A stretch of 64,000 nucleotides of DNA, from NCBI RefSeq assembly GCF_001457655.1, contig NZ_LN831035.1:1736001-1800000 (forward strand), read 5' to 3'. The DNA is from Haemophilus influenzae. GTDB taxonomy: Bacteria; Pseudomonadota; Gammaproteobacteria; Enterobacterales; Pasteurellaceae. Of this stretch, positions 1-64,000 are shown in pieces. The notes under the pieces are model-generated. The model saw nothing but the letters and a program-made list of their open reading frames with translations. It was not told the DNA's origin and searched no databases. How positions within the stretch are numbered: position 1 is the stretch's first letter; each line of letters opens with the position of its first letter. A program made the position numbers and the translations under genes.

Positions 1-178
1 TGAAAGAATTACGGTGATAACCTACTTTATGTTCACGAGCTAGAGCACGAAGTCCATCGTGAAAAGATGCTTGACCAGCTTTAACGCCAGCGTAGAAAGT
101 GTTTTCTTGTGGAGCTGCTTGAGCTACTGAAGCTGCTGCTAAACCAGCAACTACTAATGCGATTGCAGTTTTTTTCAT
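1..178 (-). CDS. ompA: Outer membrane protein P5 (OmpA family), N-terminal part
   Basis: Only the first 59 codons are inside the window; the gene continues past the left edge. The translation begins with a typical Sec signal peptide ([21 protein letters not shown]), with probable cleavage after AQA, followed by [15 protein letters not shown]. This matches the start of Haemophilus P5, an OmpA-type eight-strand beta-barrel with a C-terminal peptidoglycan-binding domain (not visible here). A good ribosome binding site (GAGGAC) lies just upstream of the ATG. P5 is a major surface protein and adhesin in this genus. The gene is divergent from ydiJ. Confidence 0.88.
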
Positions 179-556
179 TTTGATGTCCTCTATTTAGTGA
201 TCGAATAGTAATAAAAAAGTGTCCTTGTTTATACTGAACTTTTAATTAAAGTTACATTCTAAACAGTCACTTAACTAGGGTTTTGAATTTGCCCTACTTT
301 ATTACCTTTTGACAAATTCAATTCCTTTGTTTACGCCAAAGGAACGTTCAAAAGTGCACTTATTATCCTATAAAAATTGAAAAGATCAAATTCTTTTGAA
401 TTTTTTGTTTATTTTTCATCCAAACAACACACTTTTCTTGACTCATTTACTCCATAAAACACTCCTTAAAAATGCTCAAAATCTAATTCGACATCATTAA
501 CGCCTTAAGATATTATCAATAACCTGCCATTTTTACCTTTAAATGAGTTAAATACT
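179..556. other. Intergenic region between ompA and ydiJ
   Basis: This divergent intergenic stretch has no convincing gene. It holds two small AT-rich hairpins: CCTTTG/CAAAGG at 324-342, and AAATTC-TTTT-GAATTT at 388-403 followed by a T-rich run. The second could end a rightward transcript, but no gene is visible to its left in that direction. The ompA promoter must lie here on the minus strand; I could not fix it. A possible ydiJ promoter is listed separately. Confidence 0.5.
487..516 (+). promoter_or_regulatory. Possible ydiJ promoter
   Basis: TTCGAC (487-492), an 18-bp spacer and TATTAT (511-516) lie about 40 bp upstream of the ydiJ ATG. The match is only moderate, so this is a weak prediction. 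Confidence 0.3.
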
Positions 557-3500
557 ATGTTGCCAAGTCTAAATCGCATTCCTCAAATTGAACAATATGT
601 ACTTGATTATCTTGATGATCTTCAACACCAACATTTTGAGGGGGATATTGCGACAAATTATTCGGATAGATTAAGTCTGGCTACGGATAACAGCGTTTAC
701 CAACAGCTTCCACAGGCGATTCTTTTTCCGAAAACTATTGCTGATATAGTGCGTATAACCAAATTGGCAAATTTACCTGAATATCAATCAATCAGCTTTA
801 CGCCTCGCGGTGGAGGCACTGGCACTAATGGTCAATCCATCAATAACAATATAATAGTGGATCTTTCTCGTCATATGACTGCCATCTTAGAACTCAATGT
901 AAAAGAACGTTGGGTTAAAGTACAAGCAGGTGTCGTAAAAGATCAACTTAATCAATTTTTAAAACCACATGGTTTATTCTTTGCCCCAGAGCTATCCACC
1001 AGCAATCGAGCGACTTTAGGCGGAATGATTAACACAGATGCCTCGGGGCAAGGTTCATTGCAATACGGTAAAACCTCTAATCATGTTTTGGCATTACGTG
1101 CCGTATTAATGAACGGTGAAATTTTAGATACAAGTGCGGTCAATTCTGTTGATGTTTTAGAAAACATTGATGCGCTTGAATTAAGTGAGAGCAGCAAAAG
1201 ACTCCATCAAACAATCGCGCAACACTGTAAAGAAAAAAGAGCGGCAATCATTAAAGATTTACCACAACTTAACCGTTTTTTAACGGGATACGATCTCAAA
1301 AATGTATTCAATGAAGATGAAAGTGAATTTAATCTCACGAGAATTCTCACTGGTTCTGAAGGTTCTCTCGCATTTATTTGCGAAGCCAAACTCAATCTTC
1401 TGCCTATTCCGCAGTATCGCACGCTCATCAATATTAAATATCGTTCTTTTGACGCGGCATTACGCAATGCACCTTTTATGGTGAAAGCCAATGCGCTTTC
1501 TGTGGAAACCGTTGATTCCAAAGTCTTAAACCTCGCCAAACAAGATATTATTTGGCATTCTGTGAATGAACTTCTTACAGAAGATGAAAAAGATCCAATT
1601 CTCGGTTTAAATATTGTGGAATTTGCTGGTAATAATAAAGAAAAAATAGGCCGCCAAGTCACCGCACTTTGTCACTTACTTGATGAAAAAATCGAACATA
1701 ACCAAGATCACATTATTGGCTATCAAGTTTGTTCTGATTTACCCTCTATCGAACGTATTTATGCAATGCGAAAAAAAGCAGTGGGCTTACTTGGTAATGC
1801 AAAAGGTGCAGCCAAACCGATTCCTTTCGTGGAAGATACTTGTGTCCCCCCAGAAAATCTTGCGGATTACATCAGTGAATTTCGCGCTTTATTAGACCAG
1901 CACCATTTACAATATGGCATGTTTGGTCACGTGGATGCTGGTGTGTTACACGTTCGCCCTGCACTTGATTTATGCGATAAAGAACAAGTGAAATTATTTA
2001 AACAAATTTCAGATGAAGTGGCAGAACTTACGATTAAATATGGTGGATTACTCTGGGGAGAACATGGAAAAGGCGTGCGATCCCATTACGGCGAAAAATT
2101 CTTTACCCCAGAACTCTGGTACGAACTTCGTTATATCAAAACCTTGTTTGATCCGAACAATCGCTTAAATCCCGGCAAAATCTGTACACCTTTGGATTCC
2201 CAAGAGGAACTTTATTCTATTCTTTCGCCAATGCGAGCTGATAAGGATCGCCAAATTCCTATCCAAGTGCGTGATGAATTTAAGGGTGCGATGAACTGCA
2301 ATGGAAACGGATTATGTTTCAATTTTGATGAACACAGCATTATGTGCCCATCGATGAAAGTCAGTAAAAACCGTGTATTTTCGCCGAAAGGTCGCGCAGC
2401 AATGGTTCGAGAATGGCTTCGATTGATGGCGAATGAAAATGTTTCGCCCGCACAATTAGACTTCCGTAAAACAGAAATAAAACTAACCGCACTTGTGAAA
2501 AGACTAAGCAATACGGTTAAAAAATGGCGAGGCGATTATGATTTTTCTCACGAAGTAAAAGTCGCAATGGATACTTGCCTTGCTTGTAAAGCCTGTGCGA
2601 GCCAATGCCCGATTAAAATCGATGTACCAAGTTTCCGTGCGAAATTCTTTCATTTCTATCACAGCCGCTACTTACGCCCCGCAAAAGATCACATTGTGGC
2701 AAATTTAGAAATCGCTGCGCCTTATATGGCAAAACAGGCAAAATTCTTTAATTATTTTACCAAGCTAAAAGTCACGCAAACATTAGTGGAAAAAACGCTA
2801 GGCATGACCGATTTGCCCTTGCTTTCTGAACCCAATTTGCAACAACAGCTGGTAGAAATTCATTATCAAGGCAAATCCTTGGAAGAATTGGAAGGCCTAA
2901 GTGCGGTAGAAAAAAACGATATTTTATTTATTGTGCAAGATCCTTATACCTCTTACTATGATGCGAAAGTGGTACGAGATTTTGTTATGCTTACGCAGAA
3001 ATTAGGCTTCACACCAATTCTGTTGCCATTTAAACCAAACGGCAAAGCAATGCACATTAAAGGTTTCTTAAAACGCTTTAGCAAAACAGCAGAAAACCAA
3101 GCCGAGTTTTTAAATCGAATGGCAAAATTAGGCATTCCTCTTGTGGGCGTTGATCCAGCCATCGTGCTGTCTTATCGAGATGAATACAAAGAAGCACTAC
3201 AAGAAAAACGTGGCGATTTTCACGTTCTCACCGCACACGAATGGTTAAAACAAAGATTACAAAATGCGGATTTACAAGAGAAGTTAAAAAACATCGCCAA
3301 AACTGACCGCACTTTCGATTGGTATTTATTCCAGCATTGTACGGAATCTACCTTTATGCCAAACAGCCCAAAAGAATGGCAAGAAATTTTTGGAAGATTT
3401 GGACAACAACTTAATGTAGAAAAAGTAGGATGTTGCGGTATGGCTGGTGTATTTGGACATGAAGTGCAAAATCAAAAAATGAGCCGAGAAATCTACGATG

Positions 3501-3640
3501 TATCCTGGCACAAAAAACTGCATGAAAAAGATCCGCACTTTTGTTTAGCAACTGGTTATTCTTGCCGCAGTCAGGTAAAACGTTATGAACATGTGGTGTT
3601 AAAGCACCCTGTGCAGGCATTATTAGAAATTTTAGCGTAA
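557..3640 (+). CDS. ydiJ: FAD/Fe-S D-2-hydroxyacid dehydrogenase YdiJ
   Basis: This 1027-residue protein is the size of E. coli YdiJ (about 1018). From the N-terminus it has an FAD-binding PCMH domain (about 45-230, with the glycine-rich TPRGGGTGTNG), an FAD-oxidase C-terminal domain with HVDAGVLH and WGEHGKG, then iron-sulfur segments. These include CNGNGLC near 581 and a classical CLACKACASQCP motif near 673. A CCG-type domain (GCCGMAG near 958) closes the protein. The architecture is that of membrane-associated dehydrogenases oxidising D-lactate or D-2-hydroxyglutarate and passing electrons to the quinone pool; which substrate is used here cannot be read from sequence. It is followed after 13 bp by menI, so the two are probably co-transcribed. 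Confidence 0.9.
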   Translation: MLPSLNRIPQIEQYVLDYLDDLQHQHFEGDIATNYSDRLSLATDNSVYQQLPQAILFPKTIADIVRITKLANLPEYQSISFTPRGGGTGTNGQSINNNIIVDLSRHMTAILELNVKERWVKVQAGVVKDQLNQFLKPHGLFFAPELSTSNRATLGGMINTDASGQGSLQYGKTSNHVLALRAVLMNGEILDTSAVNSVDVLENIDALELSESSKRLHQTIAQHCKEKRAAIIKDLPQLNRFLTGYDLKNVFNEDESEFNLTRILTGSEGSLAFICEAKLNLLPIPQYRTLINIKYRSFDAALRNAPFMVKANALSVETVDSKVLNLAKQDIIWHSVNELLTEDEKDPILGLNIVEFAGNNKEKIGRQVTALCHLLDEKIEHNQDHIIGYQVCSDLPSIERIYAMRKKAVGLLGNAKGAAKPIPFVEDTCVPPENLADYISEFRALLDQHHLQYGMFGHVDAGVLHVRPALDLCDKEQVKLFKQISDEVAELTIKYGGLLWGEHGKGVRSHYGEKFFTPELWYELRYIKTLFDPNNRLNPGKICTPLDSQEELYSILSPMRADKDRQIPIQVRDEFKGAMNCNGNGLCFNFDEHSIMCPSMKVSKNRVFSPKGRAAMVREWLRLMANENVSPAQLDFRKTEIKLTALVKRLSNTVKKWRGDYDFSHEVKVAMDTCLACKACASQCPIKIDVPSFRAKFFHFYHSRYLRPAKDHIVANLEIAAPYMAKQAKFFNYFTKLKVTQTLVEKTLGMTDLPLLSEPNLQQQLVEIHYQGKSLEELEGLSAVEKNDILFIVQDPYTSYYDAKVVRDFVMLTQKLGFTPILLPFKPNGKAMHIKGFLKRFSKTAENQAEFLNRMAKLGIPLVGVDPAIVLSYRDEYKEALQEKRGDFHVLTAHEWLKQRLQNADLQEKLKNIAKTDRTFDWYLFQHCTESTFMPNSPKEWQEIFGRFGQQLNVEKVGCCGMAGVFGHEVQNQKMSREIYDVSWHKKLHEKDPHFCLATGYSCRSQVKRYEHVVLKHPVQALLEILA

Positions 3641-3653
3641 TGAAAGGAACATC

Positions 3654-4070
3654 ATGATTTGGCAAAAAAACTTCACGCTCGAAAACTTAAATCAACTTTG
3701 CTCCAACAGTGCAGTTAGCCATCTTGGCATTGAAATTTCTGCTTTTGGCGAGGATTGGATTGAAGCGACAATGCCGGTGGATTATCGTACTATGCAGCCG
3801 TTTGGTGTATTGCATGGAGGGGTTTCTGTTGCTTTAGCTGAAACAATTGGTTCCCTTGCGGGTTCGCTTTGTTTAGAAGAAGGCAAAACTGCGGTGGGAT
3901 TGGATATTAACGCCAATCATCTTCGCCCGGTTAGTTCAGGTAAAGTGACCGCGAGAGCCACGCCAATTAATTTGGGCAGAAATATCCAAGTTTGGCAAAT
4001 TGACATCCGCACAGAAGAGAATAAACTTTGTTGTGTTTCTAGATTAACCCTTTCCGTAATCAATTTATGA
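3654..4070 (+). CDS. menI: 1,4-dihydroxy-2-naphthoyl-CoA hydrolase (hotdog thioesterase)
   Basis: The 138-residue protein is a single hotdog-fold thioesterase with the family signature [17 protein letters not shown]: His54 and the following Gly-Gly form the oxyanion region, and Glu63 is the expected catalytic acid. Family members with this arrangement (E. coli MenI/YdiI) release CoA from dihydroxynaphthoyl-CoA in menaquinone/demethylmenaquinone synthesis. The paralogue EntH/YbdB has a similar sequence, but no enterobactin genes are nearby. Its stop overlaps the hemH start (ATGA), indicating translational coupling. Confidence 0.85.
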
Positions 4071-5038
4071 CAAAATCCGCAAAAATCGGCGTATTACTTG
4101 CCAATCTAGGCACGCCAGATAGCCCAACACCGAAGTCAATCAGCCGTTATTTATGGCAATTTTTAACGGATCCTCGCGTGGTAGATTTACCCCGTTGCAA
4201 ATGGTATCCACTGCTTAAAGCCATTATTTTACCATTGCGTTCAAAACGTATCGCCAAAAATTATCAAGCAATCTGGACAGAACAAGGTTCGCCTTTACTT
4301 GCCATTTCACGACAACAAAAAGACGCATTACAAGCCTATTTAGATACGCAAAATATCAATGCTCAAGTAGAAATTGCCATGACGTACGGCAATCCATCAA
4401 TACAAAGTACGGTAAAAAATTTGCTTAAAAATCAAGTTGAACGAATTATTGTTTTGCCACTTTATCCGCAATACTCTAGCTCAACCACGGGCGCAGTATT
4501 TGATGCTTTCGCTAATGCCCTTAAAGAAGAACGAGGATTAGTGCCTTTTGATTTCATCCATTCTTATCATATTGATGAAAATTACATTAACGCCTTAGCA
4601 AACTCCATAAAAGTGCGGTTAAAATCCGATGAATTTTTACTATTTTCTTATCACGGTATTCCTCTGCGTTATGAAAAAATGGGCGATTATTATCGTGAAC
4701 ATTGTAAACAAACGACTATTGCAGTTGTTAATAAGCTGGGCTTAACAGAAAACCAATGGGGAATGACGTTTCAATCGCGCTTTGGGCGTGAAGAATGGCT
4801 ACAGCCTTACACCGATAAATTTTTAGAATCAGCTGCAACACAGAACATTCAAAAAATTGCCGTTATTTGCCCGGGTTTCTCCGTAGATTGTTTAGAAACC
4901 ATTGAAGAAATTGATAAAGAAAATCGAGAAAATTTCTTAACCAATGGCGGGCAATCTTATCAATATATTCCCGCACTAAATGTAGAGCATACACATATTG
5001 AAATGATGGGAAAATTGATCCTAGAAAAACTTGCTTAA
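4067..5038 (+). CDS. hemH: Ferrochelatase
   Basis: The enzyme (323 residues, usual length) inserts Fe2+ into protoporphyrin IX, the last step of haem synthesis. The catalytic His196 sits in [16 protein letters not shown], and the conserved Glu277 in [15 protein letters not shown]. The N-terminal LLANLGTP and [12 protein letters not shown] motifs are also typical. H. influenzae is known to lack the earlier haem pathway but to grow on protoporphyrin IX, which depends on this gene. It overlaps menI by 4 bp. Confidence 0.96.
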
Positions 5039-5116
5039 TAATAGAAATGGTAAAACGTTTCTAAAATCTTCCGCACTTTGCTAAAATCAGCCATTATTTT
5101 TTCACAAGGATAAAAC

Positions 5117-5974
5117 ATGGCTGATTTTCCTTTTATCGTTGAGATCAACGAACAAAATCTTACTGAAATACTGCAACAATCCTTAGAAAAACCACTTGTC
5201 ATCAATTTTTACGCGCCAACCCATAAAGAATCGGCGGATTTTTTGGTGCTACTTGAGCAAGTTGCAGAACAATATCAAGGACAATTTATTCTTGGAAAAG
5301 TAGATTGTGAAAAAGAGCAAATGATTGCCGCACAATTCCGCATCCAAGCATTGCCAACCACCTATTTGTTTAAAGAAGCACAGGCATTAGAGGCATTTCC
5401 AGGCATGCTTGATAAAGCATCATTAATCCAACGATTAAGCATTATTTTACCTAAAGAGGAAGATTTAAAATTCCAACAAGCATTAGATTTCTTGCAAGTA
5501 GAAAATTACGAAGCCGCATTGCCATTGTTGAAAGACGCATGGGAACTTTCCGATAAGAAAAACAGTGATGTTGCCCTGCTCTATGCGGAAACCTATATTG
5601 CAATGAAGAAAACGGAGCCAGCACAAGAAATTTTAAATCAAATTCCATTGCAAGATCGAGATAGCCGTTGGCACGGATTACAAGCACAAATTGAGCTACA
5701 AATTCAAGCAGCCGATACACCTGAAATCCAACAATTACAGGCTGATTATGCTAAAAACCCAACAGCTGAAATTGCAATAAAACTTGCCGTACAACTTCAT
5801 CAAGCTGGACGAAATGAAGAAGCATTAACACTACTTTTCGGCATTTTAAAAACAGATTTAAGCGCGCAGAATGGCGAAGTTAAACAACAATTTTTATCTA
5901 TTTTAAGCGCAATGGGCAATGCTGATCCGCTGACAAATAAATTTCGTCGATTGCTTTATTCGCTGCTTTATTAA
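5117..5974 (+). CDS. ybbN: Thioredoxin-like co-chaperone YbbN/CnoX
   Basis: The 285-residue protein has an N-terminal thioredoxin fold (about 1-110) followed by a C-terminal TPR-like helical region (about 115-285), the YbbN/CnoX layout. In place of the CxxC active site it has FYAPTHKESADF, with no cysteine at all, so disulfide reductase activity is not expected from this site. E. coli CnoX holds unfolding clients and passes them to DnaK and GroEL; a holdase role is therefore likely. The ATG follows AAGGA at good spacing. It lies directly upstream of trxB. Confidence 0.88.
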   Translation: MADFPFIVEINEQNLTEILQQSLEKPLVINFYAPTHKESADFLVLLEQVAEQYQGQFILGKVDCEKEQMIAAQFRIQALPTTYLFKEAQALEAFPGMLDKASLIQRLSIILPKEEDLKFQQALDFLQVENYEAALPLLKDAWELSDKKNSDVALLYAETYIAMKKTEPAQEILNQIPLQDRDSRWHGLQAQIELQIQAADTPEIQQLQADYAKNPTAEIAIKLAVQLHQAGRNEEALTLLFGILKTDLSAQNGEVKQQFLSILSAMGNADPLTNKFRRLLYSLLY

Positions 5975-5996
5975 GCAAAAAGTTTATAATCAGTAA

Positions 5997-7004
<1,008 letters not shown>

Positions 7005-7019
7005 ATCTTCTAACCAATT

Positions 7020-7056
7020 CCCCTCTTTTAACTCTTTTAAAGAGGGGAACTTTTTC
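7020..7056 (+). terminator. Terminator after trxB
   Basis: An inverted repeat with stem CCCCTCTTT/AAAGAGGGG (7020-7047) is followed by AACTTTTTC. It lies between trxB and cydD and probably reduces read-through into cydDC. Confidence 0.6.
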
Positions 7057-7075
7057 TATAATCACGACCAAAACA

Positions 7076-8836
7076 ATGAATAAACTTCGCCAAAAATATT
7101 TACAAAAATGGCTTCGCGCACAACAAGAACCTATCAAAAAATTAATGCGTGCAAACATTGTCTTAGCTACGCTTTCTTCATTCATTTTAGTCGCACAAAC
7201 TTATTTTCTTGCGACGTTGCTCGATAAACTGATTATGCAAAATGTGCCTCGTGATGAACTTATTCCTTATTTTCTCGGGCTAATTATCGGCTTCGGGATG
7301 CGTGCTATTATTTTATGGGCACGCGAAAAAATAGGTTTCCAAAGCGGACAATTATTACGCAACCATATTCGTCAAAAAATTCTGGATAAAATTCATCTTG
7401 TCGGCCCTGCGACAATCAATCAAAAACCAGCTGGAAGTTGGGCAAGCATTATGTTGGAACAAGTTGAAAACTTACATAATTTCTATGCCCGTTTTCTGCC
7501 TCAACAAAGTCTTTCAGCCATTGTTCCAGTGGTTATTTTCATTGCTGTATTTCCCTTGAACTGGGCTGCAGGCTTAATCTTAATGATTACCGCACCGCTT
7601 GTTCCTCTGTTTATGATCATTGTCGGTATTGCTGCGGCTGACAACAGCCAAAAAAATATGGATACCCTTTCTCGCCTCAGTGCCCAATTTTTAGATCGCT
7701 TACGCGGTTTGGAAACCTTGCGTCTTTTTAACCGCACTTCTGAACAAACTGAGCATATTGAAAATGCCACTGAAGATTTCCGTGAAACCACAATGGATGT
7801 GCTAAAACTCGCTTTTCTCTCTTCTGCAGTATTGGAATTTTTTACCTCTATTTCCATTGCACTGATGGCGGTCTATTTTGGTTTTAGCTACTTAGGTCAA
7901 ATTGAATTTGGTACCTATAATGCACCGCTTACACTTTTCACAGGTTTCTTTTGTTTAATTCTTGCACCTGAATTTTATCAACCCTTACGCGATCTAGGCA
8001 CCTATTACCACGACCGTGCAGCAGGTATTGGTGCAGCGGATGCCATTGTTGATTTTTTAGAATCTGATTATTTAACTGTACATCAAAATGAAAAAACAAT
8101 TTCTTTAGAAAGTGCGGTTGAAATTTCTGCCGAAAATTTAGTGGTGCTTTCGACACAGGGTTCAGCATTAACCAAGCCGTTAAACTTCCAAATTCCAGCA
8201 AATCATAATGTTGCGCTTGTAGGACAAAGTGGCGCGGGAAAAACTTCATTAATAAATGCGATTCTGGGCTTTTTACCTTATGAGGGCTCGCTCAAAATTA
8301 ATGGGCAAGAACTTCGCGAAAGTAATCTAGCTGACTGGCGCAAACATATTGCGTGGGTAGGACAAAATCCATTGTTATTACAAGGCACAATTAAAGAAAA
8401 CTTACTACTTGGCAATATTCAAGCCAACGATGAAGAAATTAATCAAGCTTTAATGCGTTCTCAAGCGAAAGAATTTACCGATAAACTTGGACTTCATCAC
8501 GAAATAAAAGATGGTGGATTAGGCATTTCTGTGGGACAAGCGCAACGCCTTGCCATTGCTCGGGCATTGTTACGCAAAGGCGATTTACTTCTGCTCGATG
8601 AGCCAACCGCAAGCCTAGATGCGCAATCAGAAAATCTTGTTTTACAAGCATTGAATGAAGCAAGTCAGCATCAAACTACACTGATGATTACACACCGAAT
8701 TGAAGATTTGAAACAATGTGATCAAATTTTTGTGATGCAACGAGGAGAAATAGTACAGCAAGGTAAATTTACCGAATTACAACATCAAGGTTTCTTTGCT
8801 GAACTACTCGCTCAACGACAACAGGATATCCAATAA
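7076..8836 (+). CDS. cydD: Cysteine/glutathione ABC exporter subunit CydD
   Basis: The ATG at 7076 gives 586 residues starting MNKLRQKYLQ, matching E. coli CydD (588). An in-frame upstream start near 6953 would run inside trxB and through its terminator, so it was not used. The N-terminal half carries six membrane segments (ABC transporter type 1 fold); the C-terminal ATPase has Walker A GQSGAGKTS near 383, a degenerate signature (ISVGQAQR), and Walker B LLLLDEPTASLD near 506. CydDC moves reduced thiols to the periplasm and is required for cytochrome bd maturation. It overlaps cydC by one base. Confidence 0.94.
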   Translation: MNKLRQKYLQKWLRAQQEPIKKLMRANIVLATLSSFILVAQTYFLATLLDKLIMQNVPRDELIPYFLGLIIGFGMRAIILWAREKIGFQSGQLLRNHIRQKILDKIHLVGPATINQKPAGSWASIMLEQVENLHNFYARFLPQQSLSAIVPVVIFIAVFPLNWAAGLILMITAPLVPLFMIIVGIAAADNSQKNMDTLSRLSAQFLDRLRGLETLRLFNRTSEQTEHIENATEDFRETTMDVLKLAFLSSAVLEFFTSISIALMAVYFGFSYLGQIEFGTYNAPLTLFTGFFCLILAPEFYQPLRDLGTYYHDRAAGIGAADAIVDFLESDYLTVHQNEKTISLESAVEISAENLVVLSTQGSALTKPLNFQIPANHNVALVGQSGAGKTSLINAILGFLPYEGSLKINGQELRESNLADWRKHIAWVGQNPLLLQGTIKENLLLGNIQANDEEINQALMRSQAKEFTDKLGLHHEIKDGGLGISVGQAQRLAIARALLRKGDLLLLDEPTASLDAQSENLVLQALNEASQHQTTLMITHRIEDLKQCDQIFVMQRGEIVQQGKFTELQHQGFFAELLAQRQQDIQ

Positions 8837-10566
8837 TGCGCACATTACTTCCGTTTATACGTTTATTTAAATTCGCCAAATTCCCGCTTATTTTAGGCTT
8901 GGTGCTAATGATTCTAGGTTTGGGCTCTAGTATGGGCTTGCTTACCGTTTCAGGCTGGTTTTTAGCCGCTACAGCCATTGCAGGACTAGGCACGCTATTT
9001 AACTTTTTCTATCCTTCAGCCAGTGTGCGAGGTTTAGCTATCGGACGAACCGTCATGCGCTATTTTGAAAAAATAGTAACGCATGATGCAACATTCCGCA
9101 TTTTGTCCAAATTACGCGTGCAAGTATTTGAAAAAATCATTCCTTTAAGCCCAGCGGTATTAAATCGTTATCGCAACAGCGATTTATTAAATCGTTTAGT
9201 TTCCGATGTGGATACCCTTGATAGCCTCTATTTACGTTTACTTGCGCCATTTTTCACTGCTGTATTTGTAATCATTGCCATAACGATTGGACTTAGCTTT
9301 ATCAATATTCCACTCGCACTTGGTTTAGGCTTATTTTTGTTAATTTTATTAATAATTATCCCTACTGTTTTCTATCGACTAGGACAGCAATTTGGCGAAC
9401 GCTTAATCCAAGCACGTGCGACCTATCGAACCCAGTTTTTAGAATTTATCCAAGCACAAGCCGAGCTTTTATTATTTAATGCGGAAGATAAATTAAAAGA
9501 AAAAATGTCAGTCACAGAAAAAACATGGCAGGAAGATCAAGCCAAAGAAGCAAAATTAAGCGGATTTTCTACCGCACTTGTTCTCTTTCTTAATGGTTTG
9601 TTGATTTCTGGAATGCTATGGTTTGCAAGTAACGCCAATTTTGGCACAGATGAATACCGCACGGCTTATATTGCACTTTTCACTTTTGCTGCACTTGCAG
9701 CCTTTGAGATCATCATGCCACTGGGTGCAGCATTTTTGCATATAGGTCAAGTGATTGCTGCAGCAGAACGTGTGACCGAAATCATTGAGCAAAAACCGCT
9801 TGTTGAGTTTAATGGTAACGAGGAATTTGAAACAAAAGTGCGGTTAATTTCTGCGAAGAATTTAAATTTTTCCTATCCCGAACAAGAAACACTCGTATTA
9901 AAAAATCTTACATTAGATTTAGAACAGGGCAAAAAAATTGCTATTTTAGGCAAAACTGGAAGTGGAAAATCTTCACTTCTTCAACTTTTAGTACGCAATT
10001 ATGATGCGAATCAAGGTGAGCTTTTATTGGCAGAAAAACCCATTTCCACCTATTCAGAAGAGACATTACGCCGCCAAATTTGTTTTTTAACTCAACGTGT
10101 TCACGTATTCAGCGATACACTTCGTCAAAATTTACAATTTGCAAGTGCGGATAAAATTTCCGATGAAAAAATGATTGAAGTACTACATCAAGTTGGCTTA
10201 AGTAAATTACTTGAGCAAGAAGGAAAAGGTTTAAATCTTTGGCTTGGGGATGGCGGTCGTCCACTTTCTGGTGGGGAACAACGCCGTTTAGGTTTAGCGC
10301 GTATTTTACTCAATAATGCGCCAATTTTATTATTGGATGAACCAACAGAAGGCTTAGATCGCGAAACTGAACGTCAAATTTTACGTTTAATTCTGCAACA
10401 TGCCGAAAATAAAACCCTAATTATAGTCACTCACCGTCTCAGTTCAATTGAACAATTCGATAAAATTTGTGTAATTGATAACGGAAGATTAATCGAAGAA
10501 GGCGATTACAATAGTTTAATCACCAAAGAAAATGGGTTCTTTAAAAGATTGATTGAGCGAGTATAA
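8836..10566 (+). CDS. cydC: Cysteine/glutathione ABC exporter subunit CydC
   Basis: The 576-residue partner half-transporter of CydD has six N-terminal membrane segments and a C-terminal ATPase with Walker A GKTGSGKSS near 373, a full LSGGEQRR signature, and LLLDEPTEGLD. The TAATG junction with cydD indicates coupled translation and a 1:1 heterodimer. The pair exports cysteine and glutathione and supports haem protein and cytochrome bd assembly. Confidence 0.94.
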   Translation: MRTLLPFIRLFKFAKFPLILGLVLMILGLGSSMGLLTVSGWFLAATAIAGLGTLFNFFYPSASVRGLAIGRTVMRYFEKIVTHDATFRILSKLRVQVFEKIIPLSPAVLNRYRNSDLLNRLVSDVDTLDSLYLRLLAPFFTAVFVIIAITIGLSFINIPLALGLGLFLLILLIIIPTVFYRLGQQFGERLIQARATYRTQFLEFIQAQAELLLFNAEDKLKEKMSVTEKTWQEDQAKEAKLSGFSTALVLFLNGLLISGMLWFASNANFGTDEYRTAYIALFTFAALAAFEIIMPLGAAFLHIGQVIAAAERVTEIIEQKPLVEFNGNEEFETKVRLISAKNLNFSYPEQETLVLKNLTLDLEQGKKIAILGKTGSGKSSLLQLLVRNYDANQGELLLAEKPISTYSEETLRRQICFLTQRVHVFSDTLRQNLQFASADKISDEKMIEVLHQVGLSKLLEQEGKGLNLWLGDGGRPLSGGEQRRLGLARILLNNAPILLLDEPTEGLDRETERQILRLILQHAENKTLIIVTHRLSSIEQFDKICVIDNGRLIEEGDYNSLITKENGFFKRLIERV

Positions 10567-10583
10567 GAAAAAGAAAGTTGGGC

Positions 10584-10693
10584 GGAAACCTTCCCAGCTT
10601 CTTCTCGGCACACAGTAATTCCGACTTTGGCTGCTTCCTTCCGGACCTGACCGAGTAAACCAGACACCGTTGCGAGAGACCGAGAAAGTTTCC
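10584..10693 (-). ncRNA. ffs: 4.5S RNA (signal recognition particle RNA)
   Basis: On the minus strand this stretch contains the diagnostic SRP RNA apical sequence GGTCAGGTCCGGAAGGAAGC, followed by CAGCCAA. The ends pair (GGAAAC at 10693-10688 with GTTTCC at 10589-10584), giving a molecule of about 110 nt folded as one long hairpin, as in E. coli 4.5S RNA. It binds Ffh to target membrane proteins. Mature ends are estimated from pairing. A small open frame on the same strand here is accidental. Confidence 0.95.
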
Positions 10694-10721
10694 ATTGATA
10701 TCGCAAATGCGATTGCTCGCT

Positions 10722-10750
10722 ATTATGCAGAATTTATTGCCCTATTGCAA
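10722..10750 (-). promoter_or_regulatory. Promoter of ffs
   Basis: On the minus strand TTGCAA (10745-10750), a 17-bp spacer and CATAAT (10722-10727) form a good sigma-70 promoter. Predicted transcription starts about 20 nt before the mature 5' end of 4.5S RNA, consistent with 5' processing. Confidence 0.6.
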
Positions 10751-10815
10751 AGACTAATTCAAAAGTGCGGTGAATTTGGCGAGAATTTAAGCCACATTTT
10801 CAGGATTGTTATGAA

Positions 10816-11283
10816 ATGAACTACCTCCAATACTACCCGACCGATGTTATCAATGGCGAAGGTACAAGATGCACACTTTTCGTCAGTGGCTGTACGCACG
10901 CTTGCAAAGGTTGCTACAACCAAAAAAGTTGGTCATTTTCAGCGGGTGTATTATTTGATGACGTAATGGAACAACAAATCATCAATGATTTAAAAGACAC
11001 ACGCATTAAACGCCAAGGTCTGACGCTTTCAGGTGGTGATCCACTTCATCCCCGTAACGTAGAAACATTATTGCCCTTTGTGCAACGTGTAAAACGAGAA
11101 TGCCCCGATAAAGACATCTGGGTTTGGACGGGTTATAAGCTAGATGAATTAGACAAACAACAACGTGCAATGTTGCCTTATATTGATGTGTTAATTGATG
11201 GGAAATTTATTCAAGAACAGGCAGACCCAAGTTTAGTTTGGCGAGGTTCCGCAAACCAAATTATTCATCGATTTAAGTTATAA
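10816..11283 (+). CDS. nrdG: Anaerobic ribonucleoside-triphosphate reductase activating protein
   Basis: This 155-residue radical SAM enzyme has the Cx3CxxC cluster motif at Cys26, Cys30 and Cys33 (SGCTHACKGCYNQ). The QGLTLSGGDPL motif matches the SAM-binding GGD loop. It generates the glycyl radical on NrdD, the anaerobic class III reductase. nrdD is not in the window. It is followed by a bidirectional terminator shared with the convergent transporter gene. Confidence 0.95.
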   Translation: MNYLQYYPTDVINGEGTRCTLFVSGCTHACKGCYNQKSWSFSAGVLFDDVMEQQIINDLKDTRIKRQGLTLSGGDPLHPRNVETLLPFVQRVKRECPDKDIWVWTGYKLDELDKQQRAMLPYIDVLIDGKFIQEQADPSLVWRGSANQIIHRFKL

Positions 11284-11331
11284 AACACTGAAAAAAACCA
11301 CCGCACTTTTTAGTCAAAAGTATTGAGCGAT

Positions 11332-11370
11332 AAAAAATCTGCAACTGAATTCTCAACTGCAGATTTTTTT
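11332..11370. terminator. Bidirectional terminator between nrdG and tcyP
   Basis: AAAAAATCTGCA (11332-11343) pairs with TGCAGATTTTTTT (11358-11370). The A/T flanks give a T-run in either direction, so it serves nrdG (plus) and the transporter gene (minus). Confidence 0.85.
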
Positions 11371-11382
11371 ATTGATTTCCAG

Positions 11383-12705
11383 TTACTTATTTAGCAAGCG
11401 ATCCGTAATCGTGCCTGCCACCATGGCACCGTTTACGTTAAGTGCGGTACGTCCCATATCGATGATCGGTTCGATGGAAATGAGTAAACCGACTAATTCC
11501 AGTGGTAAACCTAACGTAGATAGCACGACGATAGCGGCGAATGTGGCTCCGCCACCTACGCCTGCGATACCGAATGAAGAAATGGCGACCACGGAAATTA
11601 AGGTTAGAATGTAGCTGAAGCTAAAAGGGTCAATGCCGACCATTGGGGCGACCATCACAGCAAGCATCGCTGGATAAATGCCGCCACAGCCGTTTTGTCC
11701 GATAGTGGCACCGAATGTGGCAGCAAAGTTGGCGATGACATTGTTGTTACCTAATTTTGCGGTTTGCGTTTCAATATTTAACGGAATTGTCGCCGCACTT
11801 GAGCGAGATGTAAACGCAAAACTTAAGGTTGGCAACACTTTTTTGTAGTAATCCACAGGATTGACTTTAACGAAGAACAATAAAATGCCGTGAACCACAA
11901 ACATTAAGGCAATAGCAGCGTAAGAAGCCACAATAAAATTGCCCAAATTGACAATATCCGCCCATTTTGAGGTGGCAGCCATTTTAATCATCAACGCAAA
12001 CACGCCGTAAGGGGTTAAGCGAATCACAAAACGCACCAAACGCATCACTAATTTGTTTAAAGTTTCTACACCTTGTGCAATTCGTTCGCCAAGTGCTTGA
12101 TCTTCTTTGCCTAAACTCAAAGCCGCCACGCCAAGTAATGCTGAGAAAATTACGACACTAATAATGGACGTTGGGTTGGCACCCGTGAGATCAGCAAAAG
12201 GATTTTTCGGAATAAAGGACACCAACATCGCAGGCACAGTTAAATTGGACACTTGCCCTGCTTTATCTAACACTTTGCCTTGAGCCGCTAATTCACGATC
12301 GCCCAAGATTAATCCTGCCGCCGACACATCAAATAAATGCACCATCGCAATCCCAATTGCAGCGGAAATGGCGGTGGTAATCAGCAAGGTGGATAACACG
12401 CCAACGCTGACTTTGCCCAATGATCTGGTTTGATTGATACGAGCGATAGCAGATAAAATCGACACGAACACCAACGGCATCACGATCATCTGCAATAAAC
12501 GAACATAACCGTTACCGACCACATTGATCCAATCTAAAGTTTTGTCTAACAAAGGTTTTTCAAAAGCGGATTGCAATACCGCACCAAAAAGCAAACCGAG
12601 CAATAAACCGATAAATACCGTTTGCCCTAATTTTTCGGTTTTGCGATATAGCTGTGCTAACAGCAATAAAAAAGCAATAAATATCGCCAAATTGACTAAT
12701 AACAT
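11383..12705 (-). CDS. tcyP: L-cystine symporter (DAACS/TcyP family)
   Basis: The 440-residue membrane protein belongs to the dicarboxylate/amino acid:cation symporter family, with hallmarks such as FTSRSSAATIPLN, FGATIGQNGCGG and the C-terminal LNVNGAMVAGT. Similarity to E. coli YdjN/TcyP points to cystine uptake, although the family also carries dicarboxylates, so the substrate is inferred. I chose the start at 12705 (MLLVNLAIFIA) because a GGAG ribosome binding site precedes it; the longer frame to 12765 adds 20 residues with no support. Confidence 0.78.
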   Translation of the reverse strand: MLLVNLAIFIAFLLLLAQLYRKTEKLGQTVFIGLLLGLLFGAVLQSAFEKPLLDKTLDWINVVGNGYVRLLQMIVMPLVFVSILSAIARINQTRSLGKVSVGVLSTLLITTAISAAIGIAMVHLFDVSAAGLILGDRELAAQGKVLDKAGQVSNLTVPAMLVSFIPKNPFADLTGANPTSIISVVIFSALLGVAALSLGKEDQALGERIAQGVETLNKLVMRLVRFVIRLTPYGVFALMIKMAATSKWADIVNLGNFIVASYAAIALMFVVHGILLFFVKVNPVDYYKKVLPTLSFAFTSRSSAATIPLNIETQTAKLGNNNVIANFAATFGATIGQNGCGGIYPAMLAVMVAPMVGIDPFSFSYILTLISVVAISSFGIAGVGGGATFAAIVVLSTLGLPLELVGLLISIEPIIDMGRTALNVNGAMVAGTITDRLLNK

Positions 12706-12799
12706 AAAAAATCTCCAAAACTGATTAAAGTGTTTGGAGACTATCAACTTCAGCAAAAATAACAAGTTTTCTTTCGTTATATTTTATACGTTTTGGTAA

Positions 12800-12930
12800 T
12801 TAAAATGCGGCTGCAGTGGCTAGCACGCCTGAATAAACTAAATAGCCGCCGAAAAATAAGAAAATTGCCCCTGCAAGATTATCAATATAACGGCTGTATT
12901 TGCTGTAAAAAGATTTAGCAAGTGATCGAA
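12800..12930 (-). pseudogene. LysE/RhtB-type exporter remnant (C-terminal fragment)
   Basis: Minus-strand translation gives about 43 residues reading FRSLAKSFYSKYSRYIDNLA, then a hydrophobic segment GAIFLFFGGYLVYSGVLA, then a stop at 12800. A short charged stretch followed by a final membrane helix of this kind resembles the end of LysE/RhtB amino acid exporters. No start codon precedes it in frame: going upstream there is a TGAAA repeat tract and then a stop near 12985. It looks like the tail of a deleted gene. Family assignment rests on a short piece and is tentative. Confidence 0.45.
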
Positions 12931-12940
12931 AAAATAACAA

Positions 12941-12970
12941 TGAAATGAAATGAAATGAAATGAAATGAAA
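12941..12970. repeat. Pentanucleotide repeat (TGAAA)x6
   Basis: Six perfect tandem copies of TGAAA lie between the exporter remnant and hpt. Haemophilus uses simple repeats for phase variation, but this tract is not inside an intact gene and is 95 bp beyond the end of hpt. It marks the broken edge of the LysE-like remnant. Confidence 0.9.
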
Positions 12971-13035
12971 TAATATAAAAAAGTTCGGCTAAAAATTCAT
13001 TTAAAATTTCAACCGCACTTTTCAATAAAATCAAA

Positions 13036-13575
13036 TTATTCTTCTAAAACAACTTTACCGATATAGCCTAAATTACGATGGCGTTGCGCGTAATCGATAC
13101 CATACCCCACCACAAATTCATCAGGAATTTCAAAACCAACCCATTCAACAGGCACTTCCACTTCGCGGCGAGAAGGTTTATCAAGTAACGTACAAATTGT
13201 AAGGCTCGCAGGCTCACGTAAATTCAAAATATCACGCACTTTTTCCAAGGTATAACCCGTATCAATAATATCTTCCACAATTAAAACGTGTTTACCTTTT
13301 ATATCGCCGTCCAAATCTTTGGTAATACGAACGTCGTGATTCGTGGTCATACCTGTGCCATAACTTGAAGTTGTCATAAATTCAATTTCCACAGGTAAAT
13401 TTATCTGACGAACGATATCCGCCATAAACATAAAGGAACCACGTAAAAGCCCTACGACAACAAGGCTATCGATCTGTTTTTCTTGATAAAATTTTGTAAT
13501 TTGAGCACCTAATTCAGCAATACGCGCATGAACATCATTCTCTGAGATTAAAACATCTACGTGGTGTTTTTTCAT
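13036..13575 (-). CDS. hpt: Hypoxanthine phosphoribosyltransferase
   Basis: The 179-residue purine salvage enzyme converts hypoxanthine (and guanine) with PRPP to the nucleotide. The PRPP-binding motif [15 protein letters not shown] covers Glu101-Asp102 and the Thr/Gly loop 105-110; the flexible-loop motif SSYGTGM near 70 is also present. The start is preceded by AAGGAAA. A strong terminator hairpin lies upstream on the same strand, so it has its own promoter or is separated from upstream transcription. Confidence 0.95.
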
Positions 13576-13628
13576 TGTGTTTCCTTATGAAATGATAGGG
13601 GATAAAATCGTTTGCTATTTTACAAAAA

Positions 13629-13657
13629 AAAGGCTGAAGTTTAAACCTTCAGCCTTT
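13629..13657 (-). terminator. Terminator upstream of hpt
   Basis: An 11-bp perfect stem, AAAGGCTGAAG/CTTCAGCCTTT, with loop TTTAAAC is followed by a run of eight T on the minus strand. It is nearly identical to the terminator at 13793-13821 (one base differs). No gene ends immediately before it on this strand, so it implies an additional minus-strand transcript between the two hairpins, or is a duplicate. Confidence 0.7.
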
Positions 13658-13674
13658 GTATTCCTGCCCTACAT

Positions 13675-13735
13675 TAGCCCACGAGTTTGTTATATCCCGC
13701 GACACCACGTTTTTAATTAGTTGTAGGGTGGGCTA
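13675..13735. repeat. REP-like inverted repeat pair
   Basis: TAGCCCAC (13675-13682) and GTGGGCTA (13728-13735) are inverted copies about 45 bp apart, each next to a CCCTAC/GTAGGG element. The right copy also forms the small hairpin GGGC-TAAA-GCCC. Elements of this style resemble REP/MITE-type dispersed palindromes. It lies between the two matching terminators. Confidence 0.5.
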
Positions 13736-13789
13736 AAGCCCAGCCTATAAACTGAAAAACTTCCTTTGGCGAATAAAAAATCAAAAAAT

Positions 13790-13887
13790 AAAAAAGACTG
13801 AAGTTTAAACCTTCAGCCTTTTTGAACCCTAACGAATTTACTTTCTACTCTACCTGTTGGAGCAACCTGCAATCGCTTAACAGATGT
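13790..13887 (-). ncRNA. Candidate Fur-regulated small RNA (possible HrrF, RyhB-like)
   Basis: A minus-strand transcript of about 95 nt is predicted from a start near 13887-13885 to the T-run of the hairpin at 13793-13821. The 5' part can form a 7-bp stem (AUCUGUU/AACAGGU) that displays a loop of about 20 nt containing GCGAUUGC and UUGCUCC. This recalls the unpaired UUGC-rich core of E. coli RyhB. A near-consensus promoter and a Fur-box-like sequence lie directly upstream. No credible open reading frame is present. H. influenzae is known to encode a Fur-controlled RNA named HrrF; identity with it is my inference from features and was not checked by alignment. Confidence 0.68.
13793..13821 (-). 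terminator. Terminator of the candidate small RNA
   Basis: The stem AAAGACTGAAG/CTTCAGCCTTT (one G-U pair in RNA) with loop TTTAAAC is followed on the minus strand by six T. It is the 3' end of the candidate small RNA. Confidence 0.8.
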
Positions 13888-13891
13888 GTGT

Positions 13892-13919
13892 ATAGTAACA
13901 GATATTTATTCATTGTCAA
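13892..13919 (-). promoter_or_regulatory. Promoter of the candidate small RNA
   Basis: On the minus strand a perfect -35 box TTGACA (13914-13919) is separated by 16 bp from TACTAT (13892-13897); ACTATA with a 17-bp spacer is an alternative -10. It is one of the best sigma-70 promoters in the window, and no protein gene follows it for 300 bp. Confidence 0.7.
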
Positions 13920-13934
13920 TAAGAATTATTCTCA
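13920..13934. promoter_or_regulatory. Fur-box-like operator
   Basis: The minus strand reads TGAGAATAATTCTTA, matching 11 of 14 positions of the 7-1-7 Fur motif TGATAATnATTATCA, with a perfect AGAAT-n-ATTCT core. It abuts the -35 box of the candidate small RNA, where Fur-Fe2+ would block RNA polymerase. Confidence 0.55.
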
Positions 13935-13949
13935 ATTTCAAAAATATTC

Positions 13950-15305
13950 TTAATTTCCTGAAATTTTCATTTTATCTAACAAAATAGAACCCGTTTGAAT
14001 GTTAGAACGATGCTCTATATCATCGGCTACAGCAACCATATTTTTCAGCATATCTTGTAGTTGCCCTGCAATGGTAATTTCAGCCACTGGATACTGAATT
14101 TCACCATTTTCCACCCAAAAACCTGATGCACCACGGGAATAATCGCCTGTAACGATATTGACACCTTGTCCCATCACATCTGTTACTAACAATCCCGTTC
14201 CCATTTGATGTAAAAGTGCGGTCAATCCTCCCGTTAAATTTGGCTTAACAAGCCAGTTGTGAATGCCTCCAGCATGCCCTGTACTTGGCATACCAAGTTT
14301 TTTACCACTGTAGCTTGTCACTAAATAAGTTTGTAATATCCCGCCTTCAACAATTTCACGATCTTGCGTACGAACACCTTCACTATCAAAAGGCGTTGAA
14401 GCCAAACGACGTAATAAATGTGGTCTCTCACTGATATTGAACCAATCTGGTAAGACCTGTTTGCCTAAATGATCGAGCAAGAAACTCGATTTTCTATATA
14501 AACTGCCACCACTTATTGCAGCGGCAAAGTGAGAAATAAGACCAGTTGCAACATCATTTAAGAAAATGACAGGCACTTCTCGTGTACTCAATTTTTGAGG
14601 ATTTAAACGAGAAACGACTTTCTTTGCACAATTTTCTCCGACCCAAATTGGCGATTGGAGTTTGTCGAATTCACGAGAAATTGTATATTCGTAATCATTT
14701 TCTAAGGCAGCTTCTACGCCACCAATAACCGAACAAGATAAAGAATAACGGCTTGATAAATAACTTTGCAACATACCGTGACTATTACCATACACTTTCA
14801 CGCCTGTATGTGAATTAAAACTTGCGCCATTACTATTTATAATACGTTCATCCGCCTCTAAAGCCGCCTTTTCAGCCTGAAGTGCAAGTTCTGTTGCTTT
14901 ATCAACATCCACATCAGCAGCATGATAAAGCTCTAAATCAGGCGCATCAAAAGCCATTAGATCTTTATCAGCCAACCCTGTGCAATCATCAGGCGAGGTG
15001 TATTTTGCAATAGCAAGTGCGGCTTCCACTGCATTTTTAATTGCGCTTTCGCTTAAATCGGAAGTCGAGGCATTGCCTTTTTGTTGCCCCATATAAACAG
15101 AAATCCCCAATGCACCATCATTAGTAAATTCTACGTTTTCAATTTCTTGCAAACGAGCAGATACAGATAAACCGCTCACTTTAGTGACCGCGACTTCTGC
15201 ACTCGCGCCAGCTTTCGTTGCTAACGCCACTGCAAAACTGACGGCTTGACGTAATTCTTGTTCTTGTGCTTTTAAAAGTGCGGTTGAATTTTCAGCTGTT
15301 TTCAT
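13950..15305 (-). CDS. pmbA: Metalloprotease PmbA/TldE
   Basis: The 451-residue protein is the TldE subunit of the TldD/TldE peptidase, with the family pattern [20 protein letters not shown] in the N-terminal domain and [16 protein letters not shown] near the C-terminus. TldD/E removes leader peptides and degrades CcdA-type antitoxins in E. coli; TldE lacks the zinc site and TldD is the catalytic half. It is divergent from darP, the same neighbour pair as in E. coli. Confidence 0.93.
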
Positions 15306-15393
15306 TATTTTTTCCTATTAAAAATTTTCAACATTTTATCTTATTTTCAAAGTTTATGGTAAAATGTGCACCAATTTTTATAAAGGATAAAAA

Positions 15394-15930
15394 ATGGCAA
15401 AACGTAAGAAAAAAGAAGTTTTCGATTGGGAAGATGAAGATCAAGAAGAAATTATTTGGGTGAGTAAAAGCGAAATCAAACGCGATGCGGAAGATTTAAA
15501 ACAACTTGGCGAAAAGATTGTCAATTTAACCAAAGCTAATCTTGCCAAAATCCCACTTGATGAATCCTTACTTGATGCCATTGAACTTGCACAGCGTTTA
15601 CAAAAAGAAGCTCGTCGCCGTCAATTACAGTATATCGGCAAATTATTTCGAGGAATTGATGTTGAACCCATTCGTGAAGCCTTAGATAAAATTGAAAATA
15701 AGCATAACCAACAACAAGCTATGCTACATAAAATCGAAAAAGTGCGCGATGAATTGGTGGAAAAAGGCGATGTGGCTTTAACAGATTTATTAAATGATTA
15801 TCCTAATGGCGATCGTCAGCAACTACGCAATCTGATTCGTTCTGCACAAAAAGAACTGGAGCAAAATAAACCATCGAAAGCCTATCGAGAAATTTATCAA
15901 ATGCTCAAGGTATTAATGTTGGAAGATTAA
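15394..15930 (+). CDS. darP: Ribosome-associated protein DarP (YjgA)
   Basis: This 178-residue, very charged, helical protein begins [20 protein letters not shown] and belongs to the YjgA/DUF615 family. E. coli YjgA associates with 50S ribosomal subunits and takes part in late 50S maturation. AAAGGA lies at good distance from the start. It is head-to-head with pmbA, conserved with E. coli. Confidence 0.92.
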
Positions 15931-15980
15931 AAACATTGAAATTTTCATCCGCACTTTGTGGATAAGTGATTGAAATAAAA

Positions 15981-16595
15981 ATGAATATTCGTTGGAATGT
16001 AATTTTGGGCGTTATCGCACTTTGTGCTTTGGCGTGGTTTTATTCCTTAAATCAGGAAACCGCAGATTTATCTGAACTGGTGAAAAAGCCAGATAGTCCT
16101 GATTATGTGGGTTATAAAATGGAAACTACGGTTTTTTTCCCTGATGGTAAAAAACAATATTTGGCTTTATCCGATAAAATTGAGCATTATACAGTCAATG
16201 AACAAACCCTTTTTACCGCGCCTTTAGTTTATTTATATCCCACAACATCAAATGAAAAGGAAGAGGAAAAAAATGCCAATCAAAATGTAGATTTTTTTAG
16301 CACACAAAGCTGGAAATTAAGTGCAAATCAAGCAAGATTGACAAAAGATCAAATATTGTATTTAGAGGGTAATGTCGTCGCGCAAAATTTAACATCAGAT
16401 TCACGTTTGCAACGCATTGAAACAGAATCAGCGGTCGTCAATTTGAAAACACAGGATATGACTTCCGAAACACAGGTTAAAATTAAGGGTAAAAATTTTA
16501 GTTCTACAGGATTAAAATTAGTCGGAAATTTACGCCAACAAGTGGCGACATTAAAGGAACAGGTAAAAACATATTATGAAGTTAGTAAGCAATAA
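15981..16595 (+). CDS. lptC: Lipopolysaccharide export protein LptC
   Basis: The chosen ATG gives 204 residues beginning MNIRWNVILGVIALCALAWFY, a single membrane anchor, followed by a periplasmic beta-jellyroll domain with the pattern LSANQARLTKDQILYLEGNV. An upstream GTG (15966) adds five residues and cannot be excluded. LptC connects the LptB2FG extractor to the periplasmic LptA bridge. Its 3' end overlaps lptA by 20 bp, so the genes form one operon with lptB. Confidence 0.9.
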   Translation: MNIRWNVILGVIALCALAWFYSLNQETADLSELVKKPDSPDYVGYKMETTVFFPDGKKQYLALSDKIEHYTVNEQTLFTAPLVYLYPTTSNEKEEEKNANQNVDFFSTQSWKLSANQARLTKDQILYLEGNVVAQNLTSDSRLQRIETESAVVNLKTQDMTSETQVKIKGKNFSSTGLKLVGNLRQQVATLKEQVKTYYEVSKQ

Positions 16596-17094
16596 AATTC
16601 TTTTTCTTGCAACGATGGTATTAGCATCAAGTTCAGCTTTTGCATTGAAAGGTGATGTTAATCAGCCGATAAATATTGTTTCGGATAATCAATCCTTAGA
16701 TATGGAAAAAAGTGTAGTGACATTCACAGATAATGTGGTAATTACACAGGGGTCTATTGTTATCAAAGCAAATAAAGTTGTCATCACTCGTCCTGCTGAA
16801 AAATCAGGGAAAAAAGAAACTGTAGAAGCATTCGGCACGCCAGTCACATTCCATCAACAGTTAGATAATGGTAAGCCAGTGGATGGAAAAGCAAATAAAG
16901 TTCATTATGATCTTGGTAACGAATTTTTAACATTAACTAACAATGCCGAATTAAAGCAGCTTGATAGTAAAATTAATGGCAGTGTTATTACCTATGATGT
17001 GAAAAAACAACAACTTAAAGCTAATGGTAATGGAAAATCACGGGTAACAACAGTTCTTATTCCATCTCAATTACAACAAGCTAAAGGGAAGTAA
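16576..17094 (+). CDS. lptA: Lipopolysaccharide export protein LptA
   Basis: The 172-residue protein has a cleavable signal peptide (MKLVSNKILFLATMVLASSS, cut after AFA) and a beta-jellyroll OstA-type domain: QPINIVSDNQSLDMEKSVV, then FTDNVVITQGSIVIKANKV. LptA oligomers carry LPS/LOS across the periplasm. It overlaps lptC and lies 3 bp before lptB. Confidence 0.94.
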   Translation: MKLVSNKILFLATMVLASSSAFALKGDVNQPINIVSDNQSLDMEKSVVTFTDNVVITQGSIVIKANKVVITRPAEKSGKKETVEAFGTPVTFHQQLDNGKPVDGKANKVHYDLGNEFLTLTNNAELKQLDSKINGSVITYDVKKQQLKANGNGKSRVTTVLIPSQLQQAKGK

Positions 17095-17097
17095 TCT

Positions 17098-17823
17098 ATG
17101 TCAATTTTGACTGCAGAGAATTTAGCTAAAAGCTACAAAAGTCGTAAAGTTGTTTCGGATGTCAGTTTAACTGTAAACTCTAATGAAATTGTTGGTTTAC
17201 TCGGGCCAAACGGTGCAGGTAAAACAACAACTTTCTATATGGTCGTTGGGCTTGTTCGCCAAGATCAAGGTAAAATTGTTATTGATGGCGAAGATATTAG
17301 TTTGCTCCCAATGCATAATCGTGCGCAACGTGGCATTGGTTATTTACCGCAAGAAGCCTCGATTTTTCGCCGTTTGACTGTCTATGAAAATTTGATGGCG
17401 GTATTGGAAATTCGTAAAGATTTAACCCTACAACAACGTCGCGAAAAAGCAGATGAATTAATTGAAGAATTTAACATTAGTCATATTCGAGATAATTTAG
17501 GGCAAGCCTTATCAGGCGGAGAACGTCGCCGTGTAGAAATCGCACGAGCCTTAGCAGCAAATCCAAAATTTATTCTATTAGACGAACCTTTTGCTGGTGT
17601 AGATCCTATTTCTGTGAGCGATATTAAGAAAATTATTACTGATTTGCGCAATCGTGGATTAGGTGTATTAATTACTGACCATAATGTTCGTGAAACCCTT
17701 GATGTTTGCGAACGTGCTTATATTGTTGGCGCAGGTAAAATTATCGCAACAGGCACACCAGAACAAGTGATGAACGATGAACAGGTTAAACGCGTTTATC
17801 TTGGCGAACAATTCAAATTATAA
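17098..17823 (+). CDS. lptB: Lipopolysaccharide export ATPase LptB
   Basis: This stand-alone ABC ATPase of 241 residues has Walker [10 protein letters not shown] at 36-44 (Lys42), signature [16 protein letters not shown], Walker [13 protein letters not shown] and the switch His in ITDHNVRET. It energises LPS extraction from the inner membrane with LptF and LptG. In E. coli rpoN and hpf follow lptB; here ptsN starts only 2 bp after the stop. Confidence 0.97.
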
Positions 17824-17825
17824 AA

Positions 17826-18320
17826 ATGAAAATAACTGAACTATTAAGCCCTGAAAATATTCGTCAGGGCGTTAGTTTTTCTAGCAAAAAACGATTATTT
17901 GAGTCTATTGCGCATTTTGTAGAAGAACAAATCCTTGCAGAACAAGGCGAACAAGCCTGTTTTGAATGCCTTTTTGAACGTGAAAAACTGGGGAATTCTG
18001 GTTTAGGAAATGGGATTGCAATGCCAAAAGCGAAAATCCCCGTAATAGTATCAGATAAAACAATTGCAGTGTTTATGCAACTCGATAATCCGATTGATTA
18101 CGATGCTTTTGATGGTAAACCAGTGGATTTAATCTTTGCCTTGCTGATTCCAGAAAATCAATGTGAAACCTACATTCCAATTTTAGCATCATTAATAGAA
18201 AAACTGACTGATAAAAATGTGTTGAAACAATTACGATCAGCCAAAAGTGCGAATGAAATTTGGCAAGTTTTTGAAATTACCGATCAATCAGAAACGACAC
18301 TTGAAGAAGTGAAAGAATAA
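17826..18320 (+). CDS. ptsN: PtsN-like EIIA(Ntr) protein lacking the phosphorylated histidine
   Basis: The 164-residue protein has the EIIA-Ntr fold ([20 protein letters not shown] near the start, then [21 protein letters not shown]). In E. coli PtsN the same place reads GNGIAIPHGK, with the phosphorylated His. Here that residue is Lys68 (codon AAA at 18027). The protein should therefore not accept phosphate from NPr. The rest of the fold ([23 protein letters not shown]) is well kept, so a phosphorylation-independent regulatory role is possible. The neighbours rpoN, hpf and npr of the E. coli cluster are missing. Confidence 0.88.
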
Positions 18321-18337
18321 TTACAGTGGGGAAACTT

Positions 18338-19195
18338 ATGGAAATTATCATTATTAGTGGACGTTCTGGCGCAGGAAAATCTGTAGCCTTACGAGCATTA
18401 GAAGATGCCGGATATTATTGTGTTGATAATATTCCTTTAGATTTGCTTCCTCAATTGACTGATATTCTATCTCAATCCCAATCATCTGTCGCCATCAGTC
18501 TTGATATTCGTAATATTCCAAACTCCGCTCATTCTCTTAAGCAAACCCTTTCAACATTACAAAAGCATCATCAGATTAAAATCATTTTCTTAGAGGCTGA
18601 TCGTGCCACCCTGATTCGCCGATATAGCGATTCACGCCGTTTGCACCCGCTTTCATTAAAAGATTTATCTCTTGAAGCCGCAATTGATGAAGAATATTGC
18701 TATCTTGAACCATTGATTCAACACGCAAATCTTATTCTTGATACCACCCATCTTTCTACGCATAGTCTTGCAGAGCGATTACACGAATTTTTACGCGGTA
18801 ATAGTGAAAAAGAATTAAAAATTATTGTTGAATCTTTTGGTTTTAAATATGGGATTCCTTTAGATGCGGATTATGTTTTCGATGTACGATTTTTACCTAA
18901 CCCCCATTGGGATCCAACATTACGCCCAATGACTGGATTAGAAGCCCCTGTCGCAGAATTTCTAAATAGTCATACAGAAGTCAATGAATTTATTTATCTC
19001 ACTCGTCATTACATTGATACTTGGTTGCCGATGTTAGAAAAAAATAACCGTAGCTATTTGACGATTGCCATCGGATGTACTGGGGGAAAACATCGCTCCG
19101 TTTATATTGCCCAGCAATTAGGCGAATATTTTCAAGCCAAAGGAAAAACGGTGAAAATTCAACATAAATCTTTAGAACGGAACAAAAAAATATAA
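18338..19195 (+). CDS. rapZ: RNase adapter / nucleotide-binding protein RapZ
   Basis: I chose the ATG at 18338 (285 residues, [15 protein letters not shown]) after GGGGA; an in-frame GTG at 18326 would add four residues. Walker A is GRSGAGKS at 8-15. The C-terminal domain has [12 protein letters not shown] and the conserved [12 protein letters not shown], ending in the basic tail [10 protein letters not shown]. In E. coli RapZ senses glucosamine-6-phosphate and guides RNase E to the sRNA GlmZ. The end is followed by a terminator shared with pheA. Confidence 0.93.
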
Positions 19196-19240
19196 AAAGT
19201 GAGGTCATAAAAACATTATTTTTATTGACCGCACTTTTTT
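19195..19240. terminator. Bidirectional terminator between rapZ and pheA
   Basis: AAAGTGAGGTCA pairs with TGACCGCACTTT, and the stem continues through TAAAAA/TTTTTA. The right arm holds a perfect uptake signal core; the left arm holds a copy with one mismatch. It separates two convergent genes. Confidence 0.75.
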
Positions 19241-20396
19241 ATACACTCACAGGCTTTACAATCTCACTAGGATAACAGCCTAAAATCTTTAAGTAATTAC
19301 TATAATTTTTTAGTTCTTCCAAAGCCTGTTTTGTATCTGGATGATGAATATTTGCTTCAATTTCTAGATAAAACATTTCTTCCCAAGGCTTACCATAAAT
19401 CGGTCGAGATTCCAGTTTTGTCATATTGATTTGATGCTTTTTAAACACCAATAAAGCATCCACTAACGCACCAGCTTGCTGTGAAGTTGTCATTAATAAT
19501 AAGGTCTTTGTGGGAATCTGTGATGAAACTTCGCGAGGCTCTTTAGCCACCACAATAAAACGCGTAATATTGTTCTCTTGATTAGCAATATTAGTTTTTA
19601 ATACACTAAGTCCATACAATTTTCCACCGTCTTCATTGCCCAATGCTGCAATATTAGGTTTATTCAAACTTGCGACTAATTGCATTGCGTGTGAACTACT
19701 TTCGCAATATTCAATATGCACGCGATCAAGGCTATGAATAAATTGACTACATTGTTGAATCACTTGAGGATGACTATACAACGTATCAATTTGGTTCAAA
19801 TCTGTCTTATCATTGACAAGTACGCAATGTTTGATTGGATATGCCAACTCTCCCACTAATGATAAATCAGTATGCTGAAGTAAATCATAAACTTCATTAA
19901 TTGCACCCGATGTTGTATTTTCTAAAGGTAACACACCAAAGTCAGCTTCTTCAGTCTGAACTTTTTCAAATACTTGCTCAAAAGACTGACATCCTAGTTC
20001 TACAAATTGTTTTTGATAACGAGCAGCATAACTACGTGCAGCTAAATTAGAATAAGAACCTCGTTTACCTAAAAAAGCGATATGTAAATTTTGATTACGT
20101 TGTTCATTAAGTTTATTCTGCAAATAGACTTGCTGGGTCAATACCGAGTCTTCAATGATTTTTTGGAAAATTGAAGTGATATATTGTGCTTCAAGCTGAT
20201 AATTTTCATTTTCTGCAAATTGCACTAGTTCTTGTAAAAGTTGCTGTTCTCGCTCTACATCACGTAAAGATTTTTGCGAGATCTCTTTACTTCTCACTAC
20301 ATCGAAAGCTAAACGATGACGCTCAGAAAGTAATTTTAATAAACTACGATCTATTTGCGTAATTTGTTGGCGAATGTCAGATAATTCTAATGCCAT
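19239..20396 (-). CDS. pheA: Bifunctional chorismate mutase / prephenate dehydratase
   Basis: The 385-residue P-protein makes phenylpyruvate from chorismate. Residues 1-90 form the AroQ chorismate mutase ([20 protein letters not shown]), about 105-285 the prephenate dehydratase ([13 protein letters not shown] at 161-173; the catalytic TRF at 278-280), and about 297-375 an ACT domain (GALVDAL at 309-315, ESRP at 329-332) for phenylalanine feedback inhibition. AAGGAAG precedes the ATG. No leader-peptide attenuator was recognised upstream. Confidence 0.96.
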
Positions 20397-20472
20397 AATG
20401 CTTCCTTATAAAAAATCCCACGAAATTGACCGCACTTTTAGTACATTCGATATTTAAGCACGAGATGAAATA

Positions 20473-20508
20473 AAAAAGCTATACTTCCCACCAGAAATAT
20501 AGCTTTTT
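20473..20508 (-). terminator. Terminator after lpxC (end of dcw cluster)
   Basis: AAAAAGCTATA (20473-20483) pairs with TATAGCTTTTT (20498-20508). It closes the minus-strand division/cell-wall cluster just past lpxC. Confidence 0.85.
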
Positions 20509-20522
20509 CAACAATAAAACAA

Positions 20523-21440
20523 TTAAATAAGCACTTGCACTGGAGCTACATACCCTTGTGGCACTTGCTCTTTATCTTCAAAGGTTACAAATTCCCACGC
20601 TTCTTGATTTGCTAAAACAGCACGAAGTAACTTGTTATTTAAACCGTGACCTGATTTATAGGCTTTAAAATCACCGATAATGTTATAACCAGCCATATAA
20701 AGATCACCAATTGCGTCTAACATTTTATGACGAACAAGTTCATCTTTAAAACGTAAACCATCTTCATTTAAAATTCTATAATCATCAAGAACAATCGCAT
20801 TATCAAGGCTACCACCTAATACTAAACCTTGAGATTGAAGATATTCAATATCTTTCATAAAGCCAAAAGTTCTTGCTCGGCTAATTTGATGAACAAATGC
20901 TTGGGCAGAAAAATTCATTTCATAGTTACGTACATCTTTGCCAATCGCAGGATGGTCAAAATCAATAGTAAAATCTAAACGAAAACCATTGTAAGGCTTA
21001 AATTCAGCCCATTTATCGCCATCTTCAACTCGAACATATTCCTTAATACGAACAAATTTTTTCGCTGCATTTTGTTCTTCAATTCCCGCATCTAACAACA
21101 AATAGATAAACGGACTAGCACTACCATCCATAATTGGAATTTCAGGAGCATCAACTTCAATAATAATATTATCAATACCAAGCCCTGCCAAAGCTGCATT
21201 TAAATGCTCGACGGTAGAAATACGCACACCTTGTTCATTAATTAGTGCGGTACAAAGCATTGTATCACGCACTGAATTAGGATCAGCAGGGAATGCCACC
21301 GCAGGGTTTAAATCTGTACGATAATAAACAACACCAGTGTTTGGCATAGCTGGGCGCAAAGTTAATGTCACTTTTTCACCGCTATGCAAGCCAACGCCTG
21401 TAACTTTAATACTTTGTTTTAATGTTCTTTGTTTAATCAT
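20523..21440 (-). CDS. lpxC: UDP-3-O-acyl-N-acetylglucosamine deacetylase
   Basis: This enzyme (305 residues, usual length) carries out the first committed step of lipid A synthesis. Zinc ligands His79 (TVEHLNAAL), His238 and Asp242 ([10 protein letters not shown]) and the catalytic pair Glu78 and His265 (KSGHGLNN) are all present at E. coli numbering. It is the last gene of the dcw cluster, 38 bp after ftsZ, followed by a strong terminator. Confidence 0.98.
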
Positions 21441-21478
21441 TCTACTACCTTCATTTACTAGGTATTTTCCGAAACTTA

Positions 21479-22744
21479 TTAATTTTCTTCACGCTGTGCA
21501 GGATTAAAGAAATTATTTTTCTTAAATGCTTCCAAGCGATCTGTAATCGGTTTATCTAACGGCCGTTGATATTCTTCTGATGCAGCTCTTGACACTTCAA
21601 CAGATTCACGACGATGAAGTTCAGGAACAATGTTTACACGTCCTTCACCTTCAATATTCTGCGTAGAAAGCCCTTGACGAACAACCTGAATTGGTTCATT
21701 TCCTGCAATTTCACCGAGACCAGTTGCCACAATAGTTACACGAATTTCATCGCTCATCTCAGGCACTAAACTCGTACCAACAACAACTGTAGCTTCTTCA
21801 GAAGCAAAACTACCTATTGTCTCACCTATAATGTTAAACTCTTCAAAAACTAAATCCATTCCAGCAGTAATATTAACTAAAATTCCTTGAGCGTTAGAAA
21901 GATCGATTTTTTCTAGAAGATCATTGCGTACTGCAAGACGAGCTGCCTCTTCTGCTCTACCTGCACCGGGTTCTCCCACAGCTGAACCAAAACCAATCAT
22001 AGCTTGCCCTTGAACTGACATTACCGTTCTTACATCAGCGAAGTCCACGTTAATTAAACCAGGAGAGGTAATCATATCTGAAATTCCCATTACAGAATTA
22101 CGCAATACGTCGTTTGCAGCAGCAAAAGCATCAATTAATTTAGCATTTTTAGGGAGAACTTTTTGGATTTGTTGATTCGGAATAATAATCATTGAATCAA
22201 CATATTGGGATAAATCTTTAATACCAAGCTCTGCAAATTGCATACGTTTTTTGCCTTCAAAGGCAAAAGGTTTAGTCACTACAGCAACAGTCAAAATACC
22301 CAGTTCTTTAGCAATTTTAGCAACAACAGGTGCCGCACCCGTACCTGTGCCGCCGCCCATACCTGCTGCAATAAAGACCATATCGGCACCTTCAAGCATT
22401 TTGCGGATTTCATCCTGATCATCTTCAGCTGCCTTACGACCAATATTCGGATTTGCCCCAGCACCTAAACCTTTGGTTGTTTCTCCACCAATTTGTACGG
22501 TCTGTTGAACTTGACTTTTACGCAATGCTTGAGCATCAGTATTGACGGCATAAAATACTATGCGACCGTGTTCCTCTGATGTTAATGAACTTTCGCCAAC
22601 AAAGGTTCCGCCCATTTCTTGTTTTACCATATTCATTACCATATGGTTTACGGCATTGCCACCGCCACCGCCTACACCTACGACTTTGATCAGTGCGCCG
22701 GATTCGTTAAAATTATCGTACTCAGGGTACTCTGGGTATAGCAT
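21479..22744 (-). CDS. ftsZ: Cell division GTPase FtsZ
   Basis: The tubulin homologue forms the Z-ring. The GTP-binding signature [10 protein letters not shown] starts at residue 130, and the T7-loop motif [10 protein letters not shown] is present. At 421 residues it is longer than E. coli FtsZ (383). Part of the excess is an insertion of about 19 residues between GNAVNHMV and FYAVNTDAQ (roughly residues 37-62, with [16 protein letters not shown]). The C-terminus reads [18 protein letters not shown] rather than the usual D-IPAFLR peptide that binds FtsA and ZipA. Confidence 0.97.
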
Positions 22745-22827
22745 TGATGTTCTCCGTTACTGCCAGATAAGCTGACTAAATATATAAAATATAAATTCCC
22801 TTTATTGTAGATGAAAAATTAAAATAA

Positions 22828-24105
22828 TCAAAATTCTGACCGCACTTTATTGACAATTTTTTTTACTCCTTGCCAAATAGATTCAAAGAAAGTTCCTTCA
22901 GAATCATCACTTCCTGAAATTAAATCATCATCACTATTACTGTGATTATATTGCAATAATCCCACCACCGTTGAATATTGTGGACGATTCACGTAATCAG
23001 TCAAACCAGTAATATTTAATGGACTCGCAATACGCACCTGACAATGGAAAACATTTGAAGCACATTCTTTAAGATCTTCAATCTGCGCTCCACCACCAGT
23101 TATTACCACACCTGCAATTAATTCAAATTTAATATGTTTTGCTTCTAATTCAGCTTTTAACTTATCTAATTCATCTTTTACCACGCCTAAAAGCTCCGTA
23201 TAACGAGCTGATGTAATTAAAGATAAATCACTTTTTGTTAATGAACGAGGCGCACGACCGCCAATACTTGCCACCTCAATTTTTTTATCTCCGTGCAAAC
23301 GAGCTGGGTAAAATGCACTAGCATAGTTCACTTTGATCCGTTCTGCTTCTGCTCGCGAAATTGTACAAGCGTGCGCAATATCATTTGTCACAATATTTCC
23401 TGCGTAAGGAATTACCTTGCTAAAACGTAATGCGCCATTCGTATAAACCATCACGTTCATTGTGCCAGCACCAAAATCAATTAAACACACGCCGAGATCT
23501 TTTTCATCCTCAGTTAGCACAGAATGTGTTGCTGCAAAACCAGAGAAAACCACTTTATCCACTTGCAATCCACAACGTTCAACGGCTTTTTTTAAGTTAT
23601 TTTGCCAATCTTGATGACAAGCGATCAAATGTACTTGTGCTTTTAAACGCACGCCTTGTAATCCCAATGGATTTTTAATGTTCATCTGACGATCAACAGC
23701 GTATTCTTGTGGAATAACATGCAATAAAGATAAGCCTTCTGGCAATTTTATTGAGCTTGCTGTATGAAGTGCGGAATCGATTTCCTCTTGTGTTACTTCA
23801 CTTTCTGCTATCGGCACAAAACCACTTTCATTGAGGCTTTGAATATGCTCTCCAGTAATAGCTAAAGTCACACTCATAATCTGACAATCAGCCATAGATT
23901 CTGCCGCTTCAATAGCACGTTGAATCGAACCCACTACGGCATCAAGATCAGTGATGCTGCCACGATCAATCCCTTTTGAAGGACAACTGCCTACACCAAG
24001 CACATTCACTACACCATCAGGAAATACTTCGCCAACTACAGCGACCACTTTTGACGTGCCAACCTCTAAACCTACTATTGTTTTTGTTTCCACACCTTTA
24101 ACCAT
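22828..24105 (-). CDS. ftsA: Cell division actin-like protein FtsA
   Basis: The 425-residue actin-fold ATPase anchors FtsZ to the membrane and recruits later division proteins. Phosphate-1 motif [17 protein letters not shown] begins near 10, phosphate-2 is [17 protein letters not shown], and the adenosine motif is [12 protein letters not shown]. The last 15 residues ([16 protein letters not shown] region) form the amphipathic membrane-targeting helix. It lies 18 bp downstream of ftsQ. Confidence 0.97.
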
Positions 24106-24123
24106 TTTCGCACCCAGTTATTT

Positions 24124-24888
24124 TTATCTATCAACCATACCTACAGCTGCACCTGCCGTATATCTTAAATCTATATAATCTATTTTTTTGTTTTCTGGCA
24201 CATCAATTTGCGGATAAATTGTGACAAATCGCTCAAGTTTTGATTTCCAATCGCCACGACCTAATTTTAGCACAATATCATTATCAAGCTGGATCTGCCA
24301 CGCACCGCGATCATCAATATTAATTCCCTTTGCCATTATATTATTTGATTTTAAATTAATATAAATTTGGTTCCACGTCTCAATTACTTTCAAACTCTGA
24401 TAATCGGGCCCGCCCAAATAGGGCAAATTTTTTGCAGTTAAACGTACAGAGGGAAGCTGAAAAACGATACCATCAAGGGTAACAAATTGATTTTGATTCC
24501 AAAACGCAACAGGTTGATATTCTGATACCCAAATACTTAAACGATTTGGCCACATTTTTCTTACGATTGCACCTTTAACCCAAGGTAAAGCCTCAATTTG
24601 CTCTTGAATCGGTGCCACATCTTGCCCCCAAAATCCTTTTAATTCGCCCATTTTTAATAGGCTTTCTTTAATATCATCAGCAGTAGTAAAGGTATTTTGT
24701 CCAACAAGTGCAAATGCACTAATCGGCTTATCATCCATTTTTTCTAAAATGCTTTGCCAATTAAAATAAACACCAAGTAAAAAAAAGACACCAAGCAATA
24801 CCGCAAAAGCCCGAATATGAAAATAATATTTAGGCTTTTGTTCTCCAAAACGAATATTCTGTGGCGTTTTTCTTTTCAGAATGTTCAT
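24124..24888 (-). CDS. ftsQ: Cell division protein FtsQ
   Basis: This 254-residue bitopic protein has a basic cytoplasmic N-terminus, one membrane helix (about 28-46, FAVLLGVFFLLGVYF), then a POTRA domain starting near ISAFALVGQNTFTTADD and the beta domain with WPNRLSIWVSEYQPVAFWN. It links FtsA/FtsZ to FtsB-FtsL and the septal synthase. The TAATG junction overlaps ddlB by one base. Confidence 0.95.
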   Translation of the reverse strand: MNILKRKTPQNIRFGEQKPKYYFHIRAFAVLLGVFFLLGVYFNWQSILEKMDDKPISAFALVGQNTFTTADDIKESLLKMGELKGFWGQDVAPIQEQIEALPWVKGAIVRKMWPNRLSIWVSEYQPVAFWNQNQFVTLDGIVFQLPSVRLTAKNLPYLGGPDYQSLKVIETWNQIYINLKSNNIMAKGINIDDRGAWQIQLDNDIVLKLGRGDWKSKLERFVTIYPQIDVPENKKIDYIDLRYTAGAAVGMVDR

Positions 24889-25808
24889 TACAGGCTCAAC
24901 TCCAAAATTTTCACGACGAGTTGCTCAAAAGAAATACCTACTGTCGCTGCAGATTTTGGGAATAAACTATGGCTCGTCATTCCAGGATTAGTATTAACCT
25001 CAACCAAACGGAAATTACCTTTTGCATCACACATTACATCAATACGACTCCAACCACGACATCCCAGTGCATCATAAGCACGTTTTACTAATATTGCTAA
25101 CTCTTGCTCGCGTTCAGGCGTTAAACCTGCTGGGCAGAAATATTGCGTATTATCAGAAATATACTTCGCTTCATAATCATAAAATTCGCCCTCTGGAACA
25201 ATACGAATTGCGGGTAATACTTGATTGTCAAGCACAGGCACAGTTAATTCATCGCCAGCTAACCACTCTTCAATTAGAATGGTATTATCAAATTTAAGCG
25301 CATATTCCACCGCACTTTTTAACTCTTCTACCGCTTTTACTTTCGTTAAGCCAACGCTAGAGCCTTCTAAAGAGGGTTTAACCATTAATGGTAAGCCTAA
25401 TTTTGCCACAACAGCCTGAGGATCTAATTCAGAAAAAGTTTCTCGGGTAACCACTTTCATATCTGCAACAGGTAAACCAAAAGCTTTCCACAACATTTTT
25501 GTACGCATTTTGTCCATCGTTAATGCAGAAGCCATCACGCCACACCCCGTATAAGGCAAACCAATTTGCTCTAATAAACCTTGCATTGTGCCATCTTCTC
25601 CACCACGACCGTGCAAAATATTAAATGCTCGATTAAAGCCATCCTTTTTAAGATTTGCAACATTATATTCTTTAGGATCAATAGGATGTGCATTATAACC
25701 TTGCTTTAATAATGCTTCTAATACCGCTTTGCCTGAATTGAAAGAAACTTCACGTTCAGCAGATGTGCCGCCTAATAACACCGCGATTTTTTCTTGTTTT
25801 AAGTTCAT
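24888..25808 (-). CDS. ddlB: D-alanine--D-alanine ligase B
   Basis: The 306-residue ATP-grasp enzyme makes the D-Ala-D-Ala dipeptide for MurF. Visible motifs include [13 protein letters not shown] at the N-terminus, [29 protein letters not shown] (ATP loop), and [17 protein letters not shown] at the C-terminus. It lies within the murC-ddlB-ftsQ part of the cluster. Confidence 0.97.
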
Positions 25809-25879
25809 TTTCTATCCTGTTTTTCTTCTTACTGATGATACTTTTCTAATACTAAGATTTTCAATCAATCCATCTGGCA

Positions 25880-27307
25880 TTAATTCTTCCAAGATTCAGC
25901 CAAGCCACGAGAAATTTTACTTACGCTACCAGCACCTTGTGCCAAAATCAAATCGCCATCTTGAATAATTTGATCGAGAACATCGCCTAGTTGCGAAGTA
26001 TCTGATACCAAAATAGGATCAACTTTACCAAGATTACGAATGGAACGGCAAAGAGATTTACTGTCAGCGCCAACAATAGGGGCTTCTCCCGCTGCGTACA
26101 CATCAAGCATAATCAAAGCGTCTACTAGCGAAAGCACTTGTACAAAATCATCAAACAAATCACGAGTGCGCGAATAACGATGCGGTTGGAAAATCATTAC
26201 AATACGTTTATCTCCCCAGCCTTCTCGCGCTGCTTTAATGGTTACGTCTACTTCTGTTGGATGATGACCATAATCATCAACTAAACGCACTTTACCATTT
26301 GGACGAATAAATTCGCCTAGCTGATCAAAACGACGACCAGCCCCCTGAAAATCAGCCAGAGCCTCTAAAATTGCCTCGTTAGCAATACCCTCTTCTTTTG
26401 CTACAGCAAGTGCAGCCGTTGCATTTAATGCATTATGTTTTCCAGGAACATTGAGCAACACATTAATACGTTCATTATTTGGGCAAATCACTGTGTAATG
26501 ACCTTGAAAACCTGTTTGTTCATAATCTTCAATGCGATAATCTGCCTGCTCACTAAAACCATATGTAATCACTTGGCGACCAACTTTTGGCACAAGTTCC
26601 ATTAAAACAGGATCATCAGCGCACATCACGGCTAAACCATAGAATGGTAAATTATGCAGGAATTTCACATAAGTGGCTTTCATTTTTTCAAAATCGCCTT
26701 CGTAAGTATCCATATGGTCTGGCTCCATATTAGTTACAACAGATACCATTGGCTGTAAATGCAAAAACGACGCATCACTTTCATCGGCTTCGGCAATTAA
26801 ATAACGACTTGCCCCTAAATGTGCATTCTTACCCGCCGATTTCACTAAACCACCATTTACAAAAGTCGGATCAAGTTTAGCTTGGGTGTAAATCATTGAA
26901 ATCATTGCTGTTGTTGTCGTTTTCCCGTGTGTTCCTGCAACAGCAATACCGTGACGAAAACGCATAATCTCCGCCAACATTTGTGCGCGTTGAATCACTG
27001 GAATGCGTTTTTGTTTCGATGCAACTAATTCAGGGTTATCATCTTTTATCGCACTAGACACAACAACAACACTGGCACCTTTAATATGTTCTTCTGCATG
27101 ACCAATGTAGATTTTTGCCCCAGCTTGAGCTAAACGTTGAGTGACTACGCCATCGGCAATATCTGAACCTGAAATTTGATAACCTTCATTTAATAAAATT
27201 TCTGCAATGCCGCTCATTCCCGCACCACCAATGCCAATGAAATGAATTTGCTGTACACGGCGCATTTCAGGGATAATTTTTCTAATTTCTTCGTGGGAAT
27301 GTTTCAT
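25880..27307 (-). CDS. murC: UDP-N-acetylmuramate--L-alanine ligase
   Basis: The 475-residue Mur ligase adds the first amino acid of the stem peptide. The Rossmann motif [15 protein letters not shown] lies near 22-36, the ATP-binding GTHGKTTT at 125-132, [12 protein letters not shown] is the central motif, and [10 protein letters not shown] the C-terminal one. A 137-bp gap with one uptake signal separates it from murG upstream, the largest break in this part of the cluster. Confidence 0.97.
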
Positions 27308-27444
27308 TTATTTTTCCTTTTCTCCCAATGACAAAACTCAACTAAAAGTGCGGTTAAAATTCGCAACGTTTTTATTTCTAATATTAGCACTTTTGGATAT
27401 AAAAAATACTTATGACTGAGGCTATTTATAAAACGCCACAACCC

Positions 27445-28500
27445 CTAGTTTGAATATTGTTTAATTACTTCAGCTACACGTTGTGCCGCATTAGGCATCG
27501 ACATTGTTTTCGCTTTCAATGCCATCTGCAATAAATTTTCACGAGTTAAATTTTTTAAATAATTCACTAGCATTTCAGGCGTTAAATCTGCCTGTTCTAT
27601 AATTTTCGCCGCGTCAACATCTGATAAATATTTCGCATTTAAATATTGTTGGCGATCTTTATGTTGGAATGGTACAAAAATTGCTGCGACTCCCACTGCT
27701 GCAATTTCACATACGGTTAATGCGCCAGAACGGCAAATAACCACATCAGCCCAAGCATAAGCCTCTGCCATATTATCAATAAATTCTGTTATTTTAACTT
27801 GTTCTAAATTCTCGCCATAAAGTTGGCTGACTTCTTCTACCGCACCTTTACCTACTTGATGACGAAGCTCTAATTTATCTGCAAGCTGGGCGACTACTTT
27901 AGGTAAAGTATGATTAAGCACTCTCGCTCCTTGACTACCACCAACCACTAAGACACGTAATTTTTCCTCACGATCCGAAAAACGAATATCAGGATTTGGC
28001 ATCTCAAATAAATCTTCTCGAACTGGGTTTCCTACTACTTCAGCATGAGGAAAAGCAGTTGGAAATGCCTGTAATACACAGGTTGCAATTTTACCTAATA
28101 ACTTATTCGTTAAACCCGCTATCGCATTTTGTTCATGTAAAATGATTGGTACACCACAAAGTTTTGCCGCAACGCCAGCGGGGCCAGAAACATAGCCTCC
28201 CATACCAAGTACAGCGTCAGGCTTTTCTTCTTGAATAATTTTTTTTGCCTGCAACACGGCACGAAAAATGGCAAAAGGCGCATTTAACAAAGCTTTTATA
28301 CCTTTACCACGCAAACCAGAAATTTGAATAAATCGAATAGGAATACCATATTTTGGTACAAGTTGAGCCTCCATTCTATCTTTCGTACCTAACCAGCAAA
28401 TATCCCATTCTTGTTTTTGTAAAGTTTGAGCAACTGCAATGGCAGGAAAAACATGACCGCCAGTGCCACCCGCCATCACTAATAATTTTTTATTTTTCAT
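27445..28500 (-). CDS. murG: Lipid II synthase MurG
   Basis: The 351-residue GT-B glycosyltransferase adds GlcNAc to lipid I at the inner face of the membrane. The N-terminal [14 protein letters not shown] and [11 protein letters not shown] loops bind the lipid phosphate; [12 protein letters not shown] and the [10 protein letters not shown] motif bind UDP-GlcNAc. It begins 11 bp after ftsW. Confidence 0.97.
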
Positions 28501-28511
28501 CTTTTTTATCT

Positions 28512-29696
28512 CTAATCATCACGCAAGCGTGCTTGACCTATACGAAATAAACGATTTTCGTGATCAATTCGCAATAAAATACCAATAGTGGCGGACATAA
28601 TGATAATACTCGAACCACCATAACTCACGAGTGGAAAGGTTAAACCTTTAGTTGGTAGCATTCCAAGAGCCATACCTAAATTCACAAAGCCTTGAAAGAA
28701 AATCCAAAAACCAATACCTAATGCAAAAAAACCTCGAAAACGTTGTTCTAACATTAAGGATTCTCGTCCAATTTTCATTGCACGAAAAATTAATAAACCT
28801 AATAAAAGAATAACAATCAATATACCGATAAATCCAAATTCTTCGCCGATAATCGCCATAATGAAATCGGTATGTGCTTCAGGCAGATAATCTAATTTTT
28901 GAATTGAATTACCTAATCCTTCGCCAGTAATTTCTCCCCGCCCAAATGCTATAAGAGAGTTTGTTAATTGGAAACCAGTGCCATAAGGATCTTTAAAGGG
29001 TTCTAAAAATCCTATAAATCGCTTTAACCGATAAGAGGCGGTCAATACTAGCCAAACGAATAAGATTCCACCTAATGCTATCAATCCTACAAACTGTAAA
29101 ATTTTCGCCCCTACGATAAAAAGCATCCCAGACATAATAATAAATAGCACGACTGTACTACCTAAATCAGGTTGCAATAAAAGAAAACAACCCAATACAA
29201 GCATAACAATAAACGGTTTAAAAATACTAACATGTCGCGACCGCACTTCATCATAACGACGAGTGAAATAACTTGCTAAAAAACAAGTCAAAGCCAATTT
29301 TGCAAATTCTGCAGGTTGAAAGTTTAAGATCCCCAATGAAATCCAACGTTTTGCGCCATTAACCGATGTACCGATAAAAGGGACAAGCAATAATAATATG
29401 ACAGAAAATAAAAAAATTTTAGCGTGCCATTTTTCCCATTGCGAAGAAGAAATTTGTAATGAAATATAACAAGTGAGCAAAGAAAGTAGCACATAAATAG
29501 CGTCGCGTTTTGCAAAGTAAAAAGGATCATTAAATAAACGAGAGCTATAAGGAATAGAAGCAGATGTTACTGCCACTAAACCAATTAAAAGCAAAATAAC
29601 AAATAACCAAAATAGTGCGCGATCATACAACAAACCTTGAGGTGTGATGCGTGTCCATTCATCGTAATTTTTTTTGATGTTCTGTAAAAATTCCAT
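28512..29696 (-). CDS. ftsW: Septal peptidoglycan polymerase FtsW
   Basis: This 394-residue SEDS-family protein has about ten membrane helices and polymerises lipid II with FtsI. The conserved extracellular loop [22 protein letters not shown] carries the catalytic Asp, and [18 protein letters not shown] is the C-terminal family signature. It lies between murD and murG, as in E. coli. Confidence 0.96.
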
Positions 29697-29718
29697 CTTA
29701 TTTTTATTAATGACTAAA

Positions 29719-31032
29719 TTAGGCTGAATATTGCGCTAAATGCGTAAATTCTTCGCCGCGCTTTTCAAAAGAAGCAAACTGATCGAGACTTGCACAAGCA
29801 GGCGACAATAATACCATATCTCCGCTTTGCAATGTTGGGCGTAAAAATTCTATCGCTTGTTCCATTGTTTCAAACAAATAGCTTTGTGATGAAAATTTTG
29901 CAAGCTGCACACCATCTCGACCAAAACAATAACAAATAATGTGTGGTTGATTAATTAATTCAGCTAATTCTGAAAAATCAGCCCCTTTTCCGTCTCCGCC
30001 TAGCAACAAATGCAATTTACCCTCAATATAAAGCCCAGCTAATGCAGCAACTGTACTCCCCACATTTGTTGCTTTAGAGTCATTAATCCAACGAATACCA
30101 TTAGCTTGATGCACTAATTGAAAACGATGATCTAACCCTTTGAAATGACGAAGTGCGGTACGAATTGAATCTAAATTAATACCGACAGCTTGTGCCAATG
30201 CTGTTGCTGCCAAAATGTTCATATAATTATGGCGACCGACTAATGTTACTTCTTCACAAGGCAAAATTACTTCATCTTTTACCATTAAGTATTGCTTGCC
30301 ATTTTCAGTTTTTAGCCAATAATCCGCACTATTTTCCGCAAAAGAAACGGTTTGTCTCGCTTGATTTTCACCTTCACCAAAAGTCAGCTTATCCTCATTA
30401 TTCAAAACTCCGACCTCAGCATTATGATAAATGCGTAATTTTGCTTGGCGATAATCTTCTAAATCCATATAGCGATCCATATGATCTTCAGTCACGTTCA
30501 AAACAGTCGCAGCCGCAGCTTTTAAGCTATAAGTTGTCTCAAGCTGAAAACTAGAAAGCTCTAGTACATAAAGTTCACAATCTTCATTCAACAATGACAA
30601 AGCGGGAATCCCAATATTTCCGCCCATACCAACTTTCACGCCAGCAGCTTTCGCCATTTCATAAACTAAAGTAGTAACAGTACTTTTTCCATTTGAACCT
30701 GTAATCCCCACAATTGGCTTTGTCGCTGCGCGGCAGAATAATTCAATATCGCCGATTACTTCCACTCCCGCTTTAAGTGCGGTTTGAATTTCTGGTGTTT
30801 TTACCGCAAGCCCTGGGCTAATAACAATCATATCGCTTTCAAGTAACCATTCCTGATTTAAACTACCAGTATGAAGAGGGATATTTTGAGGAAGTTTATC
30901 AATACCAGTAGGCTTTTTTCGGGTATCAATCACACGAATATTAGCCTGTTGGGATAAGAGATAATCCACACAAGAAAGACCTGTTTTGCCAAGCCCAATG
31001 ATCGTAATATTTTTGTTTTGATAGGCATTCAT
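29719..31032 (-). CDS. murD: UDP-N-acetylmuramoylalanine--D-glutamate ligase
   Basis: The 437-residue Mur ligase adds D-Glu. The ATP motif GSNGKST lies at 112-118, followed by [19 protein letters not shown] and the C-terminal [17 protein letters not shown]. It is separated from mraY by 111 bp that include a terminator-like hairpin. Confidence 0.97.
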
Positions 31033-31102
31033 TTTATTTCTTCTTAATTACTATAAGTTTTAAATTTTGCTGATGGGAATATCAATTTATAACGTAAAAG
31101 CT

Positions 31103-31127
31103 CGCTCTTTCAAAAACTGAAAGAGCG
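31103..31127 (-). terminator. Terminator-like hairpin between mraY and murD
   Basis: CGCTCTTTCA (31103-31112) and TGAAAGAGCG (31118-31127) form a perfect 10-bp stem with loop AAAAC. On the minus strand the stem is followed after four bases by TTTT. Inside the dcw cluster it may act as a partial terminator or an RNA processing/stability site. Confidence 0.55.
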
Positions 31128-31143
31128 AACCTCACAACATTTA

Positions 31144-32226
31144 TTAACGCAACTTCAAGGTGACTAATCCCATCAACACTAACATTAAGGAAATAATCCA
31201 AAACCGAATAATCACTCTTGGCTCAGGCCATCCCTTCAATTCAAAATGGTGGTGAATCGGTGCCATTCTAAAAATGCGTTGTTTGCGTAACTTATAAGAC
31301 CCTACTTGCAAAATAACAGAGAGTGCTTCAACAACAAATACACCACCCATTATCACAAGCAAAAATTCCTGACGAACAAGAATTGCTACGACACCCAGCG
31401 CACCACCTAATGCTAGAGAACCCACGTCCCCCATAAATACTTGAGCTGGATAAGTATTAAACCATAAAAATCCTAAACTCGCGCCAACAATAGCTGTACA
31501 GAACACCACTACTTCAGAACTGTATTTAATATACGGAATGTGCAAATATTCTGCGAAATTCACGTTACCTGTAGCCCAAGCAATTAAAGCAAACGCACCT
31601 GCAACAAGCGCAGTAGGCATAATCGCTAATCCATCTAAACCGTCGGTTAAATTCACTGCATTACCGGTTCCAACAATCACAAAGTAAGATAACACAATAT
31701 AGAACAAACCTAACTGAGGCATAATGTCTTTAAAGAATGGAATCACTAAACGGGTGGCATCAGTGTCGTGACCAAGCCAATAAAGCCAAAGGATTGCCAC
31801 TAATGCCACCACAGACATCCAGAAATATTTCCAACGCGCAATCAATCCATCAGTATTTTTACGGGTAATTTTACGGAAATCATCCACAAAACCAATTGCG
31901 CCGTATCCAAATAAAACAAATAAACAAACCCAAATATAAGAATTAGCAAGATTTGCCCATAATAACGTACTTACGCCAATAGAGAATAAAATCATCACAC
32001 CGCCCATAGTGGGTGTGCCTTTTTTTGCAAAGTGACTTTCAGGGCCATCATTTCGCACTTCTTGACCAAATTTTAAGATCTGTAAACGTTTGATCACTTT
32101 AGGGCCAATCCAAAGTGAGATAAAAAGTGCGGTTAATAATGCAAGAATTGCGCGGACGGTAATATAAGAAATCGCATTAAAGGCGGTTTCGTAACGAACA
32201 AGATATTCAGCAAGCCAGACTAACAT
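31144..32226 (-). CDS. mraY: Phospho-N-acetylmuramoyl-pentapeptide transferase
   Basis: The 360-residue integral membrane enzyme with about ten helices makes lipid I from undecaprenyl phosphate. Family motifs include [31 protein letters not shown] near residue 190, and the [11 protein letters not shown] motif near the C-terminus. It overlaps murF by 7 bp. Confidence 0.97.
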
Positions 32227-33593
32227 TTAATTTTATCCTTTAATGAATAGATCACATCTTCCATTTTCATTGAGCGTGAGCCTTTTCCCAGCACCACAAC
32301 TTTTTTATTTTGTTGTAATTGGTTTTCAATAAGTGGAACTAAGAAATCCACCATTTCAGTTTTATCCGTAAAATGCTTACCCAAAACAGCCTCAGAAATA
32401 ACCGCACTTTCATTGCCATAAGAACACACCAAATCTAAATTTACCAAATTAACATATTGTCCAACTTCACGATGAATAGCGAGAGAATTTTCGCCCAATT
32501 CTTTCATATCTGCGACACATAGAATAAGGAAAGCATCATAACTTTTTAGGACATCAATAGCCGCACAGAGAGAATCTTTATTTGCGTTATAAGTATCATC
32601 TAATAACAATAAATTAGGCGTTACTTGAATAGGAAATAAACGCCCTTTCACTTGTGAACGTTGTTCTAATCCAGCTTTGACATCGGCAAGCGTAGCACCA
32701 ACATTCATCGCTAGTGCGGTAGCAGCTAAAGCATTTTTTACATTATGCTCTCCAAGATAAGGTAAACTAATATCAATTTCGCCTTGCGGAGAAACTAACG
32801 TAAAGGTTGAACCTTGTTCGTTACCTTGAACATTTTTGACGGAATAGTCCTTGCCGTTGAAATATTGAATGGCGTGATTACTAATTTCTTTTTGCCAAAT
32901 ATCTAAGTGATTATGTTCAGCATTGATAATCGCCACACCATTTTTTGTTAAACCTCGATAAATCTCGCCTTTTGCTTGAACAACTCCCGCTAAAGAACCA
33001 AACCCCTCTAAATGTGCGGGCGCAATATTATTAATCAATGCGGCATTAGGTTGAACTAATTTTGTGGTGTAATTGATTTCATTTTGATGATTTGCACCAA
33101 GTTCAATCACAGCAAAACGATGTTTTTCTGTTAAGCGAAGCAGAGTTAAAGGCACACCTATATCGTTATTGAAGTTACCATTGGTAAAAAGTACCGCTTC
33201 TGAATCTGCTGCGGTATGCTGCAAAATACTTGCTGTCATTTCTTTTACTGTGGTTTTTCCAGAAGAGCCGGTCATCGCCACAGTACGCGGATTAATTTTC
33301 TCGCGTAACCATTTTGCAAGCTCGCCCAAAGCAATACGAGTGTCTTTAACCACAAGTTGAGGAACTAAAATAGACGAGTTTTCTTGCTGAACAACAAGCG
33401 CAAGCGCACCCTGTGACACCGCTTGATCAAGATATTGATGAGCATCAAATTTTTCGCCTTTTAAAGCAAAAAATAAGCTATTTGATACGCTTTTTCGAGT
33501 ATCCGTATTAATTTCTTCAACTTGCACATTTTCATCGCCAATTAATTTAGCTTGAAGAATCTGTGCAAGTTGTACAGTAGAGAGTTTAATCAT
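32220..33593 (-). CDS. murF: UDP-N-acetylmuramoyl-tripeptide--D-Ala-D-Ala ligase
   Basis: The 457-residue Mur ligase joins the D-Ala-D-Ala made by DdlB to the tripeptide. The ATP motif GSSGKTTVK lies at 109-117; [13 protein letters not shown] and [11 protein letters not shown] are the central and C-terminal motifs. It starts 13 bp after murE and overlaps mraY. Confidence 0.97.
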
Positions 33594-33606
33594 AATTGAG
33601 TGATTA

Positions 33607-35073
33607 TTATTTTAAGAAATCAAGTGCAATTTCTTGGTCGGAAAAATGCACAACTTCCGAACCAATAATTTGATAATGCTCGTGACCCTTTCCAGCAATT
33701 AAAATCACGTCATTTTCTACCGCACTTTCAATCGCAAACTGGATCGCCTGTGCGCGATCAGGAATAATCCCCACTTTTTCCATATTTTTAAAGCCAGCGA
33801 CAATATCTGCTTCAATTTGGCTTTGTGGTTCTGTTCGTGGATTATCTTTTGTCACAATAATCTTTTCAGCAAACTGCTCTGCAACCTGTGCCATTAACGG
33901 ACGTTTGCCTCTATCACGGTCTCCGCCACAACCAAAGATGCACCATAATTCGCCTTGGCAATGTTCACGCGCAGCAATCAACGCTTTTTCCAACGCATCT
34001 GGTGTATGCGCATAATCTACAATAACGATTGGTTTATTTGGATATTGAATCATTTCCATTCTTCCACATACTCCTTTTAAAGATTTCGCCGTAGCGAGTA
34101 AATTTTCCAATGGGTAACCAAACGATAACAACGTGGTCATTACTAATAATAAATTACTTACATTAAAAGCACCAATTAATGGGCTATGCAAAACACCATT
34201 ACCCCAGCTAGATTCAAAAGTAATATCTGCACCTTTAAAATGATAATGGATATTTATTGCTTTCATCCATTGGTGTGAACCTACTTTAAAATCCGCATTC
34301 ATACTTACGGCAATAGCATCAGGTAGTTCAGTTAGCCATTGGTATCCAATTTCATCATCAGCATTAATCACTTTAATTTGGGTATCTAATTCAGTGAACA
34401 AGCGTTTCTTCGCCGCAGCATAATTTTCCATAGATTGATGATAATCTAGATGATCACGGGTTAAATTCGTGAAAATTGCCGCTTTAAAATGCAAGGCTTC
34501 TACACGATGCTGCGCCAAACCGTGTGATGAAACTTCAATAGAGGTAAAATCTGCACCTGCGTGTTTGAAAGTTGAAAGAGATGACTGAATTTCTACTGCT
34601 GAACCTGTCGTATTTTTAGCTTCTACAATTTGCCCCAAAAGTCCATTACCAATGGTTCCCATCACAGCCGCACGATGCCCCAATAATTCCGCCCATTGCG
34701 CTAATAATTGAGAAATAGTGGTTTTGCCATTTGTTCCTGTAACGCCAACAAGGGTTAAATTTTTAGAGGGCGAATCATAAAAAACATCAGCTAAGGACGA
34801 AAGATGACGTGCAAGTTGATAATATTTAACTACCGGCACATTCCTGATAAACGCCACAGTTAAATGCTCGCTAGATAATTCTGTCTCAGAAACCACCGCA
34901 CTCGCACCAGAATGAAGAGCAGAATCAATAAATTGATTTCCATCCACCTGATGACCTTTTATCGCCACAAAAAGATCGCCAGCTTTAACCTTACGGCTAT
35001 CTAACACCATATTATGGAGTTCTATATCATTCTTTAATTCAGGCAAATTAAAAAGTGCGGTGAGTTTTTTCAT
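33607..35073 (-). CDS. murE: UDP-MurNAc-tripeptide synthetase (meso-diaminopimelate adding)
   Basis: The 488-residue Mur ligase adds the third residue. The ATP motif GTNGKTT lies at 113-119. The motif DNPRTEPQ near residue 410 is the one associated with meso-diaminopimelate specificity, as expected for Gram-negative peptidoglycan. It lies 9 bp after ftsI. Confidence 0.97.
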
Positions 35074-35082
35074 AATTTTTCC

Positions 35083-36915
35083 TTAATTCACTTTTTGATT
35101 CTTGTGTTCGCCAATATAAACAATTCGTTTTGCACTTTTCGTTGTTGTGTTTTCAGCTGCTTCAGCATCTTGCGGAATAGCATTTGCACGTAACGCATAG
35201 CCCATAATGTTAGAGAATACAGGGGCAGAAACCGCACCACCATAATATTCTCCTGCTTTTGGATCATTGATCAAAACCACTAATGCATAACGAGGATCAC
35301 TAATTGGTGCAATACCCGCAGTAAATGCCACATATTTATTTACATAATGTCCATTTTCAATCTTACGTGCCGTACCTGTTTTTACGCCGACACGGTAGCC
35401 TTCCACCATTGCGCGTTTATTTTTAATTGCTACTTTCTCTAAAATTCCCACAATATCTTTAGTTATTTTTTCAGAGAAAACCCGTTTCCCAATAACTGGC
35501 GGATCAACTTTAGTGATAGAAAGCGGGCGATAAACACCGAAACTACCAAGGGTTGCATAGGCACGAGCAATTTGTAAAGGTGTCGCAGTAATACCATAAC
35601 CATAAGCGACTGTTGCACGCTCAATATCTGCCCAGCGTTTACGATTTGCATTCAAAATCCCAACTTGTTCTCCGATCAAGCCTAAATCTGTCGGTTTACT
35701 TAAACCTGCATTTTGATAAGTTTCCATTAATGCGCTAGGTGGCATACGTAATGCAAGACGACTTACACCACGGTTACTAGAGTTCATTAAAATCTCGTCT
35801 AAAGTTTGCTGAGCACGTGGTGCAACGTCCACAATTTCTTTACCGCTTAATTTAAAGGACGTAGTATCAATAATTTCATCTCGTTTAACTACACCTCGTT
35901 GAAGTGCGGTTAAAACAACGAAAGGTTTTACCGTAGAACCTGGCTCAAAAGTATCGGTAATTGCACGGTTACGCATTAACTCTGATTTCACGCCAACACG
36001 GTTGTTTGGATTATAAGAGGGCGCAGTCGCCATAGCTAACACTTCCCCAGTACGAACATCAACTAACACCGCAGTACCAGATTCTGCATTATTCTCAGAC
36101 ACCGCCTTTTTAATCTCACGATACACCATAGATTGCAATTTTTCATCGATACTTAAGGTAACATCTTGTGCATCATATTTTTTCTCATCGGAGATATGTT
36201 CAACAATATTTCCTCGTTTATCTTTACGAACAGTACGTGAACCGTCTTTACCAACAAGCAGGGAATTAAAACTTTTCTCAATGCCTTCAATACCATTTCC
36301 ATCAATATCCGTATAACCCACCACGTGTGCAGCTTCTTCTACACGAGGATAAAAACGGCGATGCTCTGTTTCTAAAATAATACCCTTAATTTTTAATTTA
36401 CGAATATAGTTAGCTTTACTTAATTCAACTTGACGTGCTAAATACAAATAACCAGATTTAGAATTTTTCTCAATTTTTTTCACTAAATCATTTTTAGTCA
36501 TACCTAATTCTTCGGCTAAAGCTGCAATTCGTTCTTTATCCGCAAGCGAATTTTCCTTCAACATCGTTTTTGGATCTGCCACAATCGCGCTCATCGGCAC
36601 GCTTACAGATAAAAGCTGACCATTACGATCTAAAATAGAACCACGCACCGATAATACTTCATCTTTACGCAAAGAACGCTTATCCGCTTCATTTGATAAC
36701 GTATCGGCATTAATAGATTGAACATAAGCTGCTCGTGCGACTAAAGCACACAGACCGAGTAAAATAAGAACCGTAGAAAGCATATAACGTCCACGCATAA
36801 AGCATTTTTCAAACACCTTTTGAGACTTGTTTTGCTTTACAGTTTCAGGTGCGGTCAATTTTCTAATTGTTTTTTTTGACTTACCTGATTTACGCGAGGA
36901 ATTAAATTTCACCAT
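35083..36915 (-). CDS. ftsI: Septal transpeptidase FtsI (PBP3)
   Basis: The 610-residue class B penicillin-binding protein has a membrane anchor (about 45-63), a pedestal domain and a transpeptidase domain. Active-site motifs are STVK at 327-330 (nucleophile Ser327), SSN at 379-381 and KTG at 512-514. Residues at positions commonly altered in beta-lactamase-negative ampicillin-resistant H. influenzae read Asp350, Ser357, Met377, Ser385, Leu389, Arg517 and Asn526, all wild type. It acts with FtsW at the septum. Confidence 0.98.
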
Positions 36916-36926
36916 TTTTTTACCTA

Positions 36927-37250
36927 TTATTCTCTAATTTCAACTTCTTGCTCTGAAGAAACAACTTTCATTTTTAATGTACTAATCGCAATAGATTCTA
37001 CACGCGTGCTATCCCCTTCCGTAGCTTCCTGCACTTGTAAATTACGGTATTCATTCTCAAGTGCTTGACGCTGTAAAATTAACATTCCATTTTCAGAAAT
37101 TAATTGGCGAGTTTTATGGGTTATCCAAATCGTTCCCATTGCAGAAACTAAAATCCCTATTAACAGCAACACCACTAACTTATTTGAAGAAAATAAATCT
37201 TCGACTAAAATCTGCTGTAACGGATAACGAGGCTTATTATTTTCAGACAT
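36927..37250 (-). CDS. ftsL: Cell division protein FtsL
   Basis: This small bitopic protein (107 residues) has a cytoplasmic N-terminus, one membrane helix (about 26-45, [19 protein letters not shown]), and a periplasmic coiled coil ([20 protein letters not shown]). Position between rsmH (2 bp away) and ftsI and the architecture define it. It forms the FtsQLB complex that activates FtsWI. Confidence 0.93.
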
Positions 37251-37252
37251 CG

Positions 37253-38218
37253 CTAAATTCTCTCTGCCACACGTAATATGGCACTTCTTGAACGAGGATT
37301 TGCTTGAATTTCTGCATCACTTGGCTGAATGGCTTTACCAATAATTCTTAATTTTTGATTACGCTGAATTTGATCTTCTCGCAATGGTAAACCTTTGGGA
37401 ATATCCTCGCCCTTACTTTGTTTTTTCATAAAATGTTTCACCATTCTATCTTCTAAAGAATGGAAACTAATAATTGATAAACGACCTTCTGGTGCTAACA
37501 TATCTAACGCAGAATTAAGCAGACTTTCTAATTCATCTAATTCCGAATTAATAAAAATACGAATAGCTTGGAAACTACGCGTCGCAGGATGTTTATGTTT
37601 ATCTTTAAAAGGAACTGCCTGTGAAATAAGTTCCGCCAATTGACTGGTACGCGATAAAAATTCTGTGCTATTTTTTACCGCACTTTTATTGAAATCAACA
37701 ATAGCAGTGGCAATACGTTTAGCGAAACGCTCTTCGCCAAAAGTTTTCAACACCCAAGTTAAATCCTCAATGGACACTTGTTTTAACCATTCTTCAGCAG
37801 ATAAACCTTGAGTTGTATCCATACGCATATCAAGCGGGCCATCTTTCATAAAACTAAAACCACGTTCTGCTTCATCAAGCTGAGGGGAAGACACACCAAG
37901 ATCAAGCAAAATACCGTCAATTTTGCCCACTAAATTTAATTTGTCACAAATTTCAGGAATATGCGAAAAGCTGTTATGTTCAATCTGAAAACGCGAGTCT
38001 TGGATTTTGTGTGCTTCTGCAATAGCACGAGGATCGCGATCTACAGCTATCAAACGACCATTAGAAGAAAGTTGAGAAAGGATAAACCGAGAATGCCCCC
38101 CACGCCCAAAAGTACCATCAATATAAATGCCATTCTCCTTCAATGCCAAGCCATTCACGGCTTCGTGAAGTAAAACTGTAATATGTTCAGATGAAGAAAA
38201 GGAATTTTCGCTATTCAT
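37253..38218 (-). CDS. rsmH: 16S rRNA m4C1402 methyltransferase
   Basis: The 321-residue SAM-dependent methyltransferase (MraW) has the SAM-binding motif [15 protein letters not shown] near 33, [21 protein letters not shown], and the C-terminal [15 protein letters not shown]. It methylates C1402 of 16S rRNA at the P site. Second gene of the cluster, 30 bp after mraZ. Confidence 0.97.
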
Positions 38219-38248
38219 AAATTTAAGATAAAAGTACTACATTATTTT

Positions 38249-38704
38249 CTATAATGAGAAATCATTTAACGCATCAGCAGCAAAATCTGTGCTGGAGCCA
38301 ATTTCTATATCCTCTGCAATTTGAGTATGCCATTCTACATCGCTCCAAATTTCAAATTTATTAAGTTGCCCTACCAACATTAAACCTTTTTCTAATTTTG
38401 CGTGTTGGCGTAATGGCCCACTAAGCAAAATACGACCCTGAGCATCCATCTCACATTCAGTGGCATGGCCAAGCATTACTCGCTGCAAACGGCGTTGGGT
38501 AGGATCAAAGTTAGAAAGTGCGAGAAGTTTTTGTTCGATTTTTTCCCATTCATCAAGGGGATAAAGTAAAAGACAGGGTTGGCGAATATCTACAGTACAA
38601 ACCATTTTCCCTTGGTTCTTTTCAAGAATTTCAGCGCGATAGCGAGTTGGAATCGCTACACGTCCCTTAGAATCTAAATTAACCGCCGTTGCACCACGAA
38701 ACAT
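38249..38704 (-). CDS. mraZ: Transcriptional regulator MraZ
   Basis: The 151-residue protein contains two SpoVT/AbrB-like domains with the paired [13 protein letters not shown] and [13 protein letters not shown] motifs. MraZ forms a ring and represses the dcw operon by binding spaced repeats upstream; such repeats are visible at 38741-38775. It is the first gene of the cluster. Confidence 0.97.
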
Positions 38705-38740
38705 ATTACGCCTTAAAAATTGAACTTATTTTTAGAAAAT

Positions 38741-38775
38741 CTCTAAAAATCTCCACAAAACACCACTTTTCTCCA
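38741..38775 (-). promoter_or_regulatory. MraZ-type operator repeats
   Basis: On the minus strand TGGAG, TGGTG and TGGAG (complements at 38771-38775, 38761-38765, 38751-38755), plus a weaker TAGAG (38741-38745), recur at exactly 10-bp spacing. MraZ of E. coli binds TGGG-type pentamers with 5-nt spacers; here the pentamer is TGG(A/T)G. The repeats lie just downstream of the predicted start of transcription. Confidence 0.65.
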
Positions 38776-38784
38776 CTTCTGGCA

Positions 38785-38813
38785 AGTTTATAATTTGTTC
38801 GCTCAACTTGCAA
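38785..38813 (-). promoter_or_regulatory. dcw cluster promoter (Pmra)
   Basis: On the minus strand TTGCAA (38808-38813), a 17-bp spacer and TAAACT (38785-38790) predict a start near 38778, immediately before the MraZ repeats. Confidence 0.6.
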
Positions 38814-38850
38814 GTAATTCCACATTAAAGCAACTGATTTTTATCAAAAT

Positions 38851-38889
38851 AAAAAAGCCGTTTGAATAAACAATTCAAACGGCTTTTTT
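38851..38889 (-). terminator. Terminator between cstA-like gene and mraZ
   Basis: AAAAAAGCCGTTTGAAT pairs with ATTCAAACGGCTTTTTT, about 16 bp of stem. The symmetrical A/T flanks fit either strand, but it lies just downstream of the minus-strand CstA-family gene's upstream neighbour region and past the start of mraZ transcription; it most plausibly insulates the CstA-family gene from mraZ-proximal DNA. Confidence 0.65.
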
Positions 38890-38905
38890 CATCAAATTTT
38901 ATTGA

Positions 38906-40492
38906 CTAATTATTTATATAAGCTTCTTCATCTCGCGTACCTAATGGTTTAAGCATTGTGAAGAACAATACGATACAAACGATGGTTGTTGCTAAACCAA
39001 GATACACAGAAAGCTGATAATCTAAGCCGAAACCAATTTTGTTGTAGAACAAATAAGTTGCACATACTGTTGTGATAAACCACGCAGGAAGAGACGCAAC
39101 CCAGTGGAATTTATGATAACGATATAAATATCCCGCTGCAGTCCATAACATTACCATTGCTGTCATTTGGTTTGCCCAAGTGAAATAACGCCATAATACG
39201 CTGAAATCAATGGTTGAAATAAAATAACCTAATACAAACAACGGCACAGCAATTAATAAACGTTTAGGTAATGAACGTTGATCAACATTAAAAATTTCGG
39301 CTATCTGTAAACGCGCAGCACGGAATGCAGTATCGCCAGAAGTAATAGGAAGAACAATCACGCCTAATATGGCAAAAATACCACCAATAAAACCTAAGAA
39401 ATGTAACGAACTATCATACACAACTTTAGATGGAGAACCTGCTGAAATTGCATCTTGTAACGCTTGTGGATTTTCATAGAATGCAAGACCAACCATACAC
39501 CATACTAATGCAATTACCCCCTCAGTAATCATTGCACCGTAGAAAATGAAGCGACCTTCACTTTCATTTTCTGTACAACGCGCCATTAATGGAGTTTGCG
39601 TTGCGTGGAAACCTGATAATGCGCCACAAGAGATAGTTAAGAATAAAAGTGGCCAAATTGGAACATCACCTTTCACTTGGAAATTTTGTGTAAATTTCGC
39701 CCAAGTTAAACCCTCGCCATCAGCATTGATTGTACGGAAAAACTCAATTGGATCTGTTGCACTAAAATGTGAAACAACTAATCCGTATACCATACCAACT
39801 GACATAAAGAGTAATAACGCACCAAAGAGTGGATAAATTCGACCAATAATCTTATCAACTGGAAGTAAGGTTGCAAGAATATAATAAGCAAAAATAATTG
39901 CTGTCCACAGAGCAACCACTGTTGCTTTATCCATTCCCCATACTTTAATCCCACCAGCTTCAACAGAATGATGAACTGCCTCTGCATCACCAAGCACTAA
40001 CGCACTTTGCGAAGCACCAAATACATCCATTGTAATGGTACCCATTAATTGAGCTGGGCTTGCCACAAACACAACACCGACAAGTAAAAGCAACACAAGT
40101 GCTAATGTATTGATAAAGACTTTAACGGGACGACCTAAAAACTTACCCGCCAAATATGGCATTGTTGCGCCACCGTGACGAATACTTAACATACCACAGA
40201 AATAATCGTGTACTGCGCCCGCAAAAATACAACCAATAACAATCCAAAGCATTGCAACAGGTCCATATAATGCACCAAGAATAGGGCCAAAAATAGGGCC
40301 TGTTCCCGCAATATTTAACAATTGAATTAGCCAAATTTTCGTTTTAGACATTGGCATATAGTCCACACCATCATTTACTTGGTAAGCAGGTGTTTGACGT
40401 TTTGGATTAATCACAAAAATTTTTTCGATAATTTTTCCATAAATAAAGTAACCGATAATCAACACGGCTACACAAAAGAAAAACCATAACAT
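38906..40492 (-). CDS. cstA: CstA-family carbon starvation / pyruvate transporter
   Basis: The 528-residue membrane protein has many helices. The conserved CstA motifs LLNIAGTGPIFGPILGALYG and GAVHDYFCGMLSIRHGG are near the N-terminus, and HATQTPLMARC is central. The family includes E. coli CstA and BtsT (about 700 residues), which take up pyruvate and peptides; this is the shorter version. The ATG at 40492 follows GAGGAG; a TTG at 40507 was rejected. A CRP site lies about 110 bp upstream, consistent with carbon-starvation control. Confidence 0.82.
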   Translation of the reverse strand: MLWFFFCVAVLIIGYFIYGKIIEKIFVINPKRQTPAYQVNDGVDYMPMSKTKIWLIQLLNIAGTGPIFGPILGALYGPVAMLWIVIGCIFAGAVHDYFCGMLSIRHGGATMPYLAGKFLGRPVKVFINTLALVLLLLVGVVFVASPAQLMGTITMDVFGASQSALVLGDAEAVHHSVEAGGIKVWGMDKATVVALWTAIIFAYYILATLLPVDKIIGRIYPLFGALLLFMSVGMVYGLVVSHFSATDPIEFFRTINADGEGLTWAKFTQNFQVKGDVPIWPLLFLTISCGALSGFHATQTPLMARCTENESEGRFIFYGAMITEGVIALVWCMVGLAFYENPQALQDAISAGSPSKVVYDSSLHFLGFIGGIFAILGVIVLPITSGDTAFRAARLQIAEIFNVDQRSLPKRLLIAVPLFVLGYFISTIDFSVLWRYFTWANQMTAMVMLWTAAGYLYRYHKFHWVASLPAWFITTVCATYLFYNKIGFGLDYQLSVYLGLATTIVCIVLFFTMLKPLGTRDEEAYINN

Positions 40493-40603
40493 AGGAAGGC
40501 TCCTCAAAAAATAAAGTAAAAGTATTTATATGCCCTAAACAAGCGGCTGTATTCTATTTCAAATTACGTCAAATCAAAATTGAATTTAAAGATTTTTATA
40601 AGA

Positions 40604-40624
40604 TTTGTGACTTGTATCACATTT
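40604..40624. promoter_or_regulatory. CRP-binding site
   Basis: The sequence TTTGTGACTTGTATCACATT contains a perfect TGTGA-N6-TCACA pair (40606-40610 and 40617-40621). It lies between the divergent CstA-family gene and the zinc-ribbon gene and could act on either; the transporter is the more likely target. Confidence 0.75.
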
Positions 40625-40688
40625 GTAAAATCTAAAACATCCATTAAAATGCTAATAAATAAGTAATTGAATAGGTATAAAAGCAAAT

Positions 40689-40919
40689 ATGTCCTTAACA
40701 AGATGCCCTGAATGCAGAAAAAAGATTAGTGAAAATGCAGAAAATTGCCCTAATTGCGGCTTCTCTTTCAAACAAAAAGATCTAGAGATGTACAAACAAA
40801 GATTAGAAGCTCGACGCTTACATAATGAAGAAGTCAATCGTAAAAGCACAAAACTCCACATAATTTGGTTTTGCATCTTTGCTATTTTTATCGCAGTCAC
40901 AAGCTGGATGGTAAATTAA
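40689..40919 (+). CDS. Small zinc-ribbon membrane protein
   Basis: The 76-residue protein starts with a zinc ribbon (MSLTRCPECRKKISENAENC followed by PNCG; Cys6, Cys9, Cys20, Cys23), continues with a charged helix (KDLEMYKQRLEARRLHNEEV), and ends in one hydrophobic helix (about 56-74, IIWFCIFAIFIAVTSWMV). This suggests a tail-anchored protein with a cytoplasmic zinc finger. The function is unknown. It stands alone, and its stop is followed in the same frame by the decayed restriction-gene fragment. Confidence 0.72.
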   Translation: MSLTRCPECRKKISENAENCPNCGFSFKQKDLEMYKQRLEARRLHNEEVNRKSTKLHIIWFCIFAIFIAVTSWMVN

Positions 40920-41196
40920 TCTATCAATGATAAATTTATTAAGGAGTTACTATTAACTCAAAAAGCTGATAAAAATTATAATTCTATTTATAACTTACAA
41001 TGGCTTGATGAAAATACATCGAAAAAAAGATGCTTCTCTTGAAGAATGGTAGATAAAAATGCAAAATCTAATATAACCTCTTTTTTCGACAACCATCTTT
41101 ATACCTGATGTGAACTTATCTATTGGTAATTTTGATCAATTCTTTGAGGAAAGAAAAATTATCTTAATTAAGAAATTAAGTGATTTATTAAGCTAA
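40920..41196 (+). pseudogene. DUF262/DUF1524 (GmrSD-like) restriction protein, C-terminal remnant
   Basis: The first part reads DKFIKELLLTQKADKNYNSI then YNLQWLDENTSKK. After a +1 shift in a run of seven A (near 41022) the next frame gives KKDASLEEW, a stop, IKMQNLI, a stop, and then IPDVNLSIGNFDQFFEERKI ending in LIKKLSDLLS and TAA at 41194. The order NLQWLDENTSKK - SLEEW - FDQFFEERKIILIKKL is that of the C-terminal end of DUF262/DUF1524 proteins, which include GmrSD-type restriction enzymes for modified DNA. It is clearly inactive. The assignment is from motif memory. Confidence 0.5.
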
Positions 41197-41567
41197 TTTA
41201 TAATCATATATCAAATGGTAGTCATTCTGGAATGTATAAAATCTTAAGAGAACTACCACTTTTATCTGATTATCGCAAGTTAAAATTCTAACTACTAATT
41301 TAGTATAAATTAAAAATATAATTTATCTTTATTAAAATATTTTTATAATAAATTTCATCTATTTTGTTATGAAAATGTATTACTTAATAATATTTCTGTA
41401 ACCATTATCTATTGCCGCTAGGAGTAAATAAACAAAAATACACCGAATTTTTACCGCACTTTTATATCTTAATAAATAAAAAATCTGCACTCAAATTAGT
41501 TAAATATTTTCTTTAACTAATTCAAGAGCAGATTGAAGTGCGGTTATTTTTTATATTGAATTATAGA
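41197..41567. other. AT-rich intergenic DNA with a short unidentified coding fragment
   Basis: On the plus strand 41205-41291 reads about 28 residues (HISNGSHSGMYKILRELPLL then SDYRKLKF) before a stop, with no good start; it may be the end of another lost gene, but I do not recognise it. The rest, 41292-41480, is very AT-rich with one uptake signal at 41453 and no other structure until the talB terminator. Confidence 0.4.
41482..41534 (-). terminator. Terminator after talB
   Basis: AATCTGC/GCAGATT arms (41482-41488 and 41528-41534) continue inward through AATTAGTTAAA/TTTAACTAATT, giving a long imperfect hairpin with T-rich sequence beyond it on the minus strand. Confidence 0.8.
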
Positions 41568-42521
41568 TTAAAGTTTTGCTGAAAGCATGGTTTCCAATTT
41601 TTCTTGGTCAATAGCAAATTTACGAATACCCTCTGCTAATTTTTCAACAGCCATAGCATCGCTGTTATGTTGCCAGTAGAACTCAGCTTCTGTTAATGGT
41701 TGTGGTTTCGCTTTTACTTCGCCTTTGTATTCTAGTTTGCGTATAAGTGCGGTTGAATTTTCTTGTAATTCTTTCAGTAATGCTGGTGCAATGGTTAAGC
41801 GATCGCAACCTGCAAGTTCAGTAATTTCGCCTACATTACGGAAACTTGCGCCCATCACAACTGTATTGTAGCCATATTCTTTGTAGTAATTGTAGATTTT
41901 GGTGACAGAAATAACGCCTGGATCTTCTGCTGGCGCATATTCTTTTTTGTCGGAGTTTGCTTTGTACCAGTCTAAAATACGACCTACAAATGGAGAAATT
42001 AAGTAAACGCCTGCTTCTGCACAAGCACGAGCTTGAGCTTCAGAGAATAATAAGGTTAAGTTACAGTTAATGCCTTCTTTTTCAAGGATTTCTGCAGCTC
42101 GGATACCTTGCCATGTGGAAGCGATTTTAATCAAAATACGATCATTTGAGATGCCTGCTGCATTATAAAGTGCGATTAATTTACGCGCTTTTTCAACCGT
42201 TGCTTGTGTGTTGTAAGAAAGACGCGCATCCACTTCAGTAGAAATACGCCCTGGAACGATTTTTAAAATTTCTAAACCAATATTTACCGCTAATTTATCT
42301 TCTGCATCAATAAGTTGCTGTGCTTTATCATTGCTTTGAGCTTTTGCATAAGCAACCGCTTCATCAATTAATGGGGCGTATTGTGGTAATGCTGAAGCAC
42401 TTAAAATTAAAGATGGGTTTGTTGTTGCATCTTGTGGTTGGTATTTTTTGATTGCATCAATATCGCCAGTATCAGCTACGACGACGGTCATATTACGAAG
42501 TGAATCTAACTGTGTTGTCAT
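41568..42521 (-). CDS. talB: Transaldolase B
   Basis: This transaldolase of the pentose phosphate pathway is 317 residues long. The Schiff-base Lys132 sits in [12 protein letters not shown], Asp17 in VVADTGD and the conserved DATTNPSL at 31-38; [11 protein letters not shown] is also typical. It stands as a single minus-strand gene. AAGGAGA precedes the start. Confidence 0.97.
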
Positions 42522-42756
42522 TGTATTCTCCTTGAATGGACTTGTTTAAATCTAATCAGGTTACGATAGCACAATTAGCATTAAAAGGGTAATTTATGTA
42601 GGAAAATATTTACAATAGGAAAAATCAATACATCCTAGATTCCCCCCTCTCATATCATCACTTTTAGCAATTTTTTTAGCGATTTATTAGACACAACTCA
42701 CAAAACTCAATTTTTCTTCAAATAATTTCCTGACAAATCTTTACAAAAATGAATTT

Positions 42757-42786
42757 TTGAGCTAATAAGTAGAAGACTTTTTATAA
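42757..42786 (+). promoter_or_regulatory. Possible oppA promoter
   Basis: TTGAGC (42757-42762), an 18-bp spacer and TTATAA (42781-42786) lie about 30 bp before the oppA ATG. An unusually complete ribosome binding site (AAGGAGG) follows. Confidence 0.45.
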
Positions 42787-42815
42787 AAATATCGCCTAAT
42801 AACAAGGAGGTTCAA

Positions 42816-44441
42816 ATGCAACACAAACTACTCTTCTCTGCAATCGCTCTTGCTCTTTCCTATTCTGTGCAAGCAGTTATAGTGCCTGAAGGAACACAAT
42901 TAGATGAAAAACAACATATCGTCATCAATAACGGGGCTGAACCGCAAAGTTTTGACCCACACAAAACCGAAGGTGTGCCAGAATCTAACGTTGCTTATCA
43001 ATTACTTGAAGGCTTAGTCACCTCAGACTCTGAAGGTAAACTTCAACCGGGTGCGGCTGAAAGCTGGGAAAATACACCTGACTTCAAAACCTGGACATTC
43101 CATTTACGTAAAGATGCTAAATGGTCAAACGGAGATCCTGTTACTGCACACGATTTCGTGTTTGCGTGGCGTCGTTTAGTGGATCCTGCAACTGCTGCAC
43201 CTTATGCGAGTTACTTAAGTTATTTACAAGTTGAAAATGCGCAAGACATTATTGACGGTAAGAAAAAACCGGCTGAATTAGGCGTGGAAGCAAAAGATGA
43301 TTACACCTTTGTGGTTCATGCAACCAATCCTGTGCCTTATGCAGTCAGTTTAACGACTCACCAATCCTTATTGCCATTACCACAAAAAGTAGTCGAAAAA
43401 TTGGGTGATGCATGGGTGAAAAAAGAAAACTACGTGGGTAACGGTGCGTATAAGCTGGCTAACCACATCATTAACGAAAAAATCGAATTTGAACGTAACC
43501 CACTTTATTGGAACGATAAAGAAACCGTAATCAATAGTGCGACATTCCTCGCCATTGAAAACCCAAGTACCGATGTAGCACGTTATCGTGCGGGCGATTT
43601 AGACATGACCAGTTATGGTTTACCGCCAGAACAATTCGCTAAATTAAAAAAAGAATTGCTAGGCGAAGTATACGTTACTCGTACCCTAGGAACTTATTCT
43701 TATGAATTAAACAATAAGAAAGCACCTTTTGATAACGTGAATATTCGTAAAGCCTTGAACTTATCCCTTGATCGTAATGTGATCACCGATAAAGTATTGG
43801 GCCAAGGTCAAACACCAACCTATGTGTTTACCCCAACTTACATCGAAGAAGGTCATCTCATTCAACAACCTGCTTATTCAAAAGAACCGATGGCACAACG
43901 TAATGAAGAAGCCATTAAACTCTTAGAAGAAGCTGGTTACAGTAAAGCGAATCCGTTGAAATTCAGCATTCTTTATAATACCAATGAAAACCACAAAAAA
44001 GTGGCTATTGCTGCAGCTTCTATGTGGAAAGCTAACACCAAAGGTTTGATTGATGTGAAATTAGAAAACCAAGAGTGGAAAACTTACATTGATAGCCGTC
44101 GTGCAGGTCGTTACGATGTGGCGCGTACTGGATGGCATGCGGATTACAACCAAGCAACAACATTCGGCAACTATTTCTTATCTAATTCTAGTAACAATAC
44201 CGCGAAATATGCGAATCCAGAATATGATAAAGCGATGGCAGAATCTTACGCAGCAACTGATGCAGAAGGTCGTGCAAAAGCTTATGCGAAAGCCGAAGAA
44301 ATTCTTGGAAAAGATTACGGTATCGTACCAATCTTTAACTATGTGAATCCACGCTTAGTGAAACCTTACGTAAAAGGTTATTCAGGCAAAGATCCACAAG
44401 ATCATATTTACTTACGCAATCTTTATATTATTAAACATTAA
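42816..44441 (+). CDS. oppA: Periplasmic oligopeptide-binding protein OppA
   Basis: The 541-residue protein has a cleavable signal peptide (MQHKLLFSAIALALSYSVQA) with no lipobox. It is a class SBP_bac_5 solute-binding protein with NNGAEPQSFDPHKTEG near the mature N-terminus and WTFHLRKDAKWSNGDPVTA. It delivers peptides to OppBCDF. An inverted uptake-signal hairpin lies between it and oppB, probably reducing transcription of the membrane components relative to the binding protein. Confidence 0.95.
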   Translation: MQHKLLFSAIALALSYSVQAVIVPEGTQLDEKQHIVINNGAEPQSFDPHKTEGVPESNVAYQLLEGLVTSDSEGKLQPGAAESWENTPDFKTWTFHLRKDAKWSNGDPVTAHDFVFAWRRLVDPATAAPYASYLSYLQVENAQDIIDGKKKPAELGVEAKDDYTFVVHATNPVPYAVSLTTHQSLLPLPQKVVEKLGDAWVKKENYVGNGAYKLANHIINEKIEFERNPLYWNDKETVINSATFLAIENPSTDVARYRAGDLDMTSYGLPPEQFAKLKKELLGEVYVTRTLGTYSYELNNKKAPFDNVNIRKALNLSLDRNVITDKVLGQGQTPTYVFTPTYIEEGHLIQQPAYSKEPMAQRNEEAIKLLEEAGYSKANPLKFSILYNTNENHKKVAIAAASMWKANTKGLIDVKLENQEWKTYIDSRRAGRYDVARTGWHADYNQATTFGNYFLSNSSNNTAKYANPEYDKAMAESYAATDAEGRAKAYAKAEEILGKDYGIVPIFNYVNPRLVKPYVKGYSGKDPQDHIYLRNLYIIKH

Positions 44442-44457
44442 TTCGTTGCTCGTATTT

Positions 44458-44496
44458 AAGTGCGGTTAAAAATCGTCGTATTTTTTGACCGCACTT
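44458..44496 (+). terminator. Attenuating hairpin between oppA and oppB
   Basis: Inverted uptake signals AAGTGCGGT (44458-44466) and ACCGCACTT (44488-44496) form the stem, followed by TTCG. Leaky termination here would set oppA expression above oppBCDF. Confidence 0.6.
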
Positions 44497-44521
44497 TTCG
44501 CCCATTTTGGTTGGAGTTGTT

Positions 44522-45442
44522 ATGCTCAAGTTTATTTTTAAACGGCTGTTGGAAGCCTTACCGACGCTGTTTATTTTGATTACTTTTTCTTTCTTTTTGA
44601 TGCGTCTTGCCCCTGGCAGCCCCTTCACTTCTGAACGCGCTTATCCGCCAGAAGTCATGGCTAATATCGAAGCGAAGTATCATTTAAATGAACCATTATA
44701 TAAACAATATTTCCTTTATTTAGAAAATCTTTCCAAAGGAGATTTTGGTCCCTCTTTTAAATATAAAGACCAATCAGTCAATGATTTAATCGCGTCAGCT
44801 TTCCCTGTTTCCATAAAATTGGGAATGGTGGCCTTCGCCTTTGCAGTCGTGCTAGGAGTAACAGCAGGTACGCTCGCCGCTCTCAATCAAAATAGCCGTT
44901 GGGATTATATTTTGATGAGTTTCTCGATGCTTGGGGTCATTATGCCAAGCTTCGTATTTGCACCTGTTTTAGTGCTAATTTTCGCCATTTATCTAGGATG
45001 GCTGCCAGCTGGCGGTTGGAACGGCGGTACCGCCATGTACATGATCTTACCTGTAGCCTCCTTAACTATCGCTTATGTTGCAGGGATTGCGCGTATCATG
45101 CGTGGTTCGATGATTGAAGTGTTACATTCCAACTTTATTCGAACCGCCAAAGCTAAAGGACTTTCCATGTCGAGAATCATTTTAAAACATGCTTTGCGTC
45201 CCGCACTTTTACCCGTGATAACCTATTTAGGACCTGCTTTCGTAGGGATTATTACTGGCTCAATGGTCATCGAAAGCGTATTTGGTTTACCTGGCATGGG
45301 GTTATTATTTGTAAACGGCGCATTGAACCGCGATTACTCTTTAGTTTTGAGCCTCACCATTTTAGTGGGGGCATTAACCATTTTATTTAATGCGATTGTG
45401 GATATTTTATACGCCATCATCGATCCAAAAATTCGTTATTAA
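44522..45442 (+). CDS. oppB: Oligopeptide ABC transporter permease OppB
   Basis: The ATG at 44522 gives 306 residues (same as E. coli OppB) beginning MLKFIFKRLLEALPTLFILI, after GGAG. It has six membrane segments and the EAA loop RTAKAKGLSMSRIILKHALR that docks on the ATPases. An upstream TTG at 44507 was rejected. It lies 9 bp before oppC. Confidence 0.95.
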   Translation: MLKFIFKRLLEALPTLFILITFSFFLMRLAPGSPFTSERAYPPEVMANIEAKYHLNEPLYKQYFLYLENLSKGDFGPSFKYKDQSVNDLIASAFPVSIKLGMVAFAFAVVLGVTAGTLAALNQNSRWDYILMSFSMLGVIMPSFVFAPVLVLIFAIYLGWLPAGGWNGGTAMYMILPVASLTIAYVAGIARIMRGSMIEVLHSNFIRTAKAKGLSMSRIILKHALRPALLPVITYLGPAFVGIITGSMVIESVFGLPGMGLLFVNGALNRDYSLVLSLTILVGALTILFNAIVDILYAIIDPKIRY

Positions 45443-45451
45443 GGATAAGTT

Positions 45452-46387
45452 ATGACAGATTATCGTACTCAGCCGATTAATCAGAAAAATGCGGATTTTG
45501 TGGAACAAGTGGCTGACCGTATTGAAGAAATGCAACTGGAAGGCCGCAGCCTATGGCAAGATGCGAAACGCCGTTTTTTCCGCAACAAAGCGGCCGTTGT
45601 CAGTCTGATTATTTTGGCGTTTATTATTATATTTATCACCGTAGCGCCTTGGTTCTTCCCATTTACCTATGAAGATACCGATTGGAATATGATGAGCGCC
45701 GCACCAACAATGGAAGGCTATCACTTCTTCGGTACCGATGCCTCAGGTCGAGACTTGTTGGTACGTACTGCTATCGGTGGACGTATTTCATTATTGGTCG
45801 GTATTGCTGGTGCTTTCATTTCCGTGACTATCGGCACAATTTATGGGGCTATTTCCGGTTATGTAGGCGGTAAAACAGATATGCTGATGATGCGCTTTTT
45901 GGAAATTCTTAGCTCATTTCCATTTATGTTTTTCGTGATTTTGTTGGTGACCCTTTTTGGCCAAAACATTTTCTTAATTTTTATCGCTATCGGGGCCATT
46001 GCCTGGCTTGGTCTTGCACGTATTGTACGCGGACAAACCCTCAGCCTAAAAAATAAAGAATTCGTCGAAGCCGCCATCGTTTGTGGCGTACCTCGTCGCC
46101 AAATCATTTTGAAACACATTATTCCGAATGTATTAGGCTTAGTGGCAGTTTATGCCTCGCTTGAAGTGCCTGGGCTCATTCTATTTGAATCATTCTTAAG
46201 CTTCTTAGGATTAGGTACACAAGAGCCGATGAGTAGTTGGGGCGCACTCTTAAGTGATGGTGCTGCACAAATGGAAGTGTCGCCTTGGTTATTAATTTTC
46301 CCGGCATTTTTCCTTTGCCTTACCCTATTTTGTTTTAACTTTATCGGTGACGGGTTGCGTGATGCGCTCGATCCGAAAGATAGATAG
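45452..46387 (+). CDS. oppC: Oligopeptide ABC transporter permease OppC
   Basis: The 311-residue permease has a long cytoplasmic N-terminus (about 1-48), then six membrane segments. Its EAA loop reads EAAIVCGVPRRQIILKHIIP, and FFGTDASGRDLLVRTAIGGR is the family signature before the transport domain. It forms the channel with OppB. Confidence 0.95.
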   Translation: MTDYRTQPINQKNADFVEQVADRIEEMQLEGRSLWQDAKRRFFRNKAAVVSLIILAFIIIFITVAPWFFPFTYEDTDWNMMSAAPTMEGYHFFGTDASGRDLLVRTAIGGRISLLVGIAGAFISVTIGTIYGAISGYVGGKTDMLMMRFLEILSSFPFMFFVILLVTLFGQNIFLIFIAIGAIAWLGLARIVRGQTLSLKNKEFVEAAIVCGVPRRQIILKHIIPNVLGLVAVYASLEVPGLILFESFLSFLGLGTQEPMSSWGALLSDGAAQMEVSPWLLIFPAFFLCLTLFCFNFIGDGLRDALDPKDR

Positions 46388-46396
46388 GAGCGAATA

Positions 46397-47368
46397 ATGA
46401 ATCCTTTATTAGATGTAAAAAATCTCTACGTTCGCTTCAAAACACCAGATGGCGTCGTTACAGCAGTGAATGACTTAAACTTCACGCTGAATGCAGGAAG
46501 CACGCTGGGCATTGTAGGCGAAAGTGGATCAGGCAAGTCACAAACAGCCTTTGCTTTAATGGGTTTATTGGCAGCCAACGGTGAAGTGGAAGGCTCTGCC
46601 ATTTTTGAAGGGAAAGAATTAGTTAATTTACCGAATGCTGAATTGAATAAAATCCGCGCCGAGCAAATTTCCATGATTTTCCAAGATCCAATGACGTCAC
46701 TCAACCCATACATGAAAATCGGTGAACAACTCATGGAAGTGCTGCAATTGCACAAGGGCTATGATAAACAAACTGCCTTTGCCGAATCCGTGAAAATGTT
46801 AGACGCAGTTAAAATGCCAGAAGCTAAAAAACGCATGGGCATGTATCCGCACGAGTTTTCTGGCGGTATGCGTCAACGGGTGATGATTGCGATGGCCCTA
46901 TTATGCCGTCCCAAACTACTCATTGCAGATGAACCAACAACCGCTTTGGATGTGACCGTTCAAGCACAAATCATGACCTTGTTAAATGAGTTAAAACACG
47001 AATTTAATACTGCGATTATTATGATTACCCATGATCTTGGGGTAGTGGCTGGTATCTGCGATCAAGTCATGGTGATGTATGCTGGACGAACCATGGAATA
47101 CGGCACAGCGGAACAAATTTTCTATCATCCAACCCATCCCTATTCCATAGGCTTAATGGATGCGATTCCTCGCTTAGACGGCAATGAAGAACACTTGGTC
47201 ACCATTCCTGGCAATCCACCGAATTTATTGCATTTGCCAAAAGGTTGTCCATTCTCACCTCGTTGCCAATTTGCTACCGAACAATGCCAAATTGCGCCAA
47301 AACTGACTACATTTAATCACGGTCAATTACGTAATTGTTGGTTATCAGCGGAGAAATTTAACCTATGA
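46397..47368 (+). CDS. oppD: Oligopeptide ABC transporter ATPase OppD
   Basis: The 323-residue ATPase has Walker A GESGSGKSQ, signature FSGGMRQRVMIAMAL, Walker B LLIADEPTTALD, and the C-terminal oligopeptide/dipeptide domain with a cysteine cluster (CPFSPRCQFATEQC). It overlaps oppF by 4 bp (ATGA). Confidence 0.96.
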   Translation: MNPLLDVKNLYVRFKTPDGVVTAVNDLNFTLNAGSTLGIVGESGSGKSQTAFALMGLLAANGEVEGSAIFEGKELVNLPNAELNKIRAEQISMIFQDPMTSLNPYMKIGEQLMEVLQLHKGYDKQTAFAESVKMLDAVKMPEAKKRMGMYPHEFSGGMRQRVMIAMALLCRPKLLIADEPTTALDVTVQAQIMTLLNELKHEFNTAIIMITHDLGVVAGICDQVMVMYAGRTMEYGTAEQIFYHPTHPYSIGLMDAIPRLDGNEEHLVTIPGNPPNLLHLPKGCPFSPRCQFATEQCQIAPKLTTFNHGQLRNCWLSAEKFNL

Positions 47369-48363
47369 CAGTCTCAAACAACAAAGAATTACTCCTTGAA
47401 GTCAATCACTTAGGCGTCAGTTTTAAAATTAAAAATGATAAATCCCTTTTCTTCGCCAAACCGCAAACCTTAAAAGCGGTGAAGGATGTGTCTTTTAAAC
47501 TTTACGCAGGTGAAACTCTCGGCGTAGTAGGTGAATCTGGTTGTGGTAAATCCACACTTGCACGCGCTATTATCGGTTTAGTCGAAGCGAGTGAAGGGGA
47601 AATCTTGTGGCTTGGTAAACATTTACGAAAACAATCAGCGAAACAATGGAAAGAAACGCGTAAAGATATTCAAATGATTTTCCAAGATCCGCTCGCCTCT
47701 CTCAATCCGCGAATGAATATTGGCGAAATCATTGCTGAGCCATTAAAGATCTACCAACCGCACTTAAGTGCCGCCGAAGTGAAAGAAAAAGTGCAAGCTA
47801 TGATGTTGAAAGTTGGGCTTTTACCGAACTTGATTAACCGCTACCCACATGAATTTTCTGGTGGTCAATGTCAGCGTATCGGTATTGCTCGTGCGTTAAT
47901 CATTGAGCCCAAAATGATCATTTGTGATGAGCCCGTTTCAGCGTTAGATGTGTCGATTCAGGCTCAAGTGGTGAATTTATTGAAATCCCTGCAAAAAGAA
48001 ATGGGGCTTTCCTTAATTTTTATCGCCCATGATTTAGCGGTGGTAAAACATATTTCTGACCGCGTATTAGTGATGTATTTAGGCAATGCAATGGAATTAG
48101 GCAGCGATGTGGAAGTATATAACGATACCAAACATCCTTATACCAAAGCCTTAATGTCTGCTGTTCCGATCCCCGATCCAAAATTGGAACGCAATAAATC
48201 CATCGAATTACTTGAAGGTGATTTGCCTTCGCCAATTAATCCACCGTCTGGTTGCGTATTTCGTACTCGCTGTCTAAAGGCTGATGAGAATTGTGCGAAA
48301 CAAAAACCACCTTTCACCAGCCAAAACAACAGCCATTTTGTGGCTTGCTTGAAAGTCTTATAA
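47365..48363 (+). CDS. oppF: Oligopeptide ABC transporter ATPase OppF
   Basis: The 332-residue second ATPase has Walker A GESGCGKST, signature FSGGQCQRIGIARAL, Walker B MIICDEPVSALD, and a C-terminal Cys cluster (CVFRTRCLKADENC). It pairs with OppD. The operon ends at an inverted uptake-signal terminator. Confidence 0.96.
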   Translation: MTVSNNKELLLEVNHLGVSFKIKNDKSLFFAKPQTLKAVKDVSFKLYAGETLGVVGESGCGKSTLARAIIGLVEASEGEILWLGKHLRKQSAKQWKETRKDIQMIFQDPLASLNPRMNIGEIIAEPLKIYQPHLSAAEVKEKVQAMMLKVGLLPNLINRYPHEFSGGQCQRIGIARALIIEPKMIICDEPVSALDVSIQAQVVNLLKSLQKEMGLSLIFIAHDLAVVKHISDRVLVMYLGNAMELGSDVEVYNDTKHPYTKALMSAVPIPDPKLERNKSIELLEGDLPSPINPPSGCVFRTRCLKADENCAKQKPPFTSQNNSHFVACLKVL

Positions 48364-48366
48364 AAC

Positions 48367-48398
48367 AAAAAGTGCGGTTAAAATTCACCGCACTTTTT
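48367..48398. terminator. Bidirectional terminator between oppF and DUF535 gene
   Basis: AAAAAGTGCGGT and ACCGCACTTTTT form the stem with a short A/T loop. Both arms are perfect uptake signals (48370-48378, 48387-48395). It separates two convergent genes. Confidence 0.85.
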
Positions 48399-48402
48399 AC
48401 TT

Positions 48403-49281
48403 TTACAATCCTAACTTTTCTTCAATTACCTTAGCCAAATCATCTAGCATCGCATAACGTTTACGATACATGGAACGTTTTTTACTTGGAATATCATCCA
48501 GATTTCTATCCATTTCTAAAGGCAATTCCCAGTAATCTTTTAATTCTCCGCCTGATTCGCCAAAAATTGCATCATAGTCCACTGTGTATTGTTTACTTTG
48601 AATGAAGCGAGATTTATTTTGGTATTTTTGCGGAATGCCAAGCAATTTATCGTAGTCTAGTATTTTTGTGAGTGATTTCATGGTTTCAACCATTAAATAG
48701 GCAGGGCGTAAACCGTGGCATAATTTGGTTAGTTGTTTCACCATTTCCTTTGAGCCTTCAAAATTTGGCCCTTGTACAACAGCAATAAGCAACGCATCGC
48801 CTAATTTGGCAAAAGTAAGCAAATAAACTAATTCATTTCTTGGTTTATGCCATAGCTCCAATACCCAATACCCCTCCATCGGTTGATGGGTTGTCATGCT
48901 TAATGTCATTTCAAAATCAGGAATGACTTCGCCAAAACTTAGAGGTTTTTCCCATAACGGCGTAGAAAGTGCGGTAAGTTTTTCGGGTAAAAATAAAAGA
49001 TTCTCACAAACGGCATGAAAACGTTGTGATGCGTTAAAACGCTTATCTAAAAAACGACAAGCAACAGGATAACTATAATCCAAGTGCGTATTAAAAATAT
49101 CGACGAGAAAAGGATGTTGATTGATAAATTGTTCAAAGCGACGAATTGAACCACGATTTAAAAAGCTACGTAAGTTATAACGCCAATGTTTTGGTGCATC
49201 AAAACGCCCTGGTCGATATGGATAAATATCCTTAGATTGAGGCCATTGGTAAGTTGTTTTTGTTGTCATCTGGATTGCCAT
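48403..49281 (-). CDS. DUF535 / VirK-YbjX family protein
   Basis: The 292-residue soluble protein belongs to the DUF535 family, with YPVACRFLDKRFNASQRFHA, GYWVLELWHKPRNELVYLLTF and the conserved GLRPAYLMVETMKSL region. Relatives include VirK of Shigella and YbjX of E. coli, linked to virulence protein export and peptide or stress resistance, but the molecular function is unknown. The start could also be the ATG at 49269 (MTTKTT); neither has a clear ribosome binding site. It is divergent from engB. Confidence 0.75.
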   Translation of the reverse strand: MAIQMTTKTTYQWPQSKDIYPYRPGRFDAPKHWRYNLRSFLNRGSIRRFEQFINQHPFLVDIFNTHLDYSYPVACRFLDKRFNASQRFHAVCENLLFLPEKLTALSTPLWEKPLSFGEVIPDFEMTLSMTTHQPMEGYWVLELWHKPRNELVYLLTFAKLGDALLIAVVQGPNFEGSKEMVKQLTKLCHGLRPAYLMVETMKSLTKILDYDKLLGIPQKYQNKSRFIQSKQYTVDYDAIFGESGGELKDYWELPLEMDRNLDDIPSKKRSMYRKRYAMLDDLAKVIEEKLGL

Positions 49282-49373
49282 TAATTGATTATAATTTCAG
49301 AGAGAATTTTGACATAATTTCAGGAAATTTTCCATTTATGCTATTCTAAACACAATTTTTAAAAGGAATACTT

Positions 49374-49991
49374 ATGTCTGAAATTAAACTTAATTACCAC
49401 AAAACCCACTTTTTAACGAGCGCGCCGAATATTCGTTCCATTCCTGAAGATACGGGCATTGAAATTGCGTTTGCGGGTCGTTCAAATGCAGGAAAATCGA
49501 CCGCACTTAATGCACTAACCAATCAAAAAAATTTAGCGCGCACCTCAAAAACACCGGGGCGCACGCAATTGATTAACTTATTTGAAGTGGAACCAAATTA
49601 TAAATTGGTGGATTTACCAGGCTATGGTTATGCTGCCGTGCCAGAGCAAATGAAAATCCAATGGCAAAAATCCTTGGGCGAATATTTGCAAAAACGAGAA
49701 TGTTTGTCGGGATTGGTTGTGTTGATGGATATTCGCCATCCGCTTAAGGATCTTGACCAACAAATGATTGAATGGGCGGTTTCAGCAGATTTACCGATAC
49801 TTTTATTGCTTACTAAAGCCGATAAATTGAGCCAAAGTGCACGTAGTAAACAAGTAAAAATGGTGCGTGAAGCAATTCTTCCATTTCAAGGCGATATACA
49901 AGTTGAGGCTTTTTCTGCACAAAATAAAATTGGTATTGATAAATTGGCGGCGAAATTAGATTTTTGGTTTTCGCCACTTTTTGCGAAATAA
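49374..49991 (+). CDS. engB: Ribosome biogenesis GTPase EngB (YsxC/YihA)
   Basis: The 205-residue GTPase has G1 GRSNAGKS at 35-42, G3 DLPGYGYA, and G4 LTKADKLS. The family helps assemble the 50S subunit and is essential in E. coli. AAAAGGAA lies upstream of the ATG. Confidence 0.95.
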
Positions 49992-50000
49992 AATATGAAT

Positions 50001-50020
50001 TTTGCGATCTAGATCGCAAA
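50001..50020 (+). promoter_or_regulatory. CRP-S (CRE) competence site upstream of comM
   Basis: TTTGCGATCTAGATCGCAAA has the TGCGA-N6-TCGCA core of CRP-S sites, which need both CRP and Sxy/TfoX. The likely -10 element TATAGT is at 50059-50064, placing the site centre at about -60 from the predicted start, a normal activator position. The site overlaps the start of the engB terminator. Confidence 0.88.
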
Positions 50021-50059
50021 AAAAGCACGGAATGAATGATTTCATTACGTGCTTTTTTT
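50018..50059 (+). terminator. Terminator after engB
   Basis: AAAAAAGCACG pairs with CGTGCTTTTTT around GAATGAATGATTTCATTA, which itself is partly self-complementary. It ends engB transcription just upstream of the predicted comM start, so it should not affect comM. Confidence 0.85.
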
Positions 50060-50105
50060 ATAGTGCAAAAACTATCTTCATTTTTACCGCACTTTAAGGA
50101 TTATC

Positions 50106-51635
50106 ATGTCCCTTGCTATTGTTTACAGCCGTGCTTCTATGGGTGTGCAAGCACCGCTAGTCACCATTGAGGTGCATTTAAGCAACGGAAAACCAGGATT
50201 TACACTTGTTGGTTTGCCAGAAAAAACCGTGAAAGAGGCACAAGATCGGGTGCGTAGTGCGTTGATGAATGCACAATTTAAATACCCAGCCAAGCGTATC
50301 ACAGTGAATCTCGCCCCTGCGGATTTACCGAAAGAAGGCGGAAGATTTGATTTGCCTATTGCTATCGGGATTTTAGCTGCATCAGATCAGCTTGATGCAA
50401 GCCGTTTAAAGCAATTTGAATTTGTGGCAGAGCTTGCGCTGACGGGCCAATTGCGTGGCGTACATGGTGTGATTCCCGCTATTCTTGCAGCGCAAAAGTC
50501 AAAGCGAGAGTTAATTATCGCGAAACAAAATGCTAATGAAGCCTCGCTCGTGTCTGATCAAAATACTTATTTTGCTCAAACGCTTTTAGATGTAGTGCAA
50601 TTTCTCAATGGTCAGGAAAAATTACCCCTCGCCACTGAAATTGTGAAAGAAAGTGCGGTAAATTTTTCAGGTAAAAATACGTTAGATTTAACGGATATTA
50701 TCGGACAACAGCACGCTAAACGAGCATTGACCATTGCCGCAGCGGGGCAGCATAATTTGCTCTTTCTTGGCCCACCGGGTACAGGGAAAACCATGTTAGC
50801 CAGCCGTTTGACAGGGCTTTTACCTGAAATGACAGATTTAGAAGCGATAGAAACAGCATCTGTAACGAGTTTAGTTCAAAACGAGTTAAATTTTCATAAT
50901 TGGAAGCAACGTCCTTTTCGCGCACCACACCATAGTGCATCAATGCCGGCTTTAGTTGGTGGCGGAACGATCCCTAAACCTGGCGAAATATCCTTAGCAA
51001 CAAATGGGGTGCTTTTTCTTGATGAACTTCCAGAATTTGAGCGAAAAGTGTTAGATGCACTACGCCAGCCTTTGGAAAGTGGTGAGATTATTATTTCTCG
51101 TGCCAATGCAAAAATTCAATTCCCAGCTCGTTTTCAATTAGTGGCAGCGATGAATCCAAGCCCTACAGGCCATTATACTGGGACACATAACCGCACTTCA
51201 CCACAGCAAATTATGCGTTATTTGAATCGACTTTCAGGGCCATTTTTAGATCGTTTTGATTTATCTATTGAAGTGCCTTTACTGCCACAAGGTAGCTTGC
51301 AAAATACGGGCGATCGTGGCGAAACCAGCGTGCAAGTTCGTGAAAAAGTGTTAAAAGTACGTGAGATTCAAATGGAAAGAGCGGGGAAAATCAACGCTTA
51401 TTTGAACAGTAAAGAGATTGAGCGTGATTGCAAGTTAAATGATAAAGATGCCTTTTTCCTTGAAAAAGCACTGAATAAACTTGGGCTTTCTGTACGGGCT
51501 TATCATCGTATTTTGAAAGTTTCTCGAACCATTGCCGATCTACAAGGAGAACAACAAATTTCTCAACCGCACTTGGCGGAGGCCTTGGGCTATCGAGCAA
51601 TGGATCGTTTGCTGCAGAAATTGTCGAATATGTAA
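50106..51635 (+). CDS. comM: Competence protein ComM (AAA+ branch migration helicase)
   Basis: The 509-residue protein has an N-terminal ChlI/Lon-like domain (about 1-170, VEVHLSNGKPGFTLVGLPEK), a central Mg-chelatase AAA+ domain with Walker A GPPGTGKT near 222, and a C-terminal helical domain ending in HLAEALGYRAMDR. ComM extends heteroduplex formation during natural transformation. It carries an upstream CRP-S site, as expected for a member of the Sxy regulon. Confidence 0.96.
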   Translation: MSLAIVYSRASMGVQAPLVTIEVHLSNGKPGFTLVGLPEKTVKEAQDRVRSALMNAQFKYPAKRITVNLAPADLPKEGGRFDLPIAIGILAASDQLDASRLKQFEFVAELALTGQLRGVHGVIPAILAAQKSKRELIIAKQNANEASLVSDQNTYFAQTLLDVVQFLNGQEKLPLATEIVKESAVNFSGKNTLDLTDIIGQQHAKRALTIAAAGQHNLLFLGPPGTGKTMLASRLTGLLPEMTDLEAIETASVTSLVQNELNFHNWKQRPFRAPHHSASMPALVGGGTIPKPGEISLATNGVLFLDELPEFERKVLDALRQPLESGEIIISRANAKIQFPARFQLVAAMNPSPTGHYTGTHNRTSPQQIMRYLNRLSGPFLDRFDLSIEVPLLPQGSLQNTGDRGETSVQVREKVLKVREIQMERAGKINAYLNSKEIERDCKLNDKDAFFLEKALNKLGLSVRAYHRILKVSRTIADLQGEQQISQPHLAEALGYRAMDRLLQKLSNM

Positions 51636-51637
51636 AA

Positions 51638-51661
51638 ACGCGTGGAAAGAATACCACGCGT
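51638..51661. terminator. Hairpin between comM and deoC
   Basis: ACGCGTGG (51638-51645) and CCACGCGT (51654-51661) form a perfect 8-bp stem. No T-run follows, so it may work weakly or protect the 3' end. Confidence 0.5.
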
Positions 51662-51668
51662 GAAAGGA

Positions 51669-52340
51669 TTAGTAAGTGCTTTGAGTGTCTTGCGTACCGC
51701 TAATAATTGCAATGCCAGCGCTTGCACCAATGCGAGTCGCACCCGCCTTAATCATTGCAAGTGCAGTTTCAGTATCACGCACACCACCTGATGCTTTAAC
51801 ACCAATATTGCCGACCGTTTGTTTCATCAATGCAACATCTTCTACAGTTGCGCCGCCTTTATTGAAACCCGTTGATGTTTTAACAAAAGCTACACCGATT
51901 TCTTTACAAATTTCGCAGGCTTTCACTATTTCATCTTTAGTGAGCAAACAAGTTTCTAAAATTACTTTTAATGGCGTGCCATTACAAGCATTAAATACAG
52001 CTTGAATATCTTGTTTTACTGCATCCCATTTTTGCGATTTTATCCAACCTACATTAATTACCATATCAATCTCATTTGCACCCGCTTTAATAGCTTCTTG
52101 CGTTTCAAATGCTTTGACAGAGGTTAAATTCGCCCCCAAAGGGAAGCCAACTACGGTACAAATTTTTACATTTGAGCCAGCAAGTTTTTCTTTAGCGAGT
52201 GGAATATAACCAGAATTGATACATACAGAATAAAATCCATGTTCAATCGCTTCATTACAGAGTGTCGAAATATCTTGTTCATTTTTTTCTGCGGTAAGTG
52301 CGGTGTGGTCGATATATTGAGCAAGTTGATTTGATGTCAT
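51669..52340 (-). CDS. deoC: Deoxyribose-phosphate aldolase
   Basis: The 223-residue class I aldolase splits deoxyribose-5-phosphate to acetaldehyde and glyceraldehyde-3-phosphate. The Schiff-base Lys154 lies in [10 protein letters not shown], Asp92 in [10 protein letters not shown] and Lys182 in [16 protein letters not shown] precedes the start. No other deo genes are adjacent. Confidence 0.96.
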
Positions 52341-52450
52341 TATTTTCCTCCTTTTATTTATGTTTTACCTATTGTAGCAAAAATTCTTTATTTTTGACTA
52401 TGGTTGTACGCTCAATTACAATCATCTCAACAAGATAAGGAATAAATAAA

Positions 52451-52954
52451 ATGAAGATTAAAAAATTACTCAAGAATGGATTATCCCTCTTTTTAACTTT
52501 TATTGTGATAACTAGCATACTGGATTTTGTTCGTCGCCCTGTAGTGCCAAAGGAAATAAATAAAATCACGTTACAAGATCTTCAAGGGAGTACGTTCTCT
52601 CTTGATAGTCTTGATCAAAACAAACCCACATTACTTTATTTTTGGGGAACTTGGTGTGGTTATTGTCGTTATACTTCGCCAGCAATTAATTCTTTAGCAA
52701 ACGAAGGCTATCAAGTTGTATCGGTGGCATTACGCTCAGGCAATGAGGCGGACGTAAATGATTATTTAAGTAAGCATGACTACCACTTCACTACGGTTAA
52801 TGATCCTAAAGGGGAATTTGCAGAACGATGGCAAATTAATGTGACACCCACAATTGTGTTGTTGAGTAAAGGCAAAATGGATCTTGTTACGACAGGCCTT
52901 ACGAGTTATTGGGGATTAAAAGTGCGGTTGTTTTTCGCAGAGTTTTTTGGCTAA
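52451..52954 (+). CDS. Membrane-anchored thioredoxin-like disulfide protein (TlpA/ScsD type)
   Basis: The 167-residue protein has an N-terminal basic stretch and membrane anchor (about 8-25, LKNGLSLFLTFIVITSI), then a periplasmic thioredoxin fold with the active site WGTWCGYC (Cys69, Cys72) and cis-Pro motif NVTPTIV. It resembles TlpA/ScsD or DsbE-like reductases. The substrate is unknown; no cytochrome c maturation genes are beside it. It is 52 bp upstream of hldD. Confidence 0.85.
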   Translation: MKIKKLLKNGLSLFLTFIVITSILDFVRRPVVPKEINKITLQDLQGSTFSLDSLDQNKPTLLYFWGTWCGYCRYTSPAINSLANEGYQVVSVALRSGNEADVNDYLSKHDYHFTTVNDPKGEFAERWQINVTPTIVLLSKGKMDLVTTGLTSYWGLKVRLFFAEFFG

Positions 52955-53006
52955 GCGGTAGAAAATCTATTACAATACGCAAACTTATTTTAAAGAGGAC
53001 AGAATT

Positions 53007-53933
53007 ATGATTATTGTAACAGGCGGCGCTGGTTTTATTGGCAGTAATATTGTCAAAGCATTGAATGATTTAGGGCGCAAAGATATTTTAGTGGTGGATA
53101 ACTTAAAAGATGGCACGAAATTTGCAAATTTAGTTGATTTAGACATCGCAGATTATTGCGATAAAGAAGATTTCATTGCTTCTATTATTGCGGGCGATGA
53201 ATTTGGCGATATTGATGCGGTATTCCACGAGGGGGCATGTTCTGCGACTACGGAATGGGATGGTAAATACATTATGCACAACAACTACGAATATTCTAAA
53301 GAGTTGTTGCATTATTGCCTTGACCGTGAAATTCCTTTTTTCTATGCCTCAAGCGCAGCAACTTATGGAGACACCAAAGTATTCCGTGAAGAACGTGAAT
53401 TTGAAGGCCCATTAAATGTGTATGGCTATTCTAAATTCTTGTTCGATCAATATGTGCGTAACATTTTGCCAGAAGCAAAATCGCCAGTATGTGGTTTCCG
53501 TTATTTCAATGTTTACGGGCCGCGTGAAAATCATAAAGGTTCAATGGCGAGTGTGGCATTCCACTTGAATAACCAAATCTTAAAAGGCGAAAATCCAAAA
53601 TTATTTGCAGGCAGCGAAGGATTCCGCCGTGATTTTGTTTATGTAGGCGATGTGGCTGCAGTGAATATTTGGTGTTGGCAAAATGGTATTTCGGGTATTT
53701 ACAACCTTGGTACAGGAAATGCAGAAAGTTTCCGTGCGGTGGCTGATGCGGTAGTGAAATTCCACGGAAAAGGCGAGATTGAAACCATTCCATTCCCAGA
53801 GCATTTGAAATCTCGTTATCAAGAATATACTCAAGCAGATTTAACTAAACTTCGCTCAACAGGCTACGATAAACCATTCAAAACAGTCGCGGAAGGCGTG
53901 ACTGAATATATGGCGTGGTTGAATAGAAAATAA
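53007..53933 (+). CDS. hldD: ADP-L-glycero-D-manno-heptose 6-epimerase
   Basis: The 308-residue short-chain dehydrogenase/epimerase (also rfaD) makes the activated heptose for the LOS inner core. The NADP motif is GGAGFIGS starting at residue 6, and the YxxxK pair is Tyr139/Lys143 in [17 protein letters not shown] and [10 protein letters not shown] are also typical. waaF, which uses the product, lies in the same window at 61 kb. Confidence 0.97.
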
Positions 53934-53947
53934 ATTATTAATGTAGT

Positions 53948-53980
53948 AAATCCCCTATAGCTTATCGGCATAGGGGATTT
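53948..53980. terminator. Bidirectional terminator between hldD and xylB
   Basis: AAATCCCCTAT (53948-53958) pairs with ATAGGGGATTT (53970-53980), with T-rich flank on the plus side. It separates convergent hldD and xylB. Confidence 0.85.
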
Positions 53981-53983
53981 TAT

Positions 53984-55465
53984 TTAATATAATTGTGATA
54001 AATGTATTAAATAACGCTCATAAGCACTTTGATAATTTTTCACCTGTGATAAGTTGGGATAAGCTTTTGAGTTTTCATCTAAGTGAATGAAGGTTTCGCA
54101 TAAAAATTCCAGTTCTCCTTCTCCATTTGCCCACATAGCTTGAATTGCTCCTCCTAATGCAGCAGCTTCTTCTTCCTGCAAACATACCACTTCAGAATTC
54201 ATCACATCAGCAATCATTTGCCGCCAAAATGAGCTTTTCGCGCCACCTCCAATTAGGCGAATTTGTGAGGTTTCGAGGCCAGCTTGACGAAATAAATCTA
54301 AGCCATAGCGAAGCGTAAAAGTAGCACTTTCCATCATTGCTCGACAAAGATTTTCTCGTGTGAAATTACTTGAATCTAATCCTAAAATGCTCGCTTTTGC
54401 ATTGGGTAAAGGTGGAACTCTTTCACCATTAAAGAATGGCAAAATAGTGATGCCATTCGCGCCAATAGGTGCTTGTTGAGCAAGTTGATTTAATTCTTCA
54501 ATATCAATATTGAGCAAATTCATTAGCTGTTTATTTGAGGAGGTTATATTCATTACACAAACCAGTGGTAACCAGCCATTATTACTTGAACAAAAATTTG
54601 CGATCATTGGTGGTAAATTAAGCAATGGCTTTTGCGTATAAGCATACAAGGTACCAGAAGTACCGAGACTCATCGTAGCAATCCCTTCTCGAATATTTCC
54701 TGTACCAATTGCTCCCATCATATTATCGCCTCCACCTGTGGAGACGATGACATTCTCATTAAAACCAAATAAAGTCGCAATTTCAGGTTTAATCACACCG
54801 ATTTTTTGTTCAGCAGAAAGTAATTTTGGTAACACTTCATCCATATTTAATTCTGGTGCAAGATATTTGAAGACTTCTCTTTTCCATTCTCTTTTCACAA
54901 CATCGAAATAACCACTACCAGAAGCATCACCAAATTCAGTGCAGAATTTTCCTGTTAGCCAATAATTTAGATAATCGTGTGGCAGCATGATTTTGCGAAT
55001 ATTGGCAAATTTGTCAGGATAATTTTGACGAAACCAACTTAGTTTTGAAGCTGTGTAACCAGTTTGGCAAATGATGCCTAATTTTTCAAATACGGCTGTT
55101 TGTCCGCCTAATTTTTCGATCAGTATATCATTTTCCGTAGCGGTTTCTGTATCACACCAAAGCTTAGCCTTATATAGAGGACGATCGTTTTTATCTAACA
55201 TTACCAGTCCATGTTGTTGTCCTGAAATGCCTATTCCCTTCACTAAATTAGGTGAAAAGTGCGGTGAATTTTTTGCTTGTTTCAATGCAATTTGTAATGC
55301 TTGTTGTAATGCCTCAATCCACCAATTTGGTTGTTGTTCACGTCTTCCATTGGATTGTGTAATTAATTCATGTTTTGCGTAACCAACTCCAATCACTTTT
55401 TTTTGGACAGAATCAAGCACTATTGCCTTTGTTCCTTGTGTGCCACAATCAATTCCTATATACAT
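53984..55465 (-). CDS. xylB: Xylulokinase
   Basis: I chose the ATG at 55465 (493 residues, MYIGIDCGTQGTKAIV) after AGGAGA; the frame reaches 55519 but the extra 18 residues run through an uptake-signal hairpin. It is a FGGY-family sugar kinase with GIGISGQQHGLV, the catalytic Asp region LWCDTETATEN, and the C-terminal ATP motif RLIGGGAKSSFWRQM. It phosphorylates D-xylulose. It lies downstream of xylA. Confidence 0.95.
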   Translation of the reverse strand: MYIGIDCGTQGTKAIVLDSVQKKVIGVGYAKHELITQSNGRREQQPNWWIEALQQALQIALKQAKNSPHFSPNLVKGIGISGQQHGLVMLDKNDRPLYKAKLWCDTETATENDILIEKLGGQTAVFEKLGIICQTGYTASKLSWFRQNYPDKFANIRKIMLPHDYLNYWLTGKFCTEFGDASGSGYFDVVKREWKREVFKYLAPELNMDEVLPKLLSAEQKIGVIKPEIATLFGFNENVIVSTGGGDNMMGAIGTGNIREGIATMSLGTSGTLYAYTQKPLLNLPPMIANFCSSNNGWLPLVCVMNITSSNKQLMNLLNIDIEELNQLAQQAPIGANGITILPFFNGERVPPLPNAKASILGLDSSNFTRENLCRAMMESATFTLRYGLDLFRQAGLETSQIRLIGGGAKSSFWRQMIADVMNSEVVCLQEEEAAALGGAIQAMWANGEGELEFLCETFIHLDENSKAYPNLSQVKNYQSAYERYLIHLSQLY

Positions 55466-55484
55466 AATGTCTCCTAAAATAAAA

Positions 55485-55510
55485 AAGTGCGGTGAAATAC
55501 AACCGCACTT
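55485..55510 (-). terminator. Inverted uptake-signal hairpin between xylA and xylB
   Basis: AAGTGCGGT (55485-55493) and ACCGCACTT (55502-55510) form a stem in the xylA-xylB gap, flanked by A/T runs. It may lower xylB relative to xylA. Confidence 0.55.
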
Positions 55511-55521
55511 TTGCTTCATTT

Positions 55522-56841
55522 TTAGCTATAAATAACTTGGTTTACCAAATTTTCCAAATATTCTTGCTGACCTGAAACTGGTTTTGGTGCTAAATCTTTT
55601 TGTTGGACAAGTTGCGCAAGTGTTTCAAGTGAAGTTTTACCTTGCAAAATATGCTGACCAAGTTCACTATTCCAACCTGCATAGCGTGCATTAACAATTT
55701 TTTGTAAGGTTTTCTCTTGTAACATTTTTGCTGCACGTTTTAAGGATAATGCCAATACATCAATTGCACCGATATGAGCGTAAAATAAATCATAAGGATC
55801 AATACTTTGTCGGCGAATTTTCGCATCAAAATTAAAGCCTCCAGTAGTAAAACCGCCATGTTTTAAAATTTCATACATAACTAACGTATTTTCTTCAACA
55901 CTATTTGGGAATTGGTCGGTATCCCAGCCTAATTGTGGATCGCCACGATTAGCATCAATTGAGCCAAAAATATCTAATGCACAAGCTGTTGCAATTTCAT
56001 GTTGAAAGGTATGGCCAGCAAGCGTCGCGTGGTTAGCTTCAATATTAACTTTAATTTCTTTTTCTAAACCAAATTGTTTTAGGAAACCATACACTGTTGC
56101 CACATCATAATCATATTGATGTTTAGTTGGTTCTTGCGGTTTTGGCTCAATTAATAATGTACCTTTAAACCCAATTTTATGCTTATGTTCTACCACCATT
56201 TGCATAAAACGACCAATTTGTTCACGTTCACGTTTCAAATCGGTATTCAATAAAGTTTCATACCCCTCACGTCCACCCCATAATACGTAATTTTCTCCAC
56301 CTAAACGTTGAGTGGCATTCATCGCATTAAACACTTGTGTTGCAGCCCAAGCAAAAACCTCAGGATTAGGATTGGTTGCTGCACCAGACATATAACGAGG
56401 ATTAGTAAAACAATTTGCAGTTCCCCATAAGAGTTTTACACCCGTTTCTACTTGTTTGCGTTCTAAAATATCAACAATATGATGAAAATTTTGTACATAT
56501 TCCCGCACTGAATTACCTTCAGGTGCAATATCAACATCATGAAAACAATAATAAGGCACGCCTAACTTATTCAAAAACTCAAAAGCAATATCGGCTTTTT
56601 GTTCTGCGCCAGCAAGCACATTTGGATTTTTCTGCCAACTTCGCTCCAAAGAACCTAGCCCAAACATATCATTCCCATTCCAGCAAAAGGTATGCCAATA
56701 ACACACCGCCAAGCGTAAATGTTCAGCCATAGTTTTACCTAAAATTACTTGATTAGCATCATAATGTTTGAAAGCAAAAGGATTTGTGGATTTTTCTCCC
56801 TCAAAGGAGATTTTTTCAATTTTATCGAAATAGGTTGTCAT
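55522..56841 (-). CDS. xylA: Xylose isomerase
   Basis: The 439-residue enzyme begins [16 protein letters not shown] at the ATG 56841, preceded by GAGGAAA; a longer frame to 56877 was rejected. Catalytic His101 and Asp104 lie in [11 protein letters not shown], with metal ligands in [16 protein letters not shown] and [12 protein letters not shown]. It converts xylose to xylulose for XylB. A CRP site lies about 100 bp upstream. Confidence 0.97.
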
Positions 56842-56882
56842 AACATTTTCCTCTCTAGGTGATGAAATTTTTCGCATTTTTG

Positions 56883-56900
56883 TGAAAAACTAACTTTTCA
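56883..56900. promoter_or_regulatory. Possible XylR operator upstream of xylA
   Basis: TGAAAA (56883-56888) and TTTTCA (56895-56900) form a palindrome with a 6-bp spacer about 45 bp upstream of xylA. A regulator site is a guess from position only. Confidence 0.3.
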
Positions 56901-56942
56901 TCAATTATGTTATTTAATTTTTCTATGTTGATTATTTGCAAC

Positions 56943-56958
56943 TGTGGCGTGGATCACA
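56943..56958. promoter_or_regulatory. CRP-binding site between xylA and patB-like gene
   Basis: TGTGG-CGTGGA-TCACA (56943-56958) differs from the consensus TGTGA-N6-TCACA at one position. It lies in the divergent gap and fits catabolite control of xylAB; it is also about 95 bp upstream of the patB-like gene. Confidence 0.7.
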
Positions 56959-57053
56959 GTTGTGAAAAAACGTAATAGATAAAGTAGTTTTAGTAATTTT
57001 AATTCTTTTCTTCTTTGACTAAAGTAAATTTGCCTTATACATCAGGAGGAATA

Positions 57054-58226
57054 ATGAATAATTTTTATAATTTTGATGTGATTATTGATCGTCTAAATAC
57101 ATTTAGTGCTAAATGGAATGTAGATAATGATATTATTCCAATGTCTGTTGCGGATATGGATATTCCAGCCCCTCAGATAATGATAGATGAATTAGAAAAA
57201 TTTAATCGTTTAGGAATTTATGGTTATACTGAATTACCAGCCGACTATTACAAGATAATCAGTGATTATATTTTCGAACAATATCATTATTCTGTTCTCT
57301 CTGAAAAAATTGTATTTTGCCCAAGAATAATCCAAGCCGTATCTATTTATATACGAGCATTTACAAAAGAAAATGATGGAATATGTATTCTATCACCTTC
57401 ATATAGTCCAATATTAAACACGATAAAATTAAATGACAGAAAATTATATCAATGTCCTTTGGTTTATGAAAATAGAAAGTATCATATTGATTTTCATTTA
57501 TTAGAGGAATGTTTTAAACATTCTAAAGTATTTGTTTTAATTTCTCCTCATAATCCAACTGGAACGATTTGGAATAAAGAAGTCCTTATTAAAATTATAA
57601 ACTTAGCTAAAAAACATAATGTATTTATCATTTCCGATGATGTCCACGCAGACTTTACACTAACAAATGACTCCCACTATTTAATATCATCATTAGATGA
57701 ATGGGTAGCAAATCACTCAATGATCTGTTTATCCCCAGCAAAAACTTTTAATATTCCTGGATTGGAAATAGCTAACCTAATTATTGAGAATAAAGAAATT
57801 CGAGAAAAATTTATAAAAGAAATGATGGCATTAGGTATACATAATCCAAATTATTTCTCTATACCAGCTATTATTTCGTTATATAAATATTGTACTGATT
57901 GGGTAATCTATCTAAAAGAATACATAAAGAATAATAAGAAGATAGTAAAAGAATTTTTCAATGAGTATATTCCATTATTAGATATTACTGAAAGTGATGG
58001 AACTTATTTACTTTGGATAAACTATAAAAAGCTAAGTATAAATGAAAATGAATTAGCTTATTGGATTAATAATTTATCAAGAGTAAAAGTATCTTTGGGG
58101 AGTGAATTTGGCAAAGAGGGAGATGGTTTCTTTCGTATGAATGTCGCTATGCCTAGAAAAAAATTATTAGAAGCATTGAATCGAATCAAAAATGGGTTTT
58201 GTTTATTAAACAATAGGGAGATTTAA
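57054..58226 (+). CDS. PatB/MalY-type PLP-dependent C-S lyase
   Basis: The ATG at 57054 follows AGGAGG and gives 390 residues. It is a fold-type I aminotransferase-like enzyme of the MalY/PatB class: MSVADMDIPAP at 30-40, SPHNPTGTIW at 165-174, SDDVHADF near 194, and PLP-binding Lys230 in SPAKTFNIPGLE. Such enzymes cleave cystathionine, cysteine or other S-conjugates to a thiol, pyruvate and ammonia. It is strikingly AT-rich, with many ATA, AGA and AAT codons, unlike its neighbours. It is 1 bp from the nhaC-like start, so the two are co-translated. Confidence 0.82.
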   Translation: MNNFYNFDVIIDRLNTFSAKWNVDNDIIPMSVADMDIPAPQIMIDELEKFNRLGIYGYTELPADYYKIISDYIFEQYHYSVLSEKIVFCPRIIQAVSIYIRAFTKENDGICILSPSYSPILNTIKLNDRKLYQCPLVYENRKYHIDFHLLEECFKHSKVFVLISPHNPTGTIWNKEVLIKIINLAKKHNVFIISDDVHADFTLTNDSHYLISSLDEWVANHSMICLSPAKTFNIPGLEIANLIIENKEIREKFIKEMMALGIHNPNYFSIPAIISLYKYCTDWVIYLKEYIKNNKKIVKEFFNEYIPLLDITESDGTYLLWINYKKLSINENELAYWINNLSRVKVSLGSEFGKEGDGFFRMNVAMPRKKLLEALNRIKNGFCLLNNREI

Positions 58227-58227
58227 T

Positions 58228-59634
58228 ATGAAAACCACTCATCGCACAAGAATGCCAACAACATTAGAAGCTTTTTCACCAATCATTGTGATGCTATTAC
58301 TGTTAGGGCTTGGGTATGCTTTATTTGATTTGCCAGCAGAGCCATTAATGATTATTTCAACGGTATTTGCTGGTTTTTTAGTTATTAAATTAGGTCATTG
58401 CTATTTAGATATTTTAGACGCCATTTCAGAAAAAATAGCTAAAACAATGCCTGCGCTATTAATTTTAATTACTGTAGGATTATTAATTGGAACTTGGATT
58501 AGTGGAGGAACAATTCCTATGATGATCTACTACGGACTAAAAGCAATATCACCAGAATATCTTTATGTGACAGCCTTATTCCTTACTGCTATTGTTTCCA
58601 TTTGTACTGGAACCTCTTGGGGGTCAGCAGGGACTGTCGGTGTGGCATTTATGGGAGTTGCGATTGGATTAGACGCCAATTTGGCTGCTACGGCAGGTGC
58701 TGTGGTCGCTGGTGCGTATTTTGGAGATAAATTATCGCCATTATCTGATACAACCAATATTGCATCCGCAGCTGCTGGCGTAGATTTATATGAGCATATA
58801 GTTCACTTACTTTATACAACATTACCATCTTTTATTCTTTCGGCTACTGTCTATGTGGTATATGGTTTAAACTACGATTTTTCTAATGTAGCGACTCCAG
58901 AAAAAGTAAATACAATGATTCATGAGTTAGAGCAAGTTTATCATTTTAACTTTCTATTACTTATTCCAGTCGCTATTGTATTATGGGGATCTATTACTAA
59001 GAAACCGACTATTCCAGTGATGTTATTATCAGCATTTATCGCAATTATTAATGCTATCTTAATTCAAAAATTCTCTCTATCTGATGTGATTAATAGCGCA
59101 GTTAATGGATTTGATACCTCAATGATTCACCATACTTCAGTTAGCTCTGATTTAAGTCGTTTGTTGAATCGTGGTGGAATGAACTCAATGATGGGAACAC
59201 TATTAATTTGTTTCTGTGCATTATCATTTGCAGGTGTATTACAATTGAGCGGTGCATTAACCGTGATTATTCAAAAATTACTCACCTTTGTTCATTCAAC
59301 TCTTTCTTTGATTATTACAACGATTCTTTGCGGTCTAACAATGATTGGGGTTACTTGTAATGGGCAAATTTCTATTCTAATTCCAGGAGAAATGCTTAAA
59401 AATGCGTATGTAGAAAAAGGATTACATCCAAAAAATCTAAGTCGAACAGCAGAAGACTCCGCAACAATTATTGAACCTATTTTGCCATGGACTGCCGCAG
59501 GTGCATATATGGCAGGCACATTAGGTGTTGCAACATTGTCTTATTTACCTTGGGCAATTTTATGTTGGAGCGGTATTATCTTTGCTATTATTTATGGTGC
59601 AAGTGGAATAGGTATTGCGAAGCTAAAAAAATAA
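58228..59634 (+). CDS. nhaC: NhaC-family Na+/H+ (or amino-acid-linked) antiporter
   Basis: The 468-residue membrane protein has about eleven helices and NhaC signatures: TGTSWGSAGTVGVAFMG, GAYFGDKLSPLSDTTNIA and the C-terminal AEDSATIIEPILPWTAAGAY. The family contains Na+/H+ antiporters and also malate/lactate or amine antiporters, so coupling to a C-S lyase may mean it imports the lyase substrate. It is coupled to the patB-like gene and ended by a terminator. Confidence 0.82.
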   Translation: MKTTHRTRMPTTLEAFSPIIVMLLLLGLGYALFDLPAEPLMIISTVFAGFLVIKLGHCYLDILDAISEKIAKTMPALLILITVGLLIGTWISGGTIPMMIYYGLKAISPEYLYVTALFLTAIVSICTGTSWGSAGTVGVAFMGVAIGLDANLAATAGAVVAGAYFGDKLSPLSDTTNIASAAAGVDLYEHIVHLLYTTLPSFILSATVYVVYGLNYDFSNVATPEKVNTMIHELEQVYHFNFLLLIPVAIVLWGSITKKPTIPVMLLSAFIAIINAILIQKFSLSDVINSAVNGFDTSMIHHTSVSSDLSRLLNRGGMNSMMGTLLICFCALSFAGVLQLSGALTVIIQKLLTFVHSTLSLIITTILCGLTMIGVTCNGQISILIPGEMLKNAYVEKGLHPKNLSRTAEDSATIIEPILPWTAAGAYMAGTLGVATLSYLPWAILCWSGIIFAIIYGASGIGIAKLKK

Positions 59635-59650
59635 ATGTGGTATTGGATAT

Positions 59651-59680
59651 AAAAATGGCCAGTTATTCTGGCTATTTTTA
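59651..59680 (+). terminator. Terminator after nhaC
   Basis: AAAATGGCCAG and CTGGCTATTTTT form a stem of about 10 bp with loop TTATT and a T-run. Confidence 0.85.
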
Positions 59681-59745
59681 TCTTGAAGCTAAATATCTTT
59701 TCTATTATAACTTAAATAGCAATTTCCCATAGATAAGGATATAAA

Positions 59746-60909
59746 ATGACGGAACAATACTACAAAATTGCCCTCTTATTTAATGCAAACAAAGTATATG
59801 ATCGGCAGGTGGTGGAGGGTATTGGACAATATATTCAGGCATCGCAATGTATGTGGGATATTTTTGTAGAAGATGAATTTATCTATCATACTGATACTAT
59901 TAATCAACTTTCTATTGATGGCATTATTGCAGACTTTGATGATCCAAAAACTGTTGAATTATTGCAACACACTCTTATTCCTACTATAGCAGTTGGTGGA
60001 TCTTATAAACAAGCTGATTTTTATCCGCACTTTCCTTATGTAGCAACAGATAATATGGCATTGGTTGAAATGGCTTTATCTCATTTACAGGAGAAAGGAC
60101 TGTCACAGTTTGCATTTTATGGTTTGCAAGTAAATACTCATAAGCATTGGTCTATAGAACGAAGAGATGCTTTTGTAGAGTTGATGGAGAAAAATCATTA
60201 CCCTATTTACCTATATGAGGGTGTGCAGGTTCATGCTCAAAATTGGTTGGAAGAGCAACAAAAGCTAATTGTCTGGTTAAAATCTCTTCCTTCTCATACT
60301 GGTATTATTGCTGTTACGGATGCGCGTGCTCGTCATTTATTGCAGGCTTGTGAATACAGTAAAATTGCTGTACCTGAAGAGCTTTGTGTGGTTGGTATTG
60401 ATAATGAAGAATTGATCCAATATTTATCGCGTATGTCCCTTTCCTCCGTAGAACAAGGCACGAGAGAGATTGGTTATCAAGCTGCGAAATTATTACACAA
60501 ATTACTCAATGGTCAAAAAGTTTCACATACCCCTATTTTAATTCCACCGATTACCGTTCACTCTCGAAATTCTACAGATTATCGATCATTAACAGATCCG
60601 CTTGTCATTCAAGCAATGCATTATATTCGTCATCGTGCCTGTCATCGAATTAAAGTAGAACAAGTTTTAGATCATCTTGAAACCTCACGTTCTAATCTTG
60701 AACAACGTTTTAAGAATGAAATGAATAAAACAATTCACCAAGTCATCCACGAAGAAAAAATTTCCCGAGCAAAGAATTTATTACAACAAACAGATATTTC
60801 TATTCAAGAAATTGCTGAGATTTGCGGCTATCCATCAATTCAATATTTTTACTCTGTTTTTAAGAAAGAATTTGAAATGACTCCTAAAGAGTTTCGACTA
60901 AATTGTTAA
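59746..60909 (+). CDS. xylR: Xylose operon regulator XylR (AraC family)
   Basis: The 387-residue regulator has an N-terminal LacI-like periplasmic-binding-protein domain (YYKIALLFNANKVYDRQVV onward, to about 275) that senses xylose, and a C-terminal AraC-type double helix-turn-helix (about 290-387) with SRSNLEQRFKNEMNKTIHQV and EIAEICGYPSIQYFYSVFKK. It activates xyl genes in E. coli. Here it is separated from xylAB by the patB-nhaC pair and points away from them. Confidence 0.94.
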   Translation: MTEQYYKIALLFNANKVYDRQVVEGIGQYIQASQCMWDIFVEDEFIYHTDTINQLSIDGIIADFDDPKTVELLQHTLIPTIAVGGSYKQADFYPHFPYVATDNMALVEMALSHLQEKGLSQFAFYGLQVNTHKHWSIERRDAFVELMEKNHYPIYLYEGVQVHAQNWLEEQQKLIVWLKSLPSHTGIIAVTDARARHLLQACEYSKIAVPEELCVVGIDNEELIQYLSRMSLSSVEQGTREIGYQAAKLLHKLLNGQKVSHTPILIPPITVHSRNSTDYRSLTDPLVIQAMHYIRHRACHRIKVEQVLDHLETSRSNLEQRFKNEMNKTIHQVIHEEKISRAKNLLQQTDISIQEIAEICGYPSIQYFYSVFKKEFEMTPKEFRLNC

Positions 60910-60984
60910 AGGAGCATATTTTTATTCAACTCTGTGCCATAATAACAAGTATTTTTGACCGCACTTTTATCTGAAAGACAGAAA

Positions 60985-62025
60985 ATGAATATTCTAATTA
61001 TTGGCCCATCTTGGGTTGGCGATATGATGATGTCGCACAGTTTGTACCAGCAACTGAAAATTCAATATCCAAACTGCAATATTGATGTGATGGCACCGAA
61101 TTGGTGTAAGCCTTTGCTTGCGCGTATGCCAGAAGTGCGTAAGGCGATTGAAATGCCATTAGGGCACGGAGCCTTTGAATTGGGAACGCGTTATCGTTTA
61201 GGTAAGGCATTGCGCAATCAATATGATATGGCGATCGTATTACCAAACTCCTTGAAGTCAGCTTTTATTCCCGCTTTTGCAAAAATTGCGGTGCGTCGTG
61301 GCTGGAAAGGGGAAAGCCGTTATTTCTTGCTTAACGATTTACGCAATAATAAACGTGATTATCCTATGATGGTGCAACGTTATGTCGCGTTAGCTTTTGA
61401 GCAAAATGCGGTACCGAAAGCGGCTGATATTCCTGTTCTAAAACCTTATTTAACCGTTGATCCCACTCAACAAGCTGAAACCTTAAAAAACTTTAAAAAA
61501 CAAACCGCACTTTTAGGCGAGCGTCCAATTATTGGTTTTTGTCCTGGTGCGGAATTTGGCCCGGCAAAACGTTGGCCACATTATCATTATGCAAAATTAG
61601 CAGAAATGTTAATTACCCAAGGCTATGCTGTGGCGCTATTTGGTTCAGCTAAAGATGAACCAGTGGGAGAAGAAATTCGTCAAGCACTGCCAGAAGCGTT
61701 GCGTGAGTTTTGTGTCAATTTAGCAGGAAAAACCAACTTAAATGAAGCAGTGGATTTAATTGCAAATTGTACGGCGGTCGTGACCAATGACAGTGGTTTA
61801 ATGCATATTGCGGCAGCAGTAAATCGTCCATTGATTGCACTTTATGGACCAACTAGCCCACAATATACGCCGCCGCTTTCAGATAAAGCAACGATTATTC
61901 GTTTAATTGAAGGTGGATTGATTAAAGTCCGTAAAGGCGACAAAGAGGGGGGGTATCATCAAAGTTTGATTGATATTACGCCAGAAATGGCATTAGAAAA
62001 ATTGAACGAACTGTTGGCAAAATAA
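60985..62025 (+). CDS. waaF: ADP-heptose--LPS heptosyltransferase II
   Basis: The ATG at 60985 gives 346 residues beginning MNILIIGPSWVGDMMMSHSL; the frame extends upstream but the extra residues cross an uptake signal. It is a glycosyltransferase family 9 enzyme, with FCPGAEFGPAKRWP and VTNDSGLMHIAAAV. It adds the second heptose of the LOS inner core, using the sugar made by HldD. It is also called rfaF. Confidence 0.95.
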   Translation: MNILIIGPSWVGDMMMSHSLYQQLKIQYPNCNIDVMAPNWCKPLLARMPEVRKAIEMPLGHGAFELGTRYRLGKALRNQYDMAIVLPNSLKSAFIPAFAKIAVRRGWKGESRYFLLNDLRNNKRDYPMMVQRYVALAFEQNAVPKAADIPVLKPYLTVDPTQQAETLKNFKKQTALLGERPIIGFCPGAEFGPAKRWPHYHYAKLAEMLITQGYAVALFGSAKDEPVGEEIRQALPEALREFCVNLAGKTNLNEAVDLIANCTAVVTNDSGLMHIAAAVNRPLIALYGPTSPQYTPPLSDKATIIRLIEGGLIKVRKGDKEGGYHQSLIDITPEMALEKLNELLAK

Positions 62026-62089
62026 TGAAAGTTTGCTTAGTGAAAAGAAAACTTATAAAGATATTACTTATAAGATGACTTGTTTCATA

Positions 62090-62118
62090 AAAAATGCTCG
62101 CACTTGGCGAGCATTTTT
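62090..62118. terminator. Bidirectional terminator between waaF and MFS gene
   Basis: AAAAATGCTCGC (62090-62101) pairs with GCGAGCATTTTT (62107-62118). It serves two convergent genes. Confidence 0.9.
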
Positions 62119-62133
62119 ATCTTTTATATTTTC

Positions 62134-63357
62134 TTAGTCTAAGGCTTTACCTTTTAATTCAGGGATTAAGAAAATTGTCGCTAACATATCAATTACGTAG
62201 ATAATCGCAAGTAGAGCGATGGCCGTTTGGAAAGAGTAAGCAAGTACAACTGCGCCCACAACTACAGGTCCAAATCCCCCTACGGCACGACCAATATTGA
62301 AAAGTACGTTTTGTGCCGTTGCTCGAGCTTCTGTTGGGTAGGCTTCCGCCATCAATGCACCGTAACCGCCCAGCATTCCGTTCACAAACATACCTAAAAA
62401 TGCCCCAGCAAGAAGCATGATGTCAGGATCGGTAAGTTGTGAGTAAACCACGATACTTATCACTGCGCCTAATTGGAAAAGTAAGAAACTTGGTTTGCGT
62501 CCGATTCGGTCGGCGAGTTGTCCGAAAATCCAAATGCCAGCCATCATGCCGCAGACGGTAACGGCGGTCCAAAGCCCAGATTTAGTTAAACTGAATCCAA
62601 GTTGTTTTGATAAGAAATTAGGTAACCAAATCATAATGCCGTAATAACCGAAGTTTTGTACAGAAGTGAGTACGACGATACCAAGACTAATTTTGCTCGT
62701 GGCTTTGTCTTTAATCAGAAGCTGGAATGAACGTAATTTATCAGTAAAGCTGGATTGCGTTGAAAGTGCGGTTTGTTTTTGAGTGAAAATTTCAGGTTCG
62801 TGCAGATGAGAACGTAAGAACCAAGCGACAAATGCAGGGAAGATACCCACTAAGAACATTCCACGCCAGCCAATATGCGGGAGCAATAATGGTGTAAGCA
62901 ACGCAGCACCTAACACACCAACTTGCCAACCCAATGCAACATAAGATGCTGCTTTCGCTCGGTGGCGTGCAGGCCATGCTTCTGCTGCTAGAGCCATCCC
63001 AATTCCAAATTCACCGCCTAAGCCAATACCAGCAATTGTGCGATAAATCAGTAAATCCCAATAACCTTGTGCAATCGCACATAAACCAGTAAACACCGCA
63101 AAAAGAAGAATAGTCCAAGTCAGTACGCGTACACGACCGTATTTATCGCTTAATGCACCAAATAAAATGCCGCCAAATACGGCACCAATCAGAGTCCAAG
63201 TTACGAGAGATCCACCTTGGGCGGGTGTTAGATTTAAGTCTGCGGAAATTGCACTAAGCATGAAACCTAAAATGAGAAGATCGAAACCGTCCATTGCATA
63301 GCCGACGGCAGAGCCAATTAAGGCTTTCCAGCCATAACTGTTTACTTTGTTTGTCAT
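62134..63357 (-). CDS. MFS transporter (sugar acid / aromatic acid type)
   Basis: The 407-residue protein has twelve predicted helices. The MFS loop motif GALSDKYGRVRV after helix 2 and its repeat GQLADRIGRKPS after helix 8 are present, as is YRTIAGIGLGGEFGIGMALAAE. Resemblance is to the AAHS and NanT-like groups of organic-acid symporters. The substrate cannot be told from sequence. AAGGACAC precedes the ATG. Confidence 0.85.
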   Translation of the reverse strand: MTNKVNSYGWKALIGSAVGYAMDGFDLLILGFMLSAISADLNLTPAQGGSLVTWTLIGAVFGGILFGALSDKYGRVRVLTWTILLFAVFTGLCAIAQGYWDLLIYRTIAGIGLGGEFGIGMALAAEAWPARHRAKAASYVALGWQVGVLGAALLTPLLLPHIGWRGMFLVGIFPAFVAWFLRSHLHEPEIFTQKQTALSTQSSFTDKLRSFQLLIKDKATSKISLGIVVLTSVQNFGYYGIMIWLPNFLSKQLGFSLTKSGLWTAVTVCGMMAGIWIFGQLADRIGRKPSFLLFQLGAVISIVVYSQLTDPDIMLLAGAFLGMFVNGMLGGYGALMAEAYPTEARATAQNVLFNIGRAVGGFGPVVVGAVVLAYSFQTAIALLAIIYVIDMLATIFLIPELKGKALD

Positions 63358-63564
63358 GATGTGTCCTTTTGTTACTCGCGGGTAACATTTAAAGTGAAAA
63401 GAAAGATGATTAAAAATCGGTGGCTAGTTTACTGCATTAATAAAAAAATTCAATGAACAGAATATGAAAAGAAGAAAAAATTGATTTTGAATAAGAAGGA
63501 AAGGATAAAATAAGGGGATTAAACAATCTGATGTCATTCAGATTGAACTACTCTAGTCTTAATA

Positions 63565-63592
63565 AAAGTGCGGTAAAAATTCACCGCACTTT
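63565..63592 (-). terminator. Terminator after cysK
   Basis: AAAGTGCGGT (63565-63574) and ACCGCACTTT (63583-63592) form a stem built of inverted uptake signals, directly past the cysK stop on the minus strand. Confidence 0.7.
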
Positions 63593-63604
63593 ATTCTTTT
63601 TTGT

Positions 63605-64000
63605 TTATCCCTCAATCCCTTCAAACAGTGCTGTGCTTAAGTAGCGTTCAGAAGCTGAAGGCAAAATAACAACAATGAGTTTATCGGCAAATTCTGGTAA
63701 TTTAGCTAAGCGATCTGCAGCCGCGACAGCTGCACCAGATGAAATACCTGCAAGAATGCCTTCTTCCGCCATTAAGCGACGAGCTGTGGCAAGTGCGGTA
63801 TCACTATCAACAGTTTCTACGCGATCAATAATAGATAAATCTAAATTTTTGGGAATGAAACCCGCACCGATACCTTGAATTTTGTGTGGACCTGGTTTTA
63901 CTTCTTCACCCGCTAAAGTTTGACTAATGACCGGAGATTCCACTGGCTCAACGGCAACAGAAGTGATTTGTTTACCAAAATCTAATTTAATCGCGCGAGA
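63605..64000 (-). CDS. cysK: Cysteine synthase A, C-terminal part
   Basis: The 3' part of the gene (about 131 codons) is inside the window; it continues past the right edge, as the frame stays open ([20 protein letters not shown]). Motifs of O-acetylserine sulfhydrylase are clear: [33 protein letters not shown], and the C-terminal [20 protein letters not shown]. Ordinary CysK proteins have [14 protein letters not shown] here; this one reads PSASERYLS, and the C-terminus ends FEGIEG. It makes cysteine from O-acetylserine and sulfide. Confidence 0.95.

Follow-up and report, generated by a model that had tools for sequence, protein, structure and literature searches.

The RNA encoded on the minus strand at positions 13790..13887 of the window (the whole stretch of DNA that was analysed, 64,000 nt of Haemophilus influenzae, here genome G000) is almost certainly the published hrrF. 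As an RNA gene, hrrF is already known, having been published in 2014, and its detection here was a correct re-discovery from raw sequence. What is new is a proposal derived from sequence comparison: the leader of mrp/apbC, a gene unnamed as a target in the discovery paper, would be the ancestral, conserved target of HrrF, with which the 26-nt core of the RNA would pair through a segment whose place in the core shifts between genera. We put the chance that this is right at about even. The features referred to below are as follows.

13950..15305, minus strand: pmbA, the upstream neighbour (NCBIfam NF008268)
13899..13939, minus strand: 41-bp region with three predicted Fur boxes according to PMC4144887, mapped from the pmbA stop at 13950
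13934-13920, minus strand: predicted Fur-like 7-1-7 site, a sequence match at 11 of 14 positions
13914..13919, minus strand: -35 element TTGACA, abutting the Fur-like site
13892..13897, minus strand: -10 element TACTAT, spacer 16, with TG preceding (extended -10)
13790..13887, minus strand: hrrF RNA, assigned from Rfam RF02728 and the published start sites
13852..13885, minus strand: 5' stem-loop of the predicted fold, with outer helix AUCUGUU/AACAGGU and a weak inner hairpin
13827..13856, minus strand: 30-nt stretch used for pairing tests, HrrF nt 32-61, containing the core GUAGAGUAGAAAGUAAAUUCGUUAGG
13791..13823, minus strand: intrinsic terminator 1, a 13-pair stem with a 7-nt loop and a T run after it
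13629..13657, minus strand: intrinsic terminator 2, where the long form HrrF-L (about 260 nt) stops
13036..13575, minus strand: hpt, the downstream neighbour (NCBIfam TIGR01203)

The covariance model of HrrF (Rfam RF02728) matched positions 13790-13905 of the minus strand over its full length (model positions 1-116) with 128.5 bits against a cut-off of 77. The flanking genes are pmbA and hpt on the same strand, a predicted Fur-like site overlaps the promoter upstream of the start, and the conserved stretch of nt 29-64 is present in the window as it is in relatives. PMC4144887 places hrrF between the same two genes, with transcription beginning 63 bp (by primer extension) or 65 bp (by 5' RACE) past the pmbA stop, and reports nt 29-64 to be 100% conserved in the strains compared. 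The earlier note called for a comparison with published HrrF; the Rfam model matches end to end, at the locus described in PMC4144887, and the note's suggestion of a Fur-regulated small RNA, possibly HrrF, is borne out by the whole-model match, the neighbours and the start sites. No evidence against this identity was found.

According to PMC4144887, the hrrF promoter region of strain 86-028NP is bound by Fur and the gene is repressed when iron is plentiful; a fur deletion raises the transcript about 80-fold, and iron chelation raises it as well. Iron scarcity yields an RNA of about 97 nt together with a weak read-through product, HrrF-L, of about 260 nt, and HrrF has a half-life of about seven minutes and does not need Hfq for its stability. 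The same study found that HrrF lowers modABC transcripts and raises those of asnA, asnC and nrdB (PMC4144887).

The promoter elements listed above lie where the earlier note had placed them, including the 16-bp spacing. With its end at 13790, the RNA is 98 nt long if it begins at 13887 (primer extension) or 96 nt if it begins at 13885 (5' RACE), both positions being A; this agrees with the transcript of about 95 nt that had been read from the sequence, as does the strong terminator (stem 13823-13791, 13 pairs). The open reading frame listing holds no minus-strand frame of at least 30 codons between 13576 and 13949, in keeping with the earlier observation that no protein gene separates promoter and terminator. 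For the 96-nt RNA, the predicted fold has an energy of -28.0 kcal/mol (z -4.0), a stability equalled by 0 of 200 shuffles.

The 41-bp Fur region starts 11 bp past the pmbA stop and contains the 11/14 site at 13934-13920. Matches of this quality occur at 15 places in the AT-rich window versus about 10 expected from 20 simulated windows (30 two-strand hits observed; simulations mean 19.5, range 8-30), so that the Fur-like site by itself is not clearly above chance. The site owes its weight to where it lies, to being conserved and to the Fur pull-down already published, and not to the match score alone. In 49 of 51 HrrF loci, TTGACA lies no more than 120 nt from the pmbA stop, the exceptions being L041 and L047.

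The segments 13790-13821 and 13626-13657, which carry the two terminators, are 97% identical, differ by one base and lie 164 bp apart. As PMC4144887 describes two hrrF terminators with a one-base difference between them, the long form HrrF-L could form in this strain too. A palindrome, GGGCTAAAGCCC, lies between the terminators and is perhaps one of the intergenic dyads mentioned in PMC4144887. Elsewhere in the window, the bacterial small SRP RNA (RF00169) was recognised at 10588-10686 on the minus strand (67.9 bits, cut-off 40).

RF02728 was matched at E<=0.001 in 97 of 140 Pasteurellaceae genomes, 62 of them over the cut-off, and in none of 14 control genomes. A survey of 394 genomes of the order gave 14 with matches over the cut-off, all of them Pasteurellaceae and none outside that family. 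Weak matches outside Pasteurellaceae (19 genomes, maximum 47.7 bits) are below the cut-off and were treated as chance; neither of the two best, G343 and G385, contains the 17-base core. The exact 26-base core occurs in 39 records of a collection of 84,980 species. Their titles name Pasteurellaceae genera throughout, with the one exception of a record titled Pseudomonas stutzeri NCTC11607 (L354), whose title is probably wrong.

Gene order is well kept: pmbA lies upstream in 49 of 50 HrrF loci, and in 44 of the 50 the flank that was fetched has hpt following on the same strand. One locus (L005) has about 950 bp of extra DNA between hrrF and hpt, whose start is 1158 bases past the pmbA stop; this DNA may be compared with the haf insertion of F3031 described in PMC4144887. 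Of the Pasteurellaceae genomes, 43 gave no Rfam match; the pmbA locus was examined in all of these but G005 (81% complete), 42 in number. A diverged HrrF follows pmbA in two of the 42, G132 (L100) and G096 (L101); within the stretch read, which ends 209 bases on in L083, the other 40 loci have neither the 17-base core nor the 14-base motif, each at up to three mismatches. A genome-wide search with the 17-base core at one mismatch was positive in 1 of the 43 (G132), and since this search misses G096, G054 and G131, it is blind to diverged copies. At the hrrF position of L055 (G013) there is a Fur-like site and TTGACA with no HrrF core after them, which could be a remnant or a replaced RNA.

HrrF is 88-168 nt long in 51 sequences, whose ends were set by rule, and its variable 5' loop is filled by inserts of differing length. 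In an alignment of 30 of the 51, the outer helix is paired in 94.1% of cells, compared with at most 51.4% when slid. One of its C-G pairs is U-A in five sequences. All 500 shuffles fell short of the alignment in cells with changes on both sides and in the covariation score, while the number of both-sides-changed pairs was reached by 122 of 500 shuffles and the number of pair types by 406 of 500. The outer helix is thus kept, and the loop is the variable part of the family. Of the 5' stem with a 20-nt loop proposed earlier, the outer helix stands, but the loop does not: in the predicted fold, an inner hairpin closes most of it.

What the family conserves is a segment of 26 nt downstream of the 5' stem-loop, and 19 of the 24 invariant columns of the 30-sequence alignment fall within nt 35-56. 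The most diverged copies (L049, L050 and L101) lie outside this alignment and retain the core only in part. Two diverged copies, L101 (G096) and L047 (G054), stand behind a Fur-like site downstream of pmbA; both keep GTAGAGTAGAAAGT, the remainder of the core being little kept or incomplete. In two genera, the variable 5' loop contains AAGTGCGGT (L043 1000-1148 and L044 1000-1134), presumably the Haemophilus DNA-uptake motif.

A search for near-perfect 14-mer complements of the core gave 40 matches in 24 genomes, of which 22 are HrrF itself and 18 lie elsewhere: 12 inside an open reading frame, five in no frame and without a start within 250 nt, and one just before a start codon. The last is that of mrp/apbC in G011 (NCBIfam NF008669), and since mrp was found by way of this match, G011 is not independent evidence. 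Of 69 genomes searched for this gene, 63 gave a match (28 of 29 plus 35 of 40). Five matched genomes went unscored for want of a fetched locus: G067, G069, G102, G013 and G096, the last bearing a diverged HrrF. Leaders from -80 to +20 were paired with the 30-nt stretch, ignoring accessibility except in the cofolding described below.

The 27 mrp leaders scored in HrrF-bearing genomes have a mean of -17.3, and 15 of them, from 11 of 23 genera, reach -17 kcal/mol or lower; 18 of 27 hold an exact complement of at least 8 nt. By comparison, the 31 leaders of HrrF-lacking genomes have a mean of -11.2, with four at or below -17 and three with such a complement. Among background genes, which are crudely called open reading frames, -17 or lower was reached by 11 of 367 in G000 and 15 of 335 in G074, and a complement of at least 8 nt was present in 18 of 367 and 17 of 335, respectively. 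Control leaders from the same genomes seldom or never reached -17 (modA 0/25, nrdB 0/19, asnC 0/24, asnA 1/26, fldA 1/24), and 0 of 500 shuffled cores attained the mean over the 27 mrp leaders. In G074 (H. parainfluenzae), the mrp leader beats all 335 sampled leaders, and the energy of mrp summed over G000 and G074 is -46.2, against -34.0 for the best of 68 ortholog pairs. Cofolding at full length was tried in six genomes, and the gain was compared with that of 60 shuffled leaders (0/60 in G074, G011, G033 and G016; 2/60 in G000; 9/60 in G087).

Published targets were examined for exact complements. No longest exact complement of the core is conserved in the leaders of modA (25 loci), nrdB (19), asnC (24) or asnA (26). 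An 11-nt exact complement, ATTTACTTTCT, lies at -77 of asnC in 3 of 24 loci (L181, L184 and L185, all of genus g1); asnA has an 11-nt match in 1 of 26 loci (L183, G097) and nrdB a 9-nt match in 2 of 19. As 10 nt are also reached, over an equal span of 260 nt, by 2 of 53 window genes, these three matches are not strong. We rejected these four published targets as the cause of core conservation, their pairing not being conserved. The leader of fldA (flavodoxin), third best in the G074 sample, was also set aside: it reaches -17 in 1 of 24 HrrF-bearing genomes, and 141 of 200 shuffled cores did as well as the real one.

These data suggest that: the conserved 26-nt core may act by base-pairing with mRNAs; the leader of mrp/apbC, which encodes an iron-sulphur cluster carrier, may be an old shared target; and the simplest consequence of pairing just upstream of the mrp ribosome-binding site would be a translational block that spares iron-sulphur assembly. 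Upon iron starvation, cluster delivery would then be shut down through an RNA that does without Hfq for its stability.

The proposal has a serious competitor. The match could be a chance one in an ancestral leader that was kept for another reason, such as the promoter or control of metG, which is divergent and adjoins mrp; we regard this as quite possible, at slightly under an even chance. As the genera are related by descent, the 15 of 27 leaders do not count as independent, and in three HrrF-lacking genomes (G125, G041 and G043) a match at -17 or lower persists. Against this, the stretch of core that is matched differs by genus (TACTTTCTACTCTA, AACGAATTTACT, CGAATTTACTT, or AATTTACT then CTACT), the distance of the match from the ATG shifts between genera, and three of the four HrrF-lacking genomes of g38 are without the mrp match. 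By eye, 8 of the 31 HrrF-lacking leaders are of the same kind (L243-L250) and the other 23 are unrelated; three of the eight are at -17 or lower. The four of g38 among these eight have lost the match in three cases, and two of the four of g14 are still at or below -17. With 23 of 31 leaders unrelated, the HrrF-lacking set is a poor control, and little weight is given to the difference in mrp z between the HrrF-bearing and HrrF-lacking sets (Mann-Whitney p 0.0004). Six genomes in which mrp was not matched (G083, G091, G111, G112, G113 and G114) are all HrrF-lacking; HrrF and this form of mrp may have been lost together in some lineages.

Pairing of HrrF with the mrp leader is also uneven within the HrrF-bearing set. 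Twelve of the 27 leaders do not reach -17, and when each leader was compared with dinucleotide shuffles of itself, no more than 5 of 100 were as good in 9 of 27 HrrF-bearing genomes and in 3 of 31 HrrF-lacking ones. For H. influenzae itself (G000), the figure is 15 of 100; 3 of 367 leaders do as well as mrp, and the predicted duplex is moderate pairing with a long unpaired gap. The RNA-seq in PMC4144887 does not include mrp among its six HrrF-affected genes, and neither "mrp" nor "apbC" occurs in the main text of that paper. A purely translational effect on mrp would escape transcript data. In Avibacterium paragallinarum (G026), the mrp leader pairs at -20.7. ApbC is listed, at 1.41, among the genes raised under iron restriction in the transcriptome of this species (PMC7970244), which, as far as that source goes, points the other way from repression of mrp. 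A literature search covering titles and the openings of abstracts gave no report of mrp or apbC as an HrrF target.

The authors of PMC4144887 described the effects on nrdB and asnA as counterintuitive or puzzling, and that on modABC as not fitting iron sparing. If true, conserved pairing with mrp/apbC would make HrrF a conventional iron-sparing RNA, and it could explain why the core is near-invariant in most of the family while no conserved pairing is seen in the leaders of the published targets tested here.

It was also considered whether the RNA is a homologue of RyhB, or acts through a RyhB-like seed (GCGAUUGC/UUGCUCC), as the earlier note had proposed for the 5' loop. The two RNAs share a regulatory logic, Fur repression and synthesis on iron starvation, and are compared in PMC4144887 itself. 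However, the 15 Rfam matches at E<=10 for window positions 13700-14000 do not include RyhB, and a blastn search of 13780-13949 against an E. coli genome collection gave no match at E<=10. The proposed loop is largely paired in the predicted fold, and its words vary among genera: TTGCTCC is present in 23 of 51 HrrF sequences (in L048 only within the terminator) and missing from 28, GATTGC is present in 25 of 51, and, L048 aside, all carriers of either word belong to genera g1, g21 and g38. The RyhB-like seed, which would sit in the variable part of the family, is not supported by this modelled fold and variation, and we consider kinship or a shared seed with RyhB very improbable. The other suggestion, that the locus holds a second Fur-regulated RNA distinct from HrrF, has a negligible chance of being right, as it found no supporting point and is refuted by position (the published pmbA-hpt locus) and family (the full Rfam match), the other two RF02728 matches in G000 (34.1 and 32.6 bits, below the cut-off) overlapping terminator 2 next door and a single HrrF copy being reported for one H. 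influenzae strain in PMC12306180.

Among known systems, the RNA described here is closest to HrrF of nontypeable strain 86-028NP (RF02728; PMC4144887), with which it shares the locus, promoter, Fur region, start-site position, length, two terminators and core; in the features compared by sequence with that published account, there is no difference. Like HrrF, RyhB of enterobacteria is a Fur-repressed RNA made on iron starvation (PMC4144887), but there is neither a covariance-model match to RyhB at E<=10 nor a blastn match in the E. coli collection, and HrrF differs in being stable without Hfq (PMC4144887). NrrF of Neisseria and PrrF of Pseudomonas are iron-responsive RNAs like HrrF, although the authors of PMC4144887 state that they found no sequence similarity between these and HrrF. 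NrrF resembles HrrF further in that its stability does not need Hfq (PMC4144887).
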